Below, piece by piece: positions 1 through 64,000 of a stretch of 64,000 bases of DNA. This DNA is from Ampullaceana balthica. Its lineage: Eukaryota; Mollusca; Gastropoda; Lymnaeidae. Position numbers and translations under genes: made by a program. Within the stretch, counting starts at the first letter, position 1. The number at the start of each line of letters is the position of its first letter. Below the pieces are notes generated by a model that saw only the letters and a program-made list of their open reading frames with translations, made no database searches and was not told where the DNA came from. The stretch spans positions 1,664,124-1,728,123 of the forward strand of contig CALYLW010000015.1 of the NCBI GenBank assembly GCA_944989445.1, written 5' to 3'.

Positions 1-920
1 CGGCAAATGGGCCTGGAGTACACCGTATGATAATTTAAACCTTAATGGCATTTACCCAATGCACGAAGGCCCTAGTAAGTTGGAGCGTGGATAACAGAAA
101 TGACGCGGCCTTGAACAAAGGCGTGACAATGGGTGGGTATTTAAGGCCTGTAGCTGTACTTTAAAATAATCCTTTTTAAAAAGCCGTTTAGTTTGTGAAA
201 CCAAACATTGTTGAGATCATCTCCAACATTTTATGACGACTTTGAAATGTTGGATACAGAGTATAATCCAAGAAATATTGGTTCCGATATTTCCAAAATC
301 TAAATGGCGTAATAAAAAAAATATTTAAAAAACCCACCATTGTTGAAGTGAACACGGCCATTGATTGGCGGCCTGTTCTCTTCAGTGTCGCTAACAAATC
401 TAACAATCAGGATAAAATTTAGTGTGTTCTAAAACTAGAATGACCCTAGTCTGACCCTCATAACTAAAGATTGCTGCTGTTACCTCTGTTCGATAGCTGC
501 GTCCCGTGAAATAAGTACTAATCAGCAATTTTTGTTGCTATGTTTAACGTTTTCAGGGATTCTTCTCAACACTTTGGGAACCGCTGCGTAGACGTCTGGA
601 ATCACAGAAAATGTGAATTCTCTCAAAGCGTTAACTAAAAACATTTCGTCCCCTCTGGTCTGATCCGTGATTTTTTAGGAATAAAGAATGCGGGTGGTGG
701 TGACACACAGAACCGAGCGACAAGCCGGCTGCATGCCGGTCATATTTTCATCCGGCAACAGAGACACGTGGCAATATATCAGTGGGTCTGTGCCACGGCT
801 TTTATTCTGGACGGGGCCAAAAACATAAGCCCCTAGGCCCGTGATCAATACATGGGGAATATTCGAGATGGCAAATTAGTGAGCGGGGAATTACAGGCCG
901 AGCAATGCGATGACTGCTTT
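1..920. other. Unique sequence, no gene recognised
   Basis: Non-repetitive DNA. A 72-residue open frame on the minus strand (188-406) has no recognisable domain, no good start context and no splice-bounded look. If the GPCR further right continues leftward, this stretch would be intron or contain unrecognised exon sequence; I searched the minus strand for a TM3-like segment and did not find one. Confidence 0.5.
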
Positions 921-924
921 ATAG

Positions 925-1205
925 GGGGTGCATGGATTAAACAAGGGTGGGGGGTCTCGGGGGGGTGCGTGGATTAAACAAGGGGGGGGCTCGGGGGGTG
1001 CGTGGATTAAACAAGGGTGGGGGGCCTCGGGGGGAGCGTGGATTAAACAAGGGTGGGGGGCTCGGGGGAGCGTGGATTAAACAAGGGTGGTGGGCTCGGG
1101 GGAGCGTGGATTAAACAAGGGTGGGGGGGCTCGGACGGAGCGTGTATGAAAAAGGGTGTGGGGGGCTCGGGGGGGGGGAGCGTGGATTAAACAAGGGGGT
1201 TGCGG
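925..1205. repeat. G-rich minisatellite, ~34-40 bp unit, about 8 copies
   Basis: Each unit has GTGGATTAAACAAGGGTGGG followed by a GGGCTCGGGGG-type G tract. Unit length drifts because the G-runs vary from 5 to 9. The plus strand is strongly G-rich with many runs of three or more Gs, so G-quadruplex formation is possible. Confidence 0.9.
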
Positions 1206-1423
1206 GTGGAAGGGATTTACGGGGTCTAGAGGACATGTGCGCAAAACGAATGGTGGGTTATAGATGACAGAGCGGGGATATGTGACTGAATTTAAACTGT
1301 ATAGATGACAGAGTGGTGATATGTGACTGTATAGACGCAACTCAAGGAAAACTGCTGACGCCGTGCTTTAGTTTTCGTATGTTTCACGTCAGTAGTGTTG
1401 GAATAAATCATGTTTAACTTCGC

Positions 1424-1556
1424 AATCTCTCATGAAATCTCTCATGAAATCTCTCATGAAATCTCTCATGATATCTATCATGAAATCTATCATGAAATCT
1501 ATCATGAAATCTATCATGAAATCAATCATGATATCTGTCATGAAGTCTATCATGAT
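1424..1556. repeat. 12-bp minisatellite, about 11 copies
   Basis: Unit ATCTCTCATGAA drifting to ATCTATCATGAA towards the right. It contains TCATGA, a 6-bp palindrome. The 12-bp length keeps all frames in register, which explains the short MKSI/HEIY-type open frames here; they are not genes. Confidence 0.92.
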
Positions 1557-1647
1557 ATTTCCACTTTTCCCATCACATCTCACAACTTTTTTTATCCTCC
1601 ATAAAATGTACCCTGTTGACTCCGTACAGTTTGAATGAGTTGAAAGT

Positions 1648-1740
1648 TTCGTCTTGTTGTTTCGTCTTGTTGTTTCGTCTTGTTGTTTCGTCTTGTTGTT
1701 TCGTCTTGTTGTTTCGTCTTGTTTCGTCTTGTTGTTTCGC
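1648..1740. repeat. 13-bp pyrimidine-rich minisatellite, about 7 copies
   Basis: Repeats of TTCGTCTTGTTGT, with one shortened copy near 1720. Confidence 0.92.
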
Positions 1741-1889
1741 TTGTCAACAAGAATGCACCTCTTGGTTTACTTTAAAAAGTGAGTCCATGAAAAACTGAGT
1801 CGGATGACGTATTCTCTGAGCCATATTGGTGTAAATACAAGTGTCGCTTCCTAACAATGACCGGCTTTCTTCAATCTTAGATACTATCC

Positions 1890-2499
1890 TGAACCGATCG
1901 CCCTGGGTGGTGTCAACTCATGGGGTCAGGGGTGATATCATGGATACGGAGAGAAACAAAACACCTGAACTGACCGCCCTGGGTGGTGTCAACTCATGTG
2001 GTCAGGGGTGATATCATGGATACGGAGAGAAACAAAACACCTGAACCGACAGCCCTGGGTGGTGTCAACTCATGGGGTCAGGGGTGATATCATGGATACG
2101 GAGAGAAACAAAACACCTGAACTGACCGCCCTGGGTGGTGTCAACTCATGGGGTCAGGGGTGATATCATGGATACGGAGAGAAACAAAACACCTGAACTG
2201 ACCGCCCTGGGTGGTGTCAACTCATGGGGTCAGGGGTGATATCATGGATACGGAGAGAAACAAAACACCTGAACTGACCGCCCTGGGTGGTGTCAACTCA
2301 TGGGGTCAGGGGTGATATCATGGATACGGAGAGAAACAAAACACCTGAACTGACTGCCCTGGGTGGTGTCAACTCATGGGGTCAGGGGTGATATCATGGA
2401 TACGGAGAGAAACAAAACACCTGAACTGACCGCCCTGGGTGGTGTCAACTCATGGGGTCAGGGGTGATATCATGGATACGGAGAGAAACAAAACACCTG
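1890..2499. repeat. 76-bp tandem repeat, 8 copies
   Basis: CCCTGGGTGGTGTCAACTCA recurs at 1901, 1977, 2053, 2129, 2205, 2281, 2357 and 2433, an exact 76-bp period. Copies differ by a handful of substitutions, mostly in the first two and in the GACCG/GACAG/GACTG position, so the rightmost copies look most recently homogenised. Confidence 0.96.
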
Positions 2500-2694
2500 C
2501 AGTAATCTCCTCAATCGACACAAGTCACCGTGACGTTATCTTGTAATCTGTCTTCACGGCCCGCAGTTTGCGTGAACTTTAATCCCAAACACCGTTTAGT
2601 GGCCGGCCTATCTTTCACAATCTGCTCACAAAGTCGCGAAGCTTCCTCCCCCCCTCCACCCGACATAGTGTTGAAACAATCGATATCTTCGACT

Positions 2695-2816
2695 CTCTGG
2701 CCTCACAGCGATACCTCGGCTCCGGCCTCACAGCGATACCTCGGCTCCGGCCCCACAGCGATACCTCGGCCTCACAGCGATACCTCAGCCCCGGCCTCAC
2801 AGCGATACCTCGGCCC
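2695..2816. repeat. ~24-bp minisatellite, about 5 copies
   Basis: Repeats of CACAGCGATACCTCGGC with a variable CTCCGGCC linker that is missing in one copy. Confidence 0.9.
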
Positions 2817-2953
2817 CGGGACCCTGTTTACGATCGTCCGGTCTACGCGCGGCTCACATTGCGGTAATCGCATATTCGATACCCCAGTAGTTCCATGGCG
2901 GAGCGCACCAACGGGAATATCCCATTCTAACATTTGGAGCCAACAAAACACCA

Positions 2954-3580
2954 GACACCCTCGGCCCATCGGTGGGCTGGGCCCAGGAATCAAAGTTAGC
3001 CCTCCGACACCCTCGGCCCATCGGTGGGCTGGGCCCAGGAATCAAAGTTAGCCCTCCGACACCCTCGGCCCATCGGTGGGCTGGGCCCAGGAATCAAAGT
3101 TAGCCCTCCGACACCCTCGGCCCATCGGTGGGCTGGGCCCAGGAATCAAAGTTAGCCCTCCGACACCCTCGGCCCATCGGTGGGCTGGGCCCAGGAATCA
3201 AAGTTAGCCCTCCGACACCCTCGGCCCATCGGTGGGCTGGGCCCAGGAATCAAAGTTAGCCCTCCGACACCCTCGGCCCATCGGTGGGCTGGGCCCAGGA
3301 ATCAAAGTTAGCCCTCCGACACCCTCGGCCCATCGGTGGGCTGGGCCCAGGAATCAAAGTTAGCCCTCCGACACCCTCGGCCCATCGGTGGGCTGGGCCC
3401 AGGAATCAAAGTTAGCCCTCCGACACCCTCGGCCCATCGGTGGGCTGGGCCCAGGAATCAAAGTTAGCCCTCCGACACCCTCGGCCCATCGGTGGGCTGG
3501 GCCCAGGAATCAAAGTTAGCCCTCCGACACCCTCGGCCCATCGGTGGGCTGGGCCCAGGAATCAAAGTTAGCCCTCCGAC
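2954..3580. repeat. 52-bp tandem repeat, 12 copies
   Basis: GACACCCTCGGCCCATCGGT recurs every 52 bp from 2954, with no substitution I could see between most copies. The unit holds GGCCCATCGGTGGGCTGGGCC, an imperfect palindrome around a GGGCTGGGCCC core (key half-sites GGCCCA and TGGGC). Confidence 0.96.
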
Positions 3581-3668
3581 AGACCGCAGCTTAACTCTTA
3601 GCTAATTCTCTTACTGCACATGTTTGTTTTGTTTTTTTCATGAGATACCAAGTAATCCGTTAAAGGAG

Positions 3669-3757
3669 AAACTTAACGATTCGATCAATAAAGCGAACAA
3701 TTGTAAGACGGACAAACTTAACGATTCGATCAATAAAGTGAACAATTGTAAGACGGA
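3669..3757. repeat. ~45-bp direct duplication
   Basis: AACTTAACGATTCGATCAAT occurs twice about 45 bp apart and both copies end in AACAATTGTAAGACGG. There is one substitution (AAAGCG versus AAAGTG). Confidence 0.9.
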
Positions 3758-3828
3758 GGCAATGTGTTCTTAAAACAAACACAAAAGTTTGCCTTTGTGA
3801 TTGGCTCTTAAGTCAAATAAGACCTCGA

Positions 3829-5161
3829 ATGGAAGTGGTGACTCGACGGCCCAATAGTTGTGGAAGTGGTGACTCGACGGCCCAATAGTTGTGGAAGTGG
3901 TGACTCGACGGCCCAATAGTTGTGGAAGTGGTGACTCGACGGCCCAATAGTTGTGGAAGTGGTGACTCGACGGCCCAATAGTTGTGGAAGTGGTGACTCG
4001 ACGGCCCAATAGTTGTGGAAGTGGTGACTCGACTGCCCAATAGTTGTGGAAGTGGTGACTCGACGGCCCAATAGTTGTGGAAGTGGTGACTCGACGGCCC
4101 AATAGTTGTGGAAGTGGTGACTCGACGGCCCAATAGTTGTGGAAGTGGTGACTCGATGGCCCAATAGTTGTGGAAGTGGTGACTCGACGGCCCAATAGTT
4201 GTGGAAGTGGTGACTCGACGGCCCAATAGTTGTGGAAGTGGTGACTCGACGGCCCAATAGTTGTGGAAGTGGTGACTCGACGGCCCAATAGTTGTGGAAG
4301 TGGTGACTCGACGGCCCAATAGTTGTGGAAGTGGTGACTCGACGGCCCAATAGTTGTGGAAGTGGTGACTCGACGGCCCAATAGTTGTGGAAGTGGTGAC
4401 TCGACGGCCCAATAGTTGTGGAAGTGGTGACTCGACGGCCCAATAGTTGTGGAAGTGGTGACTCGACGGCCCAATAGTTGTGGAAGTGGTGACTCGACGG
4501 CCCAATAGTTGTGGAAGTGGTGACTCGACGGCCCAATAGTTGTGGAAGTGGTGACTCGACGGCCCAATAGTTGTGGAAGTGGTGACTCGACGGCCCAATA
4601 GTTGTGGAAGTGGTGACTCGACGGCCCAATAGTGGTGGAAGTGGTGACTCGACGGCCCAATAGTTGTGGAAGTGGTGACTCGACGGCCCAATAGTTGTGG
4701 AAGTGGTGACTCGACGGCCCAATAGTTGTGGAAGTGGTGACTCGACGGCCCAATAGTTGTGGAAGTGGTGACTCGACGGCCCAATAGTTGTGGAAGTGGT
4801 GACTCGACGGCCCAATAGTTGTGGAAGTGGTGACTCGACGGCCCAATAGTTGTGGAAGTGGTGACTCGACGGCCCAATAGTTGTGGAAGTGGTGACTCGA
4901 CGGCCCAATAGTTGTGGAAGTGGTGACTCGACGGCCCAATAGTTGTGGAAGTGGTGACTCGACCGCCCAATAGTTGTGGAAGTGGTGACTCGACGGCCCA
5001 ATAGTTGTGGAAGTGGTGACTCGACGGCCCAATAGTTGTGGAAGTGGTGACTCGACGGCCCAATAGTTGTGGAAGTGGTGACTCGACGGCCCAATAGTTG
5101 TGGAAGTGGTGACTCGACGGCCCAATAGTTGTGGAAGTGGTGACTCGACGGCCCAATAGTT
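3829..5161. repeat. 31-bp minisatellite, about 43 nearly identical copies
   Basis: Core GTGACTCGACGGCCCAATAG with GTTGTGGAAG. I see only about five variant positions in 1.3 kb (for example 4033, 4156, 4633, 4963). The minus strand of the unit has no stop in any frame. Since 31 is not a multiple of 3, one strand yields three overlapping 430-450-residue frames cycling through the same 31-residue peptide, a signature of non-coding repeat DNA. It would lie in the GPCR intron following the TM1-TM2 exon. Confidence 0.97.
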
Positions 5162-5163
5162 GT

Positions 5164-5620
5164 TTACACTAAATTTATATATATAGTTTTGTGTTTTCTT
5201 TTGCCTTTGAAATATATTGTTTGTTTTAAATTTGATTTAGAGACATGTCTTGGAAAGCTGTGGTTTCAGGGCTACACATAAATCTAGAGTCTAGACCATT
5301 TAGTTCCACATTAATAAAGAAAGGTTTGCAGGGCTGAGATGTCAAGATAAACTCTAACCCTAACAAATTACAAAATACTCATGCGTCACGCTTCATTGGT
5401 TTCAGTTTTAGTTTCTAACGGTCAAATCAACCTTCAGGTGGAGATAAGATAGGGGTGGGGTGGGTGTTAGAAGCTGCTCATGGCCAGATATCGTGTGTGT
5501 CGGGGGGGGGTATTCTCCAAGTTTGATGACCATAGAAACTGGTGACGATCAATACAAGGATAGACGTAAAGAAATCAATAAATAATACAGTTATGAAGAG
5601 GAGCAAACAGGTACACTTAC
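5164..5620. other. Unique intronic sequence left of the GPCR exon
   Basis: Non-repetitive apart from a G9 run near 5504. It immediately follows the 5' splice site of the TM1-TM2 exon on the minus strand. No second exon is visible here. Confidence 0.5.
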
Positions 5621-5811
5621 ATTGTGACGACGTACAGGTAGATGGCCAGCACCAGGTACGGACTCATGGTCAGCATGTCGGCGATGGCCAGAGCGGTCAA
5701 GATGAAGTTGGTGGGTGACCGCATGTGTTTCCTGGTGAGCACAATGATGTTGAGGATGTTGGAGATGATTCCGAACACGCAGACGACGAAGGCGAAGTAG
5801 CCGTGGATCCC
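5621..5811 (-). CDS. GPCR exon encoding TM1-TM2, DMSR/myosuppressin-receptor-like (partial)
   Basis: This 191-nt internal exon encodes 63 residues plus two bases. On the minus strand it is preceded by CTCTACCTACAG (acceptor ending at 5812) and followed by GTAAGTG (donor from 5620). The translation starts GIHGYFAFVVCVFGIISN. It holds TM1 with the conserved Asn at exon residue 18, an intracellular LTRKHMRSPTN loop, and TM2 with LAIAD, whose Asp is the sodium-site D2.50. The HGY lead-in, NIIVLTRK and MRSPTN are typical of myosuppressin/DMSR-type peptide receptors, which are Gi/o-coupled receptors for RFamide-like peptides at the plasma membrane; that family call is from memory. An in-frame stop lies just upstream at 5833-5835, supporting splicing. 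It joins the exon at 9767-9934 in phase 0. The phase-2 exit means TM3-TM7 lie to the left, outside what I can see. The longer overlapping minus-strand frame at 5591-5890 is a shadow. Confidence 0.82.
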
Positions 5812-6310
5812 CTGTAGGTAGAGACATGGAAACTAGTTTAATCTTATCATCGGGGGTGTTGGCTAAATGGACCCGAGCCCTAGGAGGCACTTTTCTAATT
5901 TATGGACTCAAATTTCCGATTTCTATATCAAAAACATTAACTGTGCCACTGTTGAGAGGGTTATAACGTTGACAATAATAAAACAATGGATTCTGAGCAA
6001 CGTGAATCCTGCGACTTCCTTCACCCCCTCACCCCCAATCAAAAGAGATACCAACATATCATTAGTAAAGATACAGGCAGTACCATTTTACTCTAGTTCT
6101 AGTGAAATACCCCCTCTCCCGGCTTTTGCTTTGAAAATCCCCATCTTCCATTGAATGCTTCTTAGGAAAAGCTCTGACGAAGTTTGAGTATTTAGCACGG
6201 GCTCTGCGCCGATACTTTGTCCGGCTTACATTTGAACAAGGCTTCCGCCACTGGTCGTGTCCACGATCCGACTAATTGATTTTTTTCCGACTTGACGGAA
6301 ACCCTTGTCC

Positions 6311-6660
6311 GGGGCGGTTAGTTTCCCACCATGGCCCGGGGTGGCTAGTTTCCCACCATGGCCCGGGATGGTTAGTTTCCCACCATGGCCCTAGGGTGGT
6401 TAGTTTCCCCACCATGGCCCGGGATGGCTCGTTTCCCACCATGGCCCGGGATGTTTAGTTTCCCACCATGGCCCGGGATGGCTAGTTTCCCACCATGGCC
6501 CGGGATGGTTAGTTTCCCACCATGGCCCGGGATGGTTAGTTTCCCACCATGGCCCGGGATGGCTAGTTTCCCACCATGGCCCGGGATGGTTAGTTTCCCA
6601 CCATGGCCCGGGATGTTTAGTTTCCCACCATGGCCCCAGGGTGGTTAGTTTCCCACCATG
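6311..6660. repeat. 27-bp GC-rich minisatellite, about 13 copies
   Basis: Unit TTAGTTTCCCACCATGGCCC plus GGGATGG. It contains the palindromes CCATGG and CCCGGG. The 27-bp length keeps open frames with FPPWPGM-type peptides; these are not genes. Confidence 0.95.
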
Positions 6661-6837
6661 GCTGGGGGTAGCGATTAGAAGAGTTGCTCGGCCCAGTCAT
6701 GTCTGTGGCAACGATCCAAGTGATGGGAAATGTCAGTTATCTGGTGACAGGTTTATTTGTGGCCAGTGTGGCCAGATTGAGGAGTTGCTTTTGGGATTAT
6801 TGATTGGCACATCGTGAAAAGGTGAATGGTGTGATTG

Positions 6838-7145
6838 TGGTGACTTGTGTGACTTGTGGTGACTTGTGTGACTTGTGGTGACTTGTGTGACTTGTGGTGA
6901 CTTGAGTGACTTGTGGTGACTTGAGTGACACATGACTTGTGTGACTTGTGGTGACTTGAATGACTTGTGTGACTTGTTGTGACTTGAGTGACACATGACT
7001 TGTGTGACTTGTGGTGACTTGAGTGACACATGACTTGTGTGACTTGTGGTGACTTGAGTGACACATGACTTGTGTTACTTGTGGTGACTTGAGTGACACA
7101 TGACATGTGTGACTTGTGGTGACTTGAGTGACACTTGACTTGTGT
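6838..7145. repeat. Composite 10/11-bp minisatellite with ~45-bp higher-order unit
   Basis: Short units GTGACTTGTG and GTGACTTGAGTGACACATGA combine in a recurring order, so a longer unit of about 45 bp is itself tandemly repeated in the right half (6910-7120). Confidence 0.9.
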
Positions 7146-7210
7146 AACTAGGTTGTTTTTTTTAAATTACAGTGTGGTTTTGGGTGAGGTCGGGATGTAC
7201 ATTAACGAGG

Positions 7211-9321
7211 TCAACAAACACCTCATCTCCCTGGTAAACAAACACCTCATCTCCCTGGTAAACAAACACCTCATCTCCCTGGTAAACAAACACCTCATCT
7301 CCCTGGTAAACAAACACCTCATCTCCCTGGTAAACAAACACCTCATCTCCCTGGTAAACAAACACCTCATCTCCCTGGTAAACAAACACCTCATCTCCCT
7401 TGTAAACAAACACCTCATCTCCCTTGTAAACAAACACGTCATCTCCCTTGTAAACAAACACCTCATCTCCCTGGTAAACAAACACCTCATCTCCCTTGTA
7501 AACAAACACCTCATCTCCCTTGTAAACAAACACCCCATCTCCCTTGTAAACAAACTTCTTTTCTCCCTTGTAAACAAACACCCCATCTCTTTTGTAAACA
7601 AACACCTCATCTCCCTTGTAAACAAACTTCTTTTCTCCCTTGTAAACAAACACCTCATCTCCCTTGTAAACAAACACCTCATCTCCCTGGTAAACAAACA
7701 CCTCATCTCCCTGGTAAACAAACACCCCATCTCCCTTGTAAACAAACACCTCATCTCACTTGTAAACAAACACCACATCTCCCTTGTAAACAAACACCTA
7801 ATCTCCCTTGTAAACAAACACCTCATCTCCCTTGTAAACAAACACTTCATCTCCCTTGTAAACAAACTTCTCATCTCCCTTGTAAACAAACACCTCATCT
7901 CCCTTGTAAACAAACACCTCATCTCCCTTGTAAACAAACACCTCATCTCCCTTGTAAACAAACACCTCATCTCCCTTGTAAACAAACACCTCATCTCCCT
8001 TGTAAACAAACACCCCATCTCCCTTGTAAACAAACACCCCATCTCCCTTGTAAACAAACACCTCATCTCCCTTGTAAACAAACACCTCATCTCCCTTGTA
8101 AACAAACACCTCATCTCCCTGGTAAACAAACACCTCATCTCACTGGTAAACAAACACCCCATCTCCCTTGTAAACAAACACCCCATCTCACTTGTAAACA
8201 AACACCCCATCTCCCTTGTAAACAAACACCTCATCCCCCTTGTAAACAAACACCTCATCTCCCTTGTAAACAAACACCTCATCTCCCTTGTAAACAAACA
8301 CCTCATCTCCCTTGTAAACAAACACCTCATCTCCCTTGTAAACAAACACCTCATCTCCCTTGTAAACAAACTTCTCATATCCCTTGTAAACAAACACCTC
8401 ATCTCCCTTGTAAACAAACACCTCATCTCCCTTGTAAACAAACACATCATCTCCCTTGTAAACAAACACCTCATCTCCCTTGTAAACAAACACCTCATCT
8501 CCCTTGTAAACAAACACCTCATCTCCCTTGTAAACAAACACCCCATCTCCCTTGTAAACAAACACCCCATCTACTTGTAAACAAACACCTCATCTCCCTT
8601 GTAAACAAACACCTCATCTCCCTTGTAAACAAACACCTCATCTCCCTTGTAAACAAACACCTCATCTCCCTTGTAAACAAACACCTCATCTCCCTTGTAA
8701 ACAAACACCTCATCTCCCTTGTAAACAAACACCTCATCTCCCTTGTAAACAAACACCTCATCTCCCTTGTAAACAAACACCTCATCTCCCTGGTAAACAA
8801 ACACCTCATCTCCCTGGTAAACAAACACCTCATCTCCCTGGTAAACAAACACCTCATCTCCCTTGTAAACAAACTTCTCATCTCCCTTGTAAACAAACAC
8901 CTCATCTCCCTTGTAAACAAACACCTCATCTCCCTTGTAAACAAACACATCATCTCCCATGTAAACAAATACCTCATCTCCCTTGTAAACAAACACCTCA
9001 TCTCCCTGGTAAACAAACACCCCATCTCCCTTGTAAAAAACATCTCATCTCCCTTGTAAACAAACACCTCATCTCCCTTGTAAACAAACACCTCATCTCC
9101 CTTGTAAACAAACACCTCATCTCCCTGGTAAACAAACACCTCATCTCCCTGGTAAACAAACACCTCATCTCCCTGGTAAAAAAACACCCCATCTCCCTTG
9201 TAAACAAACACCTCATCTCCCTTGTAAACAAACACCTCATCTCCCTTGTAAACAAACACCTCATCTCCCTGGTAAACAAACACCTCATCTCCCTTGTAAA
9301 CAAACACCTCATCTCCCTTGT
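7211..9321. repeat. 24-bp minisatellite, about 88 copies, with forkhead-site core
   Basis: Unit core GTAAACAAACACCTCATCTC. The period is exactly 24 for almost the whole length, with one 2-bp loss at 8573. Two main subtypes, CCCTGGTAAAC and CCCTTGTAAAC, occur in blocks (CTGGT at 7231-7380, 8790-8850 and 9127-9180; CTTGT mostly elsewhere), showing local homogenisation. Minor variants are CCTC/CCCC/TTCT. Twenty-four is divisible by 3 and several frames lack stops, producing a 481-residue LVNKHLIS repeat frame on plus and FVYKGDEV or CLFTREMR frames on minus. With no splice or start logic and its location in a GPCR intron I treat these as non-coding. Confidence 0.97.
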
Positions 9322-9563
9322 TTCTGTGTACGGTGTTCGATGTGTAGACAAATAAAGTCAGAAAGTTGAACTTTTCTAGACTCCCCATTTCGGTGCCTCA
9401 ATCTAATTTGTCCGTTTGTTCGTGGCAGCAGTTGTTCGCTACTCAAATTCTGGATACTTTTAAAATGATTCTTTTTTTTTAATTTAGTTTATCTGAAGGA
9501 GGGGGCGGGGGTTAAATCTCAAACATGTTGCTCATATCACTCGAGTGACCACGACGATATCAT
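9322..9563. other. Unique intronic sequence
   Basis: Non-repetitive spacer between two intronic arrays, with a T9 run near 9472. Nothing recognisable. Confidence 0.5.
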
Positions 9564-9760
9564 TCATGTTCCCTTACAACATTTCATGTTCCCCTTACCA
9601 CATTTCATGTTCCTATTAACACGGTACATGTTCCTCTTAACACGATACATGTTCCCCTTACCACGGTACATGTTCCCCTTACCACGGTACATGTTCCCCT
9701 TAATACGGTACATGTTCCCCTTACCACGGTACATGTTCCCCTTACCACGATACATGTTCC
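9564..9760. repeat. 21-bp minisatellite derived from the adjacent splice donor, about 9 copies
   Basis: On the minus strand the unit reads GGTAAGGGGAACATGTACC plus two bases. The true exon donor at 9766 begins GTAAGGGGAACATG, so the array is a tandem expansion of the donor and its downstream intron sequence. Six of nine extra copies keep GTAAGG; the copies near 9610, 9634 and 9700 have lost it. The 21-bp length keeps the exon's reading frame open through the array (VRGTCTV-type heptapeptides). Confidence 0.9.
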
Positions 9761-9766
9761 CCTTAC

Positions 9767-9934
9767 CTGGTAATATTTGCTGAGTTTCTCCAGAGTGGAC
9801 TCGACTGTTGAGTTGGTCATGTTGACATCCCCAGGCTCCCAGGTCGTCATGGACAGGTCGTAGAAGTCCGTGACCAGCGACGTGTTGTGGCTGTTGGTGA
9901 CCGGCCAGTCCAGGCCGTTCGTGAAGTTAGCCAT
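9767..9934 (-). CDS. GPCR first coding exon, extracellular N-terminus (partial gene)
   Basis: It encodes 56 residues beginning MANFTNGLDWPV and ending EKLSKYYQ, then CAG|GTAAGG. There is no signal peptide, as usual for rhodopsin-class receptors. Four N-glycosylation sequons are present: N3-F-T, N17-T-S, N38-M-T and N41-S-T. The C-terminal LSKYYQ runs directly into GIHGY of the next exon in phase 0, a layout matching DMSR-type receptors, where this helix-like stretch precedes TM1. I chose the ATG at 9934; a longer frame from 9997 begins with GTG and crosses a likely splice acceptor, so it is not used. Ligand is unknown; an RFamide/myosuppressin-like peptide is inference from the TM1-TM2 exon. 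Confidence 0.75.
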
Positions 9935-9963
9935 GGGTGAAGGCCGTAGCGTGTGGGATGCTT
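9935..9963 (-). other. 5' UTR portion and putative splice acceptor of the GPCR
   Basis: On the minus strand a C13-type pyrimidine tract followed by CTTTAG ends at 9964, immediately before 29 nt leading to the ATG at 9934. This fits an acceptor, implying at least one upstream non-coding exon to the right. No such exon is identified. Confidence 0.45.
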
Positions 9964-10138
9964 CTAAAGGGGGGGGGGAGCTTTGGAGTATGTCCACCGC
10001 TGGTCTATCCCAAGGGAAGTCTTAAAGGCGGTCAACTAAAAAGAGCATCAGTTTATTGCTATGAAGTTTTTTTCTCACATACACGCACAAACCAAGGTAC
10101 TAGGCTGAGTATGAAATATGGCTGATAGGACAGTAGAA

Positions 10139-10250
10139 CAACTGTAAACACGTGCTGTTCAAGGGCTGTTTGTAGACACGTGCTGTTCAAGGGCTGTTTG
10201 TAGACACGTGCTGTTCAATGTCTGTTTGTAGACAAGTGCTGTTCAAGGGC
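10139..10250. repeat. 28-bp minisatellite, 4 copies
   Basis: Unit CACGTGCTGTTCAAGGGCTG plus TTTGTAGA. The first three copies carry the E-box CACGTG; the last is ACAAGTG. Confidence 0.92.
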
Positions 10251-10579
10251 TTCCCATCAGCTAATCTCCCTTCAGATTATACACAGTGTTTCGGATGTGT
10301 TGCCCCTTGAGCCCCACTTCAGTTACTGCCACTGTGGGGCACTTGCCTGGGGCATGATTTATCCGATGTACACATGAACTTCAACGATGCCCACGCTTGT
10401 GTCATAGAGATATCACATTAAATTAATGACATTTTAGCGGCGTATTCTATCGTTTAATCCCAAAATATACGGAGTTGTCTGGATACCTTCACTTACTCCA
10501 CAGTCGTAGCCGTACGTTCATAAGGCGTAAACAACTGGATTAGTAAATATGTGACCTACAGCTATCTCAGGCCCTCGGA

Positions 10580-10880
10580 CAGCGTGTCACTGTGTCGATG
10601 TGTCACGGTGTCACTGTGTCGATGTGTCACCGTATTATGTGTCTGTGTCACTGTGTCAATGCGACCGCGATTAGGAATCTGATGTGCTGTAGTATCCCAA
10701 GCTCTCACCCTATGTGTTCAAACTGTATGCCCTATGTGTCCAAATGGTATGCCCTATCCGTGGTGGGCGCTCATCTACACTACTTGTTTACCCTGTCACA
10801 TGACAACTCTATCCTCATTTTGATGTTCTCACAATCTTTTGATGTTCTCACAATCATTTTGATGTTCTGACAATCATTGT
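10580..10880. repeat. Short direct repeats: GTGTCACTGTGTCGAT and GATGTTCTCACAATC groups
   Basis: At 10585-10660 GTGTCACTGTGTCGATGTGT recurs irregularly. At 10822-10878 TTTTGATGTTCTCACAATC occurs about three times with an 18-19-bp period. Between them the sequence is unique. Confidence 0.8.
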
Positions 10881-10910
10881 GTACACCTCTCGGATTCAAT
10901 CCCACCTCTC

Positions 10911-11350
10911 TCTCAGCCTGGCGGTGACGACGTCTTTGGGCGGAGCTGTAGGGTCTGACACATGTTGCATGTCACGATGCTGGATGTTGGACGAGGGGTG
11001 GCGCGGCGGGGGCACGTCTTTGTTGTATGCAGCAAACCATGTGGTGTGAGAACAGTACGATATCGCGTTGTCTTGCCATTGTTGTCAGGGGTCGACGGCA
11101 CACCGTGCAAGACACCGCCACTTCGGGGATCAGATCACAGCGGGGTTTGTGTACGGGATCCCCGTGGGTCAGTTCCCAGTCGCCATTCATGTCCCCACCA
11201 CATCTTTGAAGACCGTTTTGGGACTGGTCAGCAGGCGATGGGTCTGTTTGAGCTTTCTGAGGATCCTCTTGATGGACATTGGTCAGGCGGGCTGTGAATG
11301 GCACAACGACTCTAGAAGGAATGAGTTGTTCGGTGAATCGTCGGCCCACT
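10911..11350. other. Unique GC-rich patch, possible exon or transposon remnant, unassigned
   Basis: Higher GC and lower repetitiveness than its surroundings, with open frames on both strands (plus 11068-11352; minus 10972-11349). None gives a protein I recognise, and no single frame is clearly favoured. It could be a decayed mobile-element coding fragment. Confidence 0.3.
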
Positions 11351-11698
11351 AAGACAAGTCCTTGTTGTTGTTGTTTTGTGCACTATTATAAAGCGACGCC
11401 GGTGAAATATGACAAGACCTTGGCTGATTTATTATATGTGTGTGTGTGCACCGCTATCAAGTGACGATTAGGAACTGGACTTTTTCGCGCACAGGCAAAG
11501 AGACCAGTGCGTGGCGTGAGTCGGGATCAATAGAGAGCAGGAACGTGGATGCGGAAAGTCTTGTAGCTGGGCTGAGTCCGCGCTGTGGAGATAGAGAGGA
11601 AAGTTAAGGTGTTGTGTTGAGTAAAACAGTTCAAGACTTGGACTAGGAGATGATGTCTGCTTGTAATTATTTGTTAGATCCAGATTTGACAACAAACA

Positions 11699-11835
11699 TA
11701 CCTGGTGGCTTTTGATACCTGGTGACTTTTGATACCTGGTGGCTTTTGATACCTGGTGGCTTTTGATACCTGGTGGCTTTTGATACCTGTTGGCTTTTGA
11801 TACCTGGTGGCTTTTGATACCTGGTGGGTTTTGAT
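11699..11835. repeat. 17-bp minisatellite, 8 copies
   Basis: Unit ACCTGGTGGCTTTTGAT with single-base variants (TGACTTT, TGTTGGC, TGGGTTT). Confidence 0.95.
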
Positions 11836-11892
11836 TCTATCTATGGCCTAATGTGCGGAAACTTACACAGCTGTGCGAGGTGTGAAATAAGT

Positions 11893-11955
11893 CACCCAAT
11901 CAAATAGACCACCCAATCAAATAGACCACCCAATCAAATAGACCACCCAATCACA
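11893..11955. repeat. 17-bp minisatellite, about 4 copies
   Basis: Unit ACCCAATCAAATAGACC; contains a CCAAT-box-like CCAATCA in each copy. The last copy diverges to CCAATCACACG. Confidence 0.93.
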
Positions 11956-12169
11956 CGAGAGAACGGTGTTGTTCAAATGAATGCACATCGGGTATTCTTT
12001 CTCAGGATTGGCAGGGGGGGGGGTAATTAAATTGATTGTGACTGTGAAACCGTGGTCTAAAATGCGCCTTAAAAAAATATCGATATGACGCCCCCAGTAG
12101 GTAACAACCAGGGGTTGCTTCCCGGCACACAAAACATTAGTGACCGTAGGGCGTCATCATTAGCAGACA

Positions 12170-12520
12170 GACTTACTCTACATGTCGGGTACCTTGTTCT
12201 AGACAGACTTCACATGCCGGGTACCTTGTTCTAGACAGACTTACTCTACATGCCGGGTACCTTGTTCTAGACAGACTTACTCTACATGCCGGGTACCTTG
12301 TTCTAGACTACTCTACATGCCGGGTACCTTGCTCTAGACAGACTTACTCTACATGCCGGGTACCTTGTTCTAGACAGACTTCACATGCCGGGTACCTTGT
12401 TCTAGATAGACTTCACATGCCGGGTACCTTGTTCTAGATAGACTTCACATGCCGGTACCTTGTTCTAGATAGACTTCACATGCCGGGTACCTTGTTCTAG
12501 ACCGACTTCACATGCCGGGT
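12170..12520. repeat. ~29-36-bp minisatellite, about 11 copies with two length classes
   Basis: Core ACATGCCGGGTACCTTGTTC followed by TAGACAGACT. Copies are either long (with TACTC before TACATGCC) or short (TTCACATGCC), and the two classes are interspersed, indicating unequal exchange plus deletion. Confidence 0.94.
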
Positions 12521-12569
12521 TCTTTGTTATTTTAAAAAACAACAACTGCATCACATTTATATTACTTTA

Positions 12570-12880
12570 ATATTAGCTGTAAGGAGAAGGATGCACCTTT
12601 ATATTGGCTGTAAGGAGAAGGATGCACCTTTATATTAGCTGTAAGGAGAAGGATGCACCTTTATATTGGCTGTAAGGAGAAGGATGCACCTTTATATTGA
12701 CTGTAAGGAGAAGGATGCACCTTTATATTGACTGTAAGGAGAAGGATGCACCTTTATATTGGCTGTAAGGTGAAGGTCGAACCTTTATATTGGCTCTAAG
12801 GTGAAGGTCGAACCTTTATATTGGCTGTAAGGTGAAGGTCGAACCTTTATATTGGCTGTAAGGTGAAGGTCGAACCTTTG
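12570..12880. repeat. 31-bp minisatellite, 10 copies, two subtypes
   Basis: The left copies contain TGTAAGGAGAAGGATGCACC and the right four contain TAAGGTGAAGGTCGAACC; the switch occurs once, near 12770. This is a diverged-subfamily boundary inside one array. Confidence 0.94.
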
Positions 12881-12889
12881 ATTAATACA

Positions 12890-14370
12890 CGAAAATCATT
12901 GAGAATTTTTAATCATCTAAATTCTACAGTTTGAAAAATGAAAAGACCCATTTCTTTTATTATATGGCCATATGTATATGAGAATGATGTCTTTCTTGTA
13001 AATCCACATAAAATATAGACTGGCTTCTTGGTGTGACCTCACTGTCGACATTCACAGAAAATTGTGGAGCATCTAAATAGGCTGCCATCATATTGTCCCT
13101 TGGGGTTAAGTAAAAGATAAATCCGTTCCTCTTTTTGCCCTCGCGACAGATTGCAATGGGAGGCAATCAGTAGCCTCCCAACTCCTTGACCACTGGCCAT
13201 TGTCATACCATCGCGCTTCCATTCCTTCCCTTCTTTCGACTCCCTACGACACTACGGATGCAAAAATGAACGATGAGATTTTGTTGTTGGTTTATGGGGG
13301 GGGGGAGGAGGAGAAGGACAGAGAGAGGCGGGGAGGAATACAGAAAGACATGATTCGCCGGGTATGGAGGTATTAGAGTCGTGTGACCTCTGACCTATTG
13401 AAAAGTGTTCGAGTTTCAATCAAGATTCCGTCACCGCTCCGAGCTGAAGAGAGCTATCTCGGGGCATTGATATTCAGAGGCTAGATCTCTTTCGTCCCGA
13501 GAGCTTGATGTCTACGTGTTGATTGGCTTTCGTGACATACCGTGGCCTGACCCGCGACATATGAGTGATGTCACGTGAACTGTGGGGTGGGCAGGGCTTG
13601 GCCTCGCCGGAATAAATGACGTGGTGGAGTCTTTAAGGGCTAAACAGTGCGACCAGGTCTCCAGATTCACTGATTCGTGTCGGGCACAGAACCGATAGGG
13701 CCCTAATAACATCTGCACAAGATTCGTTGAGTCTTATCGGACATTCAGGTAGGGTGGAAATATTACAGGACTCATGTAATGATTACAGGGATAATGTAAT
13801 TAAAAGGTACTCGGTTTGGTGTATAGGTAGTAAATGGATAACATGTAAACAGGGTACGGGTCAGCCTCACAGGACGTAACAAAACAGCGAACGTTTCGTG
13901 TATAGTGTTTAGGTAGGTAGCCTTGATACATGTTTTTAAGTTCAGCCGAAGTCCAGCAAGAACACAATTCTGGATGTGTCCAGCAAGAATACATCTGCGT
14001 TATAAAAGGAACCATTAACAACACCCGACCCCATTTCTTGTGTGTTTTTTCTACTATGTTTGGAGGGGTGAGGTAGGTGGTATTAACAAGGGAATGTAAT
14101 CATTTAGTTCTAGGACGTAATAGCGCTAGGTTCTTCCAGGCTCAGGAACGACCAAGTAATGGAGTAATTATTTAGTACCGGGACGAAGATGCGACGGTGG
14201 TGTGTGTGTGTCTGTGAATGTGTGTGTGTCTGTGCGTGTGACCCGAGGGGGCCTTATCTGACAGGGGCGTTCTAGTCGGGTAGGGGCACTACTTAAAATA
14301 AAAAATGATGACAGCTGAGGAAGGCATTAGGTGAGCGGAGGAATAATATCAGAGGCGGAACAACGAGATG
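12890..14370. other. Unique sequence, no gene recognised
   Basis: Mixed-composition DNA with a few short open frames (12960-13166, 13512-13718, 13800-14024, all minus) that show no domain, start context or splice signals I trust. A short TG-rich microsatellite sits at 14195-14240. Confidence 0.5.
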
Positions 14371-14372
14371 AA

Positions 14373-14603
14373 TGTCATGCGGTGGCTGTTATATTGATGG
14401 TGATGTCATGTGGTAGCTGTGATATTGATGGTGATGTCATGTGGTAGCTGTGAGATTGATGGTGAAGTCATGTGGTAGCTGTGATATTGATAGTGATGAC
14501 ATGTGGTAGCTGTGATATTGATAGTGATGACATGTGGTAGCTGTGATATTGATAGTGATGTTATGTGGTAGCTATGAGATTGATGGTGAAGTCATGTGGT
14601 GGA
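14373..14603. repeat. 30-31-bp minisatellite, about 8 copies
   Basis: Unit GATGTCATGTGGTAGCTGTG plus ATATTGATGGT. Sub-variants GATGACATG and GAAGTCATG alternate. Confidence 0.94.
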
Positions 14604-14604
14604 C

Positions 14605-15085
14605 CCCTCTTCTCCTGTTCTCTTCTTTAAAAAATGCCATCGATTGCACTGTTACCACAAGCTCCGCCTATTTAAACTTGCCTCTATCACCCGCCCACCA
14701 TTTCGATTTGATATTAACGATCCGCATAGCAGGGAAATGAAGATTTAATAAGTTGTGACAGAATTATCTGAAACTGCGATAGGATGTGTGTGTGTGTGTG
14801 TGTTTTTAAGTTTGAGACTGGGGACGTGGGGAATTGGCTATGTCCTGAGGACAGCGTAAAGTCCTAACGTAACCTGTATCACTAGAAGGGGATATGGGCG
14901 TAGTCTAAGCTAAGATGTCCAGTTGCCTGTAAATTCTATGTAGCGTTTCACACAAGGCAGTCGTCATCCTATGAGGATTTCAGTAACCCAAGTCCCTTCC
15001 TGGCAATTATGCCAATCCGTGTACACCCAATGCTTTCTTTATTGCTTTCTATATTTCCCTTTTTAAACATTGAAATGTTAGCATC
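14605..15085. other. Unique sequence
   Basis: No gene recognised; a (TG)8 microsatellite lies at 14785-14802. Confidence 0.5.
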
Positions 15086-15089
15086 TCGT

Positions 15090-15165
15090 AGATACCCACA
15101 TGACTGCCAATACCCACATGACTGTCAATACCCACATGACTGTCAATACCCACATGACTGCCAAG
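15090..15165. repeat. 18-bp minisatellite, 4 copies
   Basis: Unit TACCCACATGACTGCCAA / TACCCACATGACTGTCAA. Confidence 0.94.
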
Positions 15166-15552
15166 TCATGATGACAGTCCTATCCCGCTTTGTCACATGT
15201 CATTATATCAGCCCCACAGCACTTAGTCAAAATCATGATTGCAGTCCTACCCTACTTTGTTACAATTCCTGTAAAATCGCGTCACCTGCGCTGAATTGCT
15301 CAAATAAATAGTTGTGGTGCATTCATTCCCAAGCGTTGTTTGGCTTTTTCTTTTTTAAATCTCGACCACATTTATTCACCAAACCATTTGACCTTTGCTG
15401 TGATGTGATTGAGTGTGCGAGGAATGCACGGCTGTAATTGTTAATTTGCTACCGTGAAAAGTAAACGCAACAACGAATTATGGCTGGACTATCTGACTAG
15501 TGCAGCCCTAATATGGGCCGTATGTACAACATGGGATCACATAACCGCGTAG

Positions 15553-16861
15553 CAGGGTTGTTAATATTGCAATATTGTATTGGTATTGGTAGTATTGCCA
15601 ATACTTTTTTAAGTATTGGGACGATATTGCAATACTTCTTGAAATTTGATATTGGTATTGCCAATAATTATTTTTGATATTGGTATTGATTTTTAACCAA
15701 TACTAAAAGCAATATTCAATAAATTCTCTACAACATTGGTTGTGAATAAAGCTGAATATAATAAATTTTTCTTTTCTGTCGCCATCTTGCGAGTGACATT
15801 GCCAAACAATTTTTGAATGAGACTGATCAATGAAATGAATGATAATAGAAATCAAATCATATATGATATCTTTGGCAATGAGCATTGACCAGTGACTTAC
15901 CAAGGCTCGATTAAGGCTTAGGCCCTTTAGGCACCGTGCCTAGGGCCTACAAACAAAAATAAGGCCAAACAAAGAAAAAATATGTTTTTTAAATTTATAT
16001 AATATTTAATTTGTTGTAATCAGAATTATTTTTAGTAGCGTGAATGCGTCGTTCTATTTCGTTCATAACGTTTCAATGATTGCGCATATTATGGACTGAT
16101 AGGTAATACTTTCAAGATCTTGATGCCATTTTTTTCTTTGGTCAATATTTTCTTTCCGATTTCCTTTTACAGAATTTCTTGCTTGAAAGTGAGTCAAATT
16201 AATGTTTTGTTTCATCCAATGCCAATGTAGACATATTTTAGATATAACTCATGAATTTAAATTTTAAACTAAAATTTAATTATTAATAACGGTAAAACTG
16301 CATTATCTGCCGATGTTAATATCCACTGCAATCCACTGACTCGGTCTGACTGTATTTACTATAGTATGTTTAACCGTTTATGTATCATTTGCTTTTCTAT
16401 GACAGTCATTTGCTTCATTCATCCATTCATTCATCCATCCATCCATTAATTCATTCACCATATATGTACAGTATACATATTAAAAATCTTGTTGCTTTAG
16501 GACGTTAAGGTATGCCGACTTATTTAATATGTTGGCAAAGACTTTTGAATGCTTTGAGGAAAACTGATGAAGCGTTAACTATTGAACAAAATTTGGTTAA
16601 AAATACATTGTCTAAATTAGCCAAAAATGTTGTTATCGTTTATCGATGTAAGTGATATAGAGCGATGAATTACGTATTTGCGTTTTATTCGTCGAATGAC
16701 CCAAATATTGGTATTGGTAAGGCAATAATAAATAAATATTGGTATTGGTATTGCAATACTGGTTTTAAAATTGTATTGGTATTGGTATTGCCAATAGATT
16801 TTACAGGCAGTATTGGTATTGGTATTGCCAATAATTTTTTTTAGTATTGTTAACAACCCTG
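15553..16861. mobile_element. hAT-type non-autonomous DNA transposon (1309 bp) with 8-bp target duplication
   Basis: The left end is CAGGGTTGTTAA and the right end is its exact inverse, TTAACAACCCTG. The element is flanked by the identical 8-mer CCGCGTAG at 15545-15552 and 16862-16869. CAGGG termini plus an 8-bp duplication are diagnostic of the hAT superfamily. Both subterminal regions are packed with TATTGGTATTGG-type direct repeats, as hAT transposases often require. The interior is AT-rich and encodes no transposase that I recognise; it includes an imperfect hairpin at 15920-15949 (AGGCCC / GGGCCT arms). The intact 8-bp duplication and perfect 12-bp ends suggest fairly recent mobilisation by a transposase elsewhere. 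Confidence 0.93.
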
Positions 16862-16976
16862 CCGCGTAGAAACAATGCAAACCTATGACATGACATATTT
16901 TGCTATGACATAAAAAATGTCGTGTTCATCCCGAGCCATGTCATGTTTTCAGATACAACTGATTTTTACGAGCATT

Positions 16977-17158
16977 ACAGCCTTCCACGAGCATAACAGA
17001 CTTTGATAACCATAACAGACTTGACAACTATAACAGACTTGACAACCATAACATACTTTGACAACCATAACAGACTTGGAAAACCACAACAGACTTTCAC
17101 GACCGTAACAGACTTTCACGACCGTAACAGACTTTCACGACCGTAACAGACTTTCACT
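16977..17158. repeat. ~18-bp minisatellite, about 10 copies
   Basis: Unit CATAACAGACTTTGACAAC, changing at 17095 to CGTAACAGACTTTCACGAC for the last three copies. Confidence 0.92.
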
Positions 17159-17311
17159 GTTGATCGCAGGTTCTTATACCCAACGCGCTTTATGGCGATG
17201 ACTGCTTGATGAGTCGCGCCTGTGATATAATGAACCGTGTCCTAAGAGTCTAGAATACTCTAGAACTCGACCCAAAAGAGAATGAATATTCAATATACCC
17301 AGTGCACATTA

Positions 17312-17757
17312 ACATGACACATGTCCGACTAGGTTTGTATAGACGGGAACAATGTCCGACTAGGGTTGTATAGACGGGAACAATGTCCGAATAGGGTTGT
17401 ATAGACGGGAACATGGTCCGACTAGGGTTGTATAGACGGGAACATGGTCCGACTAGGGTTGTATAGACGGGAACATGGTCCGACTAGGGTTGTATAGACG
17501 GGAACATGGTCCGACGAGGGTTGTATAGACGGGAACATGGTCCGACTAGGGTTGTATAGACGGGAACATGGTCCGACTAGGGTTGCATAGACGGGAACAT
17601 GGTCCGACTAGGGTTGTATAGACGGGAACATGGTCCGACGAGGGTTGTATAGACGGGAACCATGTCCGACTAGGGTTGTATAGACGGGAACATGGTCCGA
17701 CTAGGGTTGTATAGACGGGAACAATGTCCGACTAGGGTTGTATAGACGGGAACATGG
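17312..17757. repeat. 31-bp minisatellite, 14 copies
   Basis: Unit GTCCGACTAGGGTTGTATAG plus ACGGGAACATG. AGACGGG recurs at 17341, 17372 and onward with an exact 31-bp spacing. Variants are ACAATG/ACATGG and GACTAG/GACGAG. Confidence 0.96.
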
Positions 17758-18017
17758 CAACCAATTTGCTAAATCCCGAGTTGGTAATTGAACATTTGAA
17801 CAGAGTTAAATCTCAACCATGCCTTCATATGTTGTATGTAAACAAAACTTTGATTGTTTGAAATTAATGAACAATTTCTTGTTAACTTTTCTCTTTAGCT
17901 TAAAAATCTATTTACCTAACAATTAGAAACAGATTTTGTTTGTGTGCGTGTGCGTCTTCCTTTGTTCCAACTTCCCGTACAGGTAAGGGGCGGTCCTCTC
18001 ATTGACATGTGAAGGTG

Positions 18018-18606
18018 ATACAATGTCTGGTGTCTGTCGGGGGTAATGGCGCGATGGGACAATGTCTGGTGTCTGTTAGGGGTAATGGCGGGACGGGACA
18101 ATGTCTGGTGTCTGTCGGGGGTAATGGCGGGACGGAACAATGTCTGGTGTCTGTCGGGGGTAATGGCGGGACGGGACAATGTCTAGTGTCTTTCGGGGGT
18201 AATCGCGGGACGGGACAATGTTTGGTGTCTGTCGGGGGTAATGGCGGGACGGGACAATGTCTCGTGTCTGTTAGGGGTAATTGCGGGACGGGACAATGTC
18301 TGGTGTCTGTCGGGGGTAATGGTGGGACGGGACAATGTCTGGTGTCTGTCGGGGGTAATGGCGGGACGGGACAATGTCTCGTGTCTGTTAGGGGTAATTG
18401 CGGGACGGGACAATGTCTGGTGTCTGTCGGGGGTAATGGTGGGACGGGACAATGTCTGGTGTCTGTCGGGGGTAATGGAGGGACGGGACAATGTCTGGTG
18501 TCTGTCGGGGGTAATGGTGGGACGGGACAATGTCTGGTGTCTGTCGGGGGTAATGGCGGGACGGGACAATGTCTGGTGTCTTTCGGGGGTAATGGCGGGA
18601 CGGGGC
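18018..18606. repeat. 39-bp minisatellite, 15 copies
   Basis: Unit CAATGTCTGGTGTCTGTCGG plus GGGTAATGGCGGGACGGGA. Thirty-nine bp equals 13 codons, so a GGNGGTGQCLVSV frame stays open on plus and PVPPLPPTDTRHC-type frames on minus; the plus frame continues to 18773. No domain, signal peptide or splice context supports a protein. The variant combinations at 18259-18300 and 18376-18420 are identical, indicating a block duplication of three units (117 bp). Confidence 0.95.
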
Positions 18607-18920
18607 GTGTGATGGCCCAACATTTGGAAGCTGTGAGACGGAAAGTAAGCATGTCGCTCTTCACGGGTTTCCTTTGTCATCCGCCCGAGACTTGGCTGAG
18701 ACAGAGAACCAACAACTCACTCCGTATCATACGTTACTGGGAACAACTCATTCTTTACTATGACCTCAACTAAAAGTTAAGCAAGGATTGAACAATGTCC
18801 ACAAGAAATAATCATTTTGGATTGCAACTTGCGGCAAAAAATGTGAACATTTGATGGTTAAAAAATAAAACAATTTTAAATTAAAAATACTGTTTTAAAT
18901 TTACTTATTGTTCTTAATAA

Positions 18921-18953
<33 letters not shown>
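18921..18953. repeat. (ATT)n microsatellite
   Basis: About 11 uninterrupted ATT units. Confidence 0.97.
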
Positions 18954-18955
<2 letters not shown>

Positions 18956-18959
18956 TAGA

Positions 18960-20635
18960 AAATGTTTAAAATTGTATTCGCCTTTCTAGTGTCATTTTGT
19001 CTCTCCCTTGAAAATTCTTTCTTTAAAAAGAAGTAATCTTGTGTAACTTTCTTAATACCGTAAATGGTGTTTGTGGAAGTTCTTGCCCGCTTTGCACTTG
19101 CGCACCAATCGTCAACAGTGCGCAACGTTTCTCCAGACCGCGGCTGATTAACGCGCACGTCAGGATTACGTCAGCTCGTGTGTGTGGTGAGCTCACTCTT
19201 GTTACATCAGAACTGCACTGAGCGCTGCGCGAGGGTGACCTTTAGGATGGAGTGGCCACCGTCTGGTGGGTTGTCTGGTTGGACACTGAGAGAAATGAGT
19301 CCATGACAACCCAAGCTTCACCAAAATGCGGTGAACTATTTTGTTTTTTTCTTCTTTCTATTTCGTTTCAAGTAATGGTGATACTTAAAAGGCAATGTGA
19401 TTATTTTACTCAAGTCCGGTAATTTTACACAATGGCAATAATAAGGAGGGAAAAAGTACAAGTTGTGTCCCTTTTATCTCATACTCATACTTATATCTTG
19501 ACTTCACTTTTGCCGTACGGATTTAGAACCGAAAATACCTTAACAATTTGAACAACCTGTTAATTTGTTGCCAGCTTAGCAAGTTCACCTTTCTGGTAAA
19601 CTTGTTGATTTAATCTCCGTCCTTTCACAACATTTTCTATGTTCAGGACGTTGGTTTGTTAATAAAACTTAACTTTCCTTGCCGTCACGGTTACCGCCCG
19701 TATTTCCGTTCGCTGGATTACTGTACCTCGGGTGATTTAAGCTCCTTAGCTCCTCTGAAATCACTCCACCGCCCCGCTCCCTCCCCGTTCTGTATCTGGT
19801 GCCGGCTGTTGTTACAACGCCAGGCCTTTGTTTCGCCTCACCGTCAACAAAGGCCCTAACCCTCGCGCCCTGCCCGGCCCTTGTTTACCATCAAAGATCT
19901 CGTAATGACTGGCCCGAGTGTTTTTGTGAACCGCCAGACGGTGCAAACTCTCCGTTTTCCAACTTTCCCGTGTGATATGCACAACACGGCATTCTGGTCA
20001 TATCATTCATCTGCACCGTGGTCTCAAACTATATTCGACACGACCTTTCATCAGCTTATCTTATTGTTTGGTTACACAAATTCTGTCCAAAAGGAACCAA
20101 AAAAATATAGTAGTACTTTTGAATGTATCTGTTGTTTTGTTTTTTATGTTCGCAAGGGTTCAGGATTCCATACGACTCCACGCGCCCCCGTTTCGACGCC
20201 GACAGCGTGGGGACCACTGTTGCTCTGTGTTTACTTGCCAATGTTTATAAACACGTTTTTCCCCCCCAGTCTGTCATTTCCTCCCGCGTCATTGACAAGT
20301 GAGACAACATCCCAGGATTCCACGGGGTGTTGCTTCCCTTACTTTGTCACGTTTCAATGGACTGGGAATAGAAACACGCCGGCACTTCCGGGCGGCGGGA
20401 GGTAAATATCTGGGGCGGCCCAGGGAACATAGATTGGCCTCCTGGCGCAAACATCTGTGTCGATCTGAGAAAACACAAATCAAACCTGTCGTTGTCACGT
20501 GACTGTGGTTCTGATTATTTTCTTTTAAACAGAAGTGTTTTTTTTTAAATTATTTTATTCTAAGTGGGGGCAGGGGGGGGAGGAGCTGGTGGGACTCTTT
20601 TCTTATAGGCTCAGATAGGGAGGGAGTTGCATTAG
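18960..20635. other. Unique sequence, no gene recognised
   Basis: About 1.6 kb without tandem arrays, one of the longer unique stretches. Several plus-strand open frames (19656-19859, 19881-20405) lack recognisable domains. Confidence 0.45.
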
Positions 20636-20818
20636 CGGTGACATGTGACCACTGACACGTGACCACTGACATGTGACCACTGACATGTGACCACTGACAC
20701 GTGACCACTGACACGTGACCACTGACATGTGACCACTGACATGTGACCAATGACATGTGACCACTGACACGTGACCACTGACATGTGACCACTGACATGT
20801 AATCACTGACGTGTCACC
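20636..20818. repeat. 14-bp minisatellite, 13 copies
   Basis: Unit GTGACCACTGACAT alternating with GTGACCACTGACAC; the second form creates the E-box CACGTG at each junction. Confidence 0.96.
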
Positions 20819-21167
20819 ATAAGAGCACAGACTCAGCACTTTGATCGCTAAACTTAATTCAGGAATCCAAACACGTCTCCCAGCCCTTCCATCCCATTAA
20901 CCATTAGCCAAATATTTCTTAGAGTTTTCTGTAAGCCTGTAAGCAGTTAGAGAAGATTTCTTCATTTACTTTAGTCACTCCCCTCCTCCCAACAGCTCGC
21001 CTGAGAGAGTGAGGGGGTAGTAAGATCTGTGACGTATGCGAGACCATCTCCCACCCCACCCCTGCCTGCCCCAATAATCTCCCCTCGCCTGAGTCGCTTT
21101 GGAGTTTAATCTACGCACAGATTAGCCTCGCACTCAGATGACTCGAGGATCTTAAGAGTCTGAGTTA

Positions 21168-21462
21168 TTGTACACAGTGGAGATGTACACAGCGGAGATG
21201 TACACAGTGGAGATGTATACAGTGGAGATAGATGTACACAGTGGAGATAGATGTACACAGTGGAGATAGATGTACACAGTGTAGATGTACACAGTGGAGA
21301 TGTACACAGTGGAGATGTATACAGTGGAGATAGATGTACATAGTGGAGATGTATACAGTGGAGATAGATGTACACAGTGGAGATATATACAGTGGAGATA
21401 GTTGTACACAGCGGAGATGCACACAGTGGATATGTACACAGTGGGGATGTACACATTTAGCT
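21168..21462. repeat. 15/19-bp minisatellite, about 18 copies
   Basis: Unit TGTACACAGTGGAGA with an optional TAGA insertion that makes 19-bp copies. TGTACA is palindromic. Confidence 0.95.
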
Positions 21463-21574
21463 GTACACATCGGACATGCGTCTCTATCATTCAGTTTCCT
21501 GTTCATTGAAAGACATTTCAACAGTTGTTTTTTTTTGGCTTTTGAAAATTTGCCGACTTTTTATTGCCAATACA

Positions 21575-21745
21575 AGAAACTTGTAGTTGTAGAACTTTGT
21601 CACTTCGTTTGGTATCCCATAAATAGGGGATAATTCGAGGATCATTGAAAGATTACAAGAAACTTGTAGTTGTAGAACTTTGTCACTTCGTTTGTTATCC
21701 CATAAATAGGGGATAATTCGAGGATCATTGAAAGATTACAAGAAA
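21575..21745. repeat. ~83-bp tandem duplication
   Basis: AACTTGTAGTTGTAGAACTT starts at 21578 and again at 21661 and both copies end in ATTGAAAGATTACAAGAAA. One difference is seen (TTTGGTATC versus TTTGTTATC). Confidence 0.95.
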
Positions 21746-21820
21746 GTTTTTTTTAAAATAATAATAACAGCACGAATGTTTCCTCTTTAGCTTCTATAAT
21801 ATTTACATTGAATTCGATTA

Positions 21821-22161
21821 CCGTATTTATTCGTGTATAGCGCGCACAATTTTATCCAGGAACTACCAAAAGGGTAGATGCGCGATAAACACGGAGGTCT
21901 TACACAGACTCCATAAATAATTCAAATTTGAAGATGAAATTTTGGTCCGCCATGTCTGTTTACATCCGAGACCAAACCCTCTTGAAAGCGGAGCACTGAT
22001 TGGTCAGTTTTGTTGTAAAAGCCGAATGTGAACGCAGGGGAGAGACGGGAGAGACACCTTGCAGCAGTCACACTTGTGTTTACCATTGCTTGTTTTAGAC
22101 AATTTTATACCAATTTTCAACCCAAAAATTTAGGGTGCGCGTTTTACACGACTTAATACGG
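21821..22161. mobile_element. TA-flanked MITE, 341 bp
   Basis: The left end CCGTATTTATTCGTGTATAG and the inverse right end CCGTATTAAGTCGTGTAAAA form imperfect terminal inverted repeats, each continuing into a C-G-C-G-C-A-C stretch. Both ends abut TA (21819-21820, 22162-22163), consistent with a TA target duplication as in the Tc1/mariner group. The interior has no coding capacity. A superfamily call beyond TA-type is not secure. Confidence 0.75.
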
Positions 22162-22210
22162 TATTTTTAAGTTTAGAAAGGTATCGATCTTTTCAACTCT
22201 AACTAATTTT

Positions 22211-22335
22211 TTGAGCGTGATTACACTGAATGTTTTGAGCGTGATTACACTGAATGTTTTGAGCGTGATTACACTGAATGTTTTGAGCGTAATTACACTG
22301 AATGTTTTGAGCGTGATTACACTGAATGTTTTGAA
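22211..22335. repeat. 24-bp minisatellite, 5 copies
   Basis: Unit GAGCGTGATTACACTGAATG plus TTTT; one copy reads GCGTAATT. Confidence 0.96.
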
Positions 22336-22339
22336 GATA

Positions 22340-23110
22340 GAAATATAAAAATCCAATAACAATTTTCAAACTAACAACAAGGATTTTATTCACTCATCAC
22401 TACAATACCTCACTCACAAACACTCAAATCCTCATTTACAGGTTTATGGCAGAGATGTAAAACGCCCCGTGTCTTGCTCATTAAACGTGTCTATAGCCAC
22501 CTACTCTCCGCGACGCCGTCGGTTCAGAGGTCATCTAATAACATGATCAAAACGCCGGTTATATTTGACTTGATCTCCAGACCAGCAATAAACTCAAATC
22601 TGTACAGATAAATATCCACACATTATGACATACAAGCGCCTCTCCGGCATCGCTCGGTTCATTCAAAGAATTTTCCGTGAATGAAAGTGAGCCATGTGTG
22701 ATATATATTTCCAGAACGTTTAGAGCTGTTTCGCTCAAGGAACCCCAATGCGTTACACCCACGGGCCCACGCGCACGCCTGTTCCCCCCCCTCCCCGTGG
22801 TATTGCCAGAACGTATCAATGGCTTCATCATGAGAAAATAATCGCTCCTTGCATCTCCTCGTTAGATAGAATCGATACGAAGTATCGTAGGACAATGGCC
22901 CACGGTAGCGTCCAAGTATCGTAGGACAATGGCCCACGGAAGCGTCCAAGTATCGCATGTTGTGAGGCAACAATACTTGTTTATGGACGAGTCCTATGTC
23001 ACGTGGTCTAAGATTGTTTACATTCAAGTCTTCATTTACTTTTTGTTTTTGTTTACCCGGAAGTTGATTATTGTGCAATGATTTTAGCTTTTAAGGTTGA
23101 AATCAATAAC
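22340..23110. other. Mostly unique; ~38-bp duplication at 22880-22955
   Basis: AAGTATCGTAGGACAATGGC occurs twice (CACGGTAGCG and CACGGAAGCG variants). Otherwise no gene is recognised. Confidence 0.6.
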
Positions 23111-23113
23111 ATT

Positions 23114-23441
23114 TTGTGGATGTGTGGTTTAACAGATAACCCACAGATGTGTGGTTTAACAGATAACCCACAGATGTGTGGTTTAACAGATAACCCACAG
23201 ATGTGTGGTTTAACTGATAACCCACAGATGTGTGGTTTAACTGATAACCCACAGATGTGTGGTTTAACTGATAACCCACAGATGTGTGGTTTAACTGATA
23301 ACCCACAGATGTGTGGTTTAACTGATAACCCACAGATGTGTGGTTTAACTGATAACCCACAGATGTGTGGTTTAACTGATAACCCACAGATGTGTGGTTT
23401 AACTGATAACCCACAGATGTGTGGTTTAACTGATAACCCAC
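23114..23441. repeat. 27-bp minisatellite, 12 copies
   Basis: Unit GATGTGTGGTTTAACTGATA plus ACCCACA. The first three copies have AACAGAT and the rest AACTGAT. Open frames (MCGLTDNPQ on plus, GYQLNHTSV on minus) follow from the 27-bp length. Confidence 0.97.
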
Positions 23442-23599
23442 GGGTTAGAATGAATCAAACATAGTTTCAAGGGTTCAATCTTGACGCTAGCAGTTATGAG
23501 CAAATTTCTGGTTTTCTCTTCTTAATACCTCCACTGTTTAATATCTTCATTTTCATATAGTGGCGTACTATGTTCTCTTTTTCCCCCATTCTTTCTCTC

Positions 23600-23686
<87 letters not shown>

Positions 23687-23713
23687 TCCATCTCTCCCTC
23701 TCTCTCTCTCTCT
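23600..23713. repeat. (CT)n microsatellite
   Basis: About 115 bp of nearly pure CT with a few CA, CCC and T interruptions; a homopurine/homopyrimidine mirror tract with H-DNA potential. Confidence 0.97.
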
Positions 23714-23719
23714 GTCTTG

Positions 23720-24610
23720 ACCTCTCTCTTTACACCCTTGGATCAAATTGCCAGCCTCACAAACAAAATTTGTCCTTGACCCCACGATCTACCTGACGTA
23801 CTTACTGCCCTCTCAAATGACCCCATTGACCCCAAGATCATCTACCTATCGCACCCCTCACACCCCTCACCTGATGACGTCCCTACTGATTGATCTCTTG
23901 GTGTGATTGCATCGAATTGATCGCCCGAAGTCCCCACTAGGTACGGATGACCGATTAGGTTGTACGGATGACCGATTAGAACGGCCGAAAGAGTTGATGA
24001 AATTCTTTGGTGAGCTGCAGATGGGCCGGAGACTATTTGGCTATCAATGGGCAGGAGACTCCTTGGCTATCAATGGGCCCTTAACATTGTGATCGTCTTA
24101 GAGAACCAGAGGCGGCATTAAAATATATTCAAGGAACGTAAATAAACTTTAAAGTAATCAAATAGTTTGATAAAAATCAAAATATCTAATTCTGAAAGAA
24201 GCGTGATGGACCAATGACGTAGGACTACTATAAATAACCTAGATCAAATTTCTGTGATATCCAGAGATATGTGCTAAATGAAATTCGTAATTTTTACAAA
24301 CAATAAAAAGCGGTTATTGAATGTGATATGAGTGAGCCTGATAAGACGCCACAAAACAACGAACGTATCGGCAAAAAGCCTTCGTCCGTGACCTAACAAC
24401 AAAAAAAAACAAGTAGAAGTACGAAAATCAAACACATTTTATCGGCAGTGTTTAGTTCAGGAAGACATCAACCAGAAGGAGGTGGAAGAAAGATAAATCC
24501 GGAGGTTTATAGAGAGGAAGGGAAAGGGGGGCGGAGTGAGGTGTTAACATGTCAGCGAGAACAATACATTTATCCCATGTCGTCCCATGACAACGAATAA
24601 GCTTATTGTC
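23720..24610. other. Unique sequence with small local duplications
   Basis: GGATGACCGATTAG is duplicated at 23943-23978 and GGCTATCAATGGGC at 24039-24079. No gene recognised. Confidence 0.5.
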
Positions 24611-24616
24611 AAGACT

Positions 24617-25463
24617 GACTCTACCGGGCGTGTTAGTGCAAGAGATGCTATCATTGACTGACAGCTGACTCTACAGGGCGTGTTAGTGAAAGAGATGCTA
24701 TCATTGACTGACAGCTGACTCTACAGGGCGTGTTAGTGAAAGAGATGCTATCATTGACTGACAGCTGACTCTACCGGGCGTGTTAGTGAAAGAGATGCTA
24801 TCATTGACTGACAGCTGACTCTACCGGGCGTGTTAGTGAAAGAGATGCTATCATTGACTGACAGCTGACACTACAGGGCGTGTTAGTGAAAGAGATGCTA
24901 TCATTGACTGACAGCTGGCACTACAGGGCGTGTTAGTGAAAGAGATGCTATCATTGACTGACAGCTGACACTACAGGGCGTGTTAGTGAAAGAGATGCTA
25001 TCATTGACTGACAGCTGACACTACAGGGCGTGTTAGTGAAAGAGATGCTATCATTGACTGACAGCTGACACTACAGGGCGTGTTAGTGAAAGAGATGCTA
25101 TCATTGACTGACAGCTGACTCTACAGGGCGTGTTAGTGAAAGAGATGCTATCATTGACTGACAGCTGACTCTACAGGGCGTGTTAGTGAAAGAGATGCTA
25201 TCATTGACTGACAGCTGACTCTACCGGGCGTGTTAGTGAAAGAGATGCTATCATTGACTGACAGCTGACACTACAGGGCGTGTTAGTGAAAGAGATGCTA
25301 TCATTGACTGACAGCTGGCACTACAGGGCGTGTTAGTGAAAGAGATGCTATCATTGACTGACAGCTGACACTACAGGGCGTGTTAGTGAAAGAGATGCTA
25401 TCATTGACTGACAGCTGACACTACAGGGCGTGTTAGTGAAAGAGATGCTATCATTGACTGACA
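24617..25463. repeat. 50-bp tandem repeat, 17 copies, with higher-order block
   Basis: Unit GGGCGTGTTAGTGAAAGAGA then TGCTATCATTGACTGACAGCTGACTCTACA. The exact period is 50. Variant strings (GACTCTAC versus GACACTAC versus GGCACTAC, and CAGGG versus CCGGG) recur in the same order in copies 2-9 and 11-17, apart from one copy, revealing a duplicated multi-unit block. AGCTG(A)CT palindromic portions are present. Confidence 0.96.
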
Positions 25464-25464
25464 C

Positions 25465-26050
25465 GCCAACCACCACCAGAAGCGCGTTCTCTCTGCTTAC
25501 TTTTTGGCTTTTGTTTGATGGAGATGTAAAAAGTTGTGTTGTAAACCCGTGGTGCTAATGGGGTTGTTAAGATATTAATATATTTCAGTGGCGTGAAAAC
25601 AAATGCAGTGGTGTAACACTCATGGGGAATCTTAGAATTTACTTTACTTGATTATTTGGCGGGATTTCTCTAGTAACCACAAGCCAGCAATTTAAAAACA
25701 AAAAAGATAATTTCTAATTGTAAAATATTTTTTTTGTAAATAAAGACCTCCCTCCCCCCACTTAAAAAGTATTGATCCCATGCCCTGTGGCTAGCCAAGT
25801 GGTCTGGAGGCGTTATGTAGACGAGGTATGGATATATTGTCATTTCGATGCCGGCCCATAACCAATTGCTTGGGCCGCCGCGTAGTCCATTCAATGTTTG
25901 ATTTATGTTGCCGCTACTCACGTGTACACGCCGATAGATTGCCAGAGTTGTAAAACACCTACGGTCGTCTGTAGCAGACGCATAAATCTTGGCCACGTTA
26001 CGTCATTGAACGCTTGCAAAAGTCAGCGTGAATTCACTTGACCTGGTTCA
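25465..26050. other. Unique sequence
   Basis: No gene recognised; the minus open frame 25670-25996 has no domain. Confidence 0.5.
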
Positions 26051-26052
26051 AA

Positions 26053-26275
26053 TGGTCATTTGACCTCCCGGAATATGTTCTAGTCATTTGACCTCCCGGG
26101 ATATGTTCTAGTCATTTGACCTCCCGGGATATGTTCTAGTCATTTGACCTCCCGGGATATGTTCTAGTCATTTGACCTCCCGGGATATGTTCTAGTCATT
26201 TGACCTCCCGGGATATGTTCTAGTGGTACCTCCCGGGATATGTTCTAGTGGTACCTCCCGGGATATGTTCTAGTT
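26053..26275. repeat. 28-bp minisatellite, 8 copies, last two shortened
   Basis: Unit TTTGACCTCCCGGGATATGT plus TCTAGTCA. CCCGGG is palindromic. The last two copies are about 24 bp with GTGGTACC in place of GTCATTTGACC. Confidence 0.95.
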
Positions 26276-26476
26276 GTGGGTTTAGTTCATCGGTTTCACG
26301 TTTACCATGAACATTTGCTACACCTCAGATTAATGAAGTTCGATAAGTTTCATTATACAAGTCATGCATGGCATCGGTTGAGCAAAAGAGAAAAAAAAAG
26401 GGGGGGGGCGTGGAGTGCTAGGGGAGCTGGACTTAGGTTTCAGAGACATCAGCCCTTGAATGATTGCATGAGTCTG

Positions 26477-26624
26477 TCATTTTCACGTCCTTTTGGCTGT
26501 GTCCTGTCATTTTCACACCCTTATGGCTGTGTCCTGTCATTTCACGTCCTTTTGGCTGTGTCTTGTCATTTTCACGTCCTTTTGGCTGTGTCCTGTCATT
26601 TTCATGTCCTTTTGACTGTGTCCT
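26477..26624. repeat. ~30-bp minisatellite, 5 copies
   Basis: Unit GTCATTTTCACGTCCTTTTG plus GCTGTGTCCT, with T/C variants. Confidence 0.93.
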
Positions 26625-26689
26625 GCAGACGTATTTGGAAGAAATCGGTTGTTTTATTAAATATTTTGTACGAGTTTGTCATCAAAATG

Positions 26690-26945
26690 TTTTGGTCAGC
26701 CATGACATCGAGGTGTGTATAGAGATAGATCACTAGTTTGGTCAGCCATGACATCGAGGTGTGTATAGAGATAGATCACTAGTATGGTCAGCCATGACAT
26801 CAAGGTTTCCCCCCACCCGCACCATTGGTCAGTGACGACGCTGGGTGTGTATAGAGATAGATCACTAGTTTGGTCAGCCATGACATCAAGGTGTGTATTG
26901 AGATAGATCACTAGTTTGGTCAGCCATGACATCAAGGTTTCCCCC
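26690..26945. repeat. 46-bp tandem repeat with a duplicated ~110-bp compound unit
   Basis: TGGTCAGCCATGACATC occurs at five places. Two of them continue into AAGGTTTCCCCCCACCC instead of the usual GTGTGTATAGAGATAGATCA, giving a mixed higher-order structure. Confidence 0.9.
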
Positions 26946-26949
26946 CACC

Positions 26950-28435
26950 CCCACCCGTCTTAGTAGTTCCCCCGAGTCTCACCCCAGCAACCCCCTCCCC
27001 CACCCCAGAACGGAGCCCCCCCTTCCCACATCACATTCCTCATCATTTCCGCGGGATGCCTCTCATCCCCCCGCCCCGCCACCACTTATCTGCCCTTGTC
27101 ATCGTCTCATCCGGCCTGGCCTGTCATAGAGGGGCTTTGCTAAACGGCAACATGAAAGGCCCCCAAAACGGCAGCGATTGGTCCAGCCGTGAGGTAATGG
27201 CCGAAACATGGGAGGGGGGGTGTCTCAGGAACCCGATTTCAATATTGATTTTACAACTGCACTCTCTCGTGCCCATGGAAATTGTCCCGTGAAGGAATTG
27301 ATATTGTTAACTTTATCTTTTCCTTGGTCGCTTTCGGATTTTACCCCCCCCCTCCCCCGCGTCTCTTGGCCGATCGCATCAATTTTTGTCCGGATCAAGT
27401 TTACATCTTTATCAAAAAGACGTGAAAAGAAATGCAAGAGTTTAAACTTAGGAAATGGCAGCGTCCATCCTTGGAACGTTTATCTTAGGCACGCTTATCC
27501 CGGAAATGCTTATCCTGGACGCGCTTATCCCGACATTAGGAATAGAGGCCATGTGAAAATCTTAACTTCTTGTATTGATCGTTTGGAGGTTGTTGTTGTT
27601 GAACTGTGTAAAGGGGAGGCCACCCTTTGATTCAATTGTCTTGATGGTCAAGGGTTTTGGCCGTGTGGAGAAAACGGCAATTTTCTCCCTTTATTGAACG
27701 TGTGCACATCGTCATTTGTGTGAATTTGTTTGTTTTCTACGCCATCTGTTTGTGTTTTCTACGTCATCTGTTTGTGTTTTTTTGTCGATATAGACAAAAA
27801 TTCTGGCATGTGTTCTCGTCGGTTTAGTGTTACAATAATGGTTCTCAAACTGAGGCCGACTGACCTGATCCACGCCATCGTAACACGGGTTTGTTTTCCA
27901 GCAAATAGTTTTCAATTGACCATTTTAATGACAAAGTTAGCGTCCAGGAGATATGTGTTTCTGACAACAAAAAGAAAGCGGCTTCTCACCTCGTTTGAGT
28001 TGGTATAGGTTTGGGCACGAGGCTACTATCTGAATACACCATATCAGATTGACGTGGTAGTGGTAGTTAGGGTCGTGGTTGTGTTCCGTTCTTGACTGGA
28101 ATATTCACCCGTTACTCAGCTTCTGTATATGATGTTTTAGATGTGTATGTGATATGTTTCTTTTTAAGTGTACGTTTTTAGGTGCGTGTGTCTGTATCTG
28201 ATATTTGAGTGAGGAGTGGTTCTAAAACCCCATAGTATGACATCTGAGTCCCTTGCTTTTGTTGGACTTGGCCCCAGCTCAGCGAAATGAGATCCTTACC
28301 AAGTGCGGCAACTCCCGCTGAAAATCAGACAGGCCCCTGACACCGACCGATGCGTTGCCAGATTGGTCCGTCCCAATGACGGGCCCGACACAAGGAAAGC
28401 GTCCGTTTTCCTAGGGGTTAGAGATCACTCCGCTG
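26950..28435. other. Unique sequence, C-rich at its left end
   Basis: At 26938-27130 the plus strand is unusually C-rich and G-poor (CCCCC runs). The remainder is AT-rich. CGCTTATCC-type decamers repeat at 27488-27535. No gene recognised. Confidence 0.45.
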
Positions 28436-28690
28436 TCCAGCAGTGCTTTCCTGTCTGTCGAGCAGTGCTGTCCTGTCTGTTGAGCAGTGCTGTCCTGTCT
28501 GTCCAGCAGTGCTGTTCTGTCTGTTGAGCAGTGCTGTCCTGTCTGTCCAGCAGTGCTGTCCTGTCTGTTGAGCAGTGCTGTCCTGTCTGTCCAGCAGTGC
28601 TGTACTGTCTGTTGAGCAGTGCTATCCTGTTTGTTGAGCAGTGCTGTCCTCTCTGTCAAGCAATGCTGTGCTGTCTGTCAAGCTGTACTG
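28436..28690. repeat. 22-bp minisatellite, about 12 copies, two alternating subtypes
   Basis: Core GCAGTGCTGTCCTGTCTGT with alternate CCA and TGA linkers. The CCA/TGA alternation in the middle defines a 44-bp dimer. Confidence 0.94.
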
Positions 28691-28699
28691 TCCTGTCCG

Positions 28700-29390
28700 T
28701 CAACCAGGCCCGGTTCGGGTTTGTTTAGTATTAACACTTTTTAACTCATTCTTTTAAAGAAAAAAAAACCAAGTTGAGGATTAGTTCAAATGTATGAGGC
28801 AAACCTTGGTCTACGACTGGTTGTCGATTTCCGTTGAGTAAGTCTAATCGGTCTTTTCGATAGAACGTGATAAGACAGATTTTTGACTTGGTGCCTTTGT
28901 GGCACGCTGTCACATCCAGCGGAGGCGCTCCATGTTGTCACACTTCGTGCCTATACCCCCGTGTAAATCTGTCACCAGTCCTCGATGTCACGTTCCAGTG
29001 CCCCCATGGCTGTCGCTTCGATCAATCATCACCGCGCTAACATTTAGTTTGTTTCTGCGACTCTAAGTGAAAGTAGATTGTTGGAAGACGTGCGGCAGCT
29101 ATTAAAACACCATCACATTAGGAATCCTTCCTGGCAAGCCTTGCGCGGTTTGTTTACACCTGGCTAGTGTCTGTTATAGCCCAGAGACGCGTCTGTATTG
29201 TTTTTACTATAACACGTTTATTATATTTCATCTCTTTAAAACATTCCATTATCCCTGAGGCGGGAGAAGGTCAGTGGTTTACCTGGTGATGGTTGATGTT
29301 ACCTGAGTTTTTAAGAGTAGGCCACGTCAGTTAAAGTCTTTCAGGGTTCAGACATTTTCTCGTAAATGCACCACTTAAGCCTTGGACCTA
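28700..29390. other. Unique sequence
   Basis: No gene recognised. Confidence 0.45.
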
Positions 29391-29394
29391 AGCA

Positions 29395-29555
29395 CCGTCA
29401 CGCCATCACACACACACAAGCACGCTATCACACACACAGGCACCGACACGCCATCAAACACACAAGCACCGACACGCCATCACACACACAAGCACCGACA
29501 CGCCATCACACACACACACACACTCAAGCACGCCATCACACACACAAAAGCACGC
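29395..29555. repeat. CA-rich ~26-bp minisatellite, about 5-6 copies
   Basis: CACGCCATCACACACACAAG with an optional CACCGA linker; mixed (CA)n and longer unit. Confidence 0.9.
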
Positions 29556-29654
29556 CGCGTGTCAAAGCCAGTCAGAAGCTGTGTTAAACTGACACCCGTC
29601 ACTTCTGAAACGCTCGCCTATGTGCCAAGTGATGTACCATCATTTTAACAGATA

Positions 29655-29705
29655 CATCCTAAGCTAATACACCATCAGTTCTCTGATATACCATCAATAT
29701 AACAG
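29655..29705 (+). repeat. Left copy of a ~48-bp direct repeat
   Basis: AGCTAATACACCATCAGTTC followed by TCTGATATACCATCAATATAA. It recurs almost identically at 30680-30725, so a ~1 kb segment holding hairpin repeats and a tRNA-like gene is bracketed by direct repeats. Confidence 0.85.
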
Positions 29706-29713
29706 ACTAGACG

Positions 29714-30262
29714 CCCCGCAGCGTAGCATACGCCGCAGACTTGCTCATGGAGAGTGCAAAGAAAGTGGAGAAAGAACGGACACAAACTACAGCACGAAGA
29801 AATCAAAACAACGCGAGTGAACGTCGGTTTGGGGGGTGGGTGGGGGTGGGGGGGACTGCCAAATCATTGTTGGTTTCAAGACATTTTCAGGCGAAATTCG
29901 GTACACCACTAACTTCTATGAAGTCAGCTATAAAACGATAATCGGTTTAAAATTGGAATTAGGTAATCGATCGGTTTTTTTTTAAAAGAAAAAAAAAGAA
30001 GAAAAAAAACACACTCAATTAACAACCCTAAATATGACTAACCCTCGCTGGGGTCGGCCAATCACAGTTTATGTTTAAATGATGGTAGTATTAAATGGGA
30101 GGCGGGTAACAACAACCTCAGTGTGCATGTCTTCAGGTTTACTCGCTATTTTTTATTTACTTTGTGCTGCTTTTTGTGTCTGTACTCTCACCCACCCCCC
30201 CACCCCCAAACCGTTCTTTGCACTGTCTATGCTGAGCAAGTCTGCGGCGTATGCTACGCCGC
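29714..30262. repeat. Inverted-repeat (foldback-like) segment with GCGGCGTA hairpin ends
   Basis: The right side contains GCGGCGTATGCTACGCCGC (30244-30262), an 8-bp stem with a TGC loop. The left side (29718-29737) carries the inverse with one mismatch. Arm homology continues inward: GCAGACTTGCTCATGGAGAG on the left answers GAGCAAGTCTGC on the right, and G-rich CGGTTTGGGGGG at 29824 answers CCCCCAAACCG at 30199-30214. There is an indel of about 50 bp between arms. This is a non-coding dispersed or foldback element of unknown family. Confidence 0.7.
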
Positions 30263-30356
30263 GGGTCTCTCTAGTCTCTCACAGTCGTTTGCCCAAACCC
30301 ACCCCATTTTGACAACTGTGTCTTTCAGGAAGTCTTCACCCGTCACTAAATAATTA

Positions 30357-30390
30357 GCGGCTTATGCTACGCCGCGGGTCAACTAGTGTT
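30357..30390 (-). repeat. Third copy of the GCGGCGTA-type hairpin
   Basis: GCGGCTTATGCTACGCCGCG followed by GGTCAACTAG on plus; on minus this reads CTAGTTGACC then the hairpin. Same motif as at 29718 and 30244, with one stem mismatch. Confidence 0.75.
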
Positions 30391-30454
30391 GGCAATAAAG
30401 GGGTAAAAGAACGGGCACAAACAGACATTTAAAAAAAAACAAAAAAAACCCAAT

Positions 30455-30527
30455 GTTTTCGCTGGGGTTGGAACCCAGGACCTTTTCCCGTATGAGACGG
30501 ACGTGATAACCAGTACACTACGAATCT
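30455..30527 (-). tRNA. tRNA-like sequence (apparent CAT anticodon), probably pseudogene or SINE head
   Basis: This is a 73-nt minus-strand segment of canonical tRNA length. The A box TAGTGTACTGG and B box GGTTCCAACCC are both present. The T arm is perfect (CTGGG/CCCAG with a 7-nt loop), and the D arm is 3 bp (GTG/CAC) as in tRNA-Val. The anticodon loop reads CTCATAC, which would give CAT. The anticodon stem has two mismatches and only the inner four acceptor pairs form, so it is unlikely to make functional tRNA. A T8/T9 pair of runs starts about 7 nt downstream, resembling pol III termination. Together with the nearby hairpin repeat it may be the head of a tRNA-derived SINE. Confidence 0.55.
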
Positions 30528-30669
30528 CACGTTTTCTGTGAAGGAACAATGCAAGTGAAACGCAAGGACCATTGTTGGCCTCGATGGTCATCCGTCATGC
30601 TCTGTTGCACATACTTGCGTGGTGTCTCGCATGGTCCCACGAAGAGAATTATATATTATATGTATATTA

Positions 30670-30755
30670 GATACACAATAAGCTAATACACCATCAGTTC
30701 TCTGATGTACCATCAATATAAGCTAATGTACCATCAGTTAAACTATATAGCACCG
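30670..30755 (+). repeat. Right copy of the ~48-bp direct repeat, partly re-duplicated
   Basis: Matches 29655-29705 and then repeats AGCTAATGTACCATCAGTT once more. Confidence 0.85.
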
Positions 30756-30869
30756 TCGTATCAACTCAATAACGTATAGAGTATAGATGATTCACTTTAA
30801 CTTCCCTTATCAGTGTTATTGTTCCCATAGAATCCGACCGTTGGAGACAAAGAATAAATTAATGCCACA

Positions 30870-31172
30870 ACTCATACTACGAGACACATCATCAACGATA
30901 TGATTCAGACCTCGCTTGGCTGTAAATACAAATCAAACTACGACACACATCATCAACGATATGATTCAGACCTCGCTTGGCTGTAAATACAACTCAAACT
31001 ACGACACACATCATCAACGATATGATTCAGACCTCGCTTGGCTGTAAATACAACTCATACTACGACACACATCATCAACGATATGATTCAGACCTCGCTT
31101 GGCTGTAAATACAACTCAAACTACGACACACATCATCAACGATATGATTCAGACCTCGCTTGGCTGTAAATA
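30870..31172. repeat. ~61-bp tandem repeat, 5 copies
   Basis: ACACATCATCAACGATATGA with TTCAGACCTCGCTTGGCTGTAAATACAACTCA; only a few substitutions between copies. Confidence 0.95.
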
Positions 31173-31459
31173 CACCAAACCTTTACATCCACGTCTTAAA
31201 CCTGACTATCTGGAGATTTCGTCATTTGAGAAACTCGTGTCAAATCTAAATAGAAACAGTTGTAATGATGTTTACCAAATCTAAATAACAATTGTAATGA
31301 TGTTTACCAAAGAAAAGCTGAAACGAGTTTGATGTTTTAGGAAAATGTTCTGAATGACATGACACATAGGAACATTCACGAAACACAAAAATCCCTTTAT
31401 ACTCTATTTCCTATATAGCCCAATACATGTATATGTCCGTGAGCCCGTAAGTTCCATAA

Positions 31460-31610
31460 AGTCCCCAGTCCCTAGAATTTTCTACTAGGGTCCCCAGTCC
31501 CATAGTCGTAGAGCTCCCAGTCCCCCTAGAGACCACAGTCCCTATAATGACCACTAGAATCCCAAATCCCCATAGAGCCCCCAGTCCCTCTAAAGTCCCC
31601 AGTCCCAAGA
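31460..31610. repeat. Irregular CCCCAGTCCC repeats, about 7 copies
   Basis: Degenerate units of about 20-30 bp built on CCCCAGTCCC and TAGAG; older and more diverged than neighbouring arrays. Confidence 0.8.
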
Positions 31611-32049
31611 GAGCCGCCTCCCCCCTCGGCCGGCTATTCCCCAATGTTCTGTGCCCAGTCGGCCCTAGTCAGCTCTATTTTACTGGCCACATCAAAGGGA
31701 AATCACCGGAAGCGAGGAGCTAGGATAAAGACGTGATAGAAGAAAGATTCGATCTACAGATGGAGAGAAGGAGACCCAGGTGTGTCACGCAACCGACGCT
31801 GATTTCAGCTAGACATTTTTTTTATATCTGCTAGTCCTGGATTGACAGATTTAAGATGTATTCCCCCCCCCCTTTATTTCCCCAAAACGTTTGGTTAAGT
31901 CTCACTTTTCCCCCTTCACATACATCATCTGTAACTCAGTCATATTCCCCTCTCTTCCTCCTTACAACATAACATTTCCTTCTCACCATACAAGACTTTT
32001 CTCTTCTTCCATGACCCCCCTCTCCCTTATCATTAACCCATTTGATGTA

Positions 32050-32265
32050 AACATTTAAACCGACACGTTTATCAAATAATATGTTTCAAAATGTTACGTT
32101 TATCAAATGACACGTATATAAAATGACACGTTTATCAAATTACATATTTATCAAATGATACGTTTATCAAATGACACGTTTATGAAATTACATATTTATC
32201 AAATGACACGTCTATAAAATGACACGTTTACCTACTGTTACATTTACCAAATGATACGGTTGTCA
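32050..32265. repeat. ~17-18-bp minisatellite, about 12 copies
   Basis: Unit AAATGACACGTTTATC with TACATAT and TAAAATG variants. ACACGT-type cores recur. Confidence 0.9.
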
Positions 32266-32269
32266 AATA

Positions 32270-33450
32270 ATGTGAGTATTTTTCGTTTAAATTCAATTTT
32301 AGACAACGCCAGCGTATGCTGTATTCTAGTTCTTGTCTTGATTTAAGCCTAGCAAGGCAGTTAGACCATGGTATGAGGGATATAATTATAGACTGCTATT
32401 TAATGATAGAGTTATAGACTGCTATTAAAAGTGGCGTGGACAAATGACAGAGATTTGCGACTACCGTATGGTATGCAATATTTATGTTGTCAATAAGTGA
32501 AGTCTCCACGCTATGGGCAGCGTCCTGTTGAGAGTCAATAATTAGCGCTGAGTTTTGCCGCTTAACTGAGTGGAACGTCTTTGGCGGCTGAAATTAACAC
32601 AACAATGCTCATTGTAATACATGTTTTAAGCCGGGCCATTCATGTTAGTAAATGTCAGAGGTCTATTGGGTCTAAAAGCCAGATCATTTAGATCAGTAAA
32701 CGCAAACTACAGTCTAACAGCTAACAAGATAACCAACAGTCTTACCACCAACAGACGACACATGAATTTTTCCGTATCTCTTGTCCCGGAGTCCATCAGC
32801 ACTCGAGCACCCCCCGACCCTAACTACCACAGAACCCCCCCCCCACTGCCACCCTAACCGCTAGGCAAACATATCAAATTAAGGGGTGTTTAATAATAGA
32901 TGCGCTCCTGCCAATTGCCTCCCATTTGTTCAAGGTCAGACTTGTAGATCGAACTCCCAAAGTTTCCAATGTTCTCTCCCACAGTTTGTTTGCCGTGATC
33001 TGTTTACCTGCGGGCTAATTACTTGCGGGAAGTGAACCCTATTAATAAATGAACGAGCCCCACCCGCTCCCCTAAAATGTAAGGGATACATTTCACAACA
33101 AGGCTGCACGTTTCAGATCCCGCAATGCCCGATGATAATAGGAGGAGGGGGAGGGCGGGCTGTTTCTTGGTTAATAAATAAAAATAATAGGCCGGAGATC
33201 ATGAACGTAGAAACAAATTGTGCCGAGGCGCTGTAATATTTAGGCTGTGATGACGGTGGAGTCTTTTGAAAATCAGGATTTGGAGAAGGGTGGAATGAAA
33301 CAAAAGAGTTTAACCTTGACACAATTTGGGTCGACAGTTGTTAAAGATTAAGATGGTAGCCACATCGATGGTAGCAACATCTTTCGGGTTGTGAGTTACT
33401 GGTACAATGTGATTTGGTGCATCATGACTGTTTGCAACATTTTAATTTCA
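32270..33450. other. Unique sequence
   Basis: A 24-bp duplication around ATTATAGACTGCTATT lies at 32383-32426. No gene recognised. C-rich and G-rich runs occur at 32838 and 33140. Confidence 0.45.
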
Positions 33451-33451
33451 G

Positions 33452-33606
33452 AACAGTAAACAGAACACGGACATTTATCAAGTAAACAGAACACGGACAT
33501 TTATCAAGTAAACAGAACACGGGCAGTTGTCAAGTAAACAGAACATGGACAGTTGTCAAGTAAACAGAACACGGACAGTTATCAAGTAAACAGAACACGG
33601 ACATTT
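33452..33606. repeat. 26-bp minisatellite, 6 copies
   Basis: Unit AGTAAACAGAACACGGACAT plus TTATCA; the middle copies read CAGTTGTCA. Confidence 0.95.
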
Positions 33607-33892
33607 CAGTTCCGATGTCGGACACCTGCACCCACTGATAAATTCCTACCGGTCCGCCGCTGTCGAATATTTTGAGAACCACCGATACAACATATCGCTC
33701 ACCTGACAGGTATGATACCGGCAACGGTGTGTGTGGGGGTGGTGTGGGGTGGGGGTCCTGCCCTCTCGGCGATGTTTCTCGTCTACGGACTTGCTAAAAT
33801 GAATGATTAATGAACGCTGCCCTAGCGAAGCCTGGGACCCAGAGTCTCTTTCATACTGGAGGGTTTTCTTTCAACATATCGTGAATTGATTT

Positions 33893-34160
33893 CCCACAAG
33901 CTGTGGTTGGTACGACCGGTCGTATCGAGGCAGTTATCCACAAGATGGGGTTGGTACGACCGGTCGTATCAAGGCAGTTATCCACAAGATGTGGTTGGTA
34001 CGGCCGGTCGTATCGAGGCAGTTATCCACAAGATGTGGTTGGTACGACCGGTCGTATCGAGGCAGTTATCCTCAAGCTATGGTTGGTACGACCGGTCGTA
34101 TCGAGGCAGTTATCCACAAGCTGTGGTTGGTACGACCGGTCGTATCGAGGTCGTTATCTC
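33893..34160. repeat. 44-bp tandem repeat, 6 copies, with a perfect 14-bp palindrome
   Basis: Each unit contains TACGACCGGTCGTA (one copy TACGGCCGGTCGTA) followed by TCGAGGCAGTTATCCACAAG. The outer part varies (GCTGTGG, GATGGGG, GCTATGG). Confidence 0.96.
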
Positions 34161-34169
34161 ACCACGGAC

Positions 34170-35220
34170 GTAAGCCGGGAGTTGACACAACTCGAGCACG
34201 TGCCGAGGGCTGGGCGGTGAAAGTCGAACTAGCTTTGAGAGCATGTAAATCTTCAACGTCAGGGATTAATGCCTAGGTAAATCCGTGGATAAAATAGATA
34301 AAGTGATTACATGATTTATATTGGCTACCTTAATCCCACGCTGTATTGGCCAAATCCTTAGCAACTCAACAAGATATAAATGTATGTATTTATTGATATT
34401 TTAGAGAGATTTATGTTTATATACAAATACTATATATTTTCCCACCCGTGATAAGCTTTACCTTTTATTTGACTATCATCTAAAATACAAGAATCATAAA
34501 CTGTCCCTCAAAAGCATCAATTTATTCAAGATACAGGCGAGCAAAGGATGTTTGATGCGACCAAAGCAGTGCACGCTCTCTTCGGGTTCTGTAAGGACTT
34601 GGGTGTTGAGCGACTGCGCAGATATGCGACAAACGATGCGCAGCACTTTAGAATTACCGGGTCGCACATTTTAATAAGGACGCTGTAATATCTGTTTGTG
34701 GTGTGTAAAATTTTGCACAAAAATGGATGCTGTGCAATTTTGTACCCGAGTTTCTTATTTTGTAGACGGGCCAACGAAAATTGAAGAGAACATTGATAGA
34801 TGACAAGTCAACCAATAGCTGCGCGCCTTTCTTCTGGATGCTTCTTATAATTAATATCAACCAATCACATGTACTGTAACAAAATAACTTGGCGTAGCCC
34901 CAGGGGTGGACATTGACGGCACAGCAGATTGTATTCCAACGGGCAATGTCTTGGACGCACGTCTTCCGACCCGCTTGGGGAGGGGGGCTGTTTGTGATTG
35001 TATTTTGATCCCAGATGTGAAGAAATCCGCCCGCCCATATCATGTACTCACTACCTCTGCCCCCAGGCCATATCAAGTACTCACTCCCCCACCCCCCTCC
35101 GGGGCCACCGCGTGTTGTCTAAGATCGCATTACAAAAACAATTGGCCATCGTAAATTGGCGCTATTGATTTCCAATGCGAAATTGATCAAACACTTGCAG
35201 GGTCGGCTCCTGGGATGGTT
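34170..35220. other. Unique sequence
   Basis: No gene recognised. A short duplication around CATATCA(T/A)GTACTCACT lies at 35036-35090. Confidence 0.45.
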
Positions 35221-35223
35221 GTG

Positions 35224-35325
35224 CGCCCCATCCAAGTGTGCGCCCCAGCCAAGTGTGCGCCCCTACCAAGTGTGCGCCCCAGCCAAGTGTGAGCCCCAGC
35301 CAAGTGTGCGCCCCAGCCAAGCTTC
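35224..35325. repeat. 17-bp minisatellite, 6 copies
   Basis: Unit GCGCCCCAGCCAAGTGT with CATCC and CTACC variants. Confidence 0.95.
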
Positions 35326-35444
35326 ATTCTCTCACCCTGGCTCTCGAGACATGTTGGCCAAAAATAAAGTTTGTTATTTGTTTTTTTTTAAAGTCAGGGA
35401 AATTTCCCACCATAATGTTCTGTTTGGTCTTATCCAGTACCACA

Positions 35445-35690
35445 TCCTTCTCCCGTACCATGGCCATCTTATCCCGTACCATGACCATCTTATCCCGTAC
35501 CATGACCATCTTCTCTCATTTCATGACCATCTTCTCCATTACCATGGTCATATTCTCCTGTATCACGGCCATCATCTCCCATATTATGGCCATCTCCCAT
35601 ACCATGGCCATCTCCCAAGCCATGGTCATATCCCAAACCATGGCCATCTCCCATACCATGGCCATCTTCCATACCATGGCCATTCACCGA
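35445..35690. repeat. Mixed 18/24-bp CCATGGCCATCT minisatellite, about 12 copies
   Basis: Units such as TCCCATACCATGGCCATC. The left half is 24-bp (CTTATCCCGTACCATGACCAT) and the right half 18-bp. His-rich open frames follow from the multiples of three. Confidence 0.92.
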
Positions 35691-35743
35691 AGAATGGTAG
35701 CTGGACGTAGCGAGATGAGCGTACATTTTCCCTCATCGCCTGT

Positions 35744-35840
35744 TCCCGGCACCAGGTCATGTCCCCGGCACCAGGTCATGTCCCCGGCACCAGGTCATGT
35801 CCCCGGCACCAGGTCATGTCCCCGGCACCAGGTCATGTTT
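35744..35840. repeat. 19-bp minisatellite, 5 copies
   Basis: Unit CCCGGCACCAGGTCATGTC, identical copies. Confidence 0.97.
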
Positions 35841-36089
35841 AAGCCACATTTGCTCGTTTCACAGTTTAACGGGAGGGTACTTCTACTTCTAGAGACATAT
35901 GGGGAGTTCTTGTCAGACACATTGAGTGCTCCTAAACATGAACTCTCACCCAACTTCACTGTTCTTTATTGAATATTGTGTCTACAAAGTGTGTGCATAG
36001 TCTGTACAATGTGTAAATTAATAGAGGTATGACCGCACTGGATTTGTTATAGTCGATATTAGCGCCACCGTGAGTTTGGCTCCAAATGA

Positions 36090-36205
36090 CATGTGGCACG
36101 TGTGTCGAGGCAGGTGGCACGTGTGTCACGGCAGATGGCACGTGTGTCAAGGCAGATGGCGCGTGTGTCATGGCAATGGCACGTGTGTCATGGCAGATGG
36201 CAGTC
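36090..36205. repeat. ~20-bp minisatellite, about 6 copies
   Basis: Unit GGCACGTGTGTCATGGCAGAT; each copy carries an ACGTG E-box-like core (GCACGTGT). Confidence 0.93.
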
Positions 36206-36639
36206 AAAGAACAACAACCAAACATTCAGAGGAGCTGGCGTTAATAAAAGTCCAATAGCAATCAATGGAAATGATATCATGGGTCAAGGTCACGTCTGAA
36301 AGGCAAAAACGCACACGCAAATTTATGGTTTTTATCAGGCATTTTTACTTAAGTGTGTGTGTGTGTTTGGGGCGGGGGATGGGGGCTGGTGGAGATACTG
36401 AAACGCTAAATTTTCTTTGAGAATATTCATGGAACTTAATTTACTGTAGGCATTACCTACTCTTGATTAGTTTTAAATGTGCATCAATTGCATCGTGTTA
36501 ATGACGTGTGCCATGACGATACCGTAAACATGCTTTAAAAACAGACCAAATCGTCAAACAGAGAGTTTTGAAAACATTATGATCTATCATTTTTAGATTT
36601 AATTTTAATTCATCTTCTGTAGCATCCCTGACAGCTAGG

Positions 36640-37115
36640 AGTGAAGAGAGAAAGGCCAGGGGAATGGGGGCAGGGGAATGGGGGCAGGGAGCAGGAGTGA
36701 AGAGACAAGGGCCAGGGGAATGGGGGGCAGGGAATGGGGGCAGGGGAGCAGGAGTGAAGAGACAAGGGCCAGGGGAATGGGGGCAGGGGAGCAGGAGTGA
36801 AGAGACAAGGGCCAGGGGAATGGGGGCAGGGGAGCAGGAAAGAAGAGACAAGGGCCAGGGGAATGGGGGCAGGGGAGCAGGAGTGAAGAGAGAAGGGCCA
36901 GGGGAATGGGGGCAGGAGAATGGGGGCAGGAGAGCAGGAGTGAAGAGAGAAGGGCCAGGGGAATGGGGGCAGGAGAGCAGGAAAGAAGAGAGAAGGGCCA
37001 GGGGAATGGGGGCAGGAGAGCAGGAGTGAAGAGAGGAGGGCCAGGGGAATGGGGGCAGGGGAGCAGGATTGAAGAGAGAAGGGCCAGGGGAATGGGGGCA
37101 GGGGAGCAGGAGTGA
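36640..37115. repeat. ~43-bp G/A-rich minisatellite, about 11 copies
   Basis: Unit GGGCCAGGGGAATGGGGGCA then GGGGAGCAGGAGTGAAGAGAGAA. Nearly pyrimidine-free plus strand with repeated runs of four or five Gs. Frames are open on both strands (Pro-rich on minus); this is sequence-composition artefact rather than coding evidence. Confidence 0.96.
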
Positions 37116-37145
37116 ACGCCATCGTCCCTTGAGGATGGACGGATG

Positions 37146-37189
37146 CCATACATACATACATACATACATACATACATACATACATACAT
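37146..37189. repeat. (CATA)n microsatellite
   Basis: About 11 uninterrupted CATA units. A CACACATGCAGCCCCACATA duplication follows at 37300-37345. Confidence 0.97.
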
Positions 37190-37677
37190 CTTCTGTAACG
37201 TATTTCCTCTTCTGATTGAAAATCTGACAATATTTGTAAATATTTAGGGAAATTCTGTGCGTATTCTTTAAGTCCTCTTTCGTGTTTGTATATATTTATA
37301 CACACATGCAGCCCCACATACACACATGCAGCCCCACATACACACATAATTCTCTTTTCCTCATATTAAAAGTTCACGCGCCTTGGTAGTAACAATTACA
37401 TCAAAACAAGGTAGAAAAAAAAACACCATATATTCAAAACAAATAGATTAAATATCGGCCATGAACAGACATTCTCCAATAACACGACACAAAAGCAGAT
37501 TTGTCCATGTAAAACCGAGGCAGCCCTAGAACGGACGGACAATAAATAAACTGGTCAGCTAGAGGCAGGCTCGCTGTAAGCCAATAAAAACAAGCCATTG
37601 AAACCAGTCAAAGAGCCATAAAAGCCGATAGATTCATTTCCCTGTATTCACGTGTTAGGCGTTGATGTCGTGTTTGT

Positions 37678-37940
37678 TTGGTGATGGTGGCTTTTTGGTG
37701 GGTTATTTTTGGTAGTGGGCTCTTGGTGTGTGTTAGTGTGTTGGTGGTGTGTTTGTTTGGTGATGGTTTGATGGTAGTGGCTTCTTGGTGGGTTATTGTT
37801 GGTAGTGGGCTCTTGGTGTGTGTTAGTGTGTTGGTGGTGTGTTTGTTTGGTGATGGTTTGATGGTAGTGGCTTCTTGGTGGGTTATTGTTGGTAGTGGGC
37901 TCTTGGTGTGTGTTAGTGTGTTGGTGGTGTGTTTCTTAAC
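37678..37940. repeat. 90-bp tandem repeat, 3 copies
   Basis: GGTAGTGGGCTCTTGGTGTG recurs every 90 bp at 37711, 37801 and 37891. The first copy lacks the TTTGATGGTAG segment partly. Confidence 0.95.
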
Positions 37941-37984
37941 CAGTTGCTAATCGTTGTAGGGATGTAATGAAGACACACTAGCAA

Positions 37985-38600
37985 GATGTAGTTGGATATA
38001 ATGAAAGACACAATGTCTATTTGTGTTGACGTAATGAAGACACAATGTCTAATTGTGTGGATGTAATGAAGACACAATGTCTAATTGTGTTGACGTAATG
38101 AAGACACAATGTCTAATTGTGTGGGTGTAATGAAGACACAATGTATAATTGTGTTGACGTAATGAAGACACAATGTCTAATTGTGTGGATGTAATGAAGA
38201 CACAATGTCTAATTGTGTGGACGTAATGAAGACACAATGTCTAATTGTGTTGACGTAATGAAGACACAATGTCTAATTGTGTGGATGTAATGAAGACACA
38301 ATGTCTAATTGTGTTGACGTAATGAAGACACAATGTCTAATTGTGTTGACGTAATGAAGACACAATGTCTAATTGTGTGGATGTAATGAAGACACAATGT
38401 CTAAATGTGTGGGTGTAATGAAGACACAATGTCTAAATGTGTGGGTGTAATGAAGACACAATGTCTAATTGTGTGGACGTAATGAAGACACAATGTCTAA
38501 TTGTGTGGACGTAATGAAGACACAATGTCTAATTGTGTAGATGTAGTGAAGACACAATGTCTAATTGTGTAGATGTAATGAAGACACAATGGCAAGTGCT
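37985..38600. repeat. 32-bp tandem repeat with hairpin core, about 19 copies
   Basis: Unit ACACAATGTCTAATTGTGTG followed by GATGTAATGAAG. The arms ACACAAT and ATTGTGT are perfectly complementary around GTCTA. Dimer variation (GGATGTA versus TGACGTA) alternates over parts of the array, giving a 64-bp higher-order period. Confidence 0.96.
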
Positions 38601-38689
38601 AAGTTGTATGGATATAAGGAAGTCACGCGGCCAAATTGCTTTATATCCGGATAATAATAACCTGTAGTAGTTGAGCGCTACTGAAAACT

Positions 38690-39507
38690 AACTTGATGTT
38701 TGTAAACACCAAGGTTAACGGAGTTATCAGTTGATGTTTGTAAACATCAAGGTTAGCGGAGTTATCAGTTGATGTTTGTAAACACCAAGGTTAGCGGAGT
38801 TATCAGTTGATGTTTGTAAACAGCAAGGTTAGCGGAGTTATCAGTTGATGTTTGTAAACATCAAGGTTAGCGGAGTTATCAGTTGATGTTTGTAAACACC
38901 AAGGTTAGCGGAGTTATCAGTTGATGTTTGTAAACACCAAGGTTAACGGAGTTATCAGTTGATGTTTGTAAACATCAAGGTTAGCGGAGTTATCAGTTGA
39001 TGTTTGTAAACACCAAGGTTAACGGAGTTATCAGTTGATGTTTGTAAACATCAAGGTTAGCGGAGTTATCAGTTGATGTTTGTAAACACCAAGGTTAGCG
39101 GAGTTATCAGTTGATGTTTGTAAACATCAAGGTTAGCGGAGTTATCAGTTGATGTTTGTAAACACCAAGGTTAGCGGAGTTATCAGTTGATGTTTGTAAA
39201 CACCAAGGTTAACGGAGTTATCAGTTGATGTTTGTAAACATCAAGGTTAGCGGAGTTATCAGTTGATGTTTGTAAACACCAAGGTTAACGGAGTTATCAG
39301 TTGATGTTTGTAAACATCAAGGTTAGCGGAGTTATCAGTTGATGTTTGTAAACACCAAGGTTAGCGGAGTTATCAGTTGATGTTTGTAAACATCAAGGTT
39401 AGCGGAGTTATCAGTTCATGTTTGTAAACACCAAGGTTAGCGGAGTTATCAGTTGATGTTTGTAAACAGCAAGGTTAGCGGAGTTATCAGTTGATGTTTG
39501 TAAACAG
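38690..39507. repeat. 38-bp tandem repeat, 21 copies, palindromic forkhead-like core
   Basis: Unit GTTGATGTTTGTAAACATCA plus AGGTTAGCGGAGTTATCA. Subtypes AACACC and AACATC, and TTAACGG and TTAGCGG, recur in ordered combinations (for example 38930-39070 and 39190-39330), showing block duplications. Confidence 0.96.
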
Positions 39508-39722
39508 AATGTGACACAGGCCGTGTCAGTATGTGACACAGGTCGTGTCAGTATGTAACACATGCCGTGTCAGATTGTAACACAGGCCGTGTCAGAATGT
39601 AACACAGCCGTGTCAGTATGTGACACAGGCCGTGTCAGTATGTGACACAGGTCGTGTCAGAATGTGACACAGGCCGTGTCAGTATGTAACACAGGCCGTG
39701 TCAGTATGTGACACAGGCCGCG
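39508..39722. repeat. ~22-bp minisatellite, about 10 copies
   Basis: Unit AGTATGTGACACAGGCCGTG plus TC. TGACAC and GTGTCA are complementary arms. It begins directly where the 38-bp array ends, with no unique spacer. Confidence 0.95.
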
Positions 39723-39724
39723 CT

Positions 39725-40130
39725 GAAGTGTGGTAGGAAGGAGCAAGTCTCGCCCGTACCTTGGCTCACAAATTCATTGAACACAACTTGGTTTCGGATT
39801 CCTTGTCGCGCCAATTAAACATTGATCGGAACAGGAAGAGATAGCGTCACCATTGAATTGCTGGACCATCAAAGATGTTACCACATCCAGAGAATTTCAT
39901 CTTCAAGGGGCTACCCGACATCGGTGAACACAATAAGTGCTACCATACTCCAAGAACATGATCTTCAATGGTGTACGTGACTACGTCGGTAAACACAATT
40001 TGTGCTACTTATACTCCAAGAACATGGCTCAGCAAAATAGTTTCTACCATACTCTGATAACATGAGTGAACAAAATAGGTGCTACAATACTCCAAGAATG
40101 GGGTAGTTCAAATGATTCCTTCTGCAATAC
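39725..40130. other. Unique to semi-repetitive sequence
   Basis: Loose, diverged repeats of a CTCCAAGAACATG-type phrase (39938-40095), each preceded by TGCTAC. No gene recognised. Confidence 0.55.
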
Positions 40131-40371
40131 ATGTATTAGTGTATGGCAATACATGTATTAGTGTATGGCAATACATGTATTAGTGTATGGCAATACATGT
40201 ATTAGTGTATGGCAATACATGTATTAGTGTATGGCAATACATGTATTAGTGTATGGCAATACATGTATTAGTGTATGGCAATACATGTATTAGTGTATGG
40301 CAATACATGTATTAGTGTATGGCAATACATGTATTAGTGTATGGCAATACATGTATTAGTGTATGGCAAGC
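40131..40371. repeat. 22-bp minisatellite, 11 copies with essentially no divergence
   Basis: Unit CAATACATGTATTAGTGTAT plus GG. It contains the perfect 10-bp palindrome ATACATGTAT. Confidence 0.97.
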
Positions 40372-40549
40372 AAGCAATATTTTCATGGAGCATTTTAGAT
40401 TGGTGTGTCTAGAATTCTAAAGTGATGTCAAATATAATTATGCAAAATAACAAAGGTCATCTTGATACCCGCAGGTTTGATGAATGTGTTTCGGTGTTTT
40501 ACTTTCAAATGTGTTCACTACATACGAGAAGTCAGCTATACAAAACATT

Positions 40550-40628
40550 GTAAAGTCATGAATTCTAGACAACCTATTGTAAAGTCATGAATTCTAGACA
40601 GTCTATTATAAAGTCGTGAATTTTAGAC
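40550..40628. repeat. ~33-bp repeat interrupted by the hAT insertion
   Basis: TTGTAAAGTCATGAATTCTAGACAACC-like units (key AAAGTCATGAATTCTAGACA) are repeated three times, and the same phrase resumes after the hAT at 43551 (TCCTAGACAACCCATTGTAAA). Confidence 0.85.
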
Positions 40629-41105
40629 CAGTGGTTCTCAACATGTTGTCCGCGGATATGTCCTTGATGGTCCGCGAGCAAAGAATGAAATATTTTTTTA
40701 AAACTAAAAACACGGAAAGGTAAACATGTTGTCACGTTTTGAATCTATTGTTTAATTTTAATTACTTGATGGCGATAGCATAGCGACGAAACTAATGTTT
40801 TGATTCTATGTTTACTTTTAGCTATACCGGAAATCACGTGATGTCACAAAGATTCTAGAAGACTATAGTTGTTATATTGACATTCAGAAATAAATTTTTC
40901 AAACCATTGAGTAAATTAGCTTTAAATTAATATTACAATTATTAAAGGAATACATTGATTAAATTGATTGAACACATGGCATAATCTCTAATAAATAAAA
41001 CAACCGAACATAAGGACAACAATGGTGATTCCTCATACTCATCCACGCAATCTGTGTGTCAATCAAATACAGCTCTGGAGAAGAAGACGATTTGCCATAC
41101 AACAG

Positions 41106-41825
41106 TGTGATGACGAATATTCGCGCTTTGGGTTTATATGTGTCATTGTAAATGAACAACCCAGATTATAGTGTGTTTTAATATGAACAACCCAGATTAT
41201 AGTGTGTTTTAATATGAACAACCCATATTATAATGTGTTGTAATATGAACAACCCAGATTATAATGTGTTGTAATATGCCTGCAAATTCTTGAAAATGAA
41301 GCGATAAAAATTGCAAAACTCCAAAGACATCTTAAAACTACTAGTAATGTCTGCTCGGATAAACTATCGGAATAATTGGACTACTTTCTGCGCAAAAATA
41401 TTCACTTGATGTTCAGAAGACATGCATACCACAAGCAACCAAAGTCAATGAAAACTCTTTAAGTTTAAAAACCTCATTTTTGGTGACACTACGAGTTGCA
41501 CAGGCCAAAAAGCTGGGTTATTAGTGGGGCTTTTTAACCGACTATTTGAATTTTGTGTTGCTGTGAGAGAGTTTCTTGGAGAACAAAAAAATCAAAGCTT
41601 ATTGATCATTTGAACAATAGCTTATAGGTTGCTGTTCTGGTTTACTTGGCTTTTTTGAAGAGCCGAATAAATCTATTTCATTTCTGCTAAGGAAAGCAGA
41701 CACATTTAATTACTCTTAGTGACAAAGTGTCTGCTTTTACGAAAAAGCTTGATCTTTGTAAAACAATATTATTTAAGGGTAACTTTGACATGGTTCATCA
41801 ATTGTACGAATTTACCGATAAACCA
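41106..41825 (+). pseudogene. hAT transposase remnant, ZBED5/ZBED9-like (BED zinc finger plus C-terminal part)
   Basis: This is recognised only by joining pieces across stops and frame changes. CDDEYSRFGFICVIVNEQ at 41106 is the N-terminal Y-x-x-x-GF box. CLQILENEAIKIAKLQRHLK from 41278 is the second half of the BED finger (C...H). FLVTLRVAQAKK near 41476 matches the SYLVALRIAKAKK box. YLAFLKSRINLFHF near 41643 and SDKVSAFTKKLDLCK from 41718 match the C-terminal hAT dimerisation region. The central DDE catalytic part is missing, so there is an internal deletion as well as many stops. The stretch between the finger halves is where a 31-bp tandem repeat expanded. Family identity is from remembered motif patterns. 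It cannot encode an active enzyme. Confidence 0.82.
41150..41278. repeat. 31-bp tandem repeat inside the transposase remnant, 4 copies
   Basis: Unit ATGAACAACCCAGATTATAG plus TGTGTTTTAAT; splits the two halves of the BED zinc finger. Confidence 0.94.
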
Positions 41826-42379
41826 TAAAATGTTATAAACAACTGTTGATACATTTGATTTCTGACCAAATTCTGTCACCGCACGATCAATTTACTTGTA
41901 CTATGAAGGTTCAGAGTTTTTCCTTGTTTTCCATTCCGTTTCTTGCACACATTGACTCATTAGATTTACCAACATCGGAATGAAACCAATTCATTGTACT
42001 GACCAGCGATAGTACTTTGAATATAATTTTGTTGTACTCAGAACTGTCTAAGAAATATTTTTAAAATACGTTTAACCTTTGCAACGTCATATCTTTGTGA
42101 CTAGATTTTCTGCATTGTTTACAATCAAAACATAGCATCGTTCCCGACTTGAAGATGAAGATGAACTACGATGGAGTCTTTCTAGTATTACACCTCGTTT
42201 AGATGTGCTAAGCTCAAATGTGCAAACTCAAAGATTGCACTAAATGTAGTAATATAGCAGTCTTTTTACTGTTTATGACTTTAATTAATTATTTTTAAAG
42301 TAGTAAGCAATAAGAATTGAATAATGATACAGTATAAGACTATTATAAGTGACATTACATTCATTATAAAAGAAATCCA

Positions 42380-42640
42380 TTACAATCTGTTTCCATTACA
42401 ATCTGTTTCTATTACAATCTGTTTCCATTACAATCTGTTTCCATTACAATCTGTTTCCATTACAATATGTTTCCATTACAATCTGTTTCCATTACAATCT
42501 GTTTCCATTACAATCTGTTTCCATTACAATCTGTTTCCATTACAATCTGTTTCCATTACAATCTGTTTCCATTACAATCTGTTTCCATTACAATCTTTTT
42601 CCATTACAATCTGTTTCCATTACAATCTGTTTCCATTCAA
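42380..42640. repeat. 16-bp minisatellite, 16 copies
   Basis: Unit ATTACAATCTGTTTCC; a few single changes (ATATGT, CTTTTT). It lies within the hAT boundaries. Confidence 0.97.
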
Positions 42641-42729
42641 TATTGTTTTTAGGAGCACGCAAATTGTAGCATTTTAATATAGTTTTACTAACTCATATGT
42701 ATACTAGTAAGTATTTATATACACAATAT

Positions 42730-43460
42730 AATGATATGTACATCCCAGCTAATGGTATGTACATCCCAGCTAATGATATGTACATCCCAGCTAATGGTAT
42801 GTACATCCCAGCTAATGATATGTACATCCCAGCTAATGGAAAGTACATCCCAGCTAATGATATGTACATCCCAGCTAATGGTATGTACATCCCAGCTAAT
42901 GATATGTACATCCCAGCTAATGATATGTACATCCCAGCTAAAGGTATGTACATCCCAGCTAATGATATGTACATCCCAGCTAATGGTATGTACATCCCAG
43001 CTAATGATATGTACATTCCAGCTAATGGTATGTACATCCCAGCTAATGATATGGACATCCCATCTAATGGTATGTACATCCCAGCTAATGGTATGTGCAT
43101 TCCAGCTAATGGTATGTACATCCCAGCTAATATGTACATCCCAGCTAATGGTATGTACATCCCAGCTAATGATATGTACATCCCAGCTAATGGTATGTAC
43201 ATCCCAGCTAATGATATGTACATCCCAGCTAATGGTATGTACATCCCAGCTAATGATATGTACATCCCAGCTAATGGTATGTACATCCCAGCTAATGATA
43301 TGTACATCCCAGCTAATGGTATGTACATCACAGCTAATGGTATGTACATCCCAGCTAATGGTATGTACATCCCAGCTAATGGTATGTACATCCCAGCTAA
43401 TGGTATGTACATCCCAGCTAATGATATGTACATCCCAGCTAATGATATGTACATCCCAGC
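42730..43460. repeat. 21-bp minisatellite, about 34 copies
   Basis: Unit TACATCCCAGCTAATGGTAT plus G, with GATATG and GGTATG subtypes often alternating (42-bp dimer). One copy lost 6 bp near 43130. Because 21 is a multiple of 3 and no frame has stops, overlapping repeat frames of 257-301 residues appear on both strands; I do not regard them as genes. It ends about 90 bp from the right terminus of the hAT. Confidence 0.97.
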
Positions 43461-43559
43461 TCGGCTGTAGGACAATTTTCAGTAGTTGTCCGCGGCTACG
43501 ACACATTTTTTTCAAATGGTCCTTGAATATCAAAAGTTTAAGAACCACTGTCCTAGACA

Positions 43560-44500
43560 ACCCATTGTAAAAATGATGTATGTCCGCTAAAAATGAAAAT
43601 TCCGATCGACTGAAGATCAAAATCTCCTTGATCTGTTAGTTGGGATAAACGTTTTGACGGTACACAAGTCCTCGAAATGTTTCAGCTTTCCGTGGTCAGT
43701 TGTCTTAAAAACATCAACACAATACAAACATAATACTATCTATAACTGTTGAAATAATAATAGTAATAAGTATAATACTAATTGAACTAGTCTGATAATA
43801 AAATTAATAATAGAACTAGACCAATAATTTAAGTTAATAACGGAAGCAGAGTAATGATAATAGTTTGTTACATCTGAACAACATCGTCAGTGGGAATTTA
43901 TCCCGTTAGAAATGTCCCCCACGTTTTCCTTTGGTTTTATAATATTTCTGGACAGGGTGAGACCGGTGGTGGAGACCACCGGTGAACATGTGTAATAAAT
44001 GGTATCAGAGCAGACGTGTGGAAGTTGTGGGAGACGTGTGGAAGATGTGTGGGAGACGTGTGGTGGAGGCGTAGAACACGTGTGGTGGACGTGAGGAATA
44101 CGTGTGTGAGGGGGGGGGAGGTGGGCTGAGGCTGCCCGTCATTATTAAACGCCCTTTTATTTGCCAGGGGTCATTTGATTTATTTAACACGGGCGGCAAC
44201 CCATTGGCGGCATTGGCAGCGTGGCGCACTAAAAGAGAGCCAAGTAGTTGGCCTTACACGGACCTCAGAAGTGTGGTACACGGAGCCCTATCGTGGGTTA
44301 CCACCAAGGGAGACAACCCCAGTAGGACTACCAACAGCTGATACCATGACGCACGAACTATCAGAAAATATTTTTATGGCTTAAAACTTTAAAAAATCTG
44401 AGAACCTCTCTATGAAAAAATAAATAAACAAAAACGTGTTTGATGTGAACTCATTGTAATATATTCAATAATTGGTGTACTGCACAATGGGGGACCTCAG
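43560..44500. other. Unique sequence with a short GTGTGG-rich tract
   Basis: Loose repeats of GACGTGTGGAAGATGTG occupy 44014-44110. No gene recognised. Confidence 0.5.
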
Positions 44501-44507
44501 AGATCGG

Positions 44508-44592
44508 GTTAGGGTCAGGGTTAGGGCCAAGGTTAGGGTCAGGGTTAGGGCCAAGGTTAGGGCCAAGGTTAGGGTTAGGGTCAGGGTTAGCG
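44508..44592 (+). repeat. Interstitial telomere-like (TTAGGG-type) tract
   Basis: GGGTTAGGGTCAGGGTTAGG and GGCCAAGGTTAGGG variants over 85 bp. TTAGGG hexamers are interleaved with TCAGGG and CCAAGG, so it is degenerate. TTAGGG is the ancestral metazoan telomere repeat. Confidence 0.85.
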
Positions 44593-44744
44593 TGGATGAA
44601 GCGAGTCTAAAACTTAATGAGTGTTAAACACTGGCCAAAATGACTAAAAAGCATGGCAGCCACGACGGAGATTTTTGGTGGAAATAAATTTTATTGATAA
44701 CACCAACAGCGGCCCGCAACCACTATCGTCTGCTGGGAACCTGA

Positions 44745-45935
44745 GACCTGTCAGTTGGCCTGAGACCTTTCAGTTGGCCTGAGACCTTTCAATTGGCCTG
44801 AGACCTGACAGTTGGCCTGAGACCTTTCAGTTGGCCCTAGACCTTTCAGATGGCCCGAGACCTTTCAGTTGGCCTGAGATCTGGCAGTTGGCCTGAGACC
44901 TTTCAGTTGGCCCTAGACCTTTCAGATGGTCCGATTCCTTTCAGTTGGCCGGACACCTTTCAGTTGGCCCGAGACCTTTCAGTTGGCCCGAGACCTTTCA
45001 GTTGGCCTGAAACCTTTCAGTTGGCCTGAGACCTTTCAGTTGCCTTGAGACCTTTCAGTTGCCTCGAGACCTTTCAGTTGGCCTGAGACATGTCAGTTGA
45101 CCTGAGACCTTTCAGTTGGCCTGAAACCTTTCAGTTGGCCTGAGACATGTCAGTTGGCCTGAGACCTTTCAGTTGGCCTGAGACATGTCAGATGGCCTGA
45201 GACCTTTCAGTTGGCATGAGACCTTTCAGTTGGCCTGAGACCTTGCAGTTGACCTGAGACATGTAAGTTTGCCTGAGACCTTTCAGTTGGCCTGAGACCT
45301 TTCAGTTGGCCTGAGACCTTGCAGTAGACCTGAGACATGTCAGTTGACCTGAGACCTTTCAGTTGGCCTGAGACCTTTCAGTTGGCCTGAGACCTTTCAG
45401 TTGGCCTGATACCTTTCAGTTGGCCTGAGACCTTTCAGTTGGCCTGAGACCTTTCAGTTGGCCTGAGACCTTGCAGTTGACCTGAGACCTTTCAGTTGGC
45501 CTGAGACCTTTCAGTTGGCCTGAGACATGTCAGTTGGCCTGAGACATGTATGTTGACCTGAGACCTTTCAGTTGGCCTGAGACATGTCAGTTGGCCTGAG
45601 ACATGTCAGTTGGCCTGAGACCTTTCAGTTGGCCTGAGACCTTTCAGTTGGCCTGAGACCTTGCAGTTGACCTGAGACCTTTCAGTTGGCCTGAGACCTG
45701 GCAGTTGGCCTGAGACCTTTCATTTGGTCTGAAACCTTCAGTTGGCCTGAAACCTTTCAGTTGGCCTGAGACCTGGCAGTTGGCCTGAGACCTGGCAGTT
45801 GGCCTGAGACCTTTCATTTGGTCTGAAACCTTCAGTTGGCCTGAAACCTTTCAGTTGGCCTGAGACCTTTCATTTGGCCTGAAACCTTCAGTTGGCCTGA
45901 AACCTTTCAGTTGGCCTGAGACCTTTTAGTTGACC
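44745..45935. repeat. 19-bp minisatellite, about 62 copies, strongly diversified
   Basis: Unit GCCTGAGACCTTTCAGTTG with variants at the CTTTC site (CATGTC, CTTGC, CTGGC) and GCC/ACC/CCC. Compared with other arrays it is more diverged, but some short blocks recur (for example the CTTTCATTTGGTCTGAAACC phrase near 45720 and 45810). Confidence 0.97.
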
Positions 45936-45939
45936 CCCT

Positions 45940-46700
45940 GTTGTTGTGAATGCCTTAGATGAAACTAATAAACAAATAAAGGCCCAACTTATCAGATCGA
46001 TATTGCTATGTGTGATTAACAAGCGGGTCCAGAATGTTTCTCAGCTCTCTCGGTAGAACTCAGTTTTTCTAATCCGGATTTCGGTGTTTTTCGGCAACGA
46101 CATATTTTTTCCATGAAATTTAAGAACTCGATAATGAACTCATAAATTGTGCAAAGCTAAAAAAAAATTAAATAAATCTTGTTTTATAATAAGACTAGAA
46201 CATTTGTCGCGTATTATTTATAGGTTTCTTTCAATTTTTGCTGATTAAGAGCAAAATAAAAGATCAGAAAGGGAGAGAAAGAAAAATGTATTTAAAAAAA
46301 CAAATTGAAATATAATTGTAAAATACTGGCATCATGACTGGCAACAACATCACTCGTAAAACTTGTCTTACACGAAACACAAACTTTCAGAAAAATAATG
46401 CTCCAAACAACGACGATATTTTGTTCTTACATCAAATCTAGAGGTACTCCGTGACAAACTACCTGTAGGTTAGGATGTTACGCCGTGAGTGTAAGAGTAA
46501 CTCAATCCGATAGGCTCTGTGTGGACAGTCCAAGCGGTTCGAACAGAGACTGACAGAATGGAGGTCTGACTTGCCAGACGCCTGAAACTGCGCGCACGGG
46601 GGTTTGTCTGTGTGAGTAGTCGCTTGCTCCGTGCGCTTGCTCGGCTGGGCTGCTCAGTGAGGCTACATTGATCATTCGGTTTTGTTGGTATCTAGCTACA
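45940..46700. other. Unique AT-rich sequence
   Basis: No gene recognised. Confidence 0.45.
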
Positions 46701-46705
46701 CGTCT

Positions 46706-47045
46706 CGGAGATGTTGGTACTGGACTACACCTGTAAGAGATGTTGGTACTGGACTACACCTGTAAGAGATGTTGGTACTGGACTACACCTGTAAGAGATG
46801 TTGGTACTGGACTACACCTGTAAGAGATGTTGGTACTGGACTACACCTGTAAGAGATGTTGGTTGTGGACTACACCTGTAAGAGATGTTGGTACTGGACT
46901 ACACCAATAAGAGATGTTGGTACTGGACTACACCTGTAAGAGATGTTGGTACTGGACTACACCTGTAAGAGATGTTGGTTCTGGACTACACCTGTAAGAG
47001 ATGTTGGTACTGGACTACACCAATAAGAGATGTTGGTACTGGACA
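46706..47045. repeat. 29-bp minisatellite, 12 copies
   Basis: Unit GAGATGTTGGTACTGGACTA plus CACCTGTAA; variants GGTTGTGG, GGTTCTGG and CACCAATAA. The pattern around CACCAATAA recurs twice (46905 and 47022). Confidence 0.96.
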
Positions 47046-47189
47046 GGAACACGTGCATGTCTACACCAGTCGCCAATGATCTACCTCTATCGAATATGTT
47101 TACAGAACGGCACGATTTGAGAATGTCTGATGACACGAGTGTACGGGAAAACATCAGAACATTTTCATTTAGGGGATTGTAATTGTTAG

Positions 47190-47395
47190 ACATCGAGATT
47201 GTGGGTGACATTAATTGTTAGACATCGAGATTGTGGGTGACATTAATTGTTTGACATCGAGATTGTGGCTGACATTCATTGTTTGACATCGAAATTGTGG
47301 GTGACATTCATTGTTTGACATCGAGATTGAGGGTGACATTCATTGTTTGACATCGAGATTGAGGGTGACATTCATTGTTTGACATCTAGTTTGAG
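47190..47395. repeat. 32-bp tandem repeat subtype A, about 6 copies
   Basis: GACATCGAGATTGTGGGTGA plus CATTAATTGTTT. It grades into subtype B to the right. Confidence 0.94.
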
Positions 47396-47590
47396 GGATA
47401 TATTACTTCTCTGACATCTAGATTGAGGGATATTTTATTTCTCTGACATCTAGATTGAGGGATATATTACTTCTCTGACATCTAGATTGAGGGATATATT
47501 ACTTCTCTGACATCTTGATTGAGGGATATATTACTTCTCTGACATCTAGATTGAGGGATATATTACTTCTCTAACATCTTGATTGAGGAG
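47396..47590. repeat. 32-bp tandem repeat subtype B, about 6 copies
   Basis: GACATCTAGATTGAGGGATA plus TATTACTTCTCT, the same register and length as subtype A. Confidence 0.94.
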
Positions 47591-47599
47591 TTATGTTGA

Positions 47600-49090
47600 A
47601 TGTTTGATGTTATATCAGCCCTCTAAATCTAAAGACAAGACGAAGAGCTCGGACAAGACACTTGGCGCGCGTGCTCTTATTCGGCCATGTCATGTGATCA
47701 CTAAAAAATACATTTGTATATTTCCGGTTGCTTGAACTCCACTCGACATGCCGTACGCCCCATCCCTCTCCCCTCCCACTGTCTTTCATCACCTTTGCCG
47801 CCCCACATCCGTGTTTCCGCTGTTGCGATTTTGGGGGGGTGGGGGGGGTTGGCGGGGTTTGAAGGCAGTTTTGGCCAATCAGCGGCGACCTTTAATTAGA
47901 CAACTTTATGACCTGCTTAGACTTAGAGTTGTTGTTTGGTTTGTCTACTTCATGTACAAGCTGGGATCATTGGCGTCGTCCTTTAGCTGCTGGCAAACAG
48001 GTAAACATGGGAGTAGACTGGCGGAGATGTCTTCAGACTCTCTGGACAGACTGATTTGAAGTGTGCCTTATCTCAGAGAATGTATATACTGTTAGTTATT
48101 CTCTCACAATACTTACCTTCGTTGTATTTTCGAGGTGAAGTACCCGTTTGTTTGACTTCATTTATTTCTAACGTCAATCGTTTTAAAATATGCTTTCAAT
48201 AAGCAACATTTGGTTGCATAATAATAAGAAGAATAAGAATATTAATAATAATAATAAAAATACCAAGAACAGGATCAAAAATAATAATAAATTATATAAA
48301 ATGCAATGAGCCAAACAAACAAACAAGCAAGCAAACGGACAAACAAGCAAACGGACAAACAAGCAAACAAACGACCATAACAGTGTGTTTACCTCCCCCG
48401 TTAACATGACCAGATTTTATCTGGGGGAAATTTCCAGGTGGTCCTAAAATATGTAACTTTTCTTGCTTATTATTTTACAAACTGGCCAACTGATTGCGCT
48501 ACATAAATCAGTCAATAGAATAACACCTGGCTTTCAGGAGATGGCAAAGATTGTGAGACCTGGCTGGCAGATAGTCAATCTCCAAGTTCTAAGGCTACGC
48601 AGGAAACAGTTGTGTTAAAATGAATGGTCAAAGTCATGAAATGGCGTCCACTTTGTATTTGACTCATGAGACTGGGTCAATGGTAGTAGAGCAATTCAAA
48701 GGTTTTTGACTATTATTTTTAAAATGGTAGCTAGTGAGCGAACATGGGAACTAAAGGGTTAGCATATGGCCCAGTGACTCTCTGTGTATGGGCGTTTTAC
48801 CTCATTAAATAATTTTAATGTTAGCCTACTATTGTATATAATTTTAATGTTAGCCTACGATTTGTATATAATTTTTTTTCGTGAACACTATTTTTTCAGC
48901 ATAAATATATGGAAATAGCTTTGTTTAAAATATTTTTAATTTTTTTTTAAAAAGAATAATATAAACACGGTTTTTTATCCTTCCTTCATTAAATACACTA
49001 AGCTAGCTCAAATTAATCTAGAACCAAAAAATACATGTGTATAAAAAGTATCTATTTTAGATCATTTCAAGTCTTCACAGAAAGCCATCA
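47600..49090. other. Unique sequence, AT-rich to the right
   Basis: Microsatellite-like AAT-rich DNA lies at 48222-48300 and AAACAAGCAAACGG-type repeats at 48308-48375. No gene recognised. Confidence 0.45.
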
Positions 49091-49094
49091 AATA

Positions 49095-49358
49095 CGTCCA
49101 GTTGAGTAACCAGTGGTCCAGTTGAGTGACCAGTGGTCCAGTTGAGTGACCAGTGGTCCAGTTGAGTAACCAGTGGTCCAGTTGAGTGACCAGTGGTCCA
49201 GTTGAGTGACCAGTGGTCCAGTTGAGTAACCAGTGGTCCAGTTGAGTGACCAGTGGTCCAGTTGAGTTACCAGTGGTCCAGTTGAGTTACCAGTGGTCCA
49301 GTTGAGTGACCATTGGTCCAGTTGAGTGACCAGTGGTCCAGTTGAGTAACCAGTGTTC
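49095..49358. repeat. 20-bp minisatellite, 13 copies
   Basis: Unit GTCCAGTTGAGTGACCAGTG with GAGTAAC and GAGTTAC variants. Confidence 0.97.
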
Positions 49359-49625
49359 GACTAACTGAATAATTTTCTAGCGAAGTACAGAAAACTTTTT
49401 TCTTGTAAAGTTTAATGCTCACACAATAAAAAGCGGCGACCCTGTTGCACGCAATAATCCCATTTGTTAGTTGGCTTAATTTAGATTTGATGATAGTGAC
49501 AAAGGGAAATGACTTGTACATCATTTTCTTAATTGGAGTAGCCTACCCTTGTCGTTCGTTCTGTTTTGCCGTCTGAGTAAAAAAAAAGTTTGGGTTTTTA
49601 TGGGATGAGTGATGTCTTTGTGTGC

Positions 49626-49827
49626 ATGTTAAGTGCTAGGCCGCCATGTTAAGTGCTAGGCCGCCATGTTAAGTGCTAGGCCGCCATGTTAAGTGCTAGG
49701 CCGCCATGTTAAGTGCTAGGCCGCCATGTGAAGTGCTAGGCAACCATGTTAAGTGCTAGGCCGCCATGTTAAGTGCTAGGCCGCCATGTTAAGTGCTAGG
49801 CCGCCATGTTAAGTGCTAGGCCGCCAG
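49626..49827. repeat. 20-bp minisatellite, 10 copies
   Basis: Unit ATGTTAAGTGCTAGGCCGCC; nearly identical copies (one with GTGAAG and one with CAACC). Confidence 0.97.
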
Positions 49828-50092
49828 GACATTCGGGTGTGTTAGGTTAGATGTAGAAAAATAAATAATAAATGTTTTAACGGCCGCCCTTTACTTGTTG
49901 ATGTCGTGGACACCTCCCCCTCGCCCCGGGATACTCAACCGCCCCTGCTGAAATTCTTTGTTCCGAGTACCGACATGACTGACTTTATGATTCAAGATGG
50001 ATCGAAAATTATTTAATACGGCAACATACACTGATGAATGGGGGGGGGCATGTTGTGGTATACCCCTAGCTCCCCGCCTCTTTAACCTCATG

Positions 50093-50380
50093 TCCATCTC
50101 TGTCCATGTTGTGACGTCAGGTATAAATGACCACATCATGTCCATCTCTGTCCGTGTTGTGACGTCAGGTATAAATGACCACATCATGTCCATCTCTGTC
50201 CGTGTTGTGACGTCAGGTATAAATGACCACATCATGTCCATCTCTGTCCGTGTTGTGACGTCAGGTATAAATGACCACATCATGTCCATCTCTGTCCGTG
50301 TTGTGACGTCAGGTATAAATGACCACATCATGTCCATCTCTGTCCGTGTTGTGACGTCAGGTATAAATGACCACATCATG
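50093..50380. repeat. 48-bp tandem repeat with CRE and TATA-like core, 6 copies
   Basis: Unit GTTGTGACGTCAGGTATAAA then TGACCACATCATGTCCATCTCTGTCC. Each copy holds the palindromic cAMP-response element TGACGTCA followed 3 bp later by TATAAAT. Copies are almost identical. The 48-bp length explains open frames on both strands. Confidence 0.96.
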
Positions 50381-50584
50381 TCATGCCTAAAACAACCCTC
50401 TCAAGTTTTTAACAGCGCTTCATTTTCAACCAACAAACTAAAGCTACTGTACAAACAGGCTGGGGGTGGAGGGGGGGGTCCCGTGGTCGGCCAAAGCCTG
50501 TGAGTCGACTTGATCAAGACGGTACGCCGGACAAGAAGCAAACCAGATACCCTATAAGATAAACAATACGTAAATAAAACCATT

Positions 50585-50705
50585 CATTCAAACAATTCAA
50601 TAGTCTAGTCATTTATTCAGACAATACAATAGTCAAGTCATTTATTCAAACAATTCAATAGTCAAGTCATTTATTCAGACAATACAATAGTCAAACCATT
50701 TGTTA
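50585..50705. repeat. 31-bp tandem repeat, 4 copies
   Basis: Unit CAATAGTCAAGTCATTTATT plus CAAACAATT; CAAACAATT and CAGACAATA forms alternate, forming a 62-bp dimer. Confidence 0.95.
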
Positions 50706-50774
50706 CTTTTATTGAATTCAGAGTTTCAAAAAAATATATTCGAAAGTGAAACTAGAATAGACACGGAAGTAGGT

Positions 50775-50900
50775 TGAACGCGATTTCACTGTTGAATGTG
50801 GGGCTAAGACAGCACGGTGGTCGGTGGGACTTGGCTGTCATTGTTGAATGTGTGGTTAGGACAGCATGGTGGTGGGTGGGTGGGGCTCGGCTGTCAATAA
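50775..50900. repeat. ~55-bp imperfect duplication
   Basis: TTGAATGTGGGGCTAAGACAGCACGGTGGTCGGTGGG-type phrase (key GACAGCAYGGTGG) occurs twice just left of the 20-bp array. Confidence 0.8.
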
Positions 50901-50904
50901 AGAG

Positions 50905-51780
50905 GCAGAGACACCAAATGTCAGACGGAGACACCAAATGTCAGACGGAGACACCAAATGTCAGACGGAGACACCAAATGTCAGACGGAGACACCAAATG
51001 TCAGACGGAGACACCAAATGTCAGACGGAGACACCAAATGTCAGACAGAGACACCAAATGTCAGACGGAGACACCTAATGTCAGACGGAGACACCAAATG
51101 TCAGACAGAGACACCAAATGTCAAGCAGAGAACCAAATGTCAGACACAGACACCAAATGTCAGGCAGAGACACCAAATGTCAGGCGGAGACACCAAATGT
51201 CAGACGGAGACACCAAATGTCAGACGGAGACACCAAATGTCAGGCAGAGAACCAAATGTCAGGCAGAGAACCAAATGTCAGGCAGAGACACCAAATGTCA
51301 GGCGGAGACATCAAATGTCAGGCGGAGACATCAAATGTCAGGCGGAGACACCAAATGTCAGACGGAAACACCAAATGTCAGACGGAAACACCAAATGTCA
51401 GGCAGATAACCAAATGTCAGACGGAGACACCAAATGTCAAACGGAGACACCAAATGTCTGGCGGAGACACCAAATGTCAGGCGGAGACACCAAATGTCAG
51501 ACGGAGACACCAAATGTCAGACGGAGACACCAAATGTCAGACGGAGACACCAAATGTCAGGCGGAGACACCAGATGTCAGATGGAGACACCAGATGTCAG
51601 ATGGAGACACCAAATGTCAGGCGGAGACACCAAATTACAGGCGGAGACACCAAATTACAGGCGGAGACACCAAATTACAGGCGGAGACACCAAATTACAG
51701 GCGGAGACACCAAATGTCAGGCGGAGACACCAAATGTCAGGCGGAGACACCAAATGTCAGGCAGAGACAACAAATGTCAA
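50905..51780. repeat. 20-bp minisatellite, about 44 copies
   Basis: Unit GACGGAGACACCAAATGTCA. Variants AGGCGGAG, CAGAGAACC (18 bp) and AAATTACAG each occur in runs, so newly arisen variants spread locally. Overlapping frames rich in NVRRRHQMS or DGDTKCQTE are an artefact. Confidence 0.97.
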
Positions 51781-51892
51781 AACAACGGTGTTTTCATTCA
51801 ACACATGCCTATCGGGAAGGAAATACAGCTGCATGCCGGGAAGGAAATTTAATCAATAAGATAGATGGTATTAAATAATTATAGTGTTTATT

Positions 51893-51975
51893 TTCAACAT
51901 ACACCCCATATGTTTAAACGGCTTGGCCTACCCATATGTTTATACGCTTTGCCCAACCATATGTTTAAAATCTCT
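51893..51975. repeat. ~30-bp repeat, 3 diverged copies
   Basis: CCATATGTTTAAACGGCTTG, then CCATATGTTTATACGCTTTG, then CCATATGTTTAAAATC; spacing 30-32 bp. Confidence 0.88.
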
Positions 51976-51979
51976 GCTC

Positions 51980-52630
51980 TACAATAAAATCCACCTTGCT
52001 TACAATCCAAGAATTACAGTAACTGTTACCAGCATTCAACTTATCTATCTTTTTATGCTTCTCTCGGGGTAATGTGTACTGACATAATGGGTAATATATT
52101 TGATTTTGTTTTCAGTCCCAACTTTGCAAATGCTTGTTGAAGGCCAAGGCCGTGCTTTCAAGGGTGTAGTGGAGAGATAGTGCCTCGGTATATCATCGTC
52201 TTGAGCAACGGCCGCATAGAGATTCTGCTATTCAATCATTTGTCGTTCATCTAGAATCTAGATTATGAAATATTTATATGTATGCCTTGAATTTTATATG
52301 TGCGTGGTTGGCTTTTTAGAACAATGGTTTGAAAGCTCACCAATCATACATCGTATTTATTGTGAAGGTGAAATGTTGCTCACTTCACATTATTTCAAAC
52401 TCACAGTGGCTTAATGGAACGTGCCCAAAGTTGAGACCGTTAACAACCAGGGGAGACAGCTACAACCAGAACGTGGGAAGGGTACACAACTCTAAAACAT
52501 ATCTTTCGTTTTCTATGGCGCTTGGTTGATTAACTTAAATTTTAAAAATTCTGGGGCCCTGAACATGTATTTTTTCCATATACAATATGAGCATTAAACA
52601 AGAATTGAAAAACAAACGTCGTGCAGGCGT
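51980..52630. other. Unique sequence with one possible small terminal exon
   Basis: A good acceptor TTTTGTTTTCAG ends at 52115 and is followed by an in-frame stretch closing with TAG at 52178-52180. Without a recognisable protein or partner exon it stays unassigned. Confidence 0.3.
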
Positions 52631-52637
52631 AGATGGA

Positions 52638-53035
52638 TGTAGATGAAACTTTGCGCACTTGCCCTTATGTAGATGAAACTTGGCGCACTTGCCCTTATGT
52701 ATATGAAACTTGGCGCACCTGCCCTAATGTAGATGAAACTTGGCGCACCTGCCCTTATGTAGATGAAACTTGGCGCACCTGCCCTTATGTAGATGAAACT
52801 TGGCGCACCTGCCCTTATGTAGATGAAACTTGGCGCACTTGCCCTTATGCAGATGAAACTTGGCGCACTTGCCCTTATGCAGATGAAACTTGGCGCACTT
52901 GCCCTTATGTAGATGAAACTTGGCGCACTTGCCCTTATGTAGATGAAACTTGGCGCACTTGCCCTTATGTAGATGAAACTAGGTGCACTTGCCCTTATGT
53001 AGATGAAATGTGGTGCACATGCCCTTATTATATAG
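52638..53035. repeat. 30-bp tandem repeat subtype, 13 copies
   Basis: Unit GTAGATGAAACTTGGCGCAC plus TTGCCCTTAT; CTTG/CCTG blocks are clustered. Confidence 0.96.
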
Positions 53036-53255
53036 ATGAAATGTGGTGCACATGCCCTTATTATGTAGAATAAACTTGATCCACATGCCCTTATTATGTA
53101 GAATAAACTTGATGCACATGCCCTTATTATGTAGAATAAACTTGATGCACATGCCCTTATTATGTAGAATAAACTTGATGCACATGCCCTTATTATGTAG
53201 AATAAACTTGATGCACATGCCCTTATTATGTAGATTAGACTTGGTGCACACGCCC
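53036..53255. repeat. ~33-bp tandem repeat subtype, 7 copies
   Basis: Unit GTAGAATAAACTTGATGCAC plus ATGCCCTTATTAT. It evolved from the 30-bp subtype by a 3-bp TAT insertion and substitutions; transitional copies at 52985-53060 carry TGAAATGTGGTGCACATG. Confidence 0.96.
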
Positions 53256-53259
53256 TTGT

Positions 53260-54205
53260 TATCAAGACTTATTATTAGTCTATTGAAACCTTACTATTCA
53301 TTCCTTCATTGCGGAGAGCCCCTATATCTAATATTCTAGTGTATCACCCGTTAAAAATGACGGAAGTTTTCAAAATAAATACACATCAGATTAAAAAATA
53401 ACGTAATACAGAACTTTCATTTATTTTATTTATTTTTATTTGATTCATTTATTATCCTATTGAACCCCATAGCCACTAGTTTCATATAATTTACATGAAT
53501 AACGATAGCCGTAAAACAACGTGAGTATAGCTAAACTTGAGTGGTAATACACCTCCTAGCGCTACTTCCAACCTACCTTCAACCTACCTCACACCTACCT
53601 CACACCTACCTCACACATTCCTCCGTATGAAATAAATGTAATCCACAACACGGGGAAACCTCATGCCATCCACAATATCATCCACTTTGCTTAAGTTTTT
53701 AAAAAATAAGGACGAGCTCCAATCGAATGGGTGAAACAGTTCGTCTACCTGACTGTACTGTCTAACAGATCAACTTCAGCACACGCACTGGGCCTGTGAT
53801 AATCTGAGCAACAGTCAACTGTTTTTTTTTAAATTTTAATTTATAAAAAATGTATTTAAATCTCCCTTGTTTATCTTTTTTGGGTTTCCCAGTCGAGCTC
53901 ACCTCTGTTTATACGTCATCCAAACTTTCAGACATGCACCGTGACCAGAAGTATTGCTCGGCCGTTGTGGTAGGCCAGGGTACTCTTAACGTGGGATGGC
54001 TGAAATATGTTGTGGGGTGCGGATTTATGCGTGTTGAAACCGTGCGGGGGTGGGGGCTAGCTTTTTCAAGCAGTCTATGAGTGTTCTAGGGGTGATCTAG
54101 GGGTGTATTAGAGGTGATCTAGGGGTGCTACAATAATGAAGGGTGCGCGGGTTCCAGTAGATTTGTGTTATGGGGTGGGGTGGTAAAATTGTTCTGGGAT
54201 AAGGC
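53260..54205. other. Unique AT-rich sequence
   Basis: A short ACCTACCTCACA repeat lies at 53568-53622 and GGGGTGATCTAG-type repeats at 54085-54130. No gene recognised. Confidence 0.5.
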
Positions 54206-54208
54206 TGC

Positions 54209-54340
54209 AAAAATGTTATTTAAAAATGTTATTTAAAAATGTTATTTAAAAATGCTATTTAAAAATGTTATTTAAAAATGTTATTTAAAAATGTTATTTA
54301 AAAATGTTATTTAAAAATGTTATTTAAAAATGTTATTTAT
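54209..54340. repeat. 14-bp minisatellite, about 10 copies
   Basis: Unit AAAATGTTATTTAA, one copy with GCTATT. Confidence 0.97.
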
Positions 54341-54439
54341 CCAAGATGGAGCGGGGACCGCACTCTTTTTATCATTTGCTCATTAAAACAGTGCTCAGTT
54401 GTGGGGAAAATATGGCGTCATTATTGGGTGTTGAAATTA

Positions 54440-54835
54440 TGACGTCATCTAGTCTAGTTCACACTCCTACACACCAAGTCCTAATAATGAAGTCATCTAG
54501 TCTAGCGCACACACTCCTACACACCAAGTCCTAATAATGAAGTCATCTAGTCTAGCGCACACACTCCTACACACCAAGTCCTAATAATGACGTCATCTAG
54601 TCTAGTGCACACACTCCTACACACCAAGTCCTAATAATGACGTCATCTAGTCTAGTGCACACACTCCTACACAGCAAGTCCTAATAATGACGTCATCTAG
54701 TCTAGTGCACACACTCCTACACACCAAGTCCTAATAATGACGTTATCTAGTCTAGTGCACACACTCCTACACACCTAGACTTAATAATGACGTCATCTAG
54801 TCTAGTACACACACTACTACACACCAAGTCCTAGT
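54440..54835. repeat. ~50-bp tandem repeat with CRE palindrome, 8 copies
   Basis: Unit AATGACGTCATCTAGTCTAG then TGCACACACTCCTACACACCAAGTCCTAAT. ATGACGTCAT is a perfect 10-bp palindrome and full CRE/ATF site. Five of eight copies keep TGACGTCA, two have TGAAGTCA and one TGACGTTA. Confidence 0.96.
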
Positions 54836-55004
54836 GTGTTTGGTTTCAGTGTTCGTCTCGGCTCAGTTCGTTTTGCCCCGAGGTACAACTTGAGTTTTGA
54901 GGATTAATTTATGAATGAGATTATGGATTTATTTCGTGTCCGCTCGGTCTTCTTATGGCTTAAATAAACCTGGATCGGTGGAATATTTAATATTGCTCTG
55001 TGTC

Positions 55005-55600
55005 TTAGTGGAGTTCTGAGTGTGTCTTGGTGGAGTTCTGAGTGTGTCATTGTGGAGTTCTGAGTGTGTCTTGGTCGAGTTCTGAGTGTGTCTTGGTGGA
55101 GTTCTGAGTGTGTCTTGGTGGAGTTCTGAGTGTGTCTTTTTGGAGTTCTGAGTGTGTCTTTGTGGAGTTCTGAATGTGTCTTTGTGGAGTTATGAGTGTG
55201 TCTTGGTGGAGTTCTGAGTGTGTCTTGGTGGAGTTCTGAATGTGTCTTTGTGGAGTTCTGAGTGTGTCTTTGTGGAGTTCTAAATGTGTCATTGTGGAGT
55301 TCTGAGTGTGTCTTTGTGGAGTTCTGAATGTGTCTTTGTGGAGTTATGAGTGTGTCTTGGTGGAGTTCTGAGTGTGTCTTGGTGGAGTTCTGAATGTGTC
55401 TTTGTGGAGTTCTGAGTGTGTCTTTGTGGAGTTCTAAATGTGTCATTGTGGAGTTCTGAGTGTGTCTTTGTCGAGTTCTGAGTGTGTCTTTGTGGAGTTC
55501 TGAGTGTGTCTTGGTGGATTTCTTAGTGTGTCTTGGTAGAGTTCTGAATGTGTCTTTGTGGAGTTCTGAATGTGTCTTTGTTTAGTTATTAGTGTGTCTT
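55005..55600. repeat. 22-bp minisatellite, about 27 copies, with a 154-bp duplicated block
   Basis: Unit GTGTGTCTTTGTGGAGTTCT plus GA. A seven-unit pattern (CATTGTGG, CTTGGTGG, GTTATGAG and so on) ending near 55292 repeats ending near 55446, giving a higher-order period of 154 bp. Confidence 0.96.
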
Positions 55601-55739
55601 TTCTGGTAGTATTTTTTTATCCTTTCACACACAAATACCAATCATCACTCCTGATGTGTCCCTCCACTGAACCATCCCAGCCCGTTCCGCTCCGACACTG
55701 AGATCCCAAACTTTTAGACTTCGTGTTTTGCTGAAGTTA

Positions 55740-56460
55740 TATAGTATGTAGCCGGGACTATAGCTGGGCATATAGCCGGGACTATAGCTGGGCCTGTAGC
55801 CGGGACTATACCTGGGCCTGTAGCCGGGACTATAGCTGGGCCTGTAGCCGGGACTATAGCTGGGCCTGTAGCCGGGACTATAGCTGGGCCTGTAGCCGGG
55901 ACTATAGCTGGGCCTGTAGCCGGGACTATAGCTGGGCCTGTAGCCGGGACTATAGCTGGGCATGTAGCCGGGACTATAGCTGGGCCTGTAGCTGGGACTG
56001 TAGCTGCGCCTGTAGCCTGGGCTATAGCTGGGCCTGTATCCGGGAATATAGCTGAGCCTGTAGCCGGGACTGTAGCTGGGCCTGTAGCCGGGACTATAGC
56101 CGGGTCTATAGCCAGGCCTGTAGCTGAGCATGTAGCCGGGCCTGTAGCCGGGACTACAGCCGGGCCTGTAGCCGGGCCTGTACCTGGGCATGTAGCAGGC
56201 CTGTAGCCGGGACTATAGCCAGGTCTGTAGCAGGGACTTAGCTGGGACTGTAAATAGGCCTTTAGCAGGGCTTGTAGCTTGGCATGTAGCTGGGCCTGTA
56301 GCTGGGCCTGTACCTGGGCATGTAGCTGGGCCTGCAGCTAGGCCTGTAGCCGGGCGTGTAGCTGGGCCTGTAGCAGTGACTTAGCTGGGACTGTAAATAG
56401 GCCTTTAGCAGGGCCTGTAGCTGGGCCTGTAGCCGGGCCTGTAGTTTGGTCTTTACTGCC
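55740..56460. repeat. 24-bp (12-bp dimer) minisatellite, about 30 copies, decaying rightward
   Basis: Unit GGGCCTGTAGCCGGGACTAT plus AGCT. It is regular to 55990, then breaks down to 12-bp monomers (GGGCCTGTAGCT). The segment GCAGTGACTTAGCTGGGACT near 56370 repeats one near 56230, about 142 bp apart. Confidence 0.95.
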
Positions 56461-56464
56461 GGAT

Positions 56465-57145
56465 CTGTATAGCCGGTCGGGTCCTTAGCCACATGTTCAT
56501 CCATTCTGTTGCTAAAATCGTAAGAAAAGCCAACAAGAGTCTGTATTAAAAGATTCAAATTATTCTAAAAGCTCCACGCCATTCAATCTACAAAAAAAAA
56601 TGTTTTATTTTTTTAATTTTAAAATATTTTTTTAGAGATTCCAAACATTCTGCTGGAACAGCACACATACCCAGATACTCACACACAGATACCCACACAA
56701 CTCTATCAATAGCCATCCCCACACATCAACGGGCCACGCGCCACACTCACCTAAGACTCCCGGCGTCCGTTGAGCCATGTACAGTCACAATTTGTTTCAA
56801 TTCATTCAAGCCGTGTCTCTGAGACTACAAGCCACTTAGAAGGCATTGTCCGAAACCTCAGGTCTGCCCTCCGTCCTCCGACACTGGCCATTGTGGTTGG
56901 AGTGCGTTGGAAAAGTGGGTGGGGAATGGTGATGTGGGGGATGTTATGTTCGGCAGTTTAATTTCAAGATGGATTTAATCTACCAACATGAACATCAGTG
57001 GGTCCGTCTACCGACTATTGTCAATTCTTAGACGATTTAAAAAAAAATCTTCGTGCCCGTCAGTACATGGGCGTGACTAAAGGAGGGCAAATCCAGATTC
57101 GGTATCAACGTTTTTGCAAGTCTCAATTAGTCGTGGAAAAATTGA
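56465..57145. other. Unique sequence
   Basis: No gene recognised. Confidence 0.45.
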
Positions 57146-57146
57146 C

Positions 57147-57690
57147 ATTTTATAGTTGGCATTGACCCATTGCTTTAAGTCGACCTATTAAAGGCATGTG
57201 TGTAGGTGTGTGTGTGTGTTTTATTTTATAGTTGGCATTGACCCATTGCTTTAAGTTGACCTATTAAAGGCATGTGTGTAGGTGTGTGTGTGTAGGTGTG
57301 TGTGTGTGTGTAGGTGTGTGTGTAGGTGTGTGTGTGTGTAGGTGTGTGTGTGTGTTTTATTTTATAGTTGGCATTGACCCATTGCTTTAAGTTGACCTAT
57401 TAAAGGCATGTGTGTAGGTGTGTGTGTGTGTGTAGGTGTGTGTGTAGGTGTGTGTGTGTTTTATTTTATAGTTGGCATTGACCCATTGCTTTAAGTTGAC
57501 CTATTAAAGGCATGTGTGTAGGTGTGTGTGTGTGTAGGTGTGTGTGTAGGTGTGTGTGTAGGTGTGTGTGTGTGTGTAGGTGTGTGTGTAGGTGTGTGTG
57601 TGTGTGTTTTATTTTATAGTTGGCATTGACCCATTGCTTTAAGTTGACCTATTAAAGGCATGTGTGTAGGTGTGTGTGTGTGTGTGTGTG
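57147..57690. repeat. Compound repeat: conserved ~57-bp unit alternating with variable (GT)n/TAGG spacers, 5 copies
   Basis: ATAGTTGGCATTGACCCATT then GCTTTAAGTTGACCTATTAAAGGCATG starts near 57150, 57225, 57360, 57465 and 57613. The copies are nearly identical while intervening GTGTGTAGGTGTGTG spacers range from about 15 to 95 bp. Confidence 0.95.
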
Positions 57691-57739
57691 TTTTATTTCT
57701 ACGAAGTATAAACACTGACTGATACATGATCGTGTCAAT

Positions 57740-57985
57740 AATAACTCACCCAATCATATGTCCACTTAATGGATTGTTTGAATAAATCGCAATCATATGG
57801 CCACTTAATGGATTGTTTAAATTAATCCCGGGATGCCATGTGCAGTGCTACTAATAAGTGATAACTGAATGATTGAAGACAGATCTATTTAACATGTCGT
57901 TGATTGTGTTAGTTACATAAAGTGATAACTGAATGATTGAAGACATATCTATTTAACATATCGTTGATTGTGTTGGTTACATTGG
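57740..57985. repeat. Two adjacent direct duplications
   Basis: CAATCATATG(T/G)CCACTTAATG occurs at 57752 and 57790. AAGTGATAACTGAATGATTG occurs at 57856 and 57919 (63-bp spacing). Confidence 0.9.
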
Positions 57986-58029
57986 GAGTTGTGCTTAGTG
58001 GAAGGTCGTCTGCTGGTTGTAATCAGAAC

Positions 58030-58170
58030 TTGGCTCATATAAACAAACACGTTGATAGTCGGGATATTTCATCGTGGCTCATATAGACCAACACGTTGAT
58101 AGTCGGGATATTTCATCGTGGCTCATATAGACCAACACGTTGATAGTCGGGATTATTTCATGGTGGCTCA
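58030..58170. repeat. ~45-bp tandem repeat, 3 copies
   Basis: TGGCTCATATAGACCAACAC then GTTGATAGTCGGGATATTTCATCG; the first copy has AAACAAAC. Confidence 0.93.
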
Positions 58171-58411
58171 TTTTAATGACAAAGTTTTAAGGGGTGATAA
58201 TTCTGTCATTTTTTTTCTTTTTGTTTGGTGCTATCTAATTAAGAATTAATTTGACTAATGGCATTAATTAAAGGAAAAGTCTAATAATTTTTTTATCATT
58301 ATATAAATCATTAAAGAAATAACATGTCGACATATTCCCATGCCATTTTTTCCATTATTCCATACATTCCGTATCGGTCACATTAGCCCACTTTTTATAT
58401 TAGACTACTAG

Positions 58412-58670
58412 ATTCTGCCTGTGGCGCCCACATTTTTTAGGGCGCCTACGGTGCCAACCTTTTTCAAAAGCCCAACTAACTTGTCCTTTTTTGATAAATA
58501 CGAAATATTAAACTTTCTGAAATGTACGCAAATTATTTAATAATAAGGGTTGTAGGGCGCCTACGGCGCCCACTTTGTTTTTTGTCAAAAGCCCAAGTAA
58601 CTTATCCTTGTTTGATAAATAAGAAATATTAAAATTCCTGGAATGTACACAAAGTATTTTACAATTAACC
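58412..58670. repeat. ~125-bp duplication headed by GGGCGCCTACGG hairpins
   Basis: GGCGCCTACGGTGCC at 58441 and GGCGCCTACGGCGCC at 58557 each lead into TTTTTCAAAAGCCCAACTAA / TTGTCAAAAGCCCAAGTAAC and TTTGATAAATA(C/A)GAAATATT. GGGCGCC-TAC-GGCGCCC is a perfect hairpin in the second copy. Probably a dispersed repeat. Confidence 0.85.
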
Positions 58671-58994
58671 ATATCAAATCCTCTTTTTACATAGTTCCCT
58701 TTTCCAAAATTAAAATATGAGCTAAAACAATGACGTCATATAATATTTTTTTACAGTGCATTTTTAATTTATAATAATCTTGCGCACCGATGCACACCTT
58801 GTATTTTAAAATATAGGATCAAATAATGACGTCATATTAAATATTTGTACAGTGCTAATCACCACACGATTTTTCAACTGCTATAGACTGTTGTACATCG
58901 TTCCTCAGCGTTCCACATCCGTACATCCAACAGTGAGTGAATGACTTGGGCTTTTATATTATTTATAATTTACTGGATTTCGGCCTTCTTCCAA

Positions 58995-59510
58995 GCTAAC
59001 TTTCGCCATCGAGTGTCTTCACAGTTGTTGTTGCCTCACGATCGAATGTCTTCACAGTTGTTGTTGCCTCACCATCGAATGTCTTCACCAATTGTTGTTG
59101 CCTCACCATCGAGTGTCATCGCCAGTTCTAGTTGCCTCACCATCGAATGTCTTCACAGTTGTTGTTGCCTCACGATCGAATGTCTTCACAGTTGTTGTTG
59201 CCTCACCATCGAATGTCTTCACCAGTTTTTGTTGCCTCACCATCGAGTGTCATCGCCGGTTCTAGTTGCCTCACCATCGAATGTCTTCACAGTTGTTGCC
59301 TCACCATCGAGTGTCTTCACCAGTAATAGTTGCCTCACCATCGAGTGTCTTCACCAGTATTAGTTGCCTCACCATCGATTGTCTTCACAGTTGTTGTTGC
59401 CTCACCATCGAGTGTCTTCACAGTTGCTGTTGCCTCACCATCGAGTGTCTTCACAGTTGTATTTGCCTCACCATCGAGTGTCTTCACCCGTTGTATTTGC
59501 CTCAACAATC
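58995..59510. repeat. ~30-33-bp minisatellite, about 16 copies
   Basis: Unit TTGCCTCACCATCGAATGTC then TTCACAGTTGTTG. Variants ATCGAGTG and CACCAGT(T/A)(T/A) recur in blocks; positions 59020-59130 and 59145-59260 carry the same variant order (a ~120-bp block duplication). Confidence 0.95.
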
Positions 59511-59514
59511 TTAG

Positions 59515-60390
59515 TTCGCGTTGCACTTCAAATTCTCTCAGTCTATCTCCACGAACCTCTCAGCCAGCCACCCATAGCAAGCAACCTTCCGAGTATTTCC
59601 AGGAAATACTTATGTTCCAAGAAGTGGTACCCAGCTTCATAGTTGTGACGTCAGCTCTTTTTCACCTTCCCCCCTCCCCCATCCTTGACCGTATGTCAAG
59701 TTGTAGGTTTTTTAAAAAATTGTTTATTTTTTAAGTACTATTTTCTCTAATACAGAAAAGCTTACGTCTTTTTGTTGAGATCTTTGTGTTGTAGCCTAAA
59801 CAAGTTTACTGTGATCGTTGGCCAAAGATTGGCCAATATCCGCGAGGAGTTTGTTCCCCTGTGCGATATCAAATTGAATATAGAGCCAAGTAGTTCTCTC
59901 CCACTCATCACAAGTTGTCTGTCCTTTTCTGCTGTTACAACATTTAGGAGTGGAACATTTACTACAGGTGTGTTGGCCTTACCAGCAATGACGTCTTGTA
60001 GCTTGACCTCTCTGTCACATGAAAGATGAAAAATGTGGGTGGGTGGGGGGTACCTTGTGACAGTCCAGGCAACAAAAACTGGCCACGAGGAGATCAATGA
60101 CCACACCCTGAAAATGGCTGTTTACATCCGAGATCAACCGGTGCTGGACTGCCCGAGCGTTGATGGAGGGCTAATCTTGTTATGAATCATGTACGCTGTT
60201 TAACTGTACAAGTGTCAATGGTTGTGTTCACGGCGGTTTGGGGAGGGGGGTTAAATGTGGAGTGATGAGCGGAAATAAAACCTGGAATTTAAATATTGTT
60301 ATCGGAGAGCAAGAACACTTCCTAGGACTTTTGACACCGTCGCTGTGTCAAGTTTGTGTTAGTTTACAACCGTTTGCGTCGTCACGGTCA
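59515..60390. other. Unique sequence including a cysteine-rich minus frame (59796-59990)
   Basis: On minus, a frame closed by TAG at 59796-59798 contains CSKCSTPKCCNSRKGQTTC, giving a C-x2-C-x4-CC-x8-C spacing followed by about 38 residues. An in-frame TAA precedes it by about 8 codons. It could be a decayed zinc-finger-bearing transposase tail or chance; I cannot name a family. Confidence 0.3.
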
Positions 60391-60391
60391 C

Positions 60392-60630
60392 ATGGACACA
60401 TCTAAGATCATGGACACACTATCTAAGATCATGGACATACTATCTAAGTTCATTGACACACTATCTAAGATCATGGACACACTATCTAAGATCATGGACA
60501 CACTATCTAAGATCATGGACACACTATCTAAGATCATGGACACACTATCTAAGATCATGGACACACTATCTAAGATCATGGACACACTATCAAATATCAT
60601 GGACACACTATCTAAGATCATGGACACACT
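60392..60630. repeat. 21-bp minisatellite, about 11 copies
   Basis: Unit ATCATGGACACACTATCTAA plus G; open frames on both strands follow from the 21-bp length. Confidence 0.97.
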
Positions 60631-60634
60631 TCCA

Positions 60635-61040
60635 GTTGACATTTTTAGTGTCAGCATGTGCAGTATCGTAACATTAAAAGTGCATCCATCAAAATATTTT
60701 ATTGTAGCGTAAAAAAAATTTATATCTAAAAATGCTTTTTATAATCAATTTTTTATTTTATTTTTATTTAGTGTACAATGTATTTGGGAATCTCGCCATT
60801 TTATTTTTTTAACGAACTTTTTATGAACTTGCCATCTTGTCTGTCAGGAACGAATCTTAGAATTGAATTTTAACCCACTTTCGGTTGTTCATTAGCTTTG
60901 AATTTCGCCACAGTTACATTTATACGAGGACAATAGAGATGGGGCCCATATGCTGCTCACACTCGTTTTTTTAAAATAATTTTGTCATTGGTTGCTATTT
61001 TTAAATCCTTTATATTAACTCGTGGTGTCTGCGGCGGACC
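60635..61040. other. Unique AT-rich sequence
   Basis: No gene recognised. Confidence 0.45.
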
Positions 61041-61067
61041 TTGCTTGCTTGCTTGCTTGCTTGCTTG
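61041..61067. repeat. (CTTG)n microsatellite
   Basis: About seven uninterrupted units. Confidence 0.96.
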
Positions 61068-61079
61068 TCGCCAAAACTT

Positions 61080-61440
61080 TTGATCGATTTTTAACCCACT
61101 TGCTCGCAAGATAGCGAGCTGAAATTTTGCAGGCAGTTTCGTACCGATGATAAAAACAATGTATCAAAATTTCAGATCGATCGCATGTACCGTAATTAAA
61201 TTATTGATTTTTTAGATTATTTTTTTTATTCCTATGTATCATGCTATTTTTTGAGATAGAGCGTCGCGGTGCGTATTATATTGAACAACCTTTCTGTCGC
61301 GCAATAAGGTGCGTATTTTATTGACAGCTCTTTTTATAAACATATTCCTGATCGGTGCGTATTATATTAAACATGTTTTACGACACAACTTCAATTTTGT
61401 AATTCTGGATGGTCTGGCGCTGCGTATTATAATGAACATT
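61080..61440. repeat. Possible dispersed repeat with irregular GGTGCGTATTATATTGAACA copies
   Basis: A hairpin GCTCGC-AAGATA-GCGAGC lies at 61102-61119. The phrase GGTGCGTATTATATTGAACA or a close variant recurs near 61270, 61310, 61357 and 61420, at 40-65-bp spacing. Layout suggests an old tandem or transposon-derived region. Confidence 0.6.
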
Positions 61441-61775
61441 CTTTTAGTTACTTCTCGTACATAAAGGATTTATAGTCAAAAACTTGGTTTTTTTACGGGT
61501 TGTTTTTTTTAGATGAACTTTGTGAATGTTCTATTATTGGGCTGATGTAAGCGCGAGGGAGAAGTGCTGCTGCATTTTGGTCTATTTAATAATGGTTGTG
61601 AATCAATGCGAGTGAGAGTTGAAATGTCGGATGTCCATTCGTTTGTGACGTATGTGTGAGAGAACGCAGATGCAGTCTTAATAAAATGAACCAAAAAACT
61701 TTTTTTAAAAAAAAGATGAGGCCCAGCTGCAGTGAGGAATGTAGAATCTTGCATGAAAAGCAGAAAATAATTTTT

Positions 61776-64000
61776 TAGTCACAAACTAAGTAGTCACAAA
61801 CTAAGTAGTCACAAACTAAGTAGTCACAAACTAAGTAGTCACAAACTAAGTAGTCACAAACTAAGTAGTCACAAACTAAGTAGTCACAAACTAAGTAGTC
61901 ACAAACTAAGTAGTCACAAACTAAGTAGTCACAAACTAAGTAGTCACAAACTAAGTAGTCACAAACTAAGTAGTCACAAACTAAGTAGTCACAAACTAAG
62001 TAGTCACAAACTAAGTAGTCACAAACTAAGTAGTCACAAACTAAGTAGTCACAAACTAAGTAGTCACAAACTAAGTAGTCACAAACTAAGTAGTCACAAA
62101 CTAAGTAGTCACAAACTAAGTAGTCACAAACTAAGTAGTCACAAACTAAGTAGTCACAAACTAAGTAGTCACAAACTAAGTAGTCACAAACTAAGTAGTC
62201 ACAAACTAAGTAGTCACAAACTAAGTAGTCACAAACTAAGTAGTCACAAACTAAGTAGTCACAAACTAAGTAGTCACAAACTAAGTAGTCACAAACTAAG
62301 TAGTCACAAACTAAGTAGTCACAAACTAAGTAGTCACAAACTAAGTAGTCACAAACTAAGTAGTCACAAACTAAGTAGTCACAAACTAAGTAGTCACAAA
62401 CTAAGTAGTCACAAACTAAGTAGTCACAAACTAAGTAGTCACAAACTAAGTAGTCACAAACTAAGTAGTCACAAACTAAGTAGTCACAAACTAAGTAGTC
62501 ACAAACTAAGTAGTCACAAACTAAGTAGTCACAAACTAAGTAGTCACAAACTAAGTAGTCACAAACTAAGTAGTCACAAACTAAGTAGTCACAAACTAAG
62601 TAGTCACAAACTAAGTAGTCACAAACTAAGTAGTCACAAACTAAGTAGTCACAAACTAAGTAGTCACAAACTAAGTAGTCACAAACTAAGTAGTCACAAA
62701 CTAAGTAGTCACAAACTAAGTAGTCACAAACTAAGTAGTCACAAACTAAGTAGTCACAAACTAAGTAGTCACAAACTAAGTAGTCACAAACTAAGTAGTC
62801 ACAAACTAAGTAGTCACAAACTAAGTAGTCACAAACTAAGTAGTCACAAACTAAGTAGTCACAAACTAAGTAGTCACAAACTAAGTAGTCACAAACTAAG
62901 TAGTCACAAACTAAGTAGTCACAAACTAAGTAGTCACAAACTAAGTAGTCACAAACTAAGTAGTCACAAACTAAGTAGTCACAAACTAAGTAGTCACAAA
63001 CTAAGTAGTCACAAACTAAGTAGTCACAAACTAAGTAGTCACAAACTAAGTAGTCACAAACTAAGTAGTCACAAACTAAGTAGTCACAAACTAAGTAGTC
63101 ACAAACTAAGTAGTCACAAACTAAGTAGTCACAAACTAAGTAGTCACAAACTAAGTAGTCACAAACTAAGTAGTCACAAACTAAGTAGTCACAAACTAAG
63201 TAGTCACAAACTAAGTAGTCACAAACTAAGTAGTCACAAACTAAGTAGTCACAAACTAAGTAGTCACAAACTAAGTAGTCACAAACTAAGTAGTCACAAA
63301 CTAAGTAGTCACAAACTAAGTAGTCACAAACTAAGTAGTCACAAACTAAGTAGTCACAAACTAAGTAGTCACAAACTAAGTAGTCACAAACTAAGTAGTC
63401 ACAAACTAAGTAGTCACAAACTAAGTAGTCACAAACTAAGTAGTCACAAACTAAGTAGTCACAAACTAAGTAGTCACAAACTAAGTAGTCACAAACTAAG
63501 TAGTCACAAACTAAGTAGTCACAAACTAAGTAGTCACAAACTAAGTAGTCACAAACTAAGTAGTCACAAACTAAGTAGTCACAAACTAAGTAGTCACAAA
63601 CTAAGTAGTCACAAACTAAGTAGTCACAAACTAAGTAGTCACAAACTAAGTAGTCACAAACTAAGTAGTCACAAACTAAGTAGTCACAAACTAAGTAGTC
63701 ACAAACTAAGTAGTCACAAACTAAGTAGTCACAAACTAAGTAGTCACAAACTAAGTAGTCACAAACTAAGTAGTCACAAACTAAGTAGTCACAAACTAAG
63801 TAGTCACAAACTAAGTAGTCACAAACTAAGTAGTCACAAACTAAGTAGTCACAAACTAAGTAGTCACAAACTAAGTAGTCACAAACTAAGTAGTCACAAA
63901 CTAAGTAGTCACAAACTAAGTAGTCACAAACTAAGTAGTCACAAACTAAGTAGTCACAAACTAAGTAGTCACAAACTAAGTAGTCACAAACTAAGTAGTC
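61776..64000. repeat. 15-bp satellite-like array, ~148 perfect copies, continues past the window
   Basis: Unit TAGTCACAAACTAAG. Every row from 61801 to the end repeats in exact 60-base register with no substitution or indel visible in 2.2 kb. ACT..AGT forms a short interrupted palindrome. Two frames without stops exist (SHKLS on plus, LVCDY on minus) but there is no start codon inside the unit. Confidence 0.98.

Follow-up and report, generated by a model that had tools for sequence, protein, structure and literature searches.

The first intron of a predicted GPCR gene in the snail Ampullaceana balthica opens with a 21-bp minisatellite whose first unit is the splice donor of the preceding exon. 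From the sequence, we consider it likely that this is a neutral minisatellite, born locally, which grew over the donor and whose exon-proximal copy is still functional. Arrays of the same layout are found at predicted donors of other genes, and this wider pattern across genes is the interesting part of our observations.

The window, i.e. the whole 64,000-nucleotide stretch of DNA that was analysed, corresponds to C15:1664124-1728123 within a 1.097-Gb assembly. Unless a contig is named, positions are those of the window (Table 1).

Table 1. Features of the predicted receptor gene and of the array at its exon 1 donor.
Feature	Position	Strand	Remarks
Coding exon 1	9767..9934	-	56 residues, ATG to CAG, phase 0 end; last part aligns with relatives
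Intron 1	5812..9766	-	3955 bp, 75.7% tandem arrays; other arrays at 6309-6662, 6821-7149 and 7213-9321
Exon 2	5621..5811	-	First transmembrane segments; acceptor CTACAG|GGGATC, donor ACAAT|GTAAGT
21-bp minisatellite	9565..9767	-	9.7 copies; unit GTAAGGGGAACATGTACCGTG; first unit is the real splice donor
GT of canonical donor CAG|GTAAGG	9765..9766	-	U1 duplex -11.8 kcal/mol
Decoy donors GTG|GTAAGG	9660..9745	-	At 9745, 9724, 9682 and 9661; before in-frame stop
Decoy donors	9576..9598	-	At 9598 and 9577; beyond in-frame stop
TGA closing the exon 1 frame	9605..9607	-	Inside unit 8

The receptor gene

The gene is predicted to consist of three exons and to encode a 396-residue gastropod GPCR resembling the FMRFamide, dmsr-1 and sex-peptide receptors, a name that is taken from its relatives only. 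Exon 1 (9934-9767) is joined in phase 0 to exon 2 (5811-5621), which encodes TM1, and exon 2 is joined to a third exon located beyond the window (C15:1658256-1657425). The predicted protein scores 140.2 bits against 7TM_GPCR_Srw (PF10324; curated Pfam cut-off, 22.2) and 73.7 bits against 7tm_1 (PF00001; curated Pfam cut-off, 30.5). Among the best 120 of 478 relatives, the highest score belongs to a Bulinus truncatus sequence that covers 90% of the query at 78% identity, identity nowhere exceeds 83%, and the named sequences are gastropod FMRFamide, dmsr-1-like and sex-peptide receptors. With regard to other genes in the window, none of nine non-repeat open reading frames matched a Pfam family at E 0.01.

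Sixteen relatives were aligned with the predicted receptor, to which they are 61-78% identical. Fourteen of them reach upstream of the exon 1/exon 2 junction, and all 14 run into the HGY of exon 2 without an insert; the other two begin at or after the junction. Among the further arrays of intron 1 is one with a 24-bp unit and 88 copies (7213-9321).

The array at the exon 1 donor

On the minus strand, exon 1 ends with ...TATTACCAG at position 9767 and the intron starts with GTAAGGGGAACATG at 9766. The first unit of the minisatellite, GTAAGGGGAACATGTATCGTG, starts at the latter position, directly after the CAG of the exon. According to TRF, the array has 90% matches. GTAAGG is found at the start of units 1, 2, 3, 5, 6, 9 and 10, corresponding to the real donor and six decoys, and GT has been lost from units 4 (TTAAGG), 7 (TTAAGA) and 8 (TTAATA). 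An earlier note on this DNA had described about nine 21-bp copies after the CAG, six of them with GTAAGG, which agrees with our analysis. The 14-mer GTAAGGGGAACATG occurs seven times in the 1.097-Gb genome; the reversed pattern, used as a control, occurs 17 times. Six of the seven occurrences lie within the receptor array, which is therefore local.

We propose that, in a genome prone to tandem duplication, a stretch beginning at the exon 1/intron 1 boundary, or close to it, underwent duplication and subsequent expansion, giving about ten copies within intron 1. The original exon-proximal donor, CAG|GTAAGG, would have remained the best and would still give the ancestral exon; the extra donor copies would be spliced out with the intron, so that the array could be tolerated. 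The layout of the array, the predicted gene, the private unit, the recurrence at other donors and a pair of paralogues with and without an array (see below) are shown by the sequence; we infer that the array is neutral, that splicing mostly uses the first donor and that the duplication took place by slippage or unequal exchange. The copied donor signals in the receptor intron are probably harmless, and the array can be explained without a regulatory or isoform-generating role.

That the minisatellite arose by amplification of the splice donor had been suggested in the earlier note. As far as sequence comparison goes, this origin is well supported: the relatives lack an insert, the unit is private, and other genes carry arrays of exon tail and donor (see below). 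The reverse order, in which the array came first and the exon was recruited later, is unlikely, given that relatives cross the junction without an insert and that the unit is private. Homology of the exon 1 tail to the 21-bp unit was not significant (p=0.21). As no exon tail is detectable in the unit, the duplication breakpoint would have been at or near the exon-intron boundary itself. In this respect the receptor unit is unlike the sister arrays, a point against the neutral reading.

It could be argued that an ordinary intron array came to lie next to the donor by chance and that nothing was amplified from it. Tandem arrays with a period of at least 10 cover 44.7% of the bases in the window (95 merged arrays in 64 kb), and a random base of the window lies exactly on an array edge in 0.3% of cases, within 2 bases of one in 1.5%, and within 10 bases in 6.2%. 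With array edges so common, the abutment of array and donor is, on its own, only mildly surprising, and the lack of a detectable exon tail in the unit also fits coincidence. However, the first unit includes the real donor hexamer, in register, and arrays of the same layout are present at other donors, where the direction is evident from the copied coding tail. We regard coincidence as improbable.

Two other arrays in the window may be mentioned here. A 12-bp array (GGGTTAGGGTCA) at 44506-44587 holds the telomere-like word TTAGGG and is distant from the contig end. An array coding for five-residue repeats begins at 61771, runs to position 64000 and past the window end, and is open on both strands for >740 codons.

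Reading frame and donor strength

The earlier note held that the exon frame stays open through the whole array, and that decoy use would lengthen the receptor by multiples of seven residues. In fact, the frame is open across units 1-7 and is then closed by the TGA in unit 8. The second claim survives for the decoys at 9745, 9724, 9682 and 9661, which, if used, would insert 7, 14, 28 or 35 residues. It does not apply to those at 9598 and 9577; they lie past the TGA, so their use would truncate the protein. The notion that the array was designed to be in frame fares no better, and we reject it. Periods divisible by three are found in 33 of the 95 arrays of the window, which is chance level. The 21-bp unit is itself open in two of its three sense frames, and several of the sister arrays at donors have periods that are not divisible by three (31, 32, 35, 40, 47, 55, 56 and 58).

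We calculated U1 pairing as the duplex energy against the U1 5' end. The decoys in units 2, 3, 5, 6 and 9 have a value of -8.5 kcal/mol and that in unit 10 has -4.8 kcal/mol. All are thus at least 3.3 kcal/mol weaker for U1 than the canonical donor (-11.8 kcal/mol), because most of them follow GTG, not CAG. In absolute terms, the receptor decoys are not weak in U1 pairing: a 5-kb stretch contains 443 GT sites, of which only eight (1.8%) reach -8, and six of these eight belong to the array.

These values bear on the alternative that the array acts as a splicing rheostat, with decoys extending the N-terminus by 7, 14, 28 or 35 residues before TM1 and copy number tuning the mix. The four in-frame GTAAGG decoys, at -8.5 kcal/mol, are stronger than the receptor's own exon 2 donor (-7.3 kcal/mol), and in human IFI6 repeat units are said to serve as donors. 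Against such a role, the frame is closed in unit 8, none of the 14 junction-crossing relatives carries an insert, a period divisible by three is ordinary in this window, and several sister donor arrays have out-of-frame periods. All things considered, we think this role unlikely.

Sister arrays at other genes

A 367-bp probe comprising exon 1 and the array matched over its full length at its own place and gave four partial matches elsewhere, in C217, C153 (two overlapping) and C86. In C153, a CH-domain exon (PF00307) is followed by 11 additional copies of its end and donor, AAACAG|GTACGTG, at a spacing of 30 bp. Seven of the 11 extra copies keep GT, and there is an apparent next exon downstream in the same locus. 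In some sister arrays the decoys are perfect including the exon tail, as in C1029, where all three copies are identical over 24 bases. Such decoys would be expected to compete with the first donor, which argues against the neutral reading.

A pair of myosin genes is informative about direction. The exon end and donor tctacctgatacag|GTCAGTTG are common to C208:313247 and C719:94266; they are present once in C719 and as a 32-bp array of 8.1 copies in the paralogue C208. The last C208 copy and the intron downstream of it match the single C719 copy and its intron at 78% over 78 positions. This is the pattern that would be expected from in-place duplication of a segment straddling the exon-intron boundary. 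The array may alternatively have collapsed in C719; in either case, the intron has received a copy of the coding tail. Two dynein paralogues (G000:C81:395096 and G000:C573:216861) have arrays with units of 42 and 45 bp, respectively, at what is apparently the same donor, ctcactgg|GTYAGT; these arrays either have independent origins or go back to an old shared one.

The fate of the decoys was examined in another 13 arrays or duplications at donors (12 from dynein genes and the one in C153). GT is kept in 38 of their 56 copies. Six of the 13 have one or more copies with a changed +1 base, a count above that of most positions and equalled by position -13. In the receptor array, +1 is altered in 3/9 copies and +2 in 0/9. 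The losses at +1 hint at selection against decoys.

Survey of donors and acceptors

Splice sites in three gene families were predicted from genomic sequence by weight tables, which weakens the case for the neutral reading; in the dynein genes, adjacent exons with compatible phase were favoured. A site was scored as copied if a 22-mer of 14 exon and 8 intron bases recurred with at least 17 identical bases within 250 bp on the intron side. The dynein heavy-chain family (PF08393) provided 113 matches with flanks, from which 60 donors and 81 acceptors were accepted. Among the paired dynein exons, 8/41 donors and 2/41 acceptors have a TRF array at the site or no more than 10 bp away, and one further acceptor has an array of 1.9 copies. 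At the eight donors, the array units combine 6-73 nt from the end of the coding exon with the donor and the start of the intron. In the 22-mer test, the paired exons gave 8/41 donors versus 1/41 acceptors (p=0.03), and single sites gave 4/19 donors and 0/40 acceptors. The dynein total is 12/60 donors versus 1/81 acceptors (p=1.5e-4); two of the 12 donor cases are single extra copies and not arrays (C936 and C2466).

Array occupancy in the dynein genes follows the same course. It is 0.18 at the donor (11/60) and 0.15 ten bases into the exon; on the intron side, positions sampled 20-300 bases from the donor gave 0.15-0.27. At the acceptor it is 0.02 (2/81), and thirty bases upstream of it 0.12. 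Dynein arrays cross donors as they do intron sequence, and mostly halt before acceptors. Intron interior windows, which like the paralogous genes of the survey are partly dependent samples, scored 28/189 and 25/189 in the 22-mer test. Paired donors do not differ significantly from the former (8/41 vs 28/189, p=0.48); acceptors compared with the latter (25/189) gave p=0.06 for 1/41 and p=0.001 for 1/81. Given that the donor rate is close to the interior rate, dynein donors look tolerated rather than targeted. The array pattern fits tolerance, as copying of exon tail and donor would spare the first donor. Copying of an acceptor region would disrupt the tract, the branch region and the first AG.

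Donors might instead be mutational hotspots where tandem duplications arise, for instance from transcription-linked breaks or from R-loops at boundaries. The downstream copies at 12/60 dynein donors could be read in this way, as could the fact that arrays at these donors extend 15 nt into the coding exon at 7/60 sites and 30 nt at 4/60. However, a hotspot is at odds with a paired donor rate not significantly higher than that of the interior, and with the kinesin genes, where donors gave 1/20 and interiors 14/80. We give this explanation little credence.

For kinesins, we took the first 40 of 127 matches that passed the rule (profile start >=15, end <=312, <=1 stop); the strict rule accepted 20 donors and 26 acceptors. 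Copies were found at one of these donors and one of these acceptors, and in 14/80 and 10/104 interior windows. Under a relaxed rule the counts were 1/36 donors and 1/37 acceptors, so that kinesins alone show no donor/acceptor difference under either rule. Since kinesin donors score lower than kinesin intron interiors, they seem less open than the interiors. For myosins, 20 donor flanks (end <=665, <=1 stop) were taken from 80 matches, and a nearby copy was present at 1/12 donors by the strict rule and 1/17 by the relaxed one. Kinesin and myosin donors together gave 2/32 (strict), with no donor excess in these families alone. Several myosin matches in C208, C331 and C719 lie in open frames of 594-846 codons, and neighbours share frame length; these are either long exons or open-reading introns, perhaps produced via tandem arrays.

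With acceptors drawn from dynein and kinesin genes, the strict total for all families is 14/92 donors versus 2/107 acceptors (Fisher p=0.001); combining dynein with the relaxed kinesin and myosin counts gives 14/113 versus 2/118 (p=0.0014). The asymmetry is carried by the dynein genes, and this, like the low rate at kinesin donors, counts against the neutral reading. We tentatively suggest, as a possibility to be taken seriously but short of probable, that donors are permeable to minisatellites and acceptors closed to them, that introns grow at their 5' end by copying of exon tail and donor (14/92 donors), and that the decoys are gradually disarmed, often at the first G. If this is true, the arrays would be natural multi-donor experiments on the 'first donor wins' rule and might also give rise to in-frame exon extensions. 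One array by itself would be a curiosity for which humans offer a precedent. Arrays recurring within a single genome would provide many natural tandem-donor constructs, some of them with several near-identical donors in succession, whose protein is preserved only when splicing picks the first donor. RNA-seq of one species could then be used to measure how donors are chosen and how donors and acceptors differ in their evolution.

Comparison with known systems

The human gene IFI6 (6-16, G1P3) reportedly contains a minisatellite with a 12-bp unit, described by Turri, Cuin and Porter in 1995, the repeat donors of which are said to be used in transcripts. The receptor array differs from that of IFI6 in its 21-bp unit, in that its donors are predicted, and in the presence of similar arrays at other genes. 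A title on a minisatellite with multiple splice donor sites in human 6-16 (Nucleic Acids Res 23:1854) is cited by PMC2915984 and PMC2572611.

Intron gain via tandem genomic duplication of AGGT-bearing exon segments, as presented in the review PMC3443670, is similar in that a coding segment bearing a splice site is duplicated and that this is tolerable as splicing restores the message. There, however, a new intron arises between two copies; in the snail, an existing intron grows at its 5' end. TERT VNTR6-1, a minisatellite with a 38-bp unit that is linked to splicing, resembles the receptor array in its location within a protein-coding gene's intron; unlike the receptor array, it is listed (PMC11830802) without mention of the host exon's donor in the unit. 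PMC12783039 and PMC3039753, judged from excerpts, deal with arrangements other than a donor-spanning array. Titles and the beginnings of abstracts, in a search in which subscription literature is mostly outside, contained no recurrent class of donor-spanning minisatellites, in snails and other molluscs or elsewhere.

Among the systems compared, the human 6-16/IFI6 minisatellite is the closest precedent for the receptor array. In the snail gene, and reportedly in IFI6, a short donor-like tandem unit with a period that is a multiple of three extends from the exon end into the intron, and in the snail gene the unit holds the exon's own donor and the array begins at the exon end.
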